Shown: positions 1 through 43,645 of the stretch, piece after piece
How the letters are laid out: each line of letters opens with the position of its first letter
Position numbering within the stretch: the first letter of the stretch is position 1
Virus record (IMG/VR): IMGVR_UViG_3300033145_000357
Location: 1 to 43,645 of that record
DNA length: 43,645 nucleotides
Direction: 5' to 3' (one strand)
Source: a virus
Made by a program: the position numbers and the translations under genes
The notes under the pieces: model-generated
Database searches by the model: none
Seen by the model: the letters and a program-made list of their open reading frames with translations, nothing else
What the model was told of the DNA's origin: nothing

Positions 1-38
1 TAAATACAAAGAAACAAATATTATGGGTTGTGATGTTA
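1..38. repeat. Terminal direct repeat, copy 1
   Basis: These 38 bases are identical to the last 38 bases of the window (43608-43645). The reading frame that enters from the right end continues through this repeat without interruption and closes at 178. This supports a circular or circularly permuted genome whose ends overlap. A genuine short terminal redundancy cannot be excluded. Confidence 0.93.
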
Positions 39-178
39 TTCAACAAGAATGGAATGGGATAAACAATGTGTATAAATATTGTGGAAGTATACAAGAGGTA
101 TTACTAATAGCAGTAATGGAAATTAAATACAATAAAATCTGGACAGGCGAAAAGTGGGTGAAAGAAAATGTTACCTAA
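1..178 (+). CDS. Junction-crossing phage hypothetical protein, 3' part
   Basis: This is the C-terminal part of the gene that starts at 43276; the frame begins at base 2 and stops with TAA at 176-178. Joined across the 38-base repeat the protein is 169 residues. The end (IQEVLLIAVMEIKYNKIW, then GEKWV) fits a widespread family of phage hypothetical proteins with a WLPT-x-EQL centre and a KYNKIW-x-G-x-x-W end, known to me only as uncharacterised. The stop overlaps the start of the next gene (168) by 11 bases, as in the rest of the operon. Confidence 0.85.
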   Translation, partial: KYKETNIMGCDVIQQEWNGINNVYKYCGSIQEVLLIAVMEIKYNKIWTGEKWVKENVT

Positions 179-437
179 AGAACTTATAGAAGACTTTGAA
201 AACGATGTAACGATTATTGATTTATGTCGTAAATACGGATTATCCCGAGATTTTGTAAGAAAACAACTAAAGAAGATGGGAATAAAAAAAAGCACGTGGG
301 GAGGTCGTAGAAACGGTTGTGGCAGGAAGAAAAAGGAAAGAAATGGCGAGCTTCAGAAAATAAGAGAAAAAAATGCAAAATTAAATAAACCTACAAGAGA
401 AGGAGTAAAGGTAAGACCTAAATTTAAGTTATGGTGA
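168..437 (+). CDS. Small HTH DNA-binding protein
   Basis: An 89-residue basic protein. Residues 1-40 (LPKELIEDF...VTIIDLCRKYGLSRDFVRKQLKKMGI) read as a helix-turn-helix of the kind found in homing-endonuclease tails and small phage regulators. The rest is Lys/Arg-rich. It is a paralogue of the 58-residue protein at 43103-43279, with the same LPKELIEDx opening and similar HTH spacing; only one gene lies between them across the circular junction. Function beyond DNA binding is unknown. The start overlaps the preceding stop. Confidence 0.8.
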   Translation: MLPKELIEDFENDVTIIDLCRKYGLSRDFVRKQLKKMGIKKSTWGGRRNGCGRKKKERNGELQKIREKNAKLNKPTREGVKVRPKFKLW

Positions 438-443
438 GGTGTA

Positions 444-788
444 ATGAAAGTAGACGAAAAAACCATCAACAATTTTAAGCAAAATAAAATTAAATATTTA
501 GTAAAGGATTTTGCTGAATATGGTGTGCCAGAGGATGTAACACGGGAAATTTTACTTAAACGGGGAATTAATAAATGGCTTCACAATCGAATGTTGATTA
601 TTAATTTAAAAGATGAGTTAAAAGAGGAAATAAAAGATTTATTACAACAAATGGATTATTACCAAGCAGAATATAATAAAGAAGATGGAGTTTACAGAGA
701 GTTGGTGGGAAGTTTAAGGGCAACTAATAATATACGTCAAAAAATAAGGAAGATTTGCCACTCTTCAAGGTATGTCTTCCCAGAATAG
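444..788 (+). CDS. Hypothetical protein, helical
   Basis: A 114-residue charged protein with no recognised domain. It looks mostly helical, with a Lys/Glu-rich central segment (residues 50-75). It starts six bases after the stop of the HTH gene with a GGTG ribosome site, and is followed ten bases later by the next gene. I see no catalytic motif, Cys cluster or membrane segment. It is probably an early accessory protein of the operon. Confidence 0.7.
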   Translation: MKVDEKTINNFKQNKIKYLVKDFAEYGVPEDVTREILLKRGINKWLHNRMLIINLKDELKEEIKDLLQQMDYYQAEYNKEDGVYRELVGSLRATNNIRQKIRKICHSSRYVFPE

Positions 789-798
789 GAGGCAATAA

Positions 799-1002
799 AT
801 GACAGGTGCATACGTTCGGGTAAAACGGGAAGGTGGATGGGAAAACGTAGAATTTGAATTGTTAACTGATGAGGAAATGAAAGAATTTTCAAAATCTCAA
901 CCTAAAGATGGTTGGCTATGGGCTATCTTTCTTGCTAAATATTTGAGAGATAACATAAAACCATTAATAGACGGGTTGGTTGAAGATGGAATAATAGAAT
1001 AG
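799..1002 (+). CDS. Conserved small phage protein (TGAYVRVKR type)
   Basis: A 67-residue acidic protein. The opening TGAYVRVKREGGWENVE followed by LTDEE and a GWLWA...LAKYLRDNI helix resembles a recurrent family of short phage proteins without known function; this is from memory of the family. A good GGAGG site lies before the ATG. The stop codon TAG (1000-1002) supplies the first two bases of the tRNA that follows, so the mRNA must be cut to release that tRNA. Confidence 0.75.
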   Translation: MTGAYVRVKREGGWENVEFELLTDEEMKEFSKSQPKDGWLWAIFLAKYLRDNIKPLIDGLVEDGIIE

Positions 1003-1071
1003 TCCCATCGTCTAAAGGTAAGACTTACGCCCGATGAGCGTATAATCTCAGTTCGATTCTGAGTGGGACTA
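1001..1071 (+). tRNA. tRNA, anticodon GAT (Ile) by position, with C33
   Basis: A 71-nt cloverleaf. The acceptor stem is AGTCCCA/TGGGACT (1001-1007/1064-1070), the D-arm GTCT/AGAC, the anticodon stem TACGC/GCGTA (1026-1030/1038-1042) and the T-arm CTCAG-TTCGATT-CTGAG, with discriminator A1071. CCA is not encoded. The anticodon loop is CCGATGA, so positions 34-36 read GAT (Ile). Position 33 is C instead of the nearly invariant U, and position 37 is G. The gene overlaps the stop of the upstream CDS. It might be a decoding tRNA with an odd loop or a tRNA with another role. Confidence 0.8.
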
Positions 1072-1085
1072 TCAAAGGAGAAAGA

Positions 1086-1556
1086 ATGAAAGTAATTTTA
1101 ATTTGTATCTTATGTATACTTTTAAGTGGATGTTCGTTTGTTTATAACTTGACTAATTTTGTTATGCCTGATGACCTTGAATTCCTTGCCTGCATTGAAG
1201 AGCTTTCTACGCCTAAAAAAATTAGCGATTATATGATAGAAAATTTTACTTATGAATTTCATCCTAGGTATGCAATAAGTCCCTATGTGTTGTGGCAAAC
1301 AGAAAAAGGCGATTGTAACGATTTTAGCACATTTGGAACCTTTATAGCTGATTATCATGGATACGAAACTTATCAGATAAAAATTTATCTAAAGTATTCT
1401 TTATATAATCATTGGGTAGCGGTGTATAACGAGGGATGTTACTCTTTTACAGATAGCCAATTTTATTACTACGGATACGATACATTTGAAGAAATAGTAA
1501 AAGAAAGTTGTAGACACATTGGTTATGAATATACAAGTTATGAGGTGAAGGAATGA
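1086..1556 (+). CDS. Lipoprotein with transglutaminase-like Cys-His-Asp triad
   Basis: A 156-residue exported lipoprotein. The N terminus has a short hydrophobic signal ending in the lipobox LSGC, with C16 as the predicted lipidated residue. The body fits the transglutaminase-like cysteine protease fold: GDCNDF (C77), NHWVAVY (H109) and FTDSQF (D123) occur in the order and spacing of that family. It would be tethered to the host membrane facing outward. Prophage lipoproteins can block superinfection or alter the envelope; either role is inference. It starts 14 bases after the tRNA with an AAAGGAG site and overlaps the next tiny gene by ATGA. Confidence 0.75.
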   Translation: MKVILICILCILLSGCSFVYNLTNFVMPDDLEFLACIEELSTPKKISDYMIENFTYEFHPRYAISPYVLWQTEKGDCNDFSTFGTFIADYHGYETYQIKIYLKYSLYNHWVAVYNEGCYSFTDSQFYYYGYDTFEEIVKESCRHIGYEYTSYEVKE

Positions 1557-1630
1557 GATACATTATACCTTTTATAGGATTGGTGTGTTTTATAGTAGGA
1601 TTAATTGATTTAATAGGGAGGTTATTGTGA
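1553..1630 (+). CDS. 25-residue single-pass membrane peptide
   Basis: A short frame beginning MRYIIPFIGLVCF: nearly one continuous transmembrane helix with a few charged residues. The start overlaps the lipoprotein stop (ATGA) and the stop overlaps the GTG start of the next gene, which is typical translational coupling in this operon. Its placement directly after an exported lipoprotein suggests a membrane partner, but that is inference. Confidence 0.6.
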   Translation: MRYIIPFIGLVCFIVGLIDLIGRLL

Positions 1631-1908
1631 ATACGAAAGAAGCGATAGAAGGTTTAGAAAAAATAATTAAGAGAGTCTATAGACAAGAATATTCCGATTA
1701 TTTAGAAGGAGCAATCGAACGCTTACAACGTGGCGAGAAGTTTGAGGCGATTTATAAAGAAGCTGTAAAATATTTTAATAGCATTGACGATAATATTATT
1801 AAAGAATTAGAGCAAAAATACTTCCCGAAGCCAAAAGATGAGATGAAAAGATTATTGAAAGAGTTAGAGAAAAAGATAGATTATTTATTGAGAACACTCA
1901 ATGTTTAA
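1627..1908 (+). CDS. Hypothetical protein, LQRGEK paralogue 1
   Basis: A 93-residue helical protein with GTG start preceded by GGGAGG. It begins MNTKEA, carries a central LQRGEKFEAIY and then LEQKYFPKPK. The same landmarks occur in the gene at 4937-5200 (MDTKEA, LQRGEKYEEMW, LKQKYFPKTK), so the two are paralogues that differ at both ends. The nucleotide sequence around the LQRGEK box is nearly identical, pointing to recent duplication or gene conversion. Function unknown. Confidence 0.75.
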   Translation: MNTKEAIEGLEKIIKRVYRQEYSDYLEGAIERLQRGEKFEAIYKEAVKYFNSIDDNIIKELEQKYFPKPKDEMKRLLKELEKKIDYLLRTLNV

Positions 1909-2383
1909 AATAGGGGAAATAAAGAGAGCAAAGGAAATAGGGTACAAGGGGCGTTGTAGATACATTTGGTCAGCTTGTGCAGGGTGCGGTAAAGAAAGAT
2001 GGGTTCAATTACATGATGGCAAACCAAAAAGCTTAAAATGTAAAAGTTGTGTAAGCCTACAAGGAACAGGTAAAAATAATTCAAATTGGAAAGGTGGTAG
2101 ACACAAAAATAACGGAGGATATATTATAATTTGGATTGAATCAACAAGTCCATTTTTTAAAATGATGAGTTATAAAAATTATATAAAAGAACATCGTTTA
2201 ATTATGGCACAATATCTTAAAAGATGTCTCGAAAAATGGGAAGTTGTTCATCATATTAATGAGATGAAAGATGACAATAGGATAGAAAATTTAGAATTGA
2301 TGACTGCTAACGAACATAATAGTGTATCTCATAAACGAAAGAAAAATAATGGAAAAACGAGGAAAATTAGCAATGGTATTTAA
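1901..2383 (+). CDS. HNH homing endonuclease
   Basis: A 160-residue protein. The N-terminal zinc-finger-like part has CAGCGKER and CKSC Cys pairs (residues 26-50). The HNH nuclease core follows near residues 105-145: EHRLIMAQ, VVHHINEMKDDNRIENLELM and a final ANEHN. This is the standard layout of free-standing phage HNH homing endonucleases, which nick or cut intronless alleles and spread themselves. It overlaps the genes on both sides, so it has settled into the operon without breaking it. Confidence 0.88.
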   Translation: MFKIGEIKRAKEIGYKGRCRYIWSACAGCGKERWVQLHDGKPKSLKCKSCVSLQGTGKNNSNWKGGRHKNNGGYIIIWIESTSPFFKMMSYKNYIKEHRLIMAQYLKRCLEKWEVVHHINEMKDDNRIENLELMTANEHNSVSHKRKKNNGKTRKISNGI

Positions 2384-2798
2384 ACGGAAACCTTGGAGAA
2401 AAGCCTGTAAGAAAGCAAAGACTGAACGTAGGAAGCTCCGAGACCAGTTAGATAAGCTATGGAGTGAAATCGTTAAACAACGAGCAGCTAATGTCTGTGA
2501 ATATAAGGCTTGCAGTAAAACAACTTACTTAAATGCTCACCATATTTTTTCGAGAAGCAACCTTTCTGTAAGATGGGATTTAGATAACGGGATTTGTCTT
2601 TGCAGTGGACATCATACTCTTACTAATAATTCTGCTCATAAATCTCCAATTGAATTTATTGAGTGGTTAAAACAAAGACGTGGTATTGAGTGGTATGAGG
2701 ATTTACGTCAGAAGGCAAACCAAGTAAAGAAGTGGACGATACCTGAATTATGGGAATTAGTTAAGGAATTTAAGAGGGAGATAAAGGAGGTAAACTAA
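2373..2798 (+). CDS. HNH-family protein (NinG-like)
   Basis: About 141 residues from ATG 2373, preceded by GAGGAAA; ATG 2349 is an in-frame alternative. A basic N terminus and Lys-rich helix are followed by a zinc/HNH-like core with VCEYKACSK, NAHHIFSR, WDLDNGICLCSGHH and an SAHKSPIEF tail. This arrangement resembles phage NinG/recombination-type or general HNH proteins. The His-His of NAHH is the probable catalytic pair. Two HNH genes of different type in tandem are unusual; this one may serve phage DNA metabolism rather than homing. Confidence 0.75.
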   Translation: MVFKRKPWRKACKKAKTERRKLRDQLDKLWSEIVKQRAANVCEYKACSKTTYLNAHHIFSRSNLSVRWDLDNGICLCSGHHTLTNNSAHKSPIEFIEWLKQRRGIEWYEDLRQKANQVKKWTIPELWELVKEFKREIKEVN

Positions 2799-3283
2799 TG
2801 TACGGAATCCATGTAATCGATATTTATGAACTTAACGAAATACCATTAAGTGATTATTGGAATAAATTTGAGCAAATAGAAATAGCAATGAAACTTCTCA
2901 CTGGGGGTATAAATAGTGGAGAACTTAAATTAAAAAATAGGGGAAACCTATTTGCATTTGCTTTATCTAAAAGAAAGTACGATTATGACGTGACCGTTTG
3001 GGATTTGACAGGAACAGTATCTCTTTATAATAAGATATTTCAATCTGAAAGCTGTCTTGCTCCAATACCGATTGACATAATTAAAGAAATAGAAGATGTT
3101 ACACAAAAATATATTAACGGCAAAATAAAATGTAGTGATTGTGGTAAAGAAATAAATGAAAAAGAAGCTGGCGGTCATTATTTTGCTGGAACATATTGTA
3201 AAGATTGTTGGCTGGGTAATACAGGAAAATATATAAAAAAAGGTGGCTGGAAGTATATAGAGTCACAGGAAAGTTATAATTAA
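2798..3283 (+). CDS. Hypothetical protein with C-terminal Cys4 zinc finger
   Basis: A 161-residue protein of unknown role. The first 110 residues show no recognised domain. The C-terminal third holds a compact treble-clef or zinc-ribbon-like Cys4 site: CSDCGKEI and, 25 residues later, YCKDCW. The start overlaps the preceding stop as TAATG. Zinc proteins of this kind are common among phage early genes and usually contact nucleic acid or host protein, but no specific function can be given. Confidence 0.7.
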   Translation: MYGIHVIDIYELNEIPLSDYWNKFEQIEIAMKLLTGGINSGELKLKNRGNLFAFALSKRKYDYDVTVWDLTGTVSLYNKIFQSESCLAPIPIDIIKEIEDVTQKYINGKIKCSDCGKEINEKEAGGHYFAGTYCKDCWLGNTGKYIKKGGWKYIESQESYN

Positions 3284-3297
3284 GAAGGAGATAAAGA

Positions 3298-3765
3298 GTG
3301 AATGAACTAATAGCTCAAGAAGCACACACTAACTACGAAAACATAATAAGTATTAAAAATCGCATAGGAAAGGACTTATTAATATTAGGGAAGTTATTGA
3401 AGATTAACCATGATAATCATTATTATCGAACCTTAAACTACGACACGTGGGAATCATTTTTGGCTATGCCTGAATTGTCTATGAGTCGTTTCTGGGCGTT
3501 CAAACTGATAAAAGTATACGAAGTGTGGATAGATAAGTATAATGTTGAGCCTGCGAAACTTAATAACATTGATTTAGAGAAACTTTGGTTAGCCACTACG
3601 ATGGGATTGAATGAGGATAACTACGAAGAAATGTTAGAGAAGGCGAGGACTTTGAGTAGGTCAGATTTGCGTCAGTTAAAAAGCGGTGATTATGAGTTTG
3701 ACCAAGAGAAATATAAGGTCGTGACGTGTCCGCATTGCGGGGGAGAGGTTCGGGTGATGTTATGA
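3298..3765 (+). CDS. Hypothetical protein with C-terminal zinc ribbon half
   Basis: A 155-residue protein with GTG start after GGAG. The helical N-terminal region (residues 20-75, including LLILGKLLKI and a WESFLAMPELSMSRFWAFKLIKVY segment) resembles HTH-type regions of phage DNA-binding proteins such as DUF3102 relatives, a tentative match. LSRSDLRQLK follows, and the protein ends with a single CPHCGG knuckle. It overlaps the next gene by ATGA. It may be a replication or partition-type DNA-binding protein, but this is weakly supported. Confidence 0.6.
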   Translation: MNELIAQEAHTNYENIISIKNRIGKDLLILGKLLKINHDNHYYRTLNYDTWESFLAMPELSMSRFWAFKLIKVYEVWIDKYNVEPAKLNNIDLEKLWLATTMGLNEDNYEEMLEKARTLSRSDLRQLKSGDYEFDQEKYKVVTCPHCGGEVRVML

Positions 3766-3989
3766 AATTAACAAAGATAATATATGTAAAACAAGATAAA
3801 GATTGTATTCGTCTATGGAGTGCTGATTATCCTGATATTAAAAAAGAGCTTTGGGACTTTACGAATAATATTAATACTTTGATTTGTAGGATGGGGATAC
3901 ATAGTTTAGCAAAAAGAATCGAAGAAGAAGTGAGAGAAAGGAACGGTGAGAAACTTTTTAAAGTTTTTGAGACTCATATTTTAAGGTGA
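3762..3989 (+). CDS. Hypothetical protein
   Basis: A 75-residue protein starting MKLTKIIYVKQD; the frame extends further upstream, but ATG 3762 overlaps the previous stop and follows a GGGTGA site, so it is preferred. It has a small beta-like N terminus and a helical C-terminal half (SLAKRIEEEVRERNGEKL). There is no recognised domain. It lies five bases before the methyltransferase-like gene. Confidence 0.65.
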   Translation: MKLTKIIYVKQDKDCIRLWSADYPDIKKELWDFTNNINTLICRMGIHSLAKRIEEEVRERNGEKLFKVFETHILR

Positions 3990-3993
3990 TGTT

Positions 3994-4497
3994 GTGAATA
4001 AAAATTTTGATATAGAAGTTACTGGAATGGGATTTAATATTACTGGCTATCCGGGAGCATTTACTCCAACTGTAAAAAAAATTATAGAAGATACTATTTA
4101 TGGGAAAGTGTTACATTTATTCTCCGGACAAAGCGAGATAGGGCAAGAAAGAATCGATATAGAACATATCAATGCTACTAAACGAATAAATGTTAAAGAC
4201 TTTCTAAAAACAGATAATCGAAATTGGGATTGGGTTTTACTCGACCCACCATATAATTTAATGAGAAAGAGTAAAACAAAAGAATACAAAATACAACAAC
4301 CTTTTTCTGCTGATGTAGAATTGAGGAATTTAATTCGTGATTATTGTATTAAACATACTAATCAAGTTTTATGGTTAGATTACTGTGCTCCGATGATAAA
4401 GGGATTTAATCGTAGAAAATTATGGTTATTATTACCCGGCGGTTTTCATAATGTAAGAATATTATCATGGTTAGTTAATGAAAAAAAGATTATTTAA
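3994..4497 (+). CDS. Short DNA methyltransferase-like protein (DPPY)
   Basis: A 167-residue protein with GTG start. It shows a SAM-binding motif I-like segment (KVLHLFSGQSEIG, about residues 38-50) followed by an acidic strand end (IDIEH) and the catalytic motif LLDPPYN near residue 87. This is the order of N6-adenine/N4-cytosine DNA methyltransferases. It is shorter than typical Dam enzymes and has no evident target-recognition domain, so it may modify a fixed sequence or nucleotide, or rely on a partner. Protection of phage DNA from restriction is the usual role. The substrate is not deducible. Confidence 0.75.
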   Translation: MNKNFDIEVTGMGFNITGYPGAFTPTVKKIIEDTIYGKVLHLFSGQSEIGQERIDIEHINATKRINVKDFLKTDNRNWDWVLLDPPYNLMRKSKTKEYKIQQPFSADVELRNLIRDYCIKHTNQVLWLDYCAPMIKGFNRRKLWLLLPGGFHNVRILSWLVNEKKII

Positions 4498-4506
4498 GGA
4501 GTAAAT

Positions 4507-4752
4507 ATGAGCTTACCTCACGGGTTTAAATACTTTCGTAATATGGCACTCTATCAAATTGACCTCAAGAAATTATATATAAAATATTATGGAAAAGACC
4601 TTGAAAATCATTTTGACCTTATTAATGGGCGTCAATACGAGGATAGAGTGTTCTGTCAAGACTGCGAGAAATGGGAAACTTGTAGAGGTAAATTGTGGAG
4701 TGGTTGTCAGGAGAGGGCAAAAGCTCTAAAAATAATAAGGGGGGAATCATGA
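4507..4752 (+). CDS. Small Cys-containing hypothetical protein
   Basis: An 81-residue protein with GGAG site and ATG. A CQDCEKWETCRGKLWSGC segment in the C-terminal half places four Cys within about 18 residues, consistent with a small metal-binding knuckle. The N-terminal half has aromatic and basic residues with no known domain. It overlaps the next gene by ATGA. Function unknown. Confidence 0.65.
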   Translation: MSLPHGFKYFRNMALYQIDLKKLYIKYYGKDLENHFDLINGRQYEDRVFCQDCEKWETCRGKLWSGCQERAKALKIIRGES

Positions 4753-4958
4753 ATACGAAAGAAGAAGTAAAACAAAAACAAGTAAAAAGTGCAATTAACT
4801 ACAGAAGATACTATATAAATTATTTATCTGCTCAAATACAAGATTTATCGGAAGAATTAAGAGAAATTAATAATATGCCAGAGAATCTTATCAATGAAAG
4901 AATAATTAAGGAAAGAATGGATATGGAGGCGATTAAATGGATACTAAAGAAGCGGTAG
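4749..4958 (+). CDS. Small coiled-coil-like hypothetical protein
   Basis: A 69-residue helical protein starting MNTKEEV; the frame is open further upstream, but the ATGA overlap with the preceding stop and the GGGGG site mark ATG 4749. It shares its first residues with the MNTKEA/MDTKEA proteins at 1627 and 4937, so the N terminus may be a common module. The central part (LSAQIQDLSEELREI) is coiled-coil-like. No function is known. Confidence 0.65.
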   Translation: MNTKEEVKQKQVKSAINYRRYYINYLSAQIQDLSEELREINNMPENLINERIIKERMDMEAIKWILKKR

Positions 4959-5200
4959 AATTCATAAATAGCATTGAATGGATATATTATGAAAATGGTA
5001 CAGAAATAGAAAAGAAAAATGAAGTCGTCCAACTCTTACAACGTGGCGAGAAGTATGAGGAGATGTGGAATCACTTATATTGTGAATACGGTGAAGTATT
5101 TTTAAATGATTATAGAAATCCAGAGATATTATTAGAAGAAAAAATGGAAGAACTTAAGCAAAAATACTTCCCGAAAACTAAGGAACGAAAGGAGAAATAA
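4937..5200 (+). CDS. Hypothetical protein, LQRGEK paralogue 2
   Basis: An 87-residue helical protein with ATG preceded by GGAGG. MDTKEA, LLQRGEKYEEMW and LKQKYFPKTK correspond to the landmarks of the protein at 1627-1908. The middle parts differ, so the pair has diverged or been shuffled while the LQRGEK box stayed nearly identical at DNA level. It overlaps the preceding gene by 22 bases. Function unknown. Confidence 0.72.
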   Translation: MDTKEAVEFINSIEWIYYENGTEIEKKNEVVQLLQRGEKYEEMWNHLYCEYGEVFLNDYRNPEILLEEKMEELKQKYFPKTKERKEK

Positions 5201-5401
5201 ATGATAAAGTCAAATGAAGATAGAATAGCCCAAGCATTAGAAACTATTGCTGAATGTATGGTCAAACAACATGAGATGGCAAAAGAGGCGTTGGAAAAAA
5301 GTCAAATATTATATGAGGCAAATATGGCAATGATGAAGGAGAATCTAAAAGAATTACCCAAACCTGACCCAAATTTAATTCAATATGACCCAACCAAATA
5401 A
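5201..5401 (+). CDS. Small helical hypothetical protein, last gene of rightward operon
   Basis: A 66-residue protein, strongly helical and likely a coiled coil (residues 5-50, many Ala/Glu/Met), with a Pro-rich end (LPKPDPNLIQYDP). The ATG directly abuts the previous stop with GGAG upstream. A terminator hairpin begins seven bases after its stop, so it closes the long early operon. Function unknown. Confidence 0.7.
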   Translation: MIKSNEDRIAQALETIAECMVKQHEMAKEALEKSQILYEANMAMMKENLKELPKPDPNLIQYDPTK

Positions 5402-5407
5402 TGAAAA

Positions 5408-5427
5408 GGGGGAGTCAAAGCTCCCCC
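5408..5427. terminator. Bidirectional terminator between convergent operons
   Basis: The stem is GGGGGAG/CTCCCCC (5408-5414/5421-5427) with a six-base loop TCAAAG. On the plus strand it is followed by a CCTTTT run shortly after; on the minus strand by CCCCCTTTT. It separates the rightward early operon from the leftward small-gene cluster. The stop codon of the last leftward gene (complement of 5415-5417) lies in the loop. Confidence 0.85.
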
Positions 5428-5561
5428 ACATCCTTTTCAACTAAACGTTGTATGTATTCTCTTATTGTAACAAGCCGACCTTCTTTTACAGTCAACTCTG
5501 TAACCCTGATACGGATTAAGTTCCACGTATTCTTACTTACTTTAATGTCTTTCCATTCCAT
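5415..5561 (-). CDS. 48-residue ribbon-helix-helix-like protein
   Basis: A small frame starting MEWKDIKVSKNTWNLIRI, then TVKEGRLVTIREYIQRLVE. The strand-helix-helix pattern and the spacing of hydrophobic positions resemble Arc/MetJ-type ribbon-helix-helix regulators. It has an AAGGTG site. Its start overlaps the stop of the upstream leftward gene (TAATG), and it ends inside the terminator loop. A DNA-binding role is plausible but unproven. Confidence 0.65.
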   Translation of the reverse strand: MEWKDIKVSKNTWNLIRIRVTELTVKEGRLVTIREYIQRLVEKDVGEL

Positions 5562-5704
5562 TATTTCACCTTCTTTTTAGGTTTTATGATTGTTATTGCG
5601 TCTGATTTTTTATAACGTTTTTTTAGTTCTTTACAATCTTCCTCAGATACTTCTTTAGCTTCACTTATTTCAAAATAATCAAACATTCTTTTTTTCTTTT
5701 TCAT
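5561..5704 (-). CDS. 47-residue Lys-rich protein
   Basis: A short frame starting MKKKKRMFDYFEI with an acidic middle (EVSEEDCKEL) and a basic end (KPKKKVK). A strong GGAGGTGA site supports it. Its stop overlaps the start of the next leftward gene. No recognised domain; a small phage effector or regulator is possible. Confidence 0.6.
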   Translation of the reverse strand: MKKKKRMFDYFEISEAKEVSEEDCKELKKRYKKSDAITIIKPKKKVK

Positions 5705-5722
5705 TATATCACCTCCGTTTCT

Positions 5723-5740
5723 CTTGCGAAACAGTTATAC
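5723..5740. repeat. 18-bp repeat CTTGCGAAACAGTTATAC, copy 1
   Basis: An exact 18-base repeat also present at 6969-6986. On the minus strand each copy begins with the last Val codon and TAA stop of one gene and reaches into the leader of the next. Two unrelated gene ends sharing the same 18 bases suggests that the leftward genes move as cassettes with the repeat as a recombination joint. Confidence 0.8.
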
Positions 5741-5938
5741 ATTATATTCATAAATAATTTTCTCGTTTTTCTTAACCATATAATGATTATTAACATGAGA
5801 AAAATCATAATCAAAGAATTTATTTAATATACTTTCAAATTCTATAACAACATACCAGTATCCTTGACTTTTTAGTCTTAGAGATTTTATAACATAATCT
5901 TTATATCTTTTAAATAAATACTTTTCTAAAGTTTTCAT
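5735..5938 (-). CDS. Hypothetical protein
   Basis: A 67-residue basic protein starting MKTLEKYLFKRY; this ATG has an AGGAGGTGA site at proper distance, whereas the longer GTG reading would sit on the site itself. There are many aromatic residues (GYWYVVIEF) and no known motif. It belongs to the leftward cluster. Confidence 0.65.
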   Translation of the reverse strand: MKTLEKYLFKRYKDYVIKSLRLKSQGYWYVVIEFESILNKFFDYDFSHVNNHYMVKKNEKIIYEYNV

Positions 5939-5943
5939 CTCTC

Positions 5944-6018
5944 TCACCTCCTTATCTCTCTTATTAATAAGACCAATAAAACTAACCCTATAACTACTAT
6001 ATAGATTGTATTAGCCAT
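5944..6018 (-). CDS. 24-residue membrane peptide
   Basis: A short frame starting MANTIYIVVIGLVLL, one transmembrane helix with a basic tail. It has an AAGGAGG site, its start overlaps the stop of the next upstream gene (TAATG), and its final codons form the ribosome site of the gene at 5938. The close coupling supports translation. A toxin-like or membrane-active role is only a guess. Confidence 0.6.
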   Translation of the reverse strand: MANTIYIVVIGLVLLVLLIREIRR

Positions 6019-6158
6019 TATACCTCCTTAATACAAATGAAGTGTATAAACCCAATAGAAAAAACCTTCATAAATGAGTATGGGGATTTATACAAACCAT
6101 ACCAATATTTTGTTATTCTCATTGTCCAGCGTTTTGTTAATTTAACCTCAATAGCCAT
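6018..6158 (-). CDS. 46-residue hypothetical protein
   Basis: A frame starting MAIEVKLTKRWTMRI with a basic aromatic N-terminal half and a hydrophobic C-terminal half (FMKVFSIGFIHFI). It is preceded by AAAGGAGGG and couples to the next gene by TAATG. Possibly membrane-associated; no known family. Confidence 0.6.
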   Translation of the reverse strand: MAIEVKLTKRWTMRITKYWYGLYKSPYSFMKVFSIGFIHFICIKEV

Positions 6159-6185
6159 AATTCCCTCCTTTCCTCAAGAATAGAC

Positions 6186-6205
6186 CTCTCAGAATTGCCT
6201 GAGAG
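6186..6205 (-). terminator. Hairpin between leftward genes
   Basis: The stem is CTCTCAG/CTGAGAG with loop AATTGC. It lies between the gene ending at 6262 and the one starting at 6158 on the minus strand, and is followed there by only a weak T-rich stretch. It may be a partial terminator or an mRNA processing or stability hairpin. Confidence 0.45.
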
Positions 6206-6261
6206 CAACGTATTTAAGCTAGCCCTTATGATTGTATGCGTGTTTTGTTTTACATAAGTAA

Positions 6262-6525
6262 TCAATATCCAACTATTTTATAACATTCATTGTTTCTAAA
6301 ATATAACAATAAAGTATACTTCCAAGTTTTTTTACCTAAAAATATTAGTTTTATTTTTTTATCAACATATGTTTCCTCAAGCTTTATTGAGTCGTCAATA
6401 CATTTATAGAAACTTCGTAAGTCATTAATTCTGTTAGTGATAAAACCTAATTGCTTCCACCAAAAGAATATAGACTTTTTAGTGTTCATACCTTTTAACT
6501 CTTTATTCAATTCTTTATAAGTCAT
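6262..6525 (-). CDS. Hypothetical protein
   Basis: An 87-residue basic protein starting MTYKELNKELKG; this ATG has GGAGGTGA seven bases upstream and is preferred over an in-frame GTG that overlaps the site. It contains FFWWKQLGF and several Lys/Tyr-rich strands. No recognised domain. Part of the leftward cluster; a 100-base gap with one hairpin follows it. Confidence 0.65.
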   Translation of the reverse strand: MTYKELNKELKGMNTKKSIFFWWKQLGFITNRINDLRSFYKCIDDSIKLEETYVDKKIKLIFLGKKTWKYTLLLYFRNNECYKIVGY

Positions 6526-6599
6526 CTTTTTCACCTCCTTTTCTTAGTAATCACAACCCAGAGCAGAAACCAGGAGAAAACTGCCCTGAGTTCTGACTG

Positions 6600-6764
6600 C
6601 TATAAATTAGTTCTTATTGTTACTTCTTTTAGTAATTGTTCAGCTTTGTCTTCAATATACATTTTTTCTAATCTATCCGGTATAACCTTTATATCGTAAC
6701 TATCAAAATATACTTCAGTTAATAAATTCTTGAAAACTTGTTTTAGTTGTTCTTGCTTAGTCAT
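6600..6764 (-). CDS. Hypothetical protein
   Basis: A 54-residue protein starting MTKQEQLKQVFKNLL with GGAGGGTT upstream; longer upstream reading is possible but lacks a ribosome site. Amphipathic helices dominate and the stop is TAG. Its start overlaps the stop of the neighbour at 6766. Function unknown. Confidence 0.65.
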   Translation of the reverse strand: MTKQEQLKQVFKNLLTEVYFDSYDIKVIPDRLEKMYIEDKAEQLLKEVTIRTNL

Positions 6765-6765
6765 C

Positions 6766-6945
6766 TTAACCCTCCTTATATTTATCATCTTCTTCAATAG
6801 CAAATGATTTTAAAGTCATATACTCTTTTAATGTTACACCTGTAAATATTCTTATTGAATATAAACAATATACATAACCCAATACAAAGCAAAGCGAATT
6901 ATCTTTTAATAAAATCTTTACTTTACGTTTAAGCCCTTTTAACAT
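6766..6945 (-). CDS. 59-residue hypothetical protein with hydrophobic segment
   Basis: A frame starting MLKGLKRKVKILL, followed by a hydrophobic stretch LCFVLGYVYCLYSI and an acidic C terminus. A basic N terminus plus one hydrophobic segment suggests membrane association. GGAGGG precedes the start, and its stop overlaps the next leftward start. Confidence 0.6.
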   Translation of the reverse strand: MLKGLKRKVKILLKDNSLCFVLGYVYCLYSIRIFTGVTLKEYMTLKSFAIEEDDKYKEG

Positions 6946-6968
6946 TTATTAACCCTCCTTTCGTTTAG

Positions 6969-6986
6969 CTTGCGAAACAGTTATAC
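6969..6986. repeat. 18-bp repeat CTTGCGAAACAGTTATAC, copy 2
   Basis: An exact copy of 5723-5740. On the minus strand it again contains the terminal Val codon and TAA stop of one gene and the start of the leader of the next. The two upstream proteins are otherwise unrelated. Confidence 0.8.
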
Positions 6987-7118
6987 TTCTCTATTTATTA
7001 ATATTCCATTAAGTTTGACATCCGAGAAGTAAAACGCTTTATGATAAGCTAACAGTTTTAAGTAATTGTAATCTCTTCTATATAGCTTATGATTATTCCC
7101 CCACTCCAAACAATTCAT
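6981..7118 (-). CDS. 45-residue hypothetical protein
   Basis: A frame starting MNCLEWGNNHKLYRR with an AAAGGAGG site seven bases upstream. Tyr- and Leu-rich, no known motif. It ends with ...REV and a stop inside the 18-base repeat. Too short for family assignment. Confidence 0.6.
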   Translation of the reverse strand: MNCLEWGNNHKLYRRDYNYLKLLAYHKAFYFSDVKLNGILINREV

Positions 7119-7144
7119 AATCTTTACCTCCTTTCTTAATAATA

Positions 7145-7193
7145 AGTAACCTTAATAGAAGGGTATAAGATATACCCCTCTTTTAAAGTTACT
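7145..7193 (-). terminator. Long hairpin after leftward gene
   Basis: The inner stem GGGTATA/TATACCC (7161-7167/7171-7177) has a three-base loop. An outer stem AGTAAC/GTTACT (7145-7150/7188-7193) encloses it with mismatches. It overlaps the stop codon of the gene at 7189-7551 and precedes the next leftward gene. The minus-strand T content after it is modest, so it may attenuate rather than stop transcription. Confidence 0.5.
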
Positions 7194-7551
7194 CAATCTT
7201 TAACAATTCATAGTCTTGATAATTAGTCTTGTAATCAAAACAGTTTAACCGGTAACCTAATTCTTTTAGAATCCGTTCTACGCTACTAAAGCCACAAGCC
7301 CCATCAATATAAGGTTTGCCTTTGTAGAGTCTCAAGCCATAAAAATCACTACTACCATCTTTGTTATACTTAAATTTTAGTAATTCCTTTTCAAAGTGAT
7401 TTTTCATCCAGTTACCTAAACAAGTACCGTTCATGTCATAACCACCACCATCACATTGAGCAACCTTCTTACCATTAACCCTTAAAGTAACTACATTATA
7501 GCCATAAGTATTACGAGCTTTCGATACTGTCCATTTAAAACTAAGTAACAT
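7189..7551 (-). CDS. Conserved phage hypothetical protein (QCDGGGYDMNG type)
   Basis: A 120-residue protein. AQCDGGGYDMNGTCLGNW near residues 32-49 and KPYIDGACGFSSVERILKELGY near 80-103 match a recurrent family of phage and bacterial proteins of unknown function; I recall the pattern but no role. Start ATG 7551 with GGAGG upstream. It is the best-conserved member of the leftward cluster, so the cluster is real coding sequence. Confidence 0.75.
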   Translation of the reverse strand: MLLSFKWTVSKARNTYGYNVVTLRVNGKKVAQCDGGGYDMNGTCLGNWMKNHFEKELLKFKYNKDGSSDFYGLRLYKGKPYIDGACGFSSVERILKELGYRLNCFDYKTNYQDYELLKIE

Positions 7552-7555
7552 CCTT

Positions 7556-7735
7556 TTAACCCTCCATTAAATTATTTTCTTTAAGTTTTTTAAATAATTC
7601 ATTACTTGTTTTAGCCATTAATACCATATCAATAGTATTATCGTCATCTCTTATTTCTGCCCAGTGCATTCCATTATCATTTTGCCCTATTCTTATATTG
7701 TCATTGATTTTAAATTTCCTTTGTCCTTTTATCAT
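7556..7735 (-). CDS. Hypothetical protein
   Basis: A 59-residue protein starting MIKGQRKFKIND with AAGGAGG upstream. The pattern suggests small beta strands (KFKINDNIRIGQND, HWAEIRDDDN) then a helix. No known family. Its last codons (GAGGGT) act as the ribosome site of the next gene at 7551. Confidence 0.65.
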   Translation of the reverse strand: MIKGQRKFKINDNIRIGQNDNGMHWAEIRDDDNTIDMVLMAKTSNELFKKLKENNLMEG

Positions 7736-7783
7736 TCTCAACCTCCTTATAATAAAGTAGTATCTAATTAAATAACCTTTCCT

Positions 7784-7957
7784 TTATTTATTTACTTTTA
7801 AATTATGTACCAACTTATTTAATTCCCAAGTCCGGCAATTAGCATTAAATAATAACTTGTCTAAATCAATGTTCTTATTCATAAAATCGTTTAAGTCCAT
7901 TTCGATGAGTCCGTTAAAGTCTTTTATTAGTTTAATTAGCGCATTATACTTTAACAT
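7784..7957 (-). CDS. 57-residue hypothetical protein
   Basis: A frame starting MLKYNALIKLIKDF with a GGAGG site, almost entirely helical and Asn/Leu-rich. No known motif. It sits four bases after the stop of the first leftward gene. Confidence 0.6.
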   Translation of the reverse strand: MLKYNALIKLIKDFNGLIEMDLNDFMNKNIDLDKLLFNANCRTWELNKLVHNLKVNK

Positions 7958-7960
7958 TTA

Positions 7961-8314
7961 TTAATCCTCCTTCGTATTATAATTAGTATCATAACCATTT
8001 TTGAGATAATCTTCCCAGGTATCAAAATAATGACCCAGAGTGTATTTGAGCTTTCTACCGGTCTCTACATTGATGCAAGGGTAATCTTGCCAATCAATAT
8101 TTTTCTCGATGTGTTGTTGTGGATGGTCTACACTAATTTTCATTTTCTTTTTTCTCCCTTCTAATAAAGTTAATGTTGATATCTCTTCAAGTAGTTCGTT
8201 AAAAGTTTCTACCTTGATTAAATTATTGTGTAACAATGCTAACAAATAACCCCTGTTAAAATCCGTAGGGAAATCGTTACACATTTTTTTAAGTTCCGAA
8301 TAACTTACAAACAT
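7961..8314 (-). CDS. Hypothetical protein, first gene of leftward cluster
   Basis: A 117-residue protein with ATG at 8314 preceded by GGAGGAGG. The N-terminal half is helical (FVSYSELKKMCNDF, GYLLALLHNNLI); the C-terminal half has aromatic residues (DWQDYPCINVE, FDTWEDYLKNGY). No recognised domain. It is the promoter-proximal gene, about 45 bases downstream of a strong sigma70 promoter, so it should be the most strongly expressed gene of the cluster. Confidence 0.7.
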   Translation of the reverse strand: MFVSYSELKKMCNDFPTDFNRGYLLALLHNNLIKVETFNELLEEISTLTLLEGRKKKMKISVDHPQQHIEKNIDWQDYPCINVETGRKLKYTLGHYFDTWEDYLKNGYDTNYNTKED

Positions 8315-8356
8315 AGTTTATACCTCCTCCTTCTCTATTTCTCTTTTTCTACTTCT

Positions 8357-8384
8357 ATTATATACCTATTAAGACAATTGTCAA
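8357..8384 (-). promoter_or_regulatory. Leftward sigma70 promoter with palindrome over the -35
   Basis: On the minus strand TTGACA (8384-8379) and TATAAT (8362-8357) are separated by 16 bases. A perfect 10-base palindrome GACAATTGTC (8373-8382) overlaps the -35 box and would suit a dimeric repressor. The promoter drives the leftward cluster. It lies back-to-back with the rightward promoter at 8436. Confidence 0.85.
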
Positions 8385-8400
8385 GTATTATTTTCATTTA

Positions 8401-8435
8401 TTTACTTGCCTTTAGCAACTATTGCTAATAGCAAC
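8401..8435 (+). promoter_or_regulatory. Putative operator block (TAGCAAC x2)
   Basis: TTTACTTGCC is followed by TAGCAAC at 8413-8419 and 8429-8435, 16 bases apart, with TAGCAA-CTA-TTGCTA forming a dyad between them. The same block, with the same 16-base spacing, lies upstream of the leftward promoter at 31283-31310. It sits between divergent promoters and just upstream of the -35 at 8436, an activator or repressor position. Confidence 0.75.
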
Positions 8436-8464
8436 TTGATATCGAAAAAATAATAATATATAAT
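8436..8464 (+). promoter_or_regulatory. Rightward sigma70 promoter, leaderless
   Basis: TTGATA (8436-8441), a 17-base spacer and TATAAT (8459-8464). The next ATG is at 8472, seven bases after the -10 box, so the expected transcript starts at or next to the start codon and has no ribosome site. The block TTGATATCGAAAAA recurs in the promoters at 31310 and 33905. Confidence 0.85.
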
Positions 8465-8471
8465 ACATCCC

Positions 8472-9083
8472 ATGAAAATAGATAAGGCTTTAGAAGCAAT
8501 GAAGAAATCAATAATAGTGAAGGAAGATAAGCCAATAGAGAAGCCCAAGCGTGGTAGACCTAAGGTAATAACAGAGAAGAAGAGAGAAGAGATACTAAGA
8601 GCGGCAGAAGAAGTATTTTTTGTCCAGAGTATTGCGGCTAAGGTGGGAGTTTATAGGGAGAGAATAAGCCAATTAGTGAGAGAAGATAAAGCTTTTGCGT
8701 CCTCCCTCCTACACGCCAGAGACAAATGGATTGCCCAAAAGCAAGCCCTGCTTGAAGAATACGCCAAAGACAAGAAGACATCAGACTGGCGCGCCCTAAA
8801 GTACCTTTTAACCATAGCAGACAGGGATTACAGCGAACGCAAGTACCTTACCGAGGCAGTAGCCAACCAGGACGCCAAGATAATGATGCTTATAAAGGCA
8901 GAACAATTGACCATTGCCTCCAAGCAAGGTAAGAAAATGCTTGAAAAGGTGATAAACGCTGACGTACAGGGTCAAGAAGAGATTAATTTACTCCCCTTCA
9001 AGCCCGAAGACCCCAAGAACAAGGGGAAAGCTAAGACAGTGAAAAACAAAGGGGAAAGTACCCATCCTCCATCGGTGGAGTAA
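8472..9083 (+). CDS. Terminase small subunit-like HTH protein
   Basis: A 203-residue basic protein. It has an AT-hook-like KRGRPK (residues 25-31), then a helix-turn-helix (VQSIAAKVGVYRERISQLVRED, about 50-72), then long helices with WIAQKQALLEEY and WRALKYLLTIADRDYSERKY, a layout typical of phage terminase small subunits and related HTH proteins. Its place upstream of TerL fits recognition of packaging sites. From about 8690 the DNA is clearly more GC-rich than its surroundings, hinting at acquisition. Translation is probably leaderless. An alternative is a regulator of phage or host origin. Confidence 0.6.
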   Translation: MKIDKALEAMKKSIIVKEDKPIEKPKRGRPKVITEKKREEILRAAEEVFFVQSIAAKVGVYRERISQLVREDKAFASSLLHARDKWIAQKQALLEEYAKDKKTSDWRALKYLLTIADRDYSERKYLTEAVANQDAKIMMLIKAEQLTIASKQGKKMLEKVINADVQGQEEINLLPFKPEDPKNKGKAKTVKNKGESTHPPSVE

Positions 9084-9326
9084 ACAATATAATGGTAAGT
9101 ATTATACTTATGAGTATAAATAGGGTAGAACAAGCGAAAACGTGAGTGTTTTCAGTCTTTACAGCGTGTTATAGTACTATAATAAACCTTATGTAAAGTA
9201 ATAAGGGATACTTGAGATACCGTTAGATTAAGAGGGGGGTGGGGGTGTCTCGCCTGAGCGTGATGGATATTATATATAATACCCCATATCTTTGTATAGG
9301 TGTACGAAAAAAATTAGGAGGAAACT
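9084..9326 (+). other. Noncoding segment with palindrome and G-rich tract
   Basis: No convincing gene. It holds a hairpin GAAAAC/GTTTTC (9136-9141/9148-9153), a purine tract with G6 and G5 runs near 9232-9245, and a perfect 14-base AT palindrome at 9268-9281 flanked by G and C pairs. Being next to a terminase-like gene it is a candidate packaging (pac/cos) site, but no direct evidence exists. Confidence 0.45.
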
Positions 9327-9503
9327 ATGTACGACCGATTAGAAGAAGCATTACATAAAGTTAGAACATTGAATAAAATCTCCAATACAATATTCGAGAT
9401 GATTCCTAAATTTGTCGAAAACCGAGATTTAGATGATATCGAACAGTGTCTTGATATTCTACAAAAGATAGATTCAGTTAAGGAAGCCTCACAATACTTG
9501 TGA
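9327..9503 (+). CDS. 58-residue hypothetical protein
   Basis: A frame starting MYDRLEEALHKVRTL with an AGGAGGAA site, wholly helical and acidic. It ends ...KEASQYL with TGA and is followed 19 bases later by a membrane peptide gene. It could be a small structural or regulatory protein; no known family. Confidence 0.65.
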   Translation: MYDRLEEALHKVRTLNKISNTIFEMIPKFVENRDLDDIEQCLDILQKIDSVKEASQYL

Positions 9504-9522
9504 ACACGTGTAGGAGAAAAAA

Positions 9523-9633
9523 ATGGAAGAAGTTTTAGAAATCTTAAAAATAATATCATCTCGACTTGGATGGATGATATTTATATTGGTACTCATCTTT
9601 TTAAATCAAAATGGCACTCATTCACATCGATGA
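9523..9633 (+). CDS. 36-residue membrane peptide
   Basis: A frame starting MEEVLEILKIISSRLGW followed by one transmembrane helix (MIFILVLIFL) and a short polar tail. TAGGAG precedes it. Resembles small holin- or regulator-type phage peptides only in general character. Confidence 0.55.
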   Translation: MEEVLEILKIISSRLGWMIFILVLIFLNQNGTHSHR

Positions 9634-9795
9634 ATATGTAGCTCCCACGACTAACCTAACCTATTCACTTAATCCGTATTATAAGACGCCATTAAAGGGC
9701 ATTCACGTTCGTTTATGAGGACTTTCTCACTTTAATACATCATCATAGACGGACTTGTCTACTTTAGTGAATAAGATTGAGAAAGGAGGTAAGAA
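9634..9795 (+). other. Noncoding leader that can mask the ribosome site of the next gene
   Basis: No gene. CTTTCTCA (9722-9729) is complementary to TGAGAAAG (9778-9785), whose last bases run into the AAGGAGGT ribosome site of the gene at 9796. Between them lies a hairpin TAGAC-GGACTT-GTCTA (9746-9761). The layout allows translational control by RNA structure. Confidence 0.45.
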
Positions 9796-10014
9796 ATGTT
9801 TATAAGCAATAAAGAAAAAGAAGCTATATGGAATAATATTTATGCATTATTTGAAGGAAAAAGACAGATAAACAACTTATTTAAAAAAGACCGTCATGGC
9901 ACTGTAAGACCCAAGGTTGATATTCTAAACGATTTGTTCGCTGACAATGAAAGTAATGTTTGGAATGCACTCAATGAACTTCAGAAGAGAATAGAGAAAT
10001 TGGAGAAAAAATGA
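9796..10014 (+). CDS. Hypothetical protein
   Basis: A 72-residue protein with a strong AAAGGAGGT site. It is helical, with a C-terminal coiled-coil-like end (NALNELQKRIEKLEKK). No known motif. It overlaps the following metallopeptidase-like gene by four bases. Similar small proteins often sit between terminase subunits. Confidence 0.65.
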   Translation: MFISNKEKEAIWNNIYALFEGKRQINNLFKKDRHGTVRPKVDILNDLFADNESNVWNALNELQKRIEKLEKK

Positions 10015-10325
10015 AACTCAATATAAAAAACTCAAGAATAGGTAGTAGTCACTACGAGATAAAATACGTAGACGACCTCAAGGATGAACATGGTAACCTC
10101 TTATATGGGAGAATCTGGCAAAGCTCCAAAATAATTGAGATTGATAAAAATAGTTGTTACGAGACCCAACTTCAGGCTTTACTTCATGAGAATATTCATG
10201 GTATTTGCTGGGAATACAATATTGATGATGATGAGGATATGGTCGAACCAATATCTAAGGGGCTTTATGCGTTTATTATTGATAACCCAAAGTTGATTAA
10301 GTTGATTTTGAAGGAGGGTAAATAA
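10011..10325 (+). CDS. Zinc metallopeptidase-like protein (HEXXH)
   Basis: A 104-residue protein. LLHENIHGICWEY carries the HEXXH zinc site (HENIH, about residues 61-65) after a helix QLQALL, and a downstream Asp/Glu-rich helix (DEDMVEPISKGLYAF) could give the third ligand. It resembles short ImmA/IrrE- or SprT-like phage peptidases. Such enzymes often cleave repressors, so a role in switching is possible; the substrate is unknown. Start overlaps the preceding gene (ATGA). Confidence 0.72.
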   Translation: MKLNIKNSRIGSSHYEIKYVDDLKDEHGNLLYGRIWQSSKIIEIDKNSCYETQLQALLHENIHGICWEYNIDDDEDMVEPISKGLYAFIIDNPKLIKLILKEGK

Positions 10326-10333
10326 GGAAAACT

Positions 10334-10531
10334 ATGCCAAAATACGTTCTTAAATGTGATAAATGCCAGAAGACAAAAGAAGTCATCTGTCCTTATAAAG
10401 ATGTCCCCAAAAAGTGCGAATGTGGAGGAGAACTTAAAATCCAAGTTGGTTATTGCAACATCATCACAAGAATACGTAAGTGGAAGAAGTACTATCCAAA
10501 CATTGGCGGTCGTGTGGAAAGCGGTAAATAG
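10334..10531 (+). CDS. Zinc ribbon protein
   Basis: A 65-residue protein. CDKCQKTKEV and a CECGG knuckle (residues 8-32) form a typical FmdB-like zinc ribbon; the C-terminal part is basic (RIRKWKKYYP). It shares an IRKWKK box with the next protein, including an identical 14-base DNA stretch. Probably a small nucleic-acid-binding protein. The frame overlapping it in +1 is a shadow. Confidence 0.72.
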   Translation: MPKYVLKCDKCQKTKEVICPYKDVPKKCECGGELKIQVGYCNIITRIRKWKKYYPNIGGRVESGK

Positions 10532-10540
10532 GAGGTTAAA

Positions 10541-10738
10541 ATGCCTAAATTAGGTTCAGGCGGAACAAAGAAAATAGGTAGAAATAAAATAAAATGCCAA
10601 CGATATGCTAACGAACATCGTAGAGAAAAGAACAAAATACGTAAGTGGAAAAAGATGATTAAACATTTACCTGATAATAATATGAGAAAAGAGTTGGAAA
10701 TACGGATAAAGAAGGTTGAAGAAAGTATGGGGGCGTAG
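10541..10738 (+). CDS. Conserved small basic phage protein (KKIGRNK type)
   Basis: A 65-residue strongly basic protein. SGGTKKIGRNKIKCQRY followed by EHRREKNKIRKW matches a frequent small phage protein with the GRNK-x-KC-x-RY and HRREKNK boxes; function unknown, possibly nucleic-acid binding near packaging genes. Its last codons GGG GCG TAG are bases 4-10 counted within the RNA gene that starts at 10729, so mRNA and RNA gene overlap. Confidence 0.75.
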   Translation: MPKLGSGGTKKIGRNKIKCQRYANEHRREKNKIRKWKKMIKHLPDNNMRKELEIRIKKVEESMGA

Positions 10739-10817
10739 AGGTTTCGATAGGACTGTCATACCCAGAATGAAAGTGGCAAAATCCTACACTCGGGTTCGAT
10801 TCCCGACGCCTCCACCA
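10729..10817 (+). ncRNA. Minimal tmRNA: tRNA-like domain without messenger region
   Basis: An 89-nt RNA gene. The acceptor stem is GGGGGCG/CGCCTCC (10729-10735/10807-10813) with a G3-U70 wobble (the alanine identity pair), followed by A and encoded CCA. The 5' side continues TAGAGGTTTCGATAGG, the D-loop signature of tmRNA. The 3' side has the T-arm TCGGG-TTCGATT-CCCGA (10790-10806). The helix that in tmRNA leads to the messenger part is TAGGA/TCCTA (10748-10752/10782-10786), capped by CTGTCAT/ATGAAAG around a seven-base loop. AAGTGGCAAAA (10771-10781) resembles the resume-codon context of Bacillus tmRNA. Tag frame and pseudoknots are absent. It should be aminoacylatable with Ala and able to bind SmpB. 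Alternatives: deleted relic, or attachment-site footprint. Confidence 0.78.
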
Positions 10818-10914
10818 AGAGTCGATAATGTTGACTAATGCCACTATTCTAATTCATAAGTGGAATAAGCTCTGGCTGTTACTCTGGCTGTTACTCTGGC
10901 TGTAAAGGAGAAGC
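10818..10914 (+). repeat. Structured spacer with three tandem CTCTGGCTGTTA units
   Basis: Just after the tmRNA-like gene come the stem-loops AGTCGA/TTGACT and CCACT/AGTGG. Then a 12-base unit follows in tandem at 10870-10881, 10882-10893 and, with one change, 10894-10905, ending at the ribosome site of the next gene. The repeat number could vary by slippage. Confidence 0.7.
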
Positions 10915-11139
10915 ATGAAAACTTATCTTGACAAATTAATGGAAAATGAGGAATTCAAGGAATTATTTGAAAAGGAATATAAAAACCTTTCTACTAAAGA
11001 AGAATATCGGAAATTTTATATAGCTGAATTCAAGAAAATATTAAAAGACACTAAAGAGGAATATAAAGACGACCCACAGGGATTAAAATTATTTACTTTG
11101 GGTTATAAAGAAATGATTAAACGATTAGAGGAAAAATAA
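10915..11139 (+). CDS. Hypothetical protein, acidic helical
   Basis: A 74-residue protein starting MKTYLDKLMENEEF with AAAGGAG upstream. Almost all helix, rich in Lys and Glu (EEYRKFYIAEFKKILKD). It resembles the N-terminal helices of some antitoxin-like HTH proteins but lacks the HTH. It lies between the tmRNA-like gene and the long structured RNA. Confidence 0.6.
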   Translation: MKTYLDKLMENEEFKELFEKEYKNLSTKEEYRKFYIAEFKKILKDTKEEYKDDPQGLKLFTLGYKEMIKRLEEK

Positions 11140-11142
11140 TTC

Positions 11143-11575
11143 CCCAATATACTGTCAGAAGGTATATTGGGAGTGTAAAAGTGTTAATAACGTTTAGAAT
11201 GTAGCACGTTATTCTTTAAATATAAAGAAAATCATTCTAAAAGATAACATATTTATTACATATAATGCTAACTATACTTTACAAACCTACGGCAATTAAT
11301 GTTCACGCCGTAGGTAATGTTCAGTTATTAATGAACGTTGTCAGTATATCTGCTAATTTTTGTTTAAAGCAAATTACTGTAGATAATGACAAGGTTTACA
11401 AAGACACGGTAAAGAGTTTACAAAGACGTTTAATTGAACTTGTAAGTTGAGTTGGTGACAAAATGGAACCGACTGAAATACCAGACACTCTATCGAATGT
11501 CACAATTAAGCTGGTAAAGTTGTGTTAGAAATAAAGATGTCAGGTCTTATAGACTGAAAGTGCGGTTTATAACAT
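11143..11575 (+). ncRNA. Long structured RNA with pseudoknots, upstream of TerL
   Basis: About 430 nt with no good gene but many exact helices. (a) CCCAATATAC/GTATATTGGG (11143-11152/11162-11171). (b) AATAACGT/ACGTTATT (11186-11193/11206-11213), whose loop TTAGAATG (11194-11201) pairs with CATTCTAA (11233-11240): an H-type pseudoknot with a small hairpin inside. (c) CCTACGGC/GCCGTAGG (11286-11293/11307-11314), loop AATGTTCA able to pair with TGAACGTT (11332-11339). (d) A long arm GTCA...TGAC (11340-11390). (e) GTGACA/TGTCAC with TACCAG/CTGGTA interleaved (11455-11516). The density resembles large ornate phage RNAs (GOLLD, ROOL) or tmRNA pseudoknot trains; identity unknown. Confidence 0.7.
11394..11427 (+). 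repeat. Direct repeat GTTTACAAAGAC
   Basis: The 12-base unit occurs at 11394-11405 and 11416-11427, separated by ten bases, within the structured RNA. It may form two equivalent single-stranded binding sites. Confidence 0.6.
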
Positions 11576-11600
11576 TTAGGAGAAATGAAAGGAAAAAATT

Positions 11601-11816
11601 ATGGGGACAAAAATAAGCAAAAAGAAATATTTAAAATTTGTGCGAGCTGGCGAGGATTATGATAAAACTTGCAAACTCGGCGATACACCATTTTTCTTAT
11701 TACCATATGAAACACAAAGTAGACTTGATGGATTAACACCAAGAGAAAATTGGTATATTTACAAGCATGGTGGAAAGCTCTATGCAAAATATATTGAAGG
11801 ATATAAAGACGCTTAG
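11601..11816 (+). CDS. Hypothetical protein
   Basis: A 71-residue protein starting MGTKISKKKYLKFV. The centre (GDTPFFLLPYETQSRLDGLTPRENWYIYKHGGKLYAKY) reads as a small beta-rich fold. GAAAGGAAAA precedes the ATG at moderate distance. No family recognised. The stop lies in a near-tandem repeat shared with the spacer behind it. Confidence 0.62.
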   Translation: MGTKISKKKYLKFVRAGEDYDKTCKLGDTPFFLLPYETQSRLDGLTPRENWYIYKHGGKLYAKYIEGYKDA

Positions 11817-11990
11817 CATTCAACGCTTAGTGTTCAATATATGGGGTGACAACCCATAATGATTACAAGCGTGGTAGATTTTGAGTACAATTATCCGGAA
11901 TTACCGGATAGTTAAATCGAAAAATGGATTTAGCAACGAGCAAATTAATTAAGGTGGTACAAAAATAAGATATGGTTATCACAGGAGGTG
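11811..11990 (+). other. Leader of the packaging operon with hairpins and a near-tandem repeat
   Basis: A 14-base unit CGCTTAG(CA/TG)TTCAA occurs twice in tandem from 11810, the first copy holding the previous stop. Hairpins follow: ATGGG/CCCAT near 11841-11861 and TATCCGG-AATTA-CCGGATA near 11894-11912. Tiny frames (18 and 14 residues) exist but have no ribosome sites. It forms the 5' leader of TerL. Confidence 0.5.
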
Positions 11991-11997
11991 ATGTCCA

Positions 11998-13416
11998 ATG
12001 CCCCCAAACTCAGTAAGTAGTTTTGATTTCTTAGCCCAAAAATATAAAATCAAATTTACCGACATGCAATTAACTGCACTCTGGCTTCTTAACCAATCAT
12101 ATACTAAGGAATTACTCTACGGAGGGGCTAAAGGTGGAGGCAAATCAGTTCTTCTATGTAGATATGCTTGGTTATATTGTAATGCTATAATTGACAAATT
12201 TGATATTCCTCCTTTAAAAAATCCCATACCTATTGGCTTTATGGGAAGACTTCAGGGAGTGGACTTTGACCATACAACACTTGAATCATGGAAACAGTTT
12301 ATTCCCGAAAGCGTTTACACAATTAACTACAAAAACAAAGAAATTGTCATAAGTAAACGTCTTAAAATCTACTACGGGGGACTTGACAACAAAAACATAG
12401 TTAACAAGTTTAATTCTTTTGAAATAGGATTTTTTTGTATTGACCAAGCAGAAGAGGTAGAAGAAGATAAATTAACCGAACTTAAACTTGCTTGCAGAAG
12501 AACTATTAATGGACAGAAAATTCCTTATAAATATGTTTATTCAGCCAATCCAAGAGACTGTTATCTAAAAGAGGCTTTTGTTCTTAATAAAAACAAGAAC
12601 GGAAGAATTTATTTACCAGCCTTACCATCGGATAATAGTTATCTGCCTGATAATTATGTATCGAGAATGGAGTACGTCCTACGGAATAGACCAGCTTTAT
12701 TAAAAGCTTACCGAGATGGATGTTGGGATGTTATGGCTGGTGCTGACCTTATTATTCAACTTGACTGGATTAAGAGAGCATACGAAACAAAACTTTATGG
12801 TGCTGAAAAAAGAGTAATAACTGTTGACCCTGCAAGATTCGGAGACGATGAGACCGTTATTTACGCTATGAAAAACACCGACATAGTTAAGAATAAAATT
12901 TTCGGGAAGCAGGATGAAGTTCATATCTCTAACGAAGTTGAATTAATGGCTCAATCATTTCATCCTTCGGTGATTGTAGTTGATGTTATAGGCGTGGGTG
13001 GTGGCGTGGCTTCTATTTTACGACAAAAAGCAAGGTCATGGAACTGGAAATGTATTATTATAGAGTTTAACGGTGCGGAAAGACAAAAGTCGGGTGTTCC
13101 TGCATACTTTTATAATAGACGAGCAGAAGCTACATGGTTAGCTGGAGAAATGTTCGGGGATAATAAGATACAACTAACCTTTGAAGATAAAGACCTTGAA
13201 AGAGAACTCAATGCTTATAAATATAAATTCAATGGAGACCAATTAATTGTTCAACCCAAAGCTGAAATAAAATTACCAAAAAATTTAGGAAAGTCTCCAG
13301 ACCACGGTGATGCGTATGTGATGGGACTTTGGGCTTTGCAGTTCTGTAGAAAAGAAGCAATAACCAGACAATTCTTTCACAAAACGCAAAGAAAGAGGAG
13401 CTACTTAACCGCTTAA
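11998..13416 (+). CDS. terL: Terminase large subunit
   Basis: A 472-residue packaging motor. The ATPase domain has Walker A GGAKGGGKS (residues 42-50), Walker B FFCIDQAEE (about 145-153) with the catalytic Glu, and a coupling motif YSANP. The RNase H-like nuclease has VDPARFGDDE (about 275), VVDVIGVGGG (about 327) and SPDHGDAYVMG (about 432), supplying the acidic metal ligands. Length and motifs are normal for TerL. It translocates DNA into the prohead at the portal and cuts the concatemer. AGGAGGTGA precedes ATG 11998. The phage belongs to the headful or P22-like packaging group by context; a promoter and RNA gene separate it from portal. Confidence 0.96.
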   Translation: MPPNSVSSFDFLAQKYKIKFTDMQLTALWLLNQSYTKELLYGGAKGGGKSVLLCRYAWLYCNAIIDKFDIPPLKNPIPIGFMGRLQGVDFDHTTLESWKQFIPESVYTINYKNKEIVISKRLKIYYGGLDNKNIVNKFNSFEIGFFCIDQAEEVEEDKLTELKLACRRTINGQKIPYKYVYSANPRDCYLKEAFVLNKNKNGRIYLPALPSDNSYLPDNYVSRMEYVLRNRPALLKAYRDGCWDVMAGADLIIQLDWIKRAYETKLYGAEKRVITVDPARFGDDETVIYAMKNTDIVKNKIFGKQDEVHISNEVELMAQSFHPSVIVVDVIGVGGGVASILRQKARSWNWKCIIIEFNGAERQKSGVPAYFYNRRAEATWLAGEMFGDNKIQLTFEDKDLERELNAYKYKFNGDQLIVQPKAEIKLPKNLGKSPDHGDAYVMGLWALQFCRKEAITRQFFHKTQRKRSYLTA

Positions 13417-13432
13417 CATAAGACAAAAATAG

Positions 13433-13467
13433 GTACACTTGACACCCAAACGAAAAAAGTGTACAAT
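13433..13467 (+). promoter_or_regulatory. Strong sigma70 promoter inside an 8-bp inverted repeat
   Basis: TTGACA (13439-13444), a 17-base spacer and TACAAT (13462-13467). An inverted repeat GTACACTT/AAGTGTAC (13433-13440/13457-13464) overlaps both boxes, suitable for a repressor dimer or for a hairpin at the end of the TerL transcript. A second TATAAT lies at 13477-13482. It drives the small gene at 13483 and the structured RNA behind it. Confidence 0.82.
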
Positions 13468-13482
13468 GTATGAGGTATAATA

Positions 13483-13635
13483 TTGAATAAAGCAGATACA
13501 ACAATAAAAAAAATAATTATCGAATTAAGAAAGATATTGAAAGAAAACCCCAACTTTACAGGACGTACAACGCAAGACTTCTGTCAAGGTGGGTTGACTA
13601 ACTTTAAGAAAATGGAAAACGTAAAAATTAAATGA
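13483..13635 (+). CDS. 50-residue DUF2292/YezD-like protein
   Basis: TTG start preceded by GAGGT at short distance, first protein residues MNKADTTIKKIII, then LRKILKENPNFTG and a C-terminal strand-turn-strand FCQGGLTNFKKMENVKIK. The pattern of a helix, FTG, a QGG turn and a final ENVKI strand recalls the small YezD/DUF2292 proteins and similar short phage proteins. Assignment is tentative. It is the only translated unit I see on the transcript that carries the structured RNA; it could also be just the 5' part of that RNA. Confidence 0.5.
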   Translation: MNKADTTIKKIIIELRKILKENPNFTGRTTQDFCQGGLTNFKKMENVKIK

Positions 13636-14059
13636 TTCACTCTTATAGAGTGAAGAGAACGGGTGCTATACCAAGTGTATAGACATTCTAATAGCTTGGG
13701 GGTGCTATTTATTTGTTGATGACAAACCCTTTATCAACCGCCTGCTGAAGTAGATAGCTACTAAAGGTAGGCTCTGGGGAAAGGTTCTATGTCGACTTGG
13801 AATATTCTTGTGATGAGGAATATTCTGAACCGAATACCCAGCAAATAGTCGCAGAGTTTAACTCGGAAAACGTTCCACCCCACTGATAAGAGCCCCTGGG
13901 CTCTTCGAAGGATAGGTGGGGTGGTCAAAAAAATTAAATAATGTACTCTTAACTGAGTACAAACAGAGACCGCTCGAAAGAAGTTCCCAATTAGGGAAAT
14001 TTCTCTGCCGAAGCTCTGATGTTTAACATCATGTTAGACATTGGGGCTTCTTTTTTTTT
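13636..14059 (+). ncRNA. Many-armed structured RNA between TerL and portal
   Basis: About 420 nt without a credible gene. Arms: TTCACTC/GAGTGAA (13636-13654); CTATAC/GTATAG (13666-13682); AATAGC/GCTATT (13690-13709); GTTGAT/ATCAAC (13715-13738); AGTAG/CTACT (13749-13762). A long nested arm has CTGGG, GGTTC and GAATATTC with their partners (13774-13841). CCACCCCAC/GTGGGGTGG (13875-13883/13916-13924) encloses AAGAGCC-CCTG-GGCTCTT; then come GTACTC/GAGTAC (13943-13960) and CAGAG...CTCTG with an inner TTCCC/GGGAA. At 13842-13889 AAATAGTC is followed by GCA and ten more codons (AEFNSENVPPH) and tandem TGA TAA, reminiscent of a tmRNA tag, though no tRNA-like ends are present. Promoter at 13439, terminator at 14010. 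Confidence 0.78.
14010..14059 (+). terminator. Intrinsic terminator of the structured RNA
   Basis: The stem GAAGCTC/GGGCTTC (14010-14016/14044-14050, one G-T pair) encloses a second small hairpin GATGTT/AACATC and is followed by nine T. It ends the RNA transcript 18 bases before the portal start; late read-through would be needed for the virion genes. Confidence 0.88.
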
Positions 14060-14077
14060 GGGATTTTTGGAGGAAAT

Positions 14078-15862
14078 ATGAATAGAACCGAAAAGGAATC
14101 TAAGTTAGGAAAATTCTGGGAAGAGGCTAAACGAGGAAGTAAGGTATGGAGAAATGAAGCTATTGAAAATTATGAGTTTACCTGTAATGACCAATGGGCT
14201 GCCTCAGATGAAGCCATCCTAAAAGAAGAAGAAAAACCATGTTTAACATTTAACCACGTTCTACCTATTATTAATTTACTCTCTGGAATGGAACGTCAAA
14301 ACAGAGCTGACATAAAAGCCTTTCCGAGAAAAGGTGGAACACGTATCATCGCAGATGCCTTCACTTCTTTAGTGAAACATTCTGTAGATTTATGTCATGG
14401 CGACACTGAACAATCCATGCAGTTTGTAGATGGGATTATATCAGGAAAAGGCTGGATAAAGACAGATATAAGCTATAAAAATGACAAAATCAATGGAGAC
14501 CTCGTTATGTCCAGAAGGTCACCTTTTGATATGTATGAAGACCCCAACGCTGATAGATATAACTTAAATGAATCTGCAAAATATATTTTTGAGTGTTTCT
14601 GGGGAGACAAAGAACAGATTAAACTTTTGTATTCTAAACACGCAAAAGACATCGAAAACTATAAACCCCAAGATGAAGACTTAACCATTGACGGAAAAGT
14701 TATAAAGAAATCAGACAAAGAAGATAGAACTCCTTCAGATTATAAATACCGACTAAAAGAAGTATGGTGGAAAAGTTATAAAAAACAACTCTTTTTAGTT
14801 GATGGAGCCACGATGAGTTTTAGTCCTGTTCATGATACCCAAAAAGAAGTTGTGAAAGTGTTAATGGAAAAAGAACGTAGATTAGCTGAAAACCAAAAGA
14901 GACGACCAAGATACAGAACAAAGGAATATGTAATTGAAGTTTTACATGTAACTACTATGTTAGGAGACATGATTTTAGAGGATATCGAAGACCCCTATCA
15001 TGGAATGACTCTATTCCCTATACAAAGATTCTGTCCTTACTGGTTTGATGGGATTATTTTTGGAGTAGTTGAAGGGCTTAAAGACCCACAGAGAGAGATT
15101 AATAAAAGGTCTTCTCAAATGCTTCATATACTTAATCATACAGCTAACACGGGTTGGATTGTGAATGAAGCAGAAGGAAGAACTATAGATTTAATAGAAA
15201 AAGAAGGTTCACATCCTGGAGTCGTAGTCACCTGGAATCAAAAAGAACCCAGAAAAATAGAGCCTAATAAATTCCCCGATGGGCTGTTCATTTTAAAGCA
15301 AGATGATGAAGCAAGTATGAAAAAGATATCGGGTCTTAATCCTGACATTTTAGGTCAAGGAGATAAGAGAACTGATTCGGGAATTGCCATCTTACGAAGG
15401 CAACGTCAGGGAGCAACTATAAGTGAACCTGTTTATGATAATTTCCGATTAAGTCAAAGAATCTTCGGGGAAACAGTAATTGAAATGATTAGACATTCTA
15501 AAGTTTACTCCCCAGCCGAAGTTGCTCACATAATGCAAGATGAGAAAGGAGTCGATGTTGAACAACTTTACAAGGCAATGAAATCTTGGGCGGTTGGCAG
15601 ATATGGATACAAGGTTGAGCAACAACCGAATATGCCGACTATCCGAATGGCTAACTTAGAAGTTTTGATGAATTTAGCTCAAAGTGGTCTTCCAATTCCA
15701 ATAGATGTAATTTTGGAGAATAGCGATATTCCAAACAAGGAAGAAATTGTTCAACGAGTTAGAGAAGAAGCTCAACGAGTTGCTCAAGAAGAACAGCAAC
15801 GACCAGCACAAAAAGGAAAAGCAAGCCCGCCAAAAACGGAATCAATGGTGGGCAAGGTTTAA
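14078..15862 (+). CDS. Portal protein, P22-like
   Basis: A 594-residue protein. The opening (FWEEAKRGSKVWRNEAIENYEF, then DQWAASDEA and an LTFNHVLPIINLLSGMERQNR segment) is the hallmark of the P22-type portal family. The core contains RSPFDMYEDPNA and the ISGLNPDILGQGDKRTDSG region, and the end is a Gln/Pro-rich tail. It forms the dodecameric ring at the capsid vertex through which TerL pumps DNA. GGAGG lies before the ATG. Size is normal for the family, lacking a long barrel extension. Confidence 0.92.
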   Translation: MNRTEKESKLGKFWEEAKRGSKVWRNEAIENYEFTCNDQWAASDEAILKEEEKPCLTFNHVLPIINLLSGMERQNRADIKAFPRKGGTRIIADAFTSLVKHSVDLCHGDTEQSMQFVDGIISGKGWIKTDISYKNDKINGDLVMSRRSPFDMYEDPNADRYNLNESAKYIFECFWGDKEQIKLLYSKHAKDIENYKPQDEDLTIDGKVIKKSDKEDRTPSDYKYRLKEVWWKSYKKQLFLVDGATMSFSPVHDTQKEVVKVLMEKERRLAENQKRRPRYRTKEYVIEVLHVTTMLGDMILEDIEDPYHGMTLFPIQRFCPYWFDGIIFGVVEGLKDPQREINKRSSQMLHILNHTANTGWIVNEAEGRTIDLIEKEGSHPGVVVTWNQKEPRKIEPNKFPDGLFILKQDDEASMKKISGLNPDILGQGDKRTDSGIAILRRQRQGATISEPVYDNFRLSQRIFGETVIEMIRHSKVYSPAEVAHIMQDEKGVDVEQLYKAMKSWAVGRYGYKVEQQPNMPTIRMANLEVLMNLAQSGLPIPIDVILENSDIPNKEEIVQRVREEAQRVAQEEQQRPAQKGKASPPKTESMVGKV

Positions 15863-15896
15863 ATATATTACTTACTTGTCAGTCATAATAAAAATA

Positions 15897-15944
15897 CTGC
15901 CTAAAGGCAGGTAATGTCCTCACTGGAAGGTTTCCAGGATTACC
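15897..15944 (+). promoter_or_regulatory. Structured leader before the scaffold gene
   Basis: A hairpin CTGCCT/AGGCAG (15897-15910) is followed by a longer element in which GGTAAT (15910-15915) pairs with ATTACC (15939-15944) and encloses CTGGAA/TTCCAG (15923-15937). It ends 30 bases before the scaffold start and may regulate scaffold and coat translation or processing. Confidence 0.55.
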
Positions 15945-15973
15945 GAACCTCACGGGTGGAAGGAGGAATTAAC

Positions 15974-16711
15974 ATGGAAGAAGGAAAACAGGAAGAAAAA
16001 ACCTATACCGAGACTGAATACAAAGGCATAATCAAGGACTTGCAAAGTGAAAGAAGCAAACGTCAGGAAACCGAATTTCAACTGAGTCAAAGCAAAGGAG
16101 ACTTAGATTCTCTACGGAAAACTGTTGAAGAATTGAAAAATTCCAAACCAACAGAGCTTGTTTCAGAAAAATTGGAATTTGAAGGTAAAGACGATGATTA
16201 TGCAACCGTAAAAGAAGTCAAAAAAAACTTGAAACGCCTCGAAAAAGAAGCTATTGCCAAAACGAAAGCGGCACAAAAAGCAGCGAAAACTGCTGCTGAT
16301 TACGAGGAAGCAAAAGTGAAATATGACAACTCTTGTCGGTTAGCAGAAGACAAATATAGTCGTTTGGCAAGTGTCGGTTTAGATTTTAAAACAGTTTATC
16401 AAAAAGCCATCAAACGGATTGGTAACAACAAATATGAACAAGCAGCAATTTTTCACTCAAAGAATCCGGGCGAAAAGCTCTATAAGATAGGCTGTGAAGA
16501 CCCTGAAATAAAAGCAAAACTTGATTTAGAAGAAAATCAAGAACTCCTTAATTCTATGGATAGCCGCAAAGTAGACAAAGATGGCTTAAAGGGTGGCAAG
16601 GTAAAAGATGGAGAACTTTATACATTTGAAAAAGTTCAAGGAATGACTACGAAGCAAATTATGGAACACTTACCTGAAATCCAAAAAGCTCAGAAGAAAT
16701 GGAAAAAATAG
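15974..16711 (+). CDS. Scaffolding protein
   Basis: A 245-residue highly charged protein starting MEEGKQEEKTYTE; ATG 15974 has AGGAGG at the right distance, so an upstream in-frame ATG is rejected. Long coiled-coil region with LQSERSKRQETEFQLSQSK, Lys/Glu-rich centre and acidic end. Position directly between portal and coat and its composition identify it as the internal scaffold that guides prohead assembly and is later expelled. Confidence 0.82.
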   Translation: MEEGKQEEKTYTETEYKGIIKDLQSERSKRQETEFQLSQSKGDLDSLRKTVEELKNSKPTELVSEKLEFEGKDDDYATVKEVKKNLKRLEKEAIAKTKAAQKAAKTAADYEEAKVKYDNSCRLAEDKYSRLASVGLDFKTVYQKAIKRIGNNKYEQAAIFHSKNPGEKLYKIGCEDPEIKAKLDLEENQELLNSMDSRKVDKDGLKGGKVKDGELYTFEKVQGMTTKQIMEHLPEIQKAQKKWKK

Positions 16712-16726
16712 AAAGGAGAAGAATAA

Positions 16727-17557
16727 ATGGCGATTTTAAACTTTATACCCCAATTATGGTCAGCAACCATAATGGATACTCTGAGAAAGTCTCACGTATT
16801 TGGTAAAGTTTGTAGATGTGAATTTGAAGGCGATATAAAAAACGTTGGAGATTCTATCAAGATAAACGGTATTGGAGAAATTGATATCGGTGATTATGTA
16901 AAGGAAGCTGATGGCGGAACTGATATCACTGTACAGAAATTATCCGATGCTGGCGTTGTCATGACAATCGACCAGGCTAAATATTTTGCTTTCAGACTTG
17001 ATGACGTTGATAAACTTCAAGCTAATGCTGCCTTAATGAAGGCTGCTGCAAGTAAGGCTGCTTATCGGTTAAAAGATACTGCGGATTCACGAATTAATAC
17101 CGTGATGAAAGCACAGAATAACTTAACCACAACTACGGATGGTAGTGTAGATACTGCAACCGTTATAAGTGACACAGCTGAAATGTATTTAGCATTAGAC
17201 GAAGTAAACGTCCCTGATGAAGAAAAATGGATAATTTTAGCCCCTTGGATGGTTATTAAACTTCAATTAGCTGGAATAGTCCACGCTGAAGACCTCAAAG
17301 GAAACATCAATGGATTTGTCACTAATCAATTAGGTTTTGATATATATAAATCTAACAACTTAACCGTAACTGCTCCATTAGCTGGTTCTTATGGTGCTGT
17401 AGCTTTTGTAGAACAAATCATAAAGACCGAAGCTTATAGAGTAGAAAAGAGATTCTCAGACGCTATAAAGGGATTGCATGTTTACGGAGTTAAAGTCATC
17501 AAACCTAACGAATTAGTCGAAGGTAACTGGACTGAAACTGCAGAAACTGCAATATAA
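16727..17557 (+). CDS. Major capsid protein, P22 coat-like
   Basis: A 276-residue protein starting MAILNFIPQLWSATI, the usual opening of the P22/coat-like capsid family (HK97 fold). It has an IKINGIGEIDIGDYVKEADG strand region, VVMTIDQAKYFAFRLDD, a helical spine (MKAAASKAAYRLKDTADS), WIILAPWMV and a final FSDAIKGLHVYGVKVIKP strand. Shorter than P22 coat, so the inserted domain is missing. It forms the icosahedral shell. A strong GGAGAAG site and a terminator directly after it suggest high expression. Confidence 0.92.
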   Translation: MAILNFIPQLWSATIMDTLRKSHVFGKVCRCEFEGDIKNVGDSIKINGIGEIDIGDYVKEADGGTDITVQKLSDAGVVMTIDQAKYFAFRLDDVDKLQANAALMKAAASKAAYRLKDTADSRINTVMKAQNNLTTTTDGSVDTATVISDTAEMYLALDEVNVPDEEKWIILAPWMVIKLQLAGIVHAEDLKGNINGFVTNQLGFDIYKSNNLTVTAPLAGSYGAVAFVEQIIKTEAYRVEKRFSDAIKGLHVYGVKVIKPNELVEGNWTETAETAI

Positions 17558-17564
17558 TAATAAT

Positions 17565-17592
17565 AACAGCCCTCTTTTATGGGGGCTGTTTG
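17565..17592 (+). terminator. Terminator after the coat gene
   Basis: The stem AACAGCCC/GGGCTGTT (17565-17572/17583-17590) has a ten-base loop and is followed by TTGGAATTTT. It is likely partial, giving more coat transcript than downstream structural transcript. Confidence 0.7.
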
Positions 17593-17622
17593 GAATTTTA
17601 AGATAAGAAAGGAGAGAATAAC

Positions 17623-17991
17623 ATGGCTACTACGTTAACACCTATTAGTTTGGTATGGAATACACTAACTGCAACAGCTTTTACTGCATTAGGCGATGAT
17701 GGAACAGCAGAAACATTTGAAATAATTCCAACAGTTCCAGATTGTAGAAGACTCATAATCATAATCGAAAATAAAGAACCAGCTGAAGATTTAGCTATTT
17801 CAGTAACAGCGGGAGATTATTGGTATGCGGGTTCTGCCTTAACTGGCACACTTCAAGAAGATACTATGCACATGATAGTGCTTGAGAGTGCTGGATATAA
17901 GGATAAAGATGATGATAAAATTAGTATCGTTTTAACACCTAATGCTGCTGCTACTGTTTGTGCGGAGATTGCTGCCATTCAAATACCATAA
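17623..17991 (+). CDS. Small beta-rich virion protein (head decoration candidate)
   Basis: A 122-residue protein, Thr/Ala-rich with alternating hydrophobics (RRLIIIIENKEPAEDLAISV, KISIVLTPNAAATVC), reading as a beta sandwich. Located alone between two terminators directly after coat, in the place where decoration or cement proteins are encoded. Function is inferred from position only. Confidence 0.65.
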   Translation: MATTLTPISLVWNTLTATAFTALGDDGTAETFEIIPTVPDCRRLIIIIENKEPAEDLAISVTAGDYWYAGSALTGTLQEDTMHMIVLESAGYKDKDDDKISIVLTPNAAATVCAEIAAIQIP

Positions 17992-18008
17992 ACTAAATCC
18001 ACGTGGAT

Positions 18009-18041
18009 AGAGGATGGGTTAGACCCCCTTTCCCATCCTCT
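18009..18041 (+). terminator. Terminator after the decoration candidate
   Basis: The stem AGAGGATGGG/CCCATCCTCT (18009-18018/18032-18041), 10 perfect pairs with a 13-base loop, is followed by TTAATT. The short T tract suggests partial termination. Confidence 0.7.
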
Positions 18042-18058
18042 TTAATTAAGGAGGAACT

Positions 18059-18325
18059 ATGAAATTTTTTTCGAAAAGACAAAGTATGTCTGTAATAGAT
18101 AAGCTATCGAAAAAGAGGATAGCCTTGTTTAAAGATGGTGAATTCGAGACAGATGATAAAAGTTTGATTAAGAAATTAAAACCATATTTTAAACATGAAG
18201 GGGCAAAGGTAAAAGCGAAAGTTTTAAATTATTGGGAATTAAAAGAGAAAGCAATTAAAAAAGGGGTATATAAAAAAAATATGAAGAAAGCCGAAATATT
18301 AAAGGCTTTAGAAGAGGTGAAATAA
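18059..18325 (+). CDS. Small basic protein with SAP/Rho-N-like C terminus
   Basis: An 88-residue basic protein. Residues 25-50 (FKDGEFETDDKSLIKKLKPYF) resemble the small virion-associated proteins in which a head segment precedes a SAP- or Rho N-like helix-extended-loop-helix; the latter fits residues 58-88 (NYWELKEKAIKKGV...MKKAEILKALEEV). It starts after GGAGG. Possible DNA- or head-binding role. Confidence 0.6.
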   Translation: MKFFSKRQSMSVIDKLSKKRIALFKDGEFETDDKSLIKKLKPYFKHEGAKVKAKVLNYWELKEKAIKKGVYKKNMKKAEILKALEEVK

Positions 18326-19153
18326 ATGATTGACCCAAAAATGAGCATTGAAAGAACCGTAACTTTTCCAGACGAAACTTATGATACAGGTTCTGACTGT
18401 GATGAAAGTAATGCTTCGGGACAAAAAGTAGTCAAAGTAGCTGCACCTACCTCTACTATGGTATCGGGAGATAGAGTAATACTTGGCAGAGGGACAGCAA
18501 GAGAGGAAGAACAGGTTATCGATAGTGTTAGTGCTGATGTGTCTATAACCTTATTAGCCAATCTTACTTACAATCATACAGTAGACGCTAATACAACAGT
18601 AGACGCTGATTCTGCTGCTGCTCAAAAAGTGCTTAATGTTGCTGCTACTACTAATTTTTTAGCAGGTGAGACAATTATAATTGATTCAGGCGGAGCAAAA
18701 GAAGAAAGCGGAGTTATAGATAGTGTTCAAGCTGGAGTATCTTTAACTTTAGTAGATAATTTAACAAATACTCATCTTGGAGGAGATGCTGCCGCAGTTG
18801 CTCAAACAGGAGTAGCTGGAGTAGTTGAAGTAATAATGAGAGATACTTCTACAGTATTAAATAAAAAGGGCTACAAGAGATTATGTCTAATACTTCCTTC
18901 GGGCTGGTCTACTGCTGGGATAACTTTTTTAGGTTGTCTTACATCTGACGGAACTTTTCAACAGGTAGTCAAGGGTTCTGATGTAGCCGAAGTAGCTGTA
19001 GCGAGTGTGGCTGCCAGCAAATCTATAGGTTTAGATGGAACTATAAGAGAAGCACTCGAAGTAATACCCTTTATTAAGATACGTTCAGGAACAGCTACGA
19101 CACCAGTTGACCAGGGAGACGATTTAACAATAGGTATACGATTAATGAGGTGA
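18326..19153 (+). CDS. Virion protein with two tandem beta repeats
   Basis: A 275-residue protein. Two ~60-residue repeats: the first has ASGQKVVKVAAP, GDRVILGRGTAREEE and VIDSVSADVSITLLANLTYNHT (about 30-90); the second AAAQKVLNVAAT, AGETIIIDSGGAKEE and VIDSVQAGVSLTLVDNLTNTH (about 95-155). The same repeat occurs twice in the protein at 20044. The C-terminal half is a separate beta domain (KRLCLILPSGWSTAGITFLG). Probably exposed on the head or connector. Confidence 0.7.
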   Translation: MIDPKMSIERTVTFPDETYDTGSDCDESNASGQKVVKVAAPTSTMVSGDRVILGRGTAREEEQVIDSVSADVSITLLANLTYNHTVDANTTVDADSAAAQKVLNVAATTNFLAGETIIIDSGGAKEESGVIDSVQAGVSLTLVDNLTNTHLGGDAAAVAQTGVAGVVEVIMRDTSTVLNKKGYKRLCLILPSGWSTAGITFLGCLTSDGTFQQVVKGSDVAEVAVASVAASKSIGLDGTIREALEVIPFIKIRSGTATTPVDQGDDLTIGIRLMR

Positions 19154-19157
19154 AGAA

Positions 19158-20033
19158 ATGATTGAAAAATCAGATTTAATCAACACGGTCAACCAAACAT
19201 TGAATCGAAGCTATTGTGCTGGGAATGAAACGACTACATGTCTAAAGGATATCACAGCAGCAACTAAAGCTAACCCCTGTAATATACAATCAACCGCACA
19301 TGGTTATTCTACTGGGGACAGAATTTGGATTAAAGATGTAGTGGGAATGACCGAAATAAACAATAAACATTTTACAATAACCAAAGTTGACGCAGATAAC
19401 TTTACTCTTGGTGTGGATTCAACTGCATATACTGCTTATACATCGGGTGGAACTTGTGTTAGAGACGATTTAGATAAAAAGATAATAATTACTTTACAGG
19501 ATTTATCCCAGAAGGGTGATTTTCTACAAGATGAATTTAAGAGGGTAACAATAGCTGATAGAGATTACTATAGTTTACCTGATAATTTTAAGAGACTATT
19601 ATTTGTAGGAATGAAAAGCTCTGATGACGCAACAATATATAGACCTTTAGAATATGAAACATTTGCAGAATATAAGAATGGTCTCTATTATTCTAATGAT
19701 ACAGGAACTCCTAAACTTTACACTTGGGAAAGTGGATTTATGTATCCACGACCAATACCTGACGCTGTTTATAATATGTATTGGTGGTATTCCTATTATC
19801 ATAAAAAAACAGTAACTGTTGATTCTGTGGAATACGATGCTTGTGATTATATATTATTCAAAAATCATTTCCAAGAAGTTGTTGAATTTGGACTTCTCTA
19901 TAGGGTGGCTTTAAGTTTAGGATTAGATAATGATGTGAAGAAGTTTAAAAGTTTATATGAATTACAAGTGGCTATTCATCGAGCCGACATAAAGAGACAC
20001 CCAAAAATTGCACGCTACAGAGATGGGATGTGA
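19158..20033 (+). CDS. Head-tail connector, P22 gp4-like, with inserted beta domain
   Basis: A 291-residue protein. The N-terminal helix DLINTVNQTLNRSY and the C-terminal helical part (LFKNHFQEVVEFGLLYRVALSLG...ELQVAIHRADIKRHP) fit P22 tail accessory factor gp4-like connectors. Between them is an inserted beta domain (CNIQSTAHGYSTGDRIWIKDV ... FTITKVDADNFTLGVDST) of the FCCH-like type often found in phage proteins. It should close the portal and carry the tail machine. Confidence 0.75.
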   Translation: MIEKSDLINTVNQTLNRSYCAGNETTTCLKDITAATKANPCNIQSTAHGYSTGDRIWIKDVVGMTEINNKHFTITKVDADNFTLGVDSTAYTAYTSGGTCVRDDLDKKIIITLQDLSQKGDFLQDEFKRVTIADRDYYSLPDNFKRLLFVGMKSSDDATIYRPLEYETFAEYKNGLYYSNDTGTPKLYTWESGFMYPRPIPDAVYNMYWWYSYYHKKTVTVDSVEYDACDYILFKNHFQEVVEFGLLYRVALSLGLDNDVKKFKSLYELQVAIHRADIKRHPKIARYRDGM

Positions 20034-20043
20034 TTAGGAATAA

Positions 20044-21969
20044 ATGAATAAGTCCACGTTTGCGATTTTTGCTCCAGTTTTAGGCTTGAACCAAGCGTTC
20101 CCTACGATTCTACTCCAAAAAACTTACATGCCTGATAATCACAAGACCCATATCAAATACGGAGAGGTTCATCGAGCTAAATTAGCTGAAGATACTTTAC
20201 TTAACAGTGAATCAGCTAAAGTGCAAACACCCGATACATCTCCGATACTTCATTATCATCGCTTTGTAAGGGAGTCTGACGCTAAGGAATATTTGTTTGC
20301 GTTTACTAAGGCACACATCTACTATTGGAATGAGGCTACCAAAGCTTATGATTTGAAATTTACTTGTGCTTCTGATTGTACAGAATGGTCTACTGTAACT
20401 TTTAACGATAAGATAATCGCCACTAACAACGTAGACAAGGTTTTAAATTGGTATCCTGCTATATCTGGAGGACTTTTTCTCCCTCTGGATTCGTCAGATG
20501 GAATTGATTTTGGTAGGTCTTATTCCAACGAAACAGTAGTAGATGAAACAAGTGCAGCGGGTCAGAAAGTTTTAAGTGTAACTGATACTACTGGGTACTC
20601 TGCGAGTGACAAAGTTATAATCGCCAGAGGAGAAGTTAGGGAAGAAGAAGCGGTTGTAGACACTGTTCAAGCTGGAGTATCTTTGACCTTAGTGAGCAAT
20701 CTAACTTACCAGCACACAGCAGGCACTCTAACAACGGTGGATGTCGAAAGTGCATCAGACCAGAAAGTTTTAAGTGTAACCTCTACTGTCGGATATGAAG
20801 AAGGTGAGATTGTAACCATAAATGAAGGTGGGTCTCACGAGTCTCAAAGACAAATCAGTTCAATACAAGCTGGTGTGTCTTTGACTATGACTACTAATTT
20901 ATCTTATACACACGCTGTCGGAGAAGAAGTTTGGGGTCATAATGGTCAAGATGACAAGGTAGAAGAATACGATAGTGATTTATTAACTAAAGCTAAGTAT
21001 GTAGAAGTTTTTGAGAATTATGTGTTCTTGGGTTATACCTATGAAAATGGCGTATCTTATCCACAAAACATTCGTTGGTCGGATTTACTTGATGAGACGG
21101 ATTGGAAAAGCGGAGATGCAGGTGGAGCAACAATTGGAAGTCGGGATTTTATTACAGGACTCAAGAAATACAAAGGCTTTCTAATCATCTTCAAAGAAGA
21201 AAGCGTCCATCAGTTATGGCTCACTGAAGCATCTACGGATATTTTCAACAATAAACCTTTATTTACAGAGTTGGGTTGTAAGGCAAGTGGTTCGATTGTA
21301 ATGGATGATAAGGAGAATCTATACTTCTTTGCTTCTGATAACACTTTTAGACATCTTTTAATGGGAGAAATATCTCAACCTATCGACCCTATTGTTAGGA
21401 ATATAAAGCCTTCTTTGGTTAGTGGTATTAAGTCTACCTTTATTCATGAGTACGGAGAGACATGGTGGGCTATACCACATGGTACGTGTACAGCAAATAA
21501 CAAAATTATAAAATACAACAAAGTCTGGAATCAAGAAGATACCGCAGTTAATGCTTTTGGTAAATACATTACAGAATCTGACGAATTATTTTTATCTGAT
21601 TTAGGTGCAGATACATCAGGATATACTAAGAAATTACATAGCTTAGAGTCGGGGAGTAACTCTTTTTACTTCACTCTTACCACTGATTTGACCGATAAGA
21701 AAGGACTTTCCTTTTATAAGAGACTTGAGGATTTATATATTTATATTAACAAGGAAGACTCTGGTTCTTTAACAATTGAAATTAAAAGAGATAATGAAAC
21801 AACTTGGCAGTCTGTTGGAACAGTTGATTTAACAGGCGATGAGGATATTTTAATTCAACACTTAGCACCTGACCTCAGAGCAAAGACTTTCTTAATCAAA
21901 GTATCGGGAACAAGCCATTGTGAATTTTTAGGTATGCTATTCAAGTCATTGGTGGTGGGTGAAAGATGA
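20044..21969 (+). CDS. Tail hub/stabilisation-type protein with two inserted repeats
   Basis: A 641-residue protein. The outer parts (HYHRFVRESDAKEYLFAFTKAHIYYW, WSTVTFNDKIIATNNVDKVL, and later FVFLGYTYENGVSYPQNIRWSD, FKEESVHQLW) resemble beta-propeller-like tail proteins in the position of P22 gp10. Two copies of the ~60-residue repeat seen in the protein at 18326 lie at about 165-295 (SAAGQKVLSVTDT..., SASDQKVLSVTST...). The C-terminal domain is beta-rich (ITIEIKRDNETTW-like). It overlaps the fibre gene by four bases. Confidence 0.7.
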   Translation: MNKSTFAIFAPVLGLNQAFPTILLQKTYMPDNHKTHIKYGEVHRAKLAEDTLLNSESAKVQTPDTSPILHYHRFVRESDAKEYLFAFTKAHIYYWNEATKAYDLKFTCASDCTEWSTVTFNDKIIATNNVDKVLNWYPAISGGLFLPLDSSDGIDFGRSYSNETVVDETSAAGQKVLSVTDTTGYSASDKVIIARGEVREEEAVVDTVQAGVSLTLVSNLTYQHTAGTLTTVDVESASDQKVLSVTSTVGYEEGEIVTINEGGSHESQRQISSIQAGVSLTMTTNLSYTHAVGEEVWGHNGQDDKVEEYDSDLLTKAKYVEVFENYVFLGYTYENGVSYPQNIRWSDLLDETDWKSGDAGGATIGSRDFITGLKKYKGFLIIFKEESVHQLWLTEASTDIFNNKPLFTELGCKASGSIVMDDKENLYFFASDNTFRHLLMGEISQPIDPIVRNIKPSLVSGIKSTFIHEYGETWWAIPHGTCTANNKIIKYNKVWNQEDTAVNAFGKYITESDELFLSDLGADTSGYTKKLHSLESGSNSFYFTLTTDLTDKKGLSFYKRLEDLYIYINKEDSGSLTIEIKRDNETTWQSVGTVDLTGDEDILIQHLAPDLRAKTFLIKVSGTSHCEFLGMLFKSLVVGER

Positions 21970-22919
21970 AGATTTCCAAATCGATTATCTTACCAGAATT
22001 TGAATCCATTGAATCCCTTGAACAAGCTGGTAATATTCTTCATAAAATCACAGAAGCAATGGAAGACCACCAGATTCAAAATTACGAAGACGCTGTAGCT
22101 TCTTTTAGACGAGTCACTACAGGTAGAATACAGAGTCAAGATGGCAAAACATATTTTGATTTAGATTCAGGAACTATAAGAGGAGAGATAGTCTTTAGAA
22201 AAGGTAGTTCTGGACTTGATAATGTAGAAGAAGCTTCACCCAACGATTGGGACAATGCTTTCAGATTAGCAAATGCAGTAAAAGGTGATGATGACTTCAC
22301 ACTCATTAGTGGAGGTAAAATCTTAACTGGTTCTGTTGCGGTGGGTGCTTTTAATTCGGATGTTGTTGCAAGAATGTTTGCCAGCGATGAAAACAAAACT
22401 AATATCGAAGCTTGGATGAAGAGTGGAGCTATAACCTATATTGATGGTGCAAAGATTTACACAGGTTCTATTACTGCTGGGAAGATAACTGTAGATGATT
22501 TGGCAGCAATACAAGCTACTTTAGGAACAGTTCATTCTGGAACGATTTATGGAACACGATTTAGGGTTGGTGGCGGAACCGATGAAGATATCTATTTTGA
22601 AGATAGTGGAATTAGAATGTATGATATAGGAAACCGTGCTATAAGAATTCATAAAGATGCAACTACCTATTTAACTATTGACCTAAATACTTCTGGTCTT
22701 ACTACTTTAATTGTAAATGGTTCATTAAAAATTGCTGCTGGTTCAAATAATTTTGCGTTTAAGAATACAGGAAAATTATTATTACCCCCTTTAGATGATG
22801 CTCCTACTGCAAATGCTAATGGAGATATAGCAATGGCAAGTTTAGGACTTGCAGCAGATATGTTTAAATTTTATGCCAGCGGTGGTTGGAGAAATGTAGA
22901 TGGACAAAATGGATGGTAG
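21966..22919 (+). CDS. Tail fibre/spike protein
   Basis: A 317-residue protein. The N-terminal helix region (SLEQAGNILHKITEAMEDHQ) is likely the virion-anchoring part. Then come repeats typical of trimeric fibres: GGKILTGSVAVGAFNSDVV, GAKIYTGSITAGKITVDDLAAIQA and GTIYGTRFRVGGG. The C terminus (FAFKNTGKLLLPPLDDAP, then an ASGGWRNVD end) resembles common fibre tips. Host binding is the expected role. Starts with ATGA overlap to the previous gene. Confidence 0.8.
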   Translation: MKISKSIILPEFESIESLEQAGNILHKITEAMEDHQIQNYEDAVASFRRVTTGRIQSQDGKTYFDLDSGTIRGEIVFRKGSSGLDNVEEASPNDWDNAFRLANAVKGDDDFTLISGGKILTGSVAVGAFNSDVVARMFASDENKTNIEAWMKSGAITYIDGAKIYTGSITAGKITVDDLAAIQATLGTVHSGTIYGTRFRVGGGTDEDIYFEDSGIRMYDIGNRAIRIHKDATTYLTIDLNTSGLTTLIVNGSLKIAAGSNNFAFKNTGKLLLPPLDDAPTANANGDIAMASLGLAADMFKFYASGGWRNVDGQNGW

Positions 22920-22932
22920 AAAGGAGACTAAA

Positions 22933-23436
22933 ATGAAAATTTTTATATCAACCAAATCTATGACTTTTGATGAAGATAATATTGAACACGAAATAGTATT
23001 AAATATTAGCGATGAAGAATTTTATGGTTATGATATTTTAATTGAACTTCCAGACAATAGCCAATTCATAAAAGATACTCTAAAAATCGAATACAAAAAA
23101 GATAAAGATGATAATGAAACTGACGAAATAGAATATAAACAATTCATAGTCAGAGAACAAAAGACATGGAATTCTTTCCCGCTTTATGAAATTGTAGATG
23201 GAAAAATAATAGATTTTGATTACACCCGATATAGCTATTTTTCTGGAACTGATAGACGAATGGTTTTAGCGAGGAAAATTAACGAATTATACAACCCTGC
23301 AAGTGAAGCAAAGATATTACGTAAAACTTTAAAATATATAATGGATTCTCTTGAAATTCCGTACCCTGACTTTTTTAAGAAATACAATAAAAAAGTTGAG
23401 GAAATTATCAATCAGAATCCGAAGGGAGGCAAATAA
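22933..23436 (+). CDS. Hypothetical virion-region protein
   Basis: A 167-residue acidic protein starting MKIFISTKSMTFDED; ATG 22933 has AAAGGAGAC and is preferred to an upstream ATG inside the fibre gene. The N-terminal half is beta-like, the C-terminal half helical (RRMVLARKINELYNPASEAKILRK). It may be a fibre assembly chaperone or a tail component; no family recognised. Confidence 0.65.
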   Translation: MKIFISTKSMTFDEDNIEHEIVLNISDEEFYGYDILIELPDNSQFIKDTLKIEYKKDKDDNETDEIEYKQFIVREQKTWNSFPLYEIVDGKIIDFDYTRYSYFSGTDRRMVLARKINELYNPASEAKILRKTLKYIMDSLEIPYPDFFKKYNKKVEEIINQNPKGGK

Positions 23437-23597
23437 TGGACGACTTAGCAAAGCAAGTAAATGACCTATGTACTACATTTTTTAAAGAAGAGTATAGAAA
23501 TCGTTTAAGTCAGTTTAGCTTTGGTTCGTTTAGGAAAATCCTAATTAAAATGATACAAGATTATAAGGTGAAAAATGGAAAAAATAAAGCCGAATGA
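23436..23597 (+). CDS. 53-residue hypothetical protein
   Basis: A frame starting MDDLAKQVNDLCTTFF, helical with FFKEEYRNRL and FGSFRKILIKMI. The start overlaps the previous stop (TAATG) with AGGGAGG upstream; the end overlaps the next gene by 23 bases. Translational coupling supports it. Role unknown. Confidence 0.65.
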   Translation: MDDLAKQVNDLCTTFFKEEYRNRLSQFSFGSFRKILIKMIQDYKVKNGKNKAE

Positions 23598-24048
23598 AGT
23601 TTACGTTATTAACAAATCTAATTTTATTTCACAAGCAAGTGTGATAGCAAGAATATGTTCAACCTTAAAATATGCCGAGAAAGACCCCATAGACCCTCAC
23701 ATATTTTTAGAGTATGTATCTAAAGGTTTAGCTTTTGGAAAATGTAGTATATTTGTTACTTTTAACGAGGAACAAAAACTGAGTAGTTGTGTGGTGTTTT
23801 TTATAAAAAATAATCCAGTTAAAGGAAAAGTCCTATGGATTGAATGGGCTTGGACTGATGGTAAAAGTTTAAAGTTAGGAATGGAAGTTTTTAAAAAGTT
23901 GGAAGATTTAGCTCGAAAATTACAAGTTAATAGAATCGCTGCCTCAATGACCAGGGGTTTAAAAGCGGTTTACAAAAGATATGGCTTAACCGTAGCCTAT
24001 ACGGTAGTGGAAAAGAAAATAGAAGGAAGTGAATTAAATGTGGAATAA
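23575..24048 (+). CDS. GNAT acetyltransferase-like protein
   Basis: A 157-residue protein. The strand-helix pattern CSIFVTFNEEQKLSSCVVFFI, VLWIEWAWTDGKSLKLGMEVFKKLEDLARKLQVNRIAASM and a final KRYGLTVAYTVVEK matches the GNAT fold: a beta-4 strand, an acetyl-CoA-binding helix after a Gly, and the R/K-YGL end. Similar proteins appear between fibre and ejection genes in podoviruses. The substrate (virion or host protein) is unknown. Confidence 0.65.
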   Translation: MEKIKPNEVYVINKSNFISQASVIARICSTLKYAEKDPIDPHIFLEYVSKGLAFGKCSIFVTFNEEQKLSSCVVFFIKNNPVKGKVLWIEWAWTDGKSLKLGMEVFKKLEDLARKLQVNRIAASMTRGLKAVYKRYGLTVAYTVVEKKIEGSELNVE

Positions 24049-24742
24049 GATAAAAAGAATCCTTAAAAACGCTTTATTATTTCCCGTTTTGATAGTATTT
24101 GCTAAGGGAACTTACGAAGAAGCACCACCTCCAGAACTACTTATAACTCCTGGACAAGAAGAAGCAATAGGTGGTTTAGAAGAATTGGCTTATGGCGACC
24201 TTCCAACCTTACCAACGTTTGATTTGGGAAGTGTTGAAGCTTATAACATAGGAATGGATGAAATTAAAAAAGTTTTAGGTGAAGCATACGACCCCTTTAA
24301 GTCTCCATTTTATCAAGGTTTAAGAGAAGCCTCAATGAGAGAAGAAGAAGCAGGAGCAAGTAATCTTCGAAGGCGTTCTCAATTAGGTGGGATGGTAAAA
24401 TCTGACCCAAGTAGGAGAACGGAAGCCGAATATAGAGGCGGAATGGGAACTGGTCGTACAATGATGTTGGGAGAGATGTATGAAACAGAACGTGGTAGAA
24501 AACAGGAAATGATACCAAATTTATTAAGTTATGCTGGACTCGGTGCAGATGTGGGAATGTTTAATACACAAGTAGGAATCCAAGAAGCTTTACTTCCTTA
24601 CACAGTACAAGCACCCTTATTAGAAGGTCTTGCTGGTGGTTACGGAACTTGGTATTCCCCAGAACAAATCTACCATCCTGGATTATTAGACTATGCAGCA
24701 CAAATAGGTGGAGGGTTAATAAATCCTCCATGGAAAAAGTAA
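24038..24742 (+). CDS. Ejection (internal virion) protein, small
   Basis: A 234-residue protein. A hydrophobic N-terminal segment (ILKNALLFPVLIVFAKG) is followed by a Gly/Ala-rich amphipathic body with GLREASMREEEAGASNLRRRSQLGGM and many Gly. This resembles P22 gp7 or T7 gp14-type ejection proteins that leave the capsid with DNA and form a conduit in the envelope. It is the first of three ejection genes. Confidence 0.68.
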   Translation: MWNKIKRILKNALLFPVLIVFAKGTYEEAPPPELLITPGQEEAIGGLEELAYGDLPTLPTFDLGSVEAYNIGMDEIKKVLGEAYDPFKSPFYQGLREASMREEEAGASNLRRRSQLGGMVKSDPSRRTEAEYRGGMGTGRTMMLGEMYETERGRKQEMIPNLLSYAGLGADVGMFNTQVGIQEALLPYTVQAPLLEGLAGGYGTWYSPEQIYHPGLLDYAAQIGGGLINPPWKK

Positions 24743-24757
24743 AAAGAAGGTGAAAAT

Positions 24758-26047
24758 ATGCAATTCTTTGCACCCCGAAACACGTATGCAAAAGGACAAT
24801 ATCCTTACGATATCTTCAAGGATAGAGTGTCGGCAGTTAACTCTATCGTTACAGCGGTAAAGGATAAAATTGCAAATAACTATTGGAATAAATTAAATAA
24901 AGTAACAGTATCAGAACTTGGCAAAAAAATAACGAAAGACCAAGAAGCTGAAAAAATCAACATATTTAATAGTGAACCCCCAGATAATATATATCCCCAG
25001 AACATAGAAGAAGTATCGGGTCAATTCGTAGACCATACCGTGGGAAAACTGATAGGTGCGGTCTTACCTGCTATTGCTCATAAATATGGTACGACAGGAA
25101 CTCCCTCTACCGGTGAAGTAATGATTCCTACAATGGATAAACAAAAATTACTTGATTACGCAATGTCTGGTGGACAGATGGACTTTGAAAATATTCTTAA
25201 GGTTATAGAAAATAGACCAAGTTTCTTAGGTGAATATTCAGACCTTGAGAAAACAGCGTTATCAGGTGCTATGGGACGGGACGTGATGGGAGAATTAGAG
25301 ACAGGAGTTAAGAGAGCAAGTAATATATTAGATTATTTTGGAGAAGAAAAAAGACCTGGCAAGTACCCTTATACTGAACAGGAAGTCAAAGACTATGAAA
25401 TGTGGAAGAAAAGTCAAGAACCAGAAGAAACCCAAATAGATTTTGATAAATTAAATGAATTTATTGAAGCTAATAATATGAAATTAAGCGGAGTGAATGT
25501 AAATCCTAAAACTCGTAATTTGTCTTATAGTTTTGCCTCTAAAGGTACCGATAAAACTTGGGGAGAATTTATCGGAGAAGCAAATGAATTTATAAAACTT
25601 AATCCTGACTATGAGGTAACTTCTACCAACCCAAAAACAGGAAGTGTAACGATAGAGAAAAAAGGGAAGGGAACTGAAACAAAAACACCCAGCTTTTACG
25701 AAGCCGAAAAAATAGAAGAAGGATTTATGGAAAAAGTGGAAACCATACAAGACTTTGGAAGTGAATTAAAGAGATTACAAGGATTAGATATTGATACTAA
25801 AACATTTGAGACTACGGAATATTTTACAGGATTGATGGAAAAGAAACATCAACAAGCAATGGAATACATCAAATATGCTTTTGATAAGGTTAAAAATTGG
25901 GATAGTATGTCCGAAGAAGAACAGGCAAAAGATAGCTTTACTTATGAACAGCATAGAGAAAATTATAAGATGTATTGGGAGCAAGCCAAAAATTACGACC
26001 AGCAATATTTTAATGTGACTGGTAAGCATTTATTGGAGAGTAAATGA
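24758..26047 (+). CDS. Ejection (internal virion) protein, medium
   Basis: A 429-residue protein with no sharp motif. The N-terminal part contains DIFKDRVSAVNSIVTAVKDKIANNYW; later parts are charged helices (KNYDQQYFNVTGKHLL at the end). Position between the small and giant ejection proteins, and the four-base overlap with the latter, suggest it is ejected with them, like P22 gp20 or T7 gp15. Function by context. Confidence 0.62.
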   Translation: MQFFAPRNTYAKGQYPYDIFKDRVSAVNSIVTAVKDKIANNYWNKLNKVTVSELGKKITKDQEAEKINIFNSEPPDNIYPQNIEEVSGQFVDHTVGKLIGAVLPAIAHKYGTTGTPSTGEVMIPTMDKQKLLDYAMSGGQMDFENILKVIENRPSFLGEYSDLEKTALSGAMGRDVMGELETGVKRASNILDYFGEEKRPGKYPYTEQEVKDYEMWKKSQEPEETQIDFDKLNEFIEANNMKLSGVNVNPKTRNLSYSFASKGTDKTWGEFIGEANEFIKLNPDYEVTSTNPKTGSVTIEKKGKGTETKTPSFYEAEKIEEGFMEKVETIQDFGSELKRLQGLDIDTKTFETTEYFTGLMEKKHQQAMEYIKYAFDKVKNWDSMSEEEQAKDSFTYEQHRENYKMYWEQAKNYDQQYFNVTGKHLLESK

Positions 26048-29000
26048 ATATTTGGGAATTTTTAGAAACCAAAGAAAAAAAAGAAGAGGAAAAAGACAGG
26101 AAGGAAAAGTCTGTCTCTACTAAAGAAAAACCTGAAAAAGAAGAAGAGAATCCGTTTGATGTTTTAAATGAAACAATCGAAACAAACTATAAGGAATATC
26201 TTAAACTTCAGACAACATTAAGTGAGTTTGACACAAGTCTATCTGAAATACCCGATATTATGAAACCCACTATTATTGCTAATTATAATAAGGGAGTTAA
26301 TAAATTTAATTCTTTGATTGGCACATTACAGACTGACATTAAAAAAAGAGACCAGATTATATCTGTTTTTAAGAAACAAGAATTTGAAAAAATGAAAAAA
26401 TTCGGTGGTCAAGAAGTAAGTACACAAAAAACAACCCGTCATGCTGGTCTACAATCTTCAAGTATTTTAGATGAATCCTCAATGGGTGGGGCTTTGGGAA
26501 TTTCTAAACCTTTAGATTTGGATAAAATCAATAAATATGTGGCTGCCCCCATAAAAGGAGTTTCCCACGGAATCTATTCCTCTCCCCAAGCTGTCGGTGG
26601 ATTAATGCGTTTATTAGGCGAAAATATGCAGGAAATGGAAGGCACTCCTAATATATTCAAGGGTGATGAAAACAAATATACAGATTTAATGAAGGCTATT
26701 GCTAAAAAACCAGACAAGGCATTATATAAACCAATAGACCAATGGTTAATTAATAAATCACAGAAAATAATAAAAGAAAATCGTGAATATTTAGAGAGAA
26801 AAGAACTACATCCTGATATGGATGATAAGGTTGCTAAGTGGCTTTTTCAATTAGGTAGCGGGGCTACATCCTTAGCTGGAGCAGTAGGTATAAGTGTGTT
26901 AACTGGAAGTCCACACGCTGCTGCTGTCGCCTTTGGAATGTATCAAACAGGTTCGATGTATCAAGAGGCAAGAGAGGCAGATGTTAAGGTTAGTAAAGCA
27001 ACCCCTTTGGCAATTACTGCTGGTGTTATCGAGGGAGCTTTAGAATATGTAGGATTGGAATGGTTATTTACTAAATACGCTGGGGGTAAAATAGCCAATT
27101 TACTTATACATTCAGCACAAGAAGGTTTTCAGGAATTTTCACAAGAACTCGGACAGAATGTTGTTGCTAAGGTTGGTTGGGATAAAACAAGGAATTTGTT
27201 AGAAGGCTGTGCTGAATCTGCTTCAATCGGAGCAGTTCTCGGTGGTGGTGCTTCTACAATAACTACAAACATTGAACAGAGTACAGATTTGACCGAACTT
27301 ACACCCAAACAGAGAAAGGGACTTATCGAAACTATAGTTGAAAAACAATTAAAAACAATGGCTAAGATATTACCCAACTTAAACCCAAAAACAATTATGG
27401 AAAAAGTTAAAACCGACCCAGATATTCAGAAGGCTATATTAGGCATTTTTGAAGCGGAACAAGAAGCGGAAGTCTTTGCTTACGAAGCTAAAGAACCCAT
27501 TATTCCCGAAGAACTTGAAGCTAAACGTGAAATGTTGCGTAAGCATGGAGTTAAAGAGGATTTGCTCACTGATGAGTTTGTTAAAAAAGCCAAGATTACT
27601 GAACTACCTAAAGCTGATGTTACATCAGAAATTGTGAGTAAAGGATTAATTGAGGAATTAGAAAAGCAATGGGGTAAAGAAAAAAAGTTAACCAAGAAAG
27701 ATGTATTAGAGAAGGTGGAGAAACCTAAGGTAAAACCTAAAGAACCTGTTATACCTTTAGATATAGAAAAAAATGAATTAATTGATATGGACAATAACCC
27801 CATTAAATTAAATGAAGACAGAACAATCACTTTGTACCATCGAACCACTCCTGAAAATGCAGAAAAGATTAAAAATACCGGTGATTTTGTATCTAAAGAA
27901 AATCGTAATGAAACATTTTTCTCAACTAAACTTGAAGGGCAATCGGTTGGATATGGTGAAGGTGTAGTAACCATTAAAATAAAACCATCAGATGTCAGAT
28001 TAGATGACGCTTTTCACGGTGGAGATATTAGTGTAGCAATATCGAATAAAATATTATCAAAAGATGTGATAGTAAAACCAACTACCGAGAAAAAAGCGGA
28101 AGTTAAAAAGGTTGAGCCTGCGAAACAAGAAGAAGAAACACTTAAAGTAGAACCAGAGTTCCGTAAAGATGTAAAGATTGAAGATGTTTACACAATAGGC
28201 GAAAGAACTCCAACTAAAAAAGTAAAAGGTAAAGTCAGAGAAATCACAGGACAAACAAAGCAAGATAAAATCTTAATAGCAGAACTCGACATCCTCGACC
28301 TTATTATGAAGGGTAAAGAAAAAGCAGCAGAGAAAGCATTTTCAGAAGGTCAAGAGAAAGGTATATTTAAACAAAAAGAACACTTTAAAGACATCGTAGC
28401 CAGAGCAAAAGAAAGAAAAGCCCAAAAAGATTATGTTAATAAACTAATTAAAGATATAAATAAACTCCCCACTAAGAATATTACTATAGATTACAAGGAC
28501 AAAATCGAAGCAATTAAAGATATATTCGACCTCAAGAAAAGACAACAAAAGACTTTGAAAGCCAGAGAGGAAACAGCCAAGTTTATTGAAAGAGAGATGG
28601 CTAAGGAAAACACTAACTTAAAAATTCCTCAAGAAACCATAGATTTAATAAAGAAAAAACCTTTAAACGATATGACCATACAGGAATTAGAAGCTGTCCA
28701 TGATGATATCTTACACCTTGCTCATATAGGAAAAACCAAAGGTAAATTAATTAAAATACAAAAGGGGAGAAGACAAGAAGAGCTTGTAGTAGACCTTATT
28801 AATGTGCTTCATAAAGGCAAGGAAGTTCCCGTTAGAAATATCAAACAGGAAATGAAAGAAGTATTAAGTCTAAAGAAAAAAGTCAAAGACCTTTGGAGTC
28901 ATTATTGGATAAACACTACTTTAGATGAAGCATTATTTGAAAGAATAGATGGTGGAGAAAAAGGATTATGGTCAGAAGTTTTCTACAATGCAATAAATAA

Positions 29001-30864
29001 ATGTAAAAATGACGAATTGTTAGCTGGTTTTAAGAAGATAGAAGATGCTCAAAATTTCATAGCAGATAATAAAATAAATATTGTTAAGTTTTTACAAGAA
29101 AGAACAGGGGATTTAATGCTTACGCCTACTCAAAGAACTGGTATATATTTATGCTCTTTAGATGAAGACGCTAAAAGACACATACAAAAAGCCGGTGTAT
29201 ATCTGATGAGGGGTATGAAAGAGCCTTATAAATTCACTGACTCTGATATTAAGAGCATAGTTGATAGTTTAACAAAAGAAGAAAAAGCTATGGCTAAACA
29301 CTATCAAGAATATCAATTAACACAGGAAAAAGAACTTGATGAGTTTGATGTAAGGGTACGGGGAGTACATTTAAAAGGGGTTAAAAATCGTTTTGCTATT
29401 CAAGTTTTAAATGAAAATATGGACAATAGTGAAGCAATAGAATTAGAACGCAACCCAATGACAAGAAGAGCTTATATGGAAGAAGGCTTCCGCAAACCAA
29501 GAACACATCGTGCTGAAAATGTAATTAATATAGATTGTGTATCTAATATGTTACGTGATATAGCAAAAGTTGAACATTATAAAGCTTATAAAGAAACTGA
29601 AATGGATTTGAACAATCTACTGTCTAATCCCGAACTTAAAAAAGCAATTATTGCTCATCCTAAATATGGAAGAATTGCTTATGATAACATTACTCAATGG
29701 TTTAAAGATTCTGTAAAAGCCAAACAAAATAAAATCCTTAGCACTTCGGATAAAGCCTTAATGTTTCTTAGAACGAGTGCTTTTATCTCTATGCTGGGAG
29801 TCAATATCATATCAGGTACAAAACAGCTTGTTTCGATGTGCAATGCTGTAGCTGAAACGGACTTACCAACTATTTTAAGCGGAATAGAACAGGTTGCTCT
29901 TCATTATAATGAAACCAAACAATTTGTTTTTCATAGAGACCCTCAAATGAAAGCCAGAAAAGGACAGATTGATAAAATAATGCGAGAATGGATGCAAACT
30001 GCTGACGCTAAACAACTTCTTACTGGAAAAAGCTCGGATGTAAGAATGAAGACTTTGTTCTTAATTAGAACATTAGATGAATTTGCTGTATTGTCAGTTT
30101 GGAAGGGTTCTTACGACCAAGCAATTAATCAAGGAAAGTCAGAAAAAGAAGCTATAAAACGTGCAAGTGCAGTAATGAGAAAAACTCAACCTGCTGCATT
30201 AACCAAAGACCTTCCACAATGGTTCAGAGATGGTACAGTAGCTAACTTGTTTAGTTTGTTTCAAAACCAGATTAATAAAAACCAAAACTATATTCGACAC
30301 GATATGTTTGGTAAATTAAAAGCTGGAAAGATTTCTCCGGGTAAATTTGCTCATAGGGTACTTTGGGGATGGATATTACCTGCTGTTTTGATAGGAACAA
30401 TAACACGAGGCAGACCACCTGAAGATTGGAAAGAAATTGCCAGAGACATAGGAACTTACTATGCTGGTGGATGGTTTTTTGTGGGTTCAATAATGGTTAA
30501 CATAATGCAAGGTTATGGAGGTTGGATGCCTGCACCATTATCTTTTGGAGAGGAATTTGTTAAGGCTGGAACTTATAAAAAAATGGAGTCTAAATTTAAA
30601 CATGGAATTAGTGGTATTTGTAAAGTAATAGGTCTTCCTTACAACCAACCTTACCGAACTATCGATGGAATAGAAGATTGGATTAATGGTGAAACTGAAG
30701 ATGTAAGACGTTTAATTTGGACTAAATATGTGTTAGAGGAAAAGAAAAAGAAAATTGTTAAAAAGAAATCTGTAACTCCAAAGGGATATGGTAAAAAGGT
30801 TATTTTAAAGCCAAGTGGTTATGGAAAGAAAACTACTAAAATGCCTAAAGGTTATGGCGATTAA
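26044..30864 (+). CDS. Giant polyvalent ejection protein with ART-like domain
   Basis: A 1606-residue protein. The charged N terminus is followed by a Gly/Ala-rich membrane-like region (about 275-350: GATSLAGAVGISVLTG). An ADP-ribosyltransferase-like domain lies at about 590-690: TLYHRTTPENAEKI, FFSTK, SVGYGEGVV and DDAFHGG. Long Lys/Glu helices follow. The C-terminal part (about 1250-1560) has FLIRTLDEFAVLSVWKGS and hydrophobic segments. It ends in three copies of a PxGYGKK-type motif: TPKGYGKK, KPSGYGKK and MPKGYGD. Polyvalent proteins of this kind enter the host with the DNA. No lytic transglycosylase motif is seen. The stop overlaps that of the convergent gene. Confidence 0.78.
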   Translation: MNIWEFLETKEKKEEEKDRKEKSVSTKEKPEKEEENPFDVLNETIETNYKEYLKLQTTLSEFDTSLSEIPDIMKPTIIANYNKGVNKFNSLIGTLQTDIKKRDQIISVFKKQEFEKMKKFGGQEVSTQKTTRHAGLQSSSILDESSMGGALGISKPLDLDKINKYVAAPIKGVSHGIYSSPQAVGGLMRLLGENMQEMEGTPNIFKGDENKYTDLMKAIAKKPDKALYKPIDQWLINKSQKIIKENREYLERKELHPDMDDKVAKWLFQLGSGATSLAGAVGISVLTGSPHAAAVAFGMYQTGSMYQEAREADVKVSKATPLAITAGVIEGALEYVGLEWLFTKYAGGKIANLLIHSAQEGFQEFSQELGQNVVAKVGWDKTRNLLEGCAESASIGAVLGGGASTITTNIEQSTDLTELTPKQRKGLIETIVEKQLKTMAKILPNLNPKTIMEKVKTDPDIQKAILGIFEAEQEAEVFAYEAKEPIIPEELEAKREMLRKHGVKEDLLTDEFVKKAKITELPKADVTSEIVSKGLIEELEKQWGKEKKLTKKDVLEKVEKPKVKPKEPVIPLDIEKNELIDMDNNPIKLNEDRTITLYHRTTPENAEKIKNTGDFVSKENRNETFFSTKLEGQSVGYGEGVVTIKIKPSDVRLDDAFHGGDISVAISNKILSKDVIVKPTTEKKAEVKKVEPAKQEEETLKVEPEFRKDVKIEDVYTIGERTPTKKVKGKVREITGQTKQDKILIAELDILDLIMKGKEKAAEKAFSEGQEKGIFKQKEHFKDIVARAKERKAQKDYVNKLIKDINKLPTKNITIDYKDKIEAIKDIFDLKKRQQKTLKAREETAKFIEREMAKENTNLKIPQETIDLIKKKPLNDMTIQELEAVHDDILHLAHIGKTKGKLIKIQKGRRQEELVVDLINVLHKGKEVPVRNIKQEMKEVLSLKKKVKDLWSHYWINTTLDEALFERIDGGEKGLWSEVFYNAINKCKNDELLAGFKKIEDAQNFIADNKINIVKFLQERTGDLMLTPTQRTGIYLCSLDEDAKRHIQKAGVYLMRGMKEPYKFTDSDIKSIVDSLTKEEKAMAKHYQEYQLTQEKELDEFDVRVRGVHLKGVKNRFAIQVLNENMDNSEAIELERNPMTRRAYMEEGFRKPRTHRAENVINIDCVSNMLRDIAKVEHYKAYKETEMDLNNLLSNPELKKAIIAHPKYGRIAYDNITQWFKDSVKAKQNKILSTSDKALMFLRTSAFISMLGVNIISGTKQLVSMCNAVAETDLPTILSGIEQVALHYNETKQFVFHRDPQMKARKGQIDKIMREWMQTADAKQLLTGKSSDVRMKTLFLIRTLDEFAVLSVWKGSYDQAINQGKSEKEAIKRASAVMRKTQPAALTKDLPQWFRDGTVANLFSLFQNQINKNQNYIRHDMFGKLKAGKISPGKFAHRVLWGWILPAVLIGTITRGRPPEDWKEIARDIGTYYAGGWFFVGSIMVNIMQGYGGWMPAPLSFGEEFVKAGTYKKMESKFKHGISGICKVIGLPYNQPYRTIDGIEDWINGETEDVRRLIWTKYVLEEKKKKIVKKKSVTPKGYGKKVILKPSGYGKKTTKMPKGYGD

Positions 30865-31076
30865 TTTCCATATCCTGAAGGTTTTAAAATAGCTGGTTTT
30901 TTCATAGGCGTATACTCTCTTGTCATTTGACCAGTTACTTTGTTCAGTTTCCAGATACTTCCTGAATTGTTAACTATTTGATATTTAGGAATCAACATAT
31001 AAACTATTACAATTGCTAAAACGATTAAAGATATCTTAAAAAGGAATTTTGAATATTTGTCAATAATAATTTTCAT
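30861..31076 (-). CDS. Single-pass membrane protein with GYG tail
   Basis: A 71-residue protein starting MKIIIDKYSKFLF; this ATG has AGGAGGT and is chosen over upstream codons. A transmembrane helix (ISLIVLAIVIVYML) is followed by an outside or inside domain (YQIVNNSGSIWKLNKVTGQM) and the end KPAILKPSGYGN. The last residues match the ILKPSGYGK repeat at the end of the convergent giant ejection protein, in the form of an imperfect DNA inverted repeat. It has its own promoters and is transcribed against the virion operon. Possibly a membrane partner or superinfection factor that mimics the ejection protein tail. Confidence 0.72.
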   Translation of the reverse strand: MKIIIDKYSKFLFKISLIVLAIVIVYMLIPKYQIVNNSGSIWKLNKVTGQMTREYTPMKKPAILKPSGYGN

Positions 31077-31147
31077 TCTAACCTCCTGAAGGGAGTCGTA
31101 AACTATGGCGATTAGGAAATTCTGCCCCCTTTGCCTAACCCTGAAAA

Positions 31148-31176
31148 ATAATATCACAGAAATCGCTAAAAGTCAA
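31148..31176 (-). promoter_or_regulatory. Leftward sigma70 promoter, proximal
   Basis: On the minus strand TTGACT (31176-31171), a 17-base spacer and TATTAT (31153-31148). The expected transcript starts near 31141 and reaches the membrane protein gene after about 65 bases. It lies downstream of the second leftward promoter, giving two levels of control. Confidence 0.75.
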
Positions 31177-31282
31177 GTTTTGCACATTTTAAGAGCAATA
31201 ACCTACTAAAGAGGCTCTCACTGACCATAAAGAAGAGTGTATATAATACTGAAGAGTTTTTTGGCGTTCACCGATAACTACT

Positions 31283-31350
31283 ATTATATCAAAAAATTTT
31301 TCGATATCAAGTTTTGTTGCTACACGCAATAGTTGCTAGTGGCAAGTAAA
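31283..31350 (-). promoter_or_regulatory. Leftward promoter with operator block, copy of the 8401 module
   Basis: On the minus strand TTGATA (31310-31305), a 16-base spacer and TATAAT (31288-31283), with TATCGAAAAA behind the -35 as at 8436 and 33905. Upstream, TAGCAAC occurs at 31338-31332 and 31322-31316, again 16 bases apart, preceded by TTTACTTGCC (31350-31341). Five extra bases separate the inner TAGCAAC from the -35 relative to the 8401 copy. Confidence 0.78.
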
Positions 31351-31360
31351 AGGAGAAATT

Positions 31361-31522
31361 ATGAGTTGGACAAAAGTAGAAAAATCAACAGGAACTACTA
31401 CCGCAGTAGATAAAACAAAGAGCTGGTTTGTTTCTGGTTGGTTTCAAGAGTGGTTTGCGAGTGTCTGGGAAGAAGTTGATAAAGAAACTGGAACTTTTAC
31501 CAAAGTCGATAAGGGGGAATAA
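31361..31522 (+). CDS. 53-residue phage protein with W-x-KV-x-K-x-TG repeats
   Basis: A frame starting MSWTKVEKSTGTTTAV, with two copies of a W-x-x-V-[ED]-K-x-TG-T motif (start, and VWEEVDKETGTFTKV near the end) around a Trp-rich centre (WFVSGWFQEWFASVW). Short virion-associated proteins with SWTKV-x-K-x-TG repeats occur near phage fibre genes; function unknown. AAAGGAG precedes the start. Confidence 0.7.
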   Translation: MSWTKVEKSTGTTTAVDKTKSWFVSGWFQEWFASVWEEVDKETGTFTKVDKGE

Positions 31523-31540
31523 TAAAAAAGGAATGATTTT

Positions 31541-32950
31541 ATGAAGAAATTATTATTAATTTTAGCTTTACTATTTGCGATAACAATGCAGGTTTTCGCA
31601 GTAAGTGGAACATATACCGACAATGGCTATTTTTATCTTCCTGACTATGGGGCTTACGGTGCAACAGAGTGGGAAGAATATAACACCTATATGCAAGTGG
31701 CGGATACACAGATAGAAGCTAATAAAGATGCTTTTGGCAATTACTATCTTAAAACTGCCATAGACACACAAGGTGAAATGGAAACTATCTGGGGTGTTTC
31801 GCTTGCGAACGATGGTGATTCATACTTAAAGACCGAAATGGATTCTTTCTCTGAATTACAGGCAATTATATCTGATAAAACTTTAGTCAATACAACTGAT
31901 AAGCTATCCGTCTTCGCCGCAACCACTTCCGCAGAACTTGCAGGGGTGATAAGTGATGAAACTGGAACAGGTAAAGCAGTATTTAACACCGCACCGACCA
32001 TTAAGCAAAGGGTAACTACCAAGACGACCACAGCAACTCTAACCGTAGATGAAGCAGGCACTATACTTGTTTCCGCTTCCTCTGCATATACAATAACCCT
32101 ACCAACCGCAGTAGGCAATACGGGATTGACTTATAAATTCAAGAAAACTGACGCCAACTATAATCTTATCACTTTAGATGGTGACGGCACAGAAACTCTT
32201 AATTATGAAAATGCTGATGGAGTGGCAAAAGAAACTTACGCCCGACTGAATACCTATTGTGCAGAAGTAACGTTGGTTAGTGATGGTGCTAATTGGCAAG
32301 TATATGATGAGGCGTTGGGGCAAGTGCCGATGTGTTTAGTATCTCCAAGTATACATCAAACTGATATACCTGACACTTTTAATGTAGTACTTAATCTTGA
32401 TACGAAAAGTGATGATATTGGAAGTAATTTTGATACATCAACTTGGGTTAGTGGCACAGCAGATGGGACAGTGGTAGACCATCTACAAGATGATGGAGAA
32501 AGTCCATTTGTCGCTGGTATGGTAGGTTATAGAGTCAAAAATATTACAGATACGACCTATGCTTGGATTACTGCTGTGAATGACGCTGGGGATGTAACTT
32601 TAAGTGCTGATATTTTTGTAAATGGTGAAGGGTATGAGATTAAAAATAGCAAATTTGTATGTCCTATTGCTGGAACATATATGGTAAAAGCTTCATTAAG
32701 ATATTATAGTGGGGTAGTTGCAGATAAATCATACTACTGTTCACCAAGAGTTTCTACAATACCTTATGCTATTCCAGTTCACTCTGCAAGTACAGCAGCG
32801 GTCGGTCTTATGAATATGATAAACCATAAAGCATCCAAAGATGATGAAATAATATTAAAAACAATGCATACTGCGGGTGTAGACACTCCCGATATTCAAG
32901 GTGATATAGCATATACACATTTATTAATTAGATTAATCTCAAAAGATTAG
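31541..32950 (+). CDS. Fibre-like protein with Sec signal and C1q-like end
   Basis: A 469-residue protein. It opens with a clear Sec signal peptide (MKKLLLILALLFAIT...VFA, residues 1-20), unusual for a virion protein. Then come fibre-like segments: VNTTDKLSVFAATTSAELAGVISDETGTGKAVFNTAPT and a TLTVDEAGTILVSASSAYTITLPTAVGNTG box known from metagenomic tail proteins. The end (KFVCPIAGTYMVKASLRYYSG ... IILKTMHTAG) resembles a C1q/TNF-like trimer domain. It may be a secreted or surface-anchored receptor-binding protein. Confidence 0.65.
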   Translation: MKKLLLILALLFAITMQVFAVSGTYTDNGYFYLPDYGAYGATEWEEYNTYMQVADTQIEANKDAFGNYYLKTAIDTQGEMETIWGVSLANDGDSYLKTEMDSFSELQAIISDKTLVNTTDKLSVFAATTSAELAGVISDETGTGKAVFNTAPTIKQRVTTKTTTATLTVDEAGTILVSASSAYTITLPTAVGNTGLTYKFKKTDANYNLITLDGDGTETLNYENADGVAKETYARLNTYCAEVTLVSDGANWQVYDEALGQVPMCLVSPSIHQTDIPDTFNVVLNLDTKSDDIGSNFDTSTWVSGTADGTVVDHLQDDGESPFVAGMVGYRVKNITDTTYAWITAVNDAGDVTLSADIFVNGEGYEIKNSKFVCPIAGTYMVKASLRYYSGVVADKSYYCSPRVSTIPYAIPVHSASTAAVGLMNMINHKASKDDEIILKTMHTAGVDTPDIQGDIAYTHLLIRLISKD

Positions 32951-32964
32951 AAAGGAGTAATAAT

Positions 32965-33279
32965 ATGCAAGTAAACATAAACTTATCGGAAGAACAAATC
33001 AAAGCACTATTGACCGAGTATACTTCAATAGAGGCATATTGCCAACGAGTAGTAGAGAATAGAGCAGACCGTATAATGATGGCTATCGTCAAAAAGTACG
33101 CTGATGATTTAGAAGGCGTCACAGCAGAAGAGCAGGCGGTAATCACGTCTGCAATGGCTGGGAAGATTGTGGTTAGACCTGATAAATTACCTGAGGAAGT
33201 GAAGCAAATCATAGTTAGAAGGGCAAAAACTAAAACGATGGTGCAGAAAATAAAAGAACAAAAAGAAGCAATGAAGTAA
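32965..33279 (+). CDS. Hypothetical helical protein
   Basis: A 104-residue protein starting MQVNINLSEEQIKALL with AAAGGAG. Helical with YCQRVVENRADRIMMAIVKKY and a basic C terminus (IIVRRAKTKTMVQKIKEQ). Often such proteins lie between fibre and lysis genes; no function known. Confidence 0.65.
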   Translation: MQVNINLSEEQIKALLTEYTSIEAYCQRVVENRADRIMMAIVKKYADDLEGVTAEEQAVITSAMAGKIVVRPDKLPEEVKQIIVRRAKTKTMVQKIKEQKEAMK

Positions 33280-33289
33280 GGGAGATAAT

Positions 33290-33415
33290 ATGTTACCAAA
33301 ACCGATTGATTATAAATACTTTTATGTTAATGAAGATTGTAAATATATCGAAATAACTAAAAAGCAGTATGAAGAATGGAATACTTCCGGGTATTGGGTT
33401 TGTATTCCAGAATAG
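33290..33415 (+). CDS. 41-residue hypothetical protein
   Basis: A frame starting MLPKPIDYKYFYVN, with an aromatic-rich end (YEEWNTSGYWVCIPE). GGGAGAT precedes the ATG. The composition resembles small tail-tip or chaperone peptides near fibre genes. No family match. Confidence 0.6.
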   Translation: MLPKPIDYKYFYVNEDCKYIEITKKQYEEWNTSGYWVCIPE

Positions 33416-33444
33416 AAAATAAATATGATAGGAGATAATGTAAT

Positions 33445-33657
33445 ATGCGAATAACTAATGCAGAATTAGCCCGAATGATTGAGTCACTTGATAAAAATGT
33501 AGGTGGGATTAACACAAGGTTGGACAAGTTAAATGGCAGGTCATTCAAGAATAGTACCGATATAGCACATATAAAAGGGATAAGTGGGGTTATTGCCTTT
33601 GTCGTTTCCTTTTTAATATCTATTTTCGGAATTTATTTTGGGGTGAAATACAAATGA
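33445..33657 (+). CDS. XhlA-like lysis-associated membrane protein
   Basis: A 70-residue protein. A coiled-coil-like N-terminal half (ELARMIESLDKNVGGINTRLDKL) is followed by a single C-terminal transmembrane helix (GVIAFVVSFLISIFGIYF) and a short basic tail. This is the layout of haemolysin XhlA-type proteins that work with a holin and endolysin. It overlaps the next membrane gene by four bases. Confidence 0.72.
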   Translation: MRITNAELARMIESLDKNVGGINTRLDKLNGRSFKNSTDIAHIKGISGVIAFVVSFLISIFGIYFGVKYK

Positions 33658-33866
33658 AAGACTTCGTTAACCGATATCATTTAATCAGGCGTATATTAGT
33701 TTTTGCCATTACATTTATATTCCTTAAAATAACTGTAAATATTTTCAGTGGCAATATTATATTAGATGAACATCTTACTACTATATATAAAGTATTCGGA
33801 GGTTTAATCACATTGATATTAATATTTTATCTAAAAAGTGGGAAGAAAGATGTGGAAGGAGATTAA
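33654..33866 (+). CDS. Holin candidate, two transmembrane helices
   Basis: A 70-residue protein with two hydrophobic helices (RILVFAITFIFLKITVNIF and TTIYKVFGGLITLILIFYL) joined by a short loop and a charged C terminus (SGKKDVEGD). Together with the XhlA-like protein and the glucosaminidase it forms a lysis cassette. The class II holin assignment rests on topology and position. A 13-codon GTG frame follows before the lysin. Confidence 0.7.
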   Translation: MKDFVNRYHLIRRILVFAITFIFLKITVNIFSGNIILDEHLTTIYKVFGGLITLILIFYLKSGKKDVEGD

Positions 33867-33904
33867 GTGAAAGACTTAACAGCAGAAATCAGGAAGATGA
33901 AAAC

Positions 33905-33933
33905 TTGATATCGAAAAATAATTTGCATATAAT
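33905..33933 (+). promoter_or_regulatory. Lysin promoter, third copy of the TTGATATCGAAAAA block
   Basis: TTGATA (33905-33910), a 17-base spacer and TATAAT (33928-33933), followed by ACATCTC. It matches the 8436 promoter over the -35 block and over the -10 plus start region (TATAATACATC-x-CAT). The TAGCAAC sites are absent here. Transcript start is expected at about 33941. Confidence 0.8.
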
Positions 33934-33940
33934 ACATCTC

Positions 33941-34483
33941 ATAAAGAAGTTATTGATTGTCATAATATTATTCTTTCTAATCATATCGAATTGTTATGCA
34001 ATTTCAGACCAACAACGGTATTTTGCTGAATCAATTTTAAAATTCGCATACGAAGCGAAGAAAACGACAGGACTTCCAGCAAGCATAGTTAGTGCACAAT
34101 GTATCCTTGAATCGGGGTGGGGTAAGTACTGCCCGACAGATTGGAGGACTGGCGAGAGGTCGAATAACTTCTTTGGAATTAAGAGTGACGGAACACAACC
34201 TTATGTGAGGGCGTGGACTTACGAATGGGAGAACGGTAAGTATTATCGGGTCTTAGCGAAGTTCAGAAAATACGATACATTCGTAGAGAGTTTGATAGAC
34301 TACGGAAAGTTCATATACGAGAATCCTCGTTACGCAGAAGCGATAAAAGTAAAAGACAATCCGATAAAATATATTCAGGCAATCTGGGAAGCTGGTTATG
34401 CGACTTCACCAAGTTATGTTTGGAAAATCTTAAACATAGCCGAACAATGTAATTTTTTAACCATTAGTAAATGGGAAGAATAA
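33941..34483 (+). CDS. Exported glucosaminidase-type endolysin with probable ATA start
   Basis: About 180 residues. Translation is placed at ATA 33941, seven bases after the -10 box, at the same offset as ATG 8472 in the sister promoter. This gives a perfect signal peptide (x-KKLLIVIILFFLII then SNCYA, residues 1-20). Alternatives are TTG 33953 or TTG 33905, the latter inside the -35 box. The mature part fits FlgJ/GH73-type peptidoglycan glucosaminidases: GLPASIVSAQCILESGWGKY with the catalytic Glu, NNFFGIK, FRKYDTFVESLIDYGKF and IWEAGYATSPSYVWKI. Sec export means release may need only membrane collapse by the holin. Confidence 0.82.
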   Translation: MKKLLIVIILFFLIISNCYAISDQQRYFAESILKFAYEAKKTTGLPASIVSAQCILESGWGKYCPTDWRTGERSNNFFGIKSDGTQPYVRAWTYEWENGKYYRVLAKFRKYDTFVESLIDYGKFIYENPRYAEAIKVKDNPIKYIQAIWEAGYATSPSYVWKILNIAEQCNFLTISKWEE

Positions 34484-34497
34484 AGGAGGTGAAATAA

Positions 34498-34680
34498 ATG
34501 GAGAATACAATCATAATAGTCCTAAACGCTTTAGGAGCATTGGGTGAAAGAGGTGTTCATTATGTTTTAGGGTTAATTGAAACTAGAATAGTGGCAAGTT
34601 CAACTGAGATAGATAATTCAATATTTTATAAAGTAATAAATGCAGTTAAATCATACGAATTTCAAAACCCTACCGAGTAA
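34498..34680 (+). CDS. 60-residue hypothetical protein, possible frameshift donor
   Basis: A protein starting MENTIIIVLNALGALG with AAGGAGGTG before it. Helical, hydrophobic first half. Near the end the codons AAC CCT, preceded by A, form the heptamer AAACCCT (34665-34671), which fits the X-XXY-YYZ rule for -1 frameshifting in this frame. A slip would avoid the TAA and enter the open frame of the next gene. Confidence 0.65.
   Translation: MENTIIIVLNALGALGERGVHYVLGLIETRIVASSTEIDNSIFYKVINAVKSYEFQNPTE
34665..34671 (+). promoter_or_regulatory. Candidate -1 frameshift site AAACCCT
   Basis: The zero-frame codons are AAC CCT preceded by A. After a -1 slip reading continues TAC CGA GTA ATA ACA into the frame that is open from 34650 and ends at 35003. 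The downstream frame has coding character well upstream of its first ATG. Confidence 0.4.
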
Positions 34681-34757
34681 TAACAGATAAGGAAATAAAT
34701 AAGGCAAGAACGAAACTGGTCTTTTGGCTGTCTTGGGAACTCGCAAAGTATGGACTA

Positions 34758-35003
34758 ATGAAGAAGCTCATAGAGGAATGTACTACAAGAGGTATATTTG
34801 AGCAACACAAAGACTACATTAAGAGATGGCTTGCTTATATCGACCAACAGAAATTTAGTAAAAAATTGGAAACACAATTACTTACCGAAATAAGACGATA
34901 CGTAGAAACAAGAGACGAACAAGTTAAGAAAAAAATTATCGAAATAGTGTGGAATGAAACGGGAACGGAAGCTTACATAAAGAAGAGTACACTTGGGTTT
35001 TAA
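34758..35003 (+). CDS. Hypothetical protein, start unclear
   Basis: An 81-residue helical protein from ATG 34758, which lacks a good ribosome site. The frame is open from 34650, and residues before the ATG (ITDKEINKARTKLVFWLSW, then ELAKYGL) look like real protein, yet no ATG, GTG or TTG exists there. It is therefore either a frameshift extension of the gene at 34498, a gene with an ATA/ATT start, or a gene broken by a small deletion. Its stop lies in the loop of the terminator at 34986. Confidence 0.6.
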   Translation: MKKLIEECTTRGIFEQHKDYIKRWLAYIDQQKFSKKLETQLLTEIRRYVETRDEQVKKKIIEIVWNETGTEAYIKKSTLGF

Positions 35004-35024
35004 CGCTGAGTGTACTTTTTTTTT
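34986..35024 (+). terminator. Strong intrinsic terminator ending the late operon
   Basis: The stem AGTACACT/AGTGTACT (34986-34993/35009-35016) is followed by a run of nine T (35016-35024). The stop codon of the last late gene (35001-35003) is within the loop. It isolates the late operon from the regulator gene. Confidence 0.9.
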
Positions 35025-35034
35025 AAAAATAAAT

Positions 35035-35063
35035 TTGACAAATGCCTCGTAATATGCTATCAT
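35035..35063 (+). promoter_or_regulatory. Promoter of the HTH regulator, near-leaderless
   Basis: TTGACA (35035-35040), a 17-base spacer and TATCAT (35058-35063). The ATG of the regulator is at 35073, nine bases after the -10 box, so the mRNA leader is at most about three bases. Leaderless repressor mRNA is known from lambda cI transcribed from PRM. Confidence 0.8.
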
Positions 35064-35072
35064 TCTTTTGAG

Positions 35073-35285
35073 ATGAAAAATAGAGAAGAAACAAAACAGT
35101 TAATTGAAGAATTATTTAAGACTAAAGAAAGACTTAAATTTCCATTAGAAGAACTTGCAAGAATGTTTAGTGTAAATAGAAAAACTTTATATCGTTGGAA
35201 AAATAATGAAAGCGTTCCTAATAGAGTTTATTTGCCAATGATAAAGAAATTTATAGAACTTTCAAAAAAGAAAAAATATTTATAA
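35073..35285 (+). CDS. HTH transcriptional regulator
   Basis: A 70-residue protein starting MKNREETKQLIEELF; ATG 35073 is chosen because the promoter lies directly before it. Residues 25-50 (PLEELARMFSVNRKTLYRWKNNESVP) form an XRE/Cro-type helix-turn-helix. No dimerisation or peptidase domain, so Cro-like in size. It stands between the late operon and the early operon and is the best candidate to bind the TAGCAAC or other dyads. A leader with an attenuator follows. Confidence 0.8.
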   Translation: MKNREETKQLIEELFKTKERLKFPLEELARMFSVNRKTLYRWKNNESVPNRVYLPMIKKFIELSKKKKYL

Positions 35286-35292
35286 AATTTGG

Positions 35293-35322
35293 TTGGTTAT
35301 TACTTTACATATGATATATTAT
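35293..35322 (+). promoter_or_regulatory. Possible early promoter upstream of an attenuator
   Basis: TTGGTT (35293-35298), 18 bases and TATTAT (35317-35322). The boxes are moderate. A transcript from here would run about 70 bases to the terminator at 35372 and, if that is bypassed, into the early operon at 35506. Confidence 0.4.
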
Positions 35323-35371
35323 AGGGCAGTTGCCATAAGTTAAAATTTATGTAAAAAAGAAAATAAATATT

Positions 35372-35400
35372 AGCCAACCACAAAAAGGTTGGCTTTTTTT
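35372..35400 (+). terminator. Intrinsic terminator or attenuator before the early operon
   Basis: The stem AGCCAACC/GGTTGGCT (35372-35379/35387-35394) with a seven-base loop is followed by seven T. It ends the regulator transcript and any short leader RNA starting near 35329. Confidence 0.88.
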
Positions 35401-35455
35401 ATTTGCCTAATACCCGCAACTACTACTAATTTTTTCATTTTTAATTTCTCCTTTT

Positions 35456-35480
35456 AGGGCAGGTAGCCGATGCCTGCCCT
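35456..35480. terminator. GC-rich hairpin before the early operon
   Basis: The stem AGGGCAGG/CCTGCCCT (35456-35463/35473-35480) is followed by CTAAAAAAAA on the plus strand and AAAAGGAG on the minus strand; on the minus strand it is preceded by a T run. Either an early mRNA leader hairpin or a terminator acting on the minus strand. The surrounding 35401-35505 has no plus-strand gene. Confidence 0.5.
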
Positions 35481-35505
35481 CTAAAAAAAAGAAAGAGGTG
35501 ATTAA

Positions 35506-36273
35506 GTGATTAACAAAATAGTTTTATTACCTGACATACATTACCCACATCATAACAAACTTGCTATAAATGCAGTATTTCAATTTATCAAGTGGTTTAA
35601 ACCTCATGGTGTTTGTATTATGGGGGATGCTTTAAACATGGATGCTGTAAATCATTGGAAAAAAGCAAGAGGGGATAATAAATATTTTGAAAATAAAAGA
35701 CTTCAAGAGGATTATGATAATTTCGATAGGGATATTTTAACTCCATTAGAAAAAATGCTACCAAGAGACTGCGAGAAAATTTTCATGGGAGGAAATCATG
35801 AGGATTGGATAAACATAGTAATAGGGAAAGACCAAAACTTAGAAGGAATGATAGAACCTGAAATCAAGTTACGGTTGAAAGAAAGAGATTGGGAATGGAT
35901 ACCTTACATAAAAAACAATAAAAGAGGTATGAAAAAATACGGTAAACTTCTCGTCTTTCATGGACAATACACAAACAAATACCATGCAAGTAAAGTTGCT
36001 GATACCCATAGTAGAAGTTGCGTTTATGGACATACTCATGATTTACAACTATATACAAAGGTCTTTGCTGATGACCAAAAAGATTTTCATACTGCTCAAA
36101 GCATAGGATGTTTATGTAATCTTAGTCCTGAATTTATGAGAGGGAGGATGAATAGATGGGTTAACGCCTTTGGGGTTTTATATTTGCGTGAAAATGGTTT
36201 TTATAATCTTTATGTACCAGTCATTATTAATGGACAGTTTACTTTCGGAGGTAAAACGTTTGGCAATGGGTAA
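35506..36273 (+). CDS. Calcineurin-like metallophosphoesterase
   Basis: A 255-residue protein with GTG start after AGAGGTG. The metal-binding motifs occur in order: PDIHYP (D10, H12), MGDALN (D41), GGNHEDW (about 96), LVFHGQ and YGHTHD (about 174). This is the full set of the calcineurin-like family, with two metals cleaving phosphomono- or diesters. Phage members act on nucleotides or nucleic acid ends. It is the first gene of the long early operon and overlaps the next by eight bases. Confidence 0.88.
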   Translation: MINKIVLLPDIHYPHHNKLAINAVFQFIKWFKPHGVCIMGDALNMDAVNHWKKARGDNKYFENKRLQEDYDNFDRDILTPLEKMLPRDCEKIFMGGNHEDWINIVIGKDQNLEGMIEPEIKLRLKERDWEWIPYIKNNKRGMKKYGKLLVFHGQYTNKYHASKVADTHSRSCVYGHTHDLQLYTKVFADDQKDFHTAQSIGCLCNLSPEFMRGRMNRWVNAFGVLYLRENGFYNLYVPVIINGQFTFGGKTFGNG

Positions 36274-36832
36274 ATTGATAAATTTAAAGGGAAAGAAATT
36301 CGGAAGATTAACAGTAATTAAGAGGGCTGAAAACAATAAATGGGGATATACAAGATGGCTATGCAAATGTGATTGTGGAAACGAAAAAGTTGTTGATGGA
36401 AATAGTTTAAGGAATGGTCACACCAAAAGTTGTGGTTGTTTAAGAAAAGATTTAATAAGAGGAAGTAACAAGGAAAGAAGTTTACCTTTAGGACTTGCAA
36501 ATATGAGGATAATAATGAGTCTTTATAAATGGCAGGCAAAAAAGCGAGGACATAAATGGGAATTAACCGAAGAACAATTCAAGAATATTACACAAAAGAA
36601 TTGTTTTTACTGTGGTGCTCCACCAAGTAATATATCTAGACGAAATAAAACTAATGGAAATTACACTTACAATGGTTTAGATAGAGTTGATAATACTAAA
36701 GGATATACGATAGATAATGTTGTTCCTTGTTGTTTTATTTGTAATCAAGCAAAACATAAATTAACCATACAAGAATTTAAAGATTGGATAGAAAGAATTT
36801 ATCATAAAACGTTTGATGGAGGTAAATCATGA
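36266..36832 (+). CDS. HNH homing endonuclease with AP2-like N terminus
   Basis: About 188 residues from ATG 36266 (MGKLINLKGKKFGRL), preferred because the upstream frame overlaps the phosphoesterase gene. Residues 8-55 (KKFGRLTVIKRAE, WLCKCDCGNEKVVDGNSLRNGHTKSCGCL) are the Cys-bearing AP2-like or NUMOD-type domain common in homing enzymes. The HNH core is at about 110-175: NCFYCGAP, NGLDRVDNTKGYTIDNVVPCC and ICNQAKH. A third HNH protein in this genome, of a different type from those at 1901 and 2373. Confidence 0.86.
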   Translation: MGKLINLKGKKFGRLTVIKRAENNKWGYTRWLCKCDCGNEKVVDGNSLRNGHTKSCGCLRKDLIRGSNKERSLPLGLANMRIIMSLYKWQAKKRGHKWELTEEQFKNITQKNCFYCGAPPSNISRRNKTNGNYTYNGLDRVDNTKGYTIDNVVPCCFICNQAKHKLTIQEFKDWIERIYHKTFDGGKS

Positions 36833-37206
36833 AAAAGTTTGGCAAATGTATGAAGTGTGGGTGCAAACTTCCCATTGAAGAATTGGAAAGATTAGAATGG
36901 TGTGATGGGCATAAAGGGGTTAAGGGTTCTTTACATCACAAACTTATCTGCAAGGATTGTGCTGGCATAACAAAAAAACCAGAATTTGGAAGGTGTGTTG
37001 CTTGTCATAGATGTTTACCTCTTAAAGATTTAACCGAAGTAAGGTGGAGTACTCGTTCTAAACATCTAAATAAATTGCAAGATAGATTGATGTGTCCAGC
37101 GTGTATAGAAAAAGCAATTGAACCATTTGCAAAAAAGATTTTCCCAGAGAAGGAGTACTACAAAGGCGTTCCTTTAAGCGAATTAAAAGTAGGCGGAACT
37201 GATTAA
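36829..37206 (+). CDS. Cys-rich zinc-binding hypothetical protein
   Basis: A 125-residue basic protein with two similar halves: FGKCMKCGCKLPIEEL...LICKDC and FGRCVACHRCLPLKDL...LMCPAC. Each half has two CxxC pairs separated by a WC/WS-H segment, so it looks like an internal duplication of a Cys4 zinc module. Overlaps the HNH gene by four bases. Function unknown; nucleic acid or protein binding is likely. Confidence 0.72.
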   Translation: MKKFGKCMKCGCKLPIEELERLEWCDGHKGVKGSLHHKLICKDCAGITKKPEFGRCVACHRCLPLKDLTEVRWSTRSKHLNKLQDRLMCPACIEKAIEPFAKKIFPEKEYYKGVPLSELKVGGTD

Positions 37207-37219
37207 GGGGGGTGAAGAT

Positions 37220-37606
37220 ATGCCATATCAAGGTAGACCAATATTAGCTATTGATTTCGATGGAACGATAAGAAAAGCTAAACGAGCTACTGACAAAGGT
37301 TACGAATTAATGCCTCACTGTAAACAAGTCTTAGAGCAATTATGGATTGAAGATTTTAGATTAATTTTATGGACTTGCAGAAGTTTTGATATGTTGGAAG
37401 ATGTAATTATATTCTTAAAGAAACATAATATTTTAAAGTATTTTGAATGTATTAATGAGAATGTAATAGATATTGTATGGTGGAATACTCGGAAGATATA
37501 TGCCGATAGATATATAGATGATTTAAATTTGCAAGGATTTCCTGGATGGATAGAGACATACAAAATATTAAAGAAGGAGTTTCCCAATAAATGGAAAAAG
37601 GAATAA
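37220..37606 (+). CDS. HAD-like phosphatase
   Basis: A 128-residue protein. The nucleophile motif AIDFDGTI (D12, D14) and LILWTCRS as motif II are followed by an IDDLNLQGFPGW segment carrying the acidic metal ligands. Size and WTCR match compact BT0820-like HAD hydrolases found in phages. Likely acts on nucleotides or sugar phosphates in nucleotide metabolism. GGGGTG precedes the ATG and it overlaps the following gene by 16 bases. Confidence 0.82.
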   Translation: MPYQGRPILAIDFDGTIRKAKRATDKGYELMPHCKQVLEQLWIEDFRLILWTCRSFDMLEDVIIFLKKHNILKYFECINENVIDIVWWNTRKIYADRYIDDLNLQGFPGWIETYKILKKEFPNKWKKE

Positions 37607-37935
37607 GAACTTTTAATACAGGTGCCACAAGAGATACTGATGAAGGTAAATTAGATTTCGAGGGCTTCCTCTCACCAATAGTAATTGAAAGATTCGCTGA
37701 GTATATGCATAAGCACCGCAAACAAAGTGATGGAAAACTTCGAGATAGTGATAATTGGCAAAAAGGGATTCCCATAAAGGAATATATGAAATCTTTATTT
37801 AGGCACTTTATGGATATATGGAAAGAATATCGTGGATACAAAAGTAGAGATGGTATAGAAGAAGCTTTATGTGCAAATATGTTTAATTCAATGGGTTACC
37901 TATATGAAATTTTGAAGGAGAAGAAATGTCAATAA
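37591..37935 (+). CDS. DUF5664 (dATP/dGTP diphosphohydrolase N-terminal type) protein
   Basis: A 114-residue protein. NTGATRDTDEGKLDFEGFLSP followed by RFAEYMHKHRKQSDGKLRDSDNW and FRHFMDIWKEYRGY is the pattern of the DUF5664 phage domain, linked in databases to dATP/dGTP diphosphohydrolase N termini. It stands beside the HAD-like enzyme, so a role in the phage nucleotide pool is plausible. Whether this short form is active is not known. Confidence 0.75.
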   Translation: MEKGIRTFNTGATRDTDEGKLDFEGFLSPIVIERFAEYMHKHRKQSDGKLRDSDNWQKGIPIKEYMKSLFRHFMDIWKEYRGYKSRDGIEEALCANMFNSMGYLYEILKEKKCQ

Positions 37936-38141
37936 TACCCATAATTTTTCTCTTAATCGGTTTATTTGTGTTTTTCAGTAGAGAGCCAAAATCAGAATGG
38001 CATAAGTATCTCGAAAAAGAATTAGAGAGAAATCCCGATTATATAAATTGGTTGAAGAAAGCTAATAAAATAAAAGATTATAAATTGGGACTAAAAATTC
38101 TGAAAAAAATAAAGAAAGAAAAGGAGGTGAATAAAAAGTGA
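37926..38141 (+). CDS. Small membrane-anchored protein
   Basis: A 71-residue protein with an N-terminal transmembrane helix (IIPIIFLLIGLFVFF) and a basic cytoplasmic tail (KLGLKILKKIKKEKEVNKK). It overlaps its neighbours by about ten and four bases. It lies just before an exported protease and may be related to envelope processes; function unknown. Confidence 0.62.
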   Translation: MSIIPIIFLLIGLFVFFSREPKSEWHKYLEKELERNPDYINWLKKANKIKDYKLGLKILKKIKKEKEVNKK

Positions 38142-39301
38142 AGAAGATTTTATTAACAATACTTATAGTATTTATGTTGGCGATTCCTGTTTTAGCAGAT
38201 GAGTATCCAACACCAATTGTAGATGAATTAGAAGTACAGAAATTTATTGAAAGTGTAGGAGTTCAGATTAGGATACCATGCAAAATAGTTTACAGAAATT
38301 TAACGTGGTACAAATTTGAAAAAGGAATGAAGTTAAGTGATATAGAGTTCAATAGGTTATCCGATGATGAGAAGATTTGGTATAAAGATGGTTATTTAGT
38401 TAAATACGGTGAATGGGAGAAAGACAAAAATAAGTGGGAAGAATCAGCCATTTACGGTTCTGGGGTCTTAATATATTCTGCGATTTTACCTGAACCGTTA
38501 CAATCAAGGGCTGAAGGCAAAGATAAAGGCATTTATGGGGAAACTTTAGTAATTACAAATTATCACGTTGCACAACCCATAATAGACAAGTATAGCTTAG
38601 GTAGTCGTTATGACCCTATAAATGTTTATGAAAATAAGGATATAGTGACGAGTTTATTTCCACCTAAAGCAACTATCAAACCTGGTGCAAGACCAATTAA
38701 ACAGAAGTTCTTTTTCCTAATTGATAAAGATGGAGAGGAAGCAACATGGTTAGCAACAAAAAATACTGCGGGTATTAAGATTGACGAGTCCCAGCGTTAC
38801 GATATTCTTGCAACAGTGGTGGCATACGATAAGGGTCTTGACGTTGCAGTCTTACAGATTAAAAACGTATTTTTCCAGCCTTATGCAACATTTAGAAGAA
38901 CTCCTTGTCAGGTCGGAGAAAGAATTTGGAGTAGAGACGCACCATTAGCTTTGGCTTTTTCAACTAATCGAGGAAGAATCAACCAGACTGGTTTAGATTT
39001 AGGAGTTAGCGAAGATGGACTTGGTTGGAATGACCAAGTTAAAACTGACATACCTTCAGCTCCAGGCAGTTCGGGAGCAGGTATTTTTGATGTAAATGGA
39101 TTTTTGATTGCTCAACATCATGGAGTATTAATACATCAATTGGGTACAAGTTGGAATTACATAGAGGGAGGTCATTTGGCAAATCCAGGTGACAGAATAG
39201 CCGAATGGTTATCGTGGAACGGATTTTCGTACATATTTGAAGAAAAGCCTTACAAAACACAACAAAATTATCTTGACAAAGTTACTTTATCTATCGAATA
39301 G
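38138..39301 (+). CDS. Secreted trypsin-like serine protease
   Basis: A 387-residue protein with GTG start and GGAGGTGA site. The signal peptide is MKKILLTILIVFMLAIPVLA, cleaved near residue 20. The chymotrypsin/DegP-like triad can be seen in order: VITNYHVAQ (His about 142), GLDVAVLQI (Asp about 234) and APGSSGAGIF (Ser about 310, with oxyanion glycine). No PDZ domain follows. A secreted protease in the early operon is unusual for a phage and may act in the periplasm, on surface proteins or outside the cell. A structured RNA element follows directly. Confidence 0.82.
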   Translation: MKKILLTILIVFMLAIPVLADEYPTPIVDELEVQKFIESVGVQIRIPCKIVYRNLTWYKFEKGMKLSDIEFNRLSDDEKIWYKDGYLVKYGEWEKDKNKWEESAIYGSGVLIYSAILPEPLQSRAEGKDKGIYGETLVITNYHVAQPIIDKYSLGSRYDPINVYENKDIVTSLFPPKATIKPGARPIKQKFFFLIDKDGEEATWLATKNTAGIKIDESQRYDILATVVAYDKGLDVAVLQIKNVFFQPYATFRRTPCQVGERIWSRDAPLALAFSTNRGRINQTGLDLGVSEDGLGWNDQVKTDIPSAPGSSGAGIFDVNGFLIAQHHGVLIHQLGTSWNYIEGGHLANPGDRIAEWLSWNGFSYIFEEKPYKTQQNYLDKVTLSIE

Positions 39302-39302
39302 A

Positions 39303-39371
39303 TTATCGACTCAAAGATTGGTAGCCAGTCAATAAAAACCGAAGAGCTTATACTTCACCTTGAGTTGATAA
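39303..39371 (+). ncRNA. Three-way-junction RNA element (leader of the Cys-rich gene)
   Basis: The outer helix TTATCGACTCAA/TTGAGTTGATAA (39303-39314/39360-39371) has 12 pairs with one G-U. Inside are two hairpins: GATTGG-TAG-CCAGTC (39316-39330) and GAAG/CTTC (39341-39344/39353-39356). The 3' strand ends two bases before the AGGGGG ribosome site of the gene at 39381. The shape is that of a riboswitch or protein-binding leader. Core sequences of hammerhead ribozymes are absent. Confidence 0.6.
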
Positions 39372-39380
39372 GGGGGAACA

Positions 39381-39788
39381 ATGAATATCAAATATCAAAT
39401 TAAAAAGTTAGTAGTAAATGAATGTGCTTGTTATAGTCCGTCTATGAATAGATACACCAATAAAAGTGTCATTATAAAAGATTATTGTGACAAGGAAAAA
39501 GAAGATTGTCGTTGTTTTATATTTAAGGATAAAAGGTGCGGATATTTTGAGAAAGCGGTTTTACCCATAAATCCTCAATTAGAAGCACTTTATAAAGCTG
39601 AAAAATTAGGTTACGAATTACCTAAAGAGGAAAAAGAAAAAATAAGTACCGTAAAAGGAAAAGTCAATATACATTGTAAACGATGTGGAAAGACTTTCTT
39701 AGCTGATAATTATAGACGGAAATATTGTGATAGCTGTAAAAGATATATTTGGAGAGAGAAGAATAGAGAAAAAGACAAGTTAAACTAA
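39381..39788 (+). CDS. Cysteine-rich VLP-type phage protein
   Basis: A 135-residue protein. N-terminal Cys clusters (NECACYSP, DYCDKEKEDCRCFIF, RCGYF) lead into FEKAVLPINPQLEALY, the signature of the cysteine-rich VLP family. A C-terminal zinc ribbon follows: HCKRCGKTFLADNYRRKYCDSCKR. Widespread in Firmicute phages, function unknown; it likely binds metal and nucleic acid. AAGGGGG precedes the ATG. Confidence 0.8.
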   Translation: MNIKYQIKKLVVNECACYSPSMNRYTNKSVIIKDYCDKEKEDCRCFIFKDKRCGYFEKAVLPINPQLEALYKAEKLGYELPKEEKEKISTVKGKVNIHCKRCGKTFLADNYRRKYCDSCKRYIWREKNREKDKLN

Positions 39789-39914
39789 AATATGCCCTTA
39801 AAACGTTCGCATTTTGATTTTAAGGGGGGTTAAACATTCAAAATTAAGAAGTTGGTATATGATTACATGTTTTTCAAAAAATACGAATAAATCAAAAATA
39901 AGGGGGTTTTTTTT
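39789..39914 (+). other. Spacer with a 9-bp hairpin
   Basis: No gene. CCCTTAAAA/TTTTAAGGG (39795-39803/39818-39826) forms a hairpin followed by GGGG, not by T, so not an intrinsic terminator. The rest is AT-rich and leads to an AAGGGGG ribosome site before the nuclease gene. Confidence 0.5.
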
Positions 39915-40568
39915 ATGGAACGTTCAGGAAAATCTGTAAAGGCACACATAAGGTATAAAAATGAAATGGGCAAGAGACTACCGGGGGTAACAACGATTAT
40001 CGGAGTTTTAAACAAACCATTACTTGTTCCTTGGGCAAATCGTTTAGGATTAGAAGGAATTAATGTAAAAGATTACGTAAATGACAAAGCCGATATAGGG
40101 ACATTAGTCCACGAGATGATGTTTTGTGATTTAAAAGGTATAGAAGTTGATTATGATTACTATACTAAAGCCCAAATTGATATTGCTCAAAATAGCTTTA
40201 AGAAATATCTTCATTGGAAAAAGGAACATACTATTGAACCTCTTGTATTAGAAGAAGGCATGGTTAGTGAAAAATATCAATATGGAGGGACGATAGATAA
40301 TTATTGCGGAATTGATGGTGTTCCTACATTAATAGATTACAAAACTTGTAAAGCTTTATACTCGGAACATTTTATTCAAGTTGTTGCTTATAGACAGTTA
40401 TTAAGGGAAGCAGGATATAAAGTAAAAAAGGTGGCAATTCTAAGAGTAGGACGGAGTGAAATGGAAGGTTTTGAATATGTGGAAATTCCTGCGAAAAAGT
40501 TGTCTTTATGTTGGAAGTTATTTAAGAACTGTTTGGCAATTTATAAGTTAAAGAAACAATTAAAGTAA
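39915..40568 (+). CDS. PD-(D/E)XK nuclease, RecB/Cas4-like
   Basis: A 217-residue protein. RLPGVTTIIGVLNKPLLVPWAN opens the domain. GTLVHEMM carries the conserved His, YGGTIDNYCGIDG the Asp and TLIDYKTCK the D-x-K motif, followed by HFIQVVAYRQLLREAG as the QxxxY-type motif. This is the full set for RecB/Cas4-like exonucleases, used by phages for recombination and replication. No iron-sulphur Cys cluster is present. It works probably with the OB-fold protein at 41266. Confidence 0.85.
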   Translation: MERSGKSVKAHIRYKNEMGKRLPGVTTIIGVLNKPLLVPWANRLGLEGINVKDYVNDKADIGTLVHEMMFCDLKGIEVDYDYYTKAQIDIAQNSFKKYLHWKKEHTIEPLVLEEGMVSEKYQYGGTIDNYCGIDGVPTLIDYKTCKALYSEHFIQVVAYRQLLREAGYKVKKVAILRVGRSEMEGFEYVEIPAKKLSLCWKLFKNCLAIYKLKKQLK

Positions 40569-40637
40569 TTGTGCAATTATCCATTGCTTTCTGCGAAACA
40601 ATTTAATTCGTTATTGTAACGAAGGGGGAGTAATAAA
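40569..40637 (+). other. Spacer with small hairpin
   Basis: TTCGTT-ATTGT-AACGAA (about 40606-40622) lies directly before the GGGGGAG ribosome site of the TTG-started gene. Its 3' arm adjoins the site, so it may modulate translation. Confidence 0.4.
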
Positions 40638-41138
40638 TTGAAGAAACCTAAAGGAGTAATTTTCGAGGAATATGAAGTTAGAGAATTGGAAAAGTGGGAA
40701 GCCGAATCTTTACATAGAGTGTGTCAATGTAGACGAATGAGTAAAGTTATACATATCTTAAATAATACAGCCAATAATGGTTGGAAATTATTAAAAGGGG
40801 GTGAAAAAGTGAGACCGTATTTGGAAGTGAAAGTGGTGAAGGTGAAGAAACCACAGCCACAAGGCAATTGGGTCAATGGAGAAAATTTAGATGCGATAAA
40901 ATTCCCGTGCTTTTGTAAGTATTGGGAATTTGGTGAAACCCATTATGGGCTATTAACAAGATTTGGAGATGGCACAATAGTTTTACACAACATTAGTAAT
41001 AAACCAGTTAGCTATTATACACCAGTTGCAACAACAAAAAAGTTTGATTATAAAGCAAATTATACGCCATTCGGGAATATGATGATGTCTTATAATTATT
41101 TGAGGAGGAAGAATCATGGACGAACAACAAATCTATGA
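40638..41138 (+). CDS. Hypothetical protein, TTG start
   Basis: A 166-residue basic protein starting at TTG after GGGGGAG. An N-terminal helix (YEVRELEKWEAESLHRVCQCRR) and a central beta-rich part (LDAIKFPCFCKYWEFGETHYGLLTRFGDG) are visible. No recognised family. It overlaps the next coiled-coil gene and is in the recombination section of the operon. Confidence 0.62.
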   Translation: MKKPKGVIFEEYEVRELEKWEAESLHRVCQCRRMSKVIHILNNTANNGWKLLKGGEKVRPYLEVKVVKVKKPQPQGNWVNGENLDAIKFPCFCKYWEFGETHYGLLTRFGDGTIVLHNISNKPVSYYTPVATTKKFDYKANYTPFGNMMMSYNYLRRKNHGRTTNL

Positions 41139-41265
41139 TGAGATAGCTGATTTAATAGATGAAAACACAATGTTGAAAGAAGCAATTGATGACCTGATGG
41201 AGGAAAACAAAAAATTAATGAAAGAGAATAGAATATTAAAAAAGAAATTAGGGGAGGTGAATTAA
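41116..41265 (+). CDS. 49-residue leucine-zipper coiled-coil protein
   Basis: A frame starting MDEQQIYDEIADLID, with heptad-spaced Leu/Ile across the whole length (ENTMLKEAIDDLMEENKKLMKENRIL), i.e. a parallel dimeric coiled coil. AGGAGGAA lies before the ATG. It ends directly at the TTG of the next gene. Probably an adaptor subunit for a neighbouring protein. Confidence 0.7.
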   Translation: MDEQQIYDEIADLIDENTMLKEAIDDLMEENKKLMKENRILKKKLGEVN

Positions 41266-42558
41266 TTGAAAATAGCAGAAGTAAAAAAACTCGATGATGG
41301 AGTTAATGGAATTATTATCGAAGGAAAAATCATTAAGACACCAGGAAAACCAAGAGAGAGTCAATATGGCTGGTCACAAATGATTGTCCTGAAAGATGAG
41401 ACAAGTGATATGAGTTCTTGGATTAATATTGAGAGTGCAAAAGATGCTTATAAGGTGGGGCAGTACATCAAAGTTAAAGGTAAGGTTAGTCATTATGTCA
41501 AGGATGGTAAGCCTGGTATATCTCTTAATAATGGAAACGTAATTGATGAAATTGTAAAAGATGAAGAAGTTTCGCAGGAGCAACGAAATGCCCAATTTAA
41601 AGCATTTCACCAACCTGCCCAAGAAACTACCCAATCTGTGGAGAAAACCTATCCTGGTAAAGAGATAACAAGAGCAGAATATACCAACAATGACTACTGG
41701 AGAGAGAAGACTGCAAGAGAAGTTGAAAATAATAAATGTATTGTAAGGGAGTGTGCTATTAAGGCTGTTACTGCTATGTATGCTATTCCAGATGAATACC
41801 ACGGAAAAGTTTTTATTAGTACTGAAAAAGAATATTTTGAATTTGCTGACAAGATAGTAGATTATATTTATCAATCACAAACGAAAATCGAGATAATAAA
41901 ACCTAAAATAACTTTAGTAGAAGAAGCTATAAAAGAGTTCGGTGGCACAGCAGCAGAAGAAAAACCTCAAGATAGTGGAGGCAGAATATACACAGGTAGT
42001 GTTGAAAAACCCAAAGAACAAAAGATAGCTCAAGCAAGAGAACTCGTTAAGAATCCTCACTTGACAGAACCAGTAAATGACAAGATGGCTACTATACCAC
42101 AGAAGAAACAAATCTATGGCTATATAAATGAAGAAGGTAAAAAGATAGGGGGTATGGTTGATTCTCGATATATAACAGAAAAAGAAAAAGAAGGCATAGG
42201 TGACTGGAAAGACTTAACCAAATCAAGAGCCTTTAAAATGTTTGAAAAATGGTATGGAACAAAGGAAACATTGGGAGTACGAGACAAAAGAGAGTTAGAA
42301 GCTAAGGATAAAGAACAAAATCCATTTCTTACCGAAAGAAGACCTCTTGAAACGAAAGACCCGAATGATGGTACTCCATTAACCAAAGATGTATTAATTG
42401 ATGACATCCAAGCATTAAGAAAGAAATTGTTTTTAGAAGATGATGTGAAGTTCACAAAAGCACTTGGATACAATACAAACTTCGAGGCGTGGACAGAAAA
42501 AGAATTAAAGAAAGTAAGGGATTTACTTAAAGATTGGAAGCCTAATTGGGTGAAATGA
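41266..42558 (+). CDS. OB-fold ssDNA-binding-like protein
   Basis: A 430-residue protein with TTG start after GGGGAGGTG. Residues 1-95 form an OB-fold: GIIIEGKIIKTPGKP, QMIVLKDETSDMSSWIN, and GQYIKVKGKVSHYVKDGKPGISL. The middle (about 150-200) is helical; the C-terminal part contains NPHLTEPVNDKMATIPQKKQIYGY, resembling the helical tail of phage recombination/single-strand-binding proteins. It would bind single-stranded DNA for the RecB/Cas4-like nuclease. The exact family is uncertain. Confidence 0.7.
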   Translation: MKIAEVKKLDDGVNGIIIEGKIIKTPGKPRESQYGWSQMIVLKDETSDMSSWINIESAKDAYKVGQYIKVKGKVSHYVKDGKPGISLNNGNVIDEIVKDEEVSQEQRNAQFKAFHQPAQETTQSVEKTYPGKEITRAEYTNNDYWREKTAREVENNKCIVRECAIKAVTAMYAIPDEYHGKVFISTEKEYFEFADKIVDYIYQSQTKIEIIKPKITLVEEAIKEFGGTAAEEKPQDSGGRIYTGSVEKPKEQKIAQARELVKNPHLTEPVNDKMATIPQKKQIYGYINEEGKKIGGMVDSRYITEKEKEGIGDWKDLTKSRAFKMFEKWYGTKETLGVRDKRELEAKDKEQNPFLTERRPLETKDPNDGTPLTKDVLIDDIQALRKKLFLEDDVKFTKALGYNTNFEAWTEKELKKVRDLLKDWKPNWVK

Positions 42559-42854
42559 AGTACAACGAAGTAGAATTTGACTTTGAATTATGGAGTTGGC
42601 ATGGCATAGAAGATGACATTATGAACGCCTGGTGTAAAAGTTTCGGCGAAGACTTGGTTAGTTCTACTTTAAATAATTTAAGAGAGTGGCTAAAGACACG
42701 TCCTGAATTCGAGGAAGTTATTGAGAAGGGCTATGGAGGGAATTGGACGTTCTGGTTATGGGATTGCTTTGAAAAAAATGAGAAGTGGAAGAAAGAACAT
42801 GATAAAGGAAAAATAGGGGAACGATTAAATGAATATAAGAAAATACGCTATTAA
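42555..42854 (+). CDS. Hypothetical Trp-rich protein
   Basis: A 99-residue protein starting MKYNEVEFDFELWSWHG; ATG 42555 overlaps the previous stop (ATGA). Trp-rich (WSWHG, WLKTR, GNWTFWLWDCFEKNEKW). No known domain. Overlaps the next gene by 26 bases. Confidence 0.65.
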   Translation: MKYNEVEFDFELWSWHGIEDDIMNAWCKSFGEDLVSSTLNNLREWLKTRPEFEEVIEKGYGGNWTFWLWDCFEKNEKWKKEHDKGKIGERLNEYKKIRY

Positions 42855-43071
42855 ATTTTTAGAAAATAGAATAAAAGAGGAAGAAGAAAAGGAACATAAT
42901 TGGAAATATGAATTGGAAAATTGTCTTTTTTATGTACAAAAAGGCAATAAATGTGATAAATGTGTATTTGGAAAAATAAAAAAAGATAAATCCTTTGCAT
43001 CTGCTGGTGCAGCCCAGTGTTTAAATTGCTCTGAAAATTATGATTTATTATTTACGAAAGAAATGAAATAG
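42829..43071 (+). CDS. Small Cys4 hypothetical protein
   Basis: An 80-residue protein starting MNIRKYAIKFLENRI. A charged N-terminal helix is followed by CLFYVQKGNKCDKCVFG and AAQCLNCSEN, giving several Cys in CxxC spacing for a metal site. GGGGAACG precedes the ATG. No family known. Confidence 0.65.
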   Translation: MNIRKYAIKFLENRIKEEEEKEHNWKYELENCLFYVQKGNKCDKCVFGKIKKDKSFASAGAAQCLNCSENYDLLFTKEMK

Positions 43072-43102
43072 GAGAATGAGAGGTGGAGGAAGGAGAAAAA
43101 GA

Positions 43103-43279
43103 ATGAAACTACCCAAAGAATTAATTGAAGATTACTTAAAAGGTGCAAGAATAGTCAACCTATCAAAAGAACACAACATAGAATATAACACTTTATACTG
43201 GAAACTTGGTGAATTGGGGATACGCAGAAAAGAAATAAAAGGTGGATATAGAGGTGCATACAGAAGGAGGAGAGCATGA
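43103..43279 (+). CDS. Small HTH DNA-binding protein, paralogue of 168-437
   Basis: A 58-residue basic protein starting MKLPKELIEDYLKG with AGGAGAAA; an upstream in-frame start overlaps the site and is rejected. Residues 10-40 (ARIVNLSKEHNIEYNTLYWKLGELGI) form an HTH with the same layout as the gene at 168, followed by a short Arg/Gly-rich tail. Only the junction-crossing gene lies between the two, so this is a local duplication. Confidence 0.75.
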   Translation: MKLPKELIEDYLKGARIVNLSKEHNIEYNTLYWKLGELGIRRKEIKGGYRGAYRRRRA

Positions 43280-43645
43280 TAACTGAAAATTATATAAAGA
43301 TGTGTGAGAAGAATGAGGATTTGCAGAAGGAACATAAATTTGTTGAGGGTGATTGGTTTTATTTTAAAAATGATAGCCAAAGTCTGGGGATAGAATACAA
43401 TACTGCTTATCTTTCTATTTTATCGAATAATACCGATGCCGATACTGGGGTTATAGAGGATTTGAATAGAAAGAATAAGATTAATAGGGAATATATTGAT
43501 GTAGAAGATAAAGGTATCTGGCTACCCACACTTGAACAGCTATTTGAGATGATGAATGTTAAAAATGGGGAAGACCTTGATATATTTATTAGAAAAATAT
43601 CAAATTATAAATACAAAGAAACAAATATTATGGGTTGTGATGTTA
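43276..43645 (+). CDS. Junction-crossing phage hypothetical protein, 5' part
   Basis: The gene begins at ATG 43276 (overlapping the previous TGA) and continues through the window end into 2-178. N-terminal half: MITENYIKMCEKNEDLQ, FVEGDWFYF and later GIWLPTLEQLFEMM. This matches a widespread uncharacterised phage family with a WLP-x-x-EQL box and a YNKIW-G end. The total of 169 residues is normal for it. Confidence 0.85.
   Translation, partial: MITENYIKMCEKNEDLQKEHKFVEGDWFYFKNDSQSLGIEYNTAYLSILSNNTDADTGVIEDLNRKNKINREYIDVEDKGIWLPTLEQLFEMMNVKNGEDLDIFIRKISNYKYKETNIMGCDV
43608..43645. repeat. Terminal direct repeat, copy 2
   Basis: Identical to bases 1-38. Together with the uninterrupted gene across it, this shows that the sequence closes into a circle. 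Confidence 0.93.

Follow-up and report, generated by a model that had tools for sequence, protein, structure and literature searches.

A 43,645-bp IMG/VR record, analysed here at its full length and called the window, carries tailed-phage genes for a portal, a major head protein and an endolysin, and between its two terminase genes lies an 89-nt unit whose sequence supports its identification as a phage tmRNA reduced to the tRNA-like domain (TLD) and a capped P2 helix. The unit has the identity of a tmRNA TLD and lacks a tag domain, and units of its kind are selectively maintained across many viruses, with no SmpB in the viral records searched. In the literature that could be reached, TLD-only phage tmRNA had rested on one mycobacteriophage, DS6A (Mao et al. 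2009, RNA Biol 6:355; described in PMC4131195 and PMC11915505). It is thus an already known, barely described kind of RNA, of which the unit in the window is a new member; what is new here is the breadth of TLD-only tmRNAs in viruses and their conservation. The occurrence of at least about 99 distinct units in at least 62 unrelated viral contexts, together with their base-pair covariation, leads us to regard them as a maintained viral RNA class.

Structure and identity of the unit in the window

An earlier note on this DNA had proposed a tmRNA cut down to its tRNA-like domain, with the two diagnostic ends of a tmRNA and a 38-base hairpin in place of the tag region, and had suggested a search with the Rfam tmRNA and tRNA models. 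That search (cmscan) matched window positions 10729-10817 on the plus strand to RF00023 with 53.7 bits (E 1.7e-18 for the window), the model's gathering score being 47. The alignment covers model positions 1-374, from end to end, with about 314 internal model positions reduced to 29 nt, so that only the two ends are aligned and the tag and pseudoknot interior is deleted. Both diagnostic ends were located exactly, the acceptor stem having 7/7 pairs with G3-U70 and an encoded CCA, and the T stem 5/5 pairs. A D region without a stem, carrying GG-N-TTCGA, and a P2 helix that closes onto the TLD complete the features expected of this domain (Table 1); in tmRNA this D region forms the elbow that contacts SmpB. 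Between TTCGA, which ends at 10747, and the CAC linker, which begins at 10787, there are 39 nt, in agreement with the hairpin described before. They consist of a 5-bp P2 (TAGGA/TCCTA), whose first pair is U-A instead of the usual C-G, and the 29 nt inside it, which stand where a standard tmRNA has its tag frame and pseudoknots. The proposed reduction to a tRNA-like domain is thus borne out by the Rfam match, and also by syntenic copies in two close relatives and a viral family in which P2 covaries.

Features of a full-length tmRNA were absent from the unit, the 29 nt inside P2 containing no tag frame, resume codon or stop, and PK1-PK4 being precluded by length. Nor does it have the D stem and anticodon arm of a tRNA; neither ARAGORN nor Rfam called a tRNA, and ARAGORN made no call on the window at 10729-10817. 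A tRNA reading with a 7-nt 'anticodon' loop, ACCCAGA, was dropped, as neither program calls one. The three reading frames from TGGCAAAA are free of stops, as had been stated, and this carries no evidential weight. The lowest-energy fold of the unit (-31.6 kcal/mol, z -2.5) differs from the tmRNA fold, and constraining the unit to the conserved helices gives an energy of -28.2; acceptance of the tmRNA fold is based on covariation and not on energy.

The stop codon of the upstream ORF lies within the unit, and RNase P cleavage at 10728/10729 would be expected to separate it from the rest of that ORF. On the downstream side, window positions 10818-10903 hold a decayed remnant of a tRNA-Trp, of which only the first dozen bases are left, followed by a short tandem repeat, ctctggctgtta. 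Scans for promoters and terminators gave results at the level of shuffled sequence.

Table 1. Positions of the unit, its parts and neighbouring genes in the window, and of the corresponding units in two related contigs
Feature	Position	Strand	Remarks
Possible small terminase	8472-9083		
Upstream ORF, 65 aa	10541..10738	+	final 10 nt, including the stop, overlap 5' end of unit
TLD-only tmRNA unit	10729..10817	+	RF00023 53.7 bits; family model R1 68.4 bits, the unit being one of the 20 training sequences of R1
Acceptor stem, 5' strand GGGGGCG, with G3 of G3-U70	10729..10735	+	7/7 pairs
D region TAGAGGTTTCGA (GG-N-TTCGA)	10736..10747	+	from sequence; same motif or close variant recovered when not imposed
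P2 helix, 5' strand TAGGA	10748..10752	+	pairs with 10782-10786; family covariation
Inner region capping P2, 29 nt, possible hairpin TGTCAT/GTGGCA	10753..10781	+	constrained fold
P2 helix, 3' strand TCCTA	10782..10786	+	pairs with 10748-10752; family covariation
Linker CAC (family mostly GAC)	10787..10789	+	from sequence
T arm TCGGG-TTCGATT-CCCGA	10790..10806	+	5/5 pairs
Acceptor 3' strand CGCCTCC, discriminator A, encoded CCA	10807..10817	+	from sequence
Terminase large subunit	11998-13416		
Unit in L034	7662-7766		105 nt
Unit in L035	6892-6972		81 nt

Conservation among relatives and across viruses

The earlier note had also asked whether homologous units in related phages would prove to be decaying remnants. 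Among the terminase relatives at 75-80% identity, L034 and L035 extend upstream of the terminase gene, and the sequences of L036 and L037 start within it. Both L034 and L035 carry a maintained unit, 1.2-2.0 kb upstream of terminase. When the window was compared with L034 and L035 by blastn over 10.29-12.0 kb (about 1.7 kb), the unit was the sole segment that aligned, its ends being about 79-91% identical. Across the window, L034 and L035 the P2 helix has been rewritten in a compensated fashion (UAGGA/UCCUA, UUAAGC/GCUUAA and UAGC/GCUA). An intact tRNA-Trp(CCA) lies directly downstream of the unit in both relatives, and in the window it is the tRNA that has decayed while the unit is intact. The T arms of the two relatives are imperfect, with 2/5 pairs in L034 and an 8-nt loop in L035, and for this reason we are less sure of a function in the clade of the window than in the family at large. 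The terminase on the L035 contig is, moreover, frameshifted. Relatives further removed, at 54-58% terminase identity, had no unit within the parts of their sequence that were examined.

Pattern scans of IMG/VR indicated a much wider distribution. All patterns imposed U70, and only the first and third imposed G3. The first two scans returned 32 and 118 stretches, which on parsing for acceptor pairing yielded 65 distinct units including the window's; with L035 and four from genomes they make a set of 70, for which P2 was not required. P2 has at least 4 bp in 66 of these 70 and at least 5 bp in 59, with 62 different 5' strands. L092 and L100, the two members of the set that lack G3-U70, are probable false hits. 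With the D motif left free, the third scan gave at least 80 distinct units with 7/7 acceptor and 5/5 T-stem pairs; among the matches listed, 52/80 have GG..TTCGA and 28/80 a close variant (for example TCGAC, TAGAC or TTGAC). A combined filter, which requires a P2 of at least 4 bp and whose counts include the four units from bacterial genomes, retained at least 135 places; these comprise at least about 99 distinct sequences, 64-91 nt long, which fall into at least 62 nucleotide-level clusters. The same structural filter found no unit in 2.43 Mb of reversed loci. Most units are 78-84 nt long, and a second group is of 64-70 nt. Members of this shorter class (L066, L067, L174 and others) have only a very short loop at the end of P2, and L267, with 64 nt, is the smallest of them.

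Covariation was assessed in two alignments. A3, which replaced a MAFFT alignment (A2) that had misplaced the acceptor stem, holds 20 units with a 12-nt D region; because several 12-nt-D units, mostly with a short P2, were left out of it, the unselected P2 figures given above were taken from the 70-unit set. Paired cells in A3 amount to 95.0%, where shuffles give 66.7% and slid controls 44-50%, and two-sided changes number 113 against 33.6, with 8/8 P2 pairs changing on both sides. A5 consists of 83 units fitted to model R1 and so leans toward the structure; over the whole structure 94.4% of cells are paired, there are 508 two-sided changes against 150 in shuffles, and the covariation score is 0.72 against 0.15, while P2 is 88% paired with two-sided changes at 8/8 pairs. 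G3-U70 is present in 83/83 A5 units, where U70 was imposed by the patterns and G3 by the first and third of them. Since helix 1 had been filtered for pairing and the closing pairs of the T arm imposed by the patterns, it is P2 that provides independent evidence. Of the 97 classified distinct units among the matches listed, 76 have GAC as the linker that precedes the T stem (CAC in 5/97) and, as GAC had been imposed in the third scan, the unbiased figure is 43/70. A core RARNCC occurs in the inner region of 50 of the 80 longer units, against 8.4 expected in shuffles.

RF00023 matched 38 of 50 records, 35 of them above the cutoff; 11 of the 50 were terminase relatives that lack a unit. TLD-only units are easily overlooked because ARAGORN, a standard tRNA and tmRNA finder, almost never calls them: among the matches listed, its calls of any kind overlap 7/135 places, those inspected sharing one end only or being spurious, and 0/52 units with the D motif were called as tRNA. 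When several units were compared by BLAST with 50,697 phage records, the matches checked with Rfam proved to be permuted or full tmRNAs or tRNAs and no mini units, the matches in isolate phages being mostly of the permuted type (RF04321). Three further loci were noted. A 595-kb uncultured phage (LR756511; L275, 1411-1547) has an intermediate tmRNA-like unit of 137 nt without an encoded CCA (RF00023 50.4 bits, no ARAGORN call). In Tunturiibacter phage Tunturi_4 (L132) a release-factor gene with an RF-1 domain is closely followed by a permuted tmRNA that had not been annotated (coordinates 1116-1463 and 1468-1877), and in Mycobacterium phage SirSheldon (L134) one tRNA region holds an unannotated tmRNA-model match of 98 bits and a GOLLD RNA of 216 bits (1128-1530 and 2300-2713).

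Analysis of cellular genomes was informative as to the restriction of the units to viruses. A nearly identical pattern, with GTCGAA replacing RTCGAA, gave 20 stretches and 4 real units in 84,980 bacterial and archaeal genomes, compared with 118 viral stretches, and two of the four (L147, L159) adjoin phage terminase genes. Each of the four unit-bearing cellular genomes has SmpB as well as a full tmRNA whose tag is normal. No SmpB was found in the 51 viral records searched, the window and 50 others that carry a unit, many of them fragments, and any SmpB partner would therefore have to be that of the host. One 124-kb record (G020, the source of L042) contains both a TLD-only unit at 46486-46567 and, at 77588-77979, a full-length tmRNA adjoining a tRNA-Ile.

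Possible roles of the unit

The most likely role of the unit, to which we give roughly even credence, is that of a decoy which depends on host SmpB and blunts trans-translation. G3-U70 directs alanylation of tmRNA. We infer that the unit would be co-transcribed with genes of the packaging region and matured by RNase P and 3' exonucleases of the host, that it could be charged by alanyl-tRNA synthetase via G3-U70 or else remain uncharged, and that it would bind host SmpB through its D/T elbow. SmpB-EF-Tu might then carry it to ribosomes that have stalled at the 3' ends of mRNAs; alternatively, the unit might simply hold SmpB. Having neither a resume codon nor a tag, it would be unable to complete trans-translation, and host tagging and degradation of stalled products could be lessened, possibly to the benefit of the phage. 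It has been established that SmpB binds the TLD elbow, and TLD-SmpB-EF-Tu has been crystallised on a stalled ribosome (PMC3968760). A DS6A-like TLD-only RNA over-expressed in E. coli is reported to inhibit tmRNA strongly whether chargeable or not, perhaps by titration of SmpB (PMC4131195, citing Mao et al. 2009; inhibition also PMC11915505). The decoy reading is favoured because a tagless TLD can compete for SmpB and stalled ribosomes but not finish the reaction, and because of this inhibition. It also draws on the Rfam match to the two ends only, the retention of the unit in L034 and L035 and its intact state beside a decayed tRNA-Trp, as well as the P2 covariation of the family, the near-confinement to viruses and the absence of SmpB from the viral records. 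Counted against it are the nature of the precedent, which is over-expression in E. coli, the co-occurrence with a full-length tmRNA in G020, the imperfect T arms of L034 and L035 and the more distant relatives without a unit.

The main rival to the decoy reading is rescue without a tag, in which the charged unit with SmpB takes over the nascent chain, adding one alanine, and the ribosome is freed by drop-off or a release factor, leaving phage proteins untagged. The family keeps G3-U70, CCA and the T arm, which is beyond the need of pure SmpB sequestration if an uncharged version inhibits too. Release is not known to occur in the absence of a resume codon, however, and we consider such a role unlikely. 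Some mitochondria retain a CDS-less tmRNA together with SmpB, and this RNA has been proposed still to aid with incomplete mRNAs (PMC11915505), whereas the DS6A-like RNA is described as an inhibitor and not a rescuer in E. coli (PMC4131195). It is a good deal less probable that the unit acts as a decoy or sensor against a host defence directed at tRNA, tmRNA or stalled ribosomes. The nearly virus-restricted distribution would fit, as would the presence of some units in tRNA arrays (22/135 places within 50 nt of a tRNA, among the matches listed) and the mention of SmpB and tmRNA in the CoCoNuT defence literature (PMC11090510), but the unit offers no anticodon loop to anticodon nucleases and no gene family is common to the unit neighbourhoods, the best recurring in 4/63 clusters.

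The tRNA-like fold might alternatively serve only as punctuation for RNase P cleavage of a polycistronic mRNA, and among the matches listed 14/93 distinct units, the window's included, do overlap the stop of an upstream ORF on the same strand; G3-U70, the tmRNA D motif, P2 and the inner RARNCC core are not needed for such processing, and we consider it very improbable. Hardly any weight can be given to an integration (att) scar or to a decaying remnant of a tmRNA gene once taken up from a host. Att cores carry one half, the 3' one, of about 30-45 bp, whereas here unrelated phages retain the two ends along with a P2 that covaries, and in the window the neighbouring tRNA decayed and the unit did not. 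In favour of a scar or remnant, it is common for phages to have their attachment site in a tmRNA gene (PMC10865867, PMC11915505).

If the inhibitory role of the decoy reading is true, taking control of the host's ribosome rescue would be a frequent part of infection, and the short natural TLDs could serve as they stand to probe SmpB, AlaRS and stalled-ribosome recognition. We suggest tentatively, with slightly less than even credence, that TLD-only tmRNAs form a large and largely unrecognised viral RNA class with its own architecture (P2 capped by a hairpin with an A-rich RARNCC core, or the 64-70-nt short-loop form), distributed across many unrelated phage lineages and providing a general means to switch off or rewire host trans-translation.

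Comparison with known systems

The open-licence PMC literature searched gave no report of how widely such units occur in viruses, of a conserved architecture with a capped P2, or of a class of 64-70 nt. The TLD-only tmRNA of DS6A resembles the unit in the window in being phage-encoded and in comprising the TLD and little else, with no tag frame. It is however a single case from an actinobacterial phage, while the window derives from an unrelated-looking tailed phage, and the U-A first pair of P2 and the CAC linker are listed as further differences, the two RNAs having been compared by description and not by alignment. CDS-less organellar tmRNAs (RF02544 of jakobid and oomycete mitochondria, and those of about 65 bp in Mallomonadaceae plastids) have likewise kept the TLD and lost the mRNA domain. 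These are organelle genes whose SmpB is nucleus-encoded, the mitochondrial ones usually permuted, whereas the unit is a one-piece viral gene. The permuted two-piece phage tmRNA (RF04321) is also phage-borne but has a reversed gene order and a tag, and the unit scores only 18.4 bits against its model. Standard tmRNA (RF00023) shares with the unit, which scores above the gathering cutoff, both ends, G3-U70, the D motif, P2, the T arm and CCA, and differs from it in possessing the tag frame and pseudoknots and in a length of 230-400 nt as against 89.
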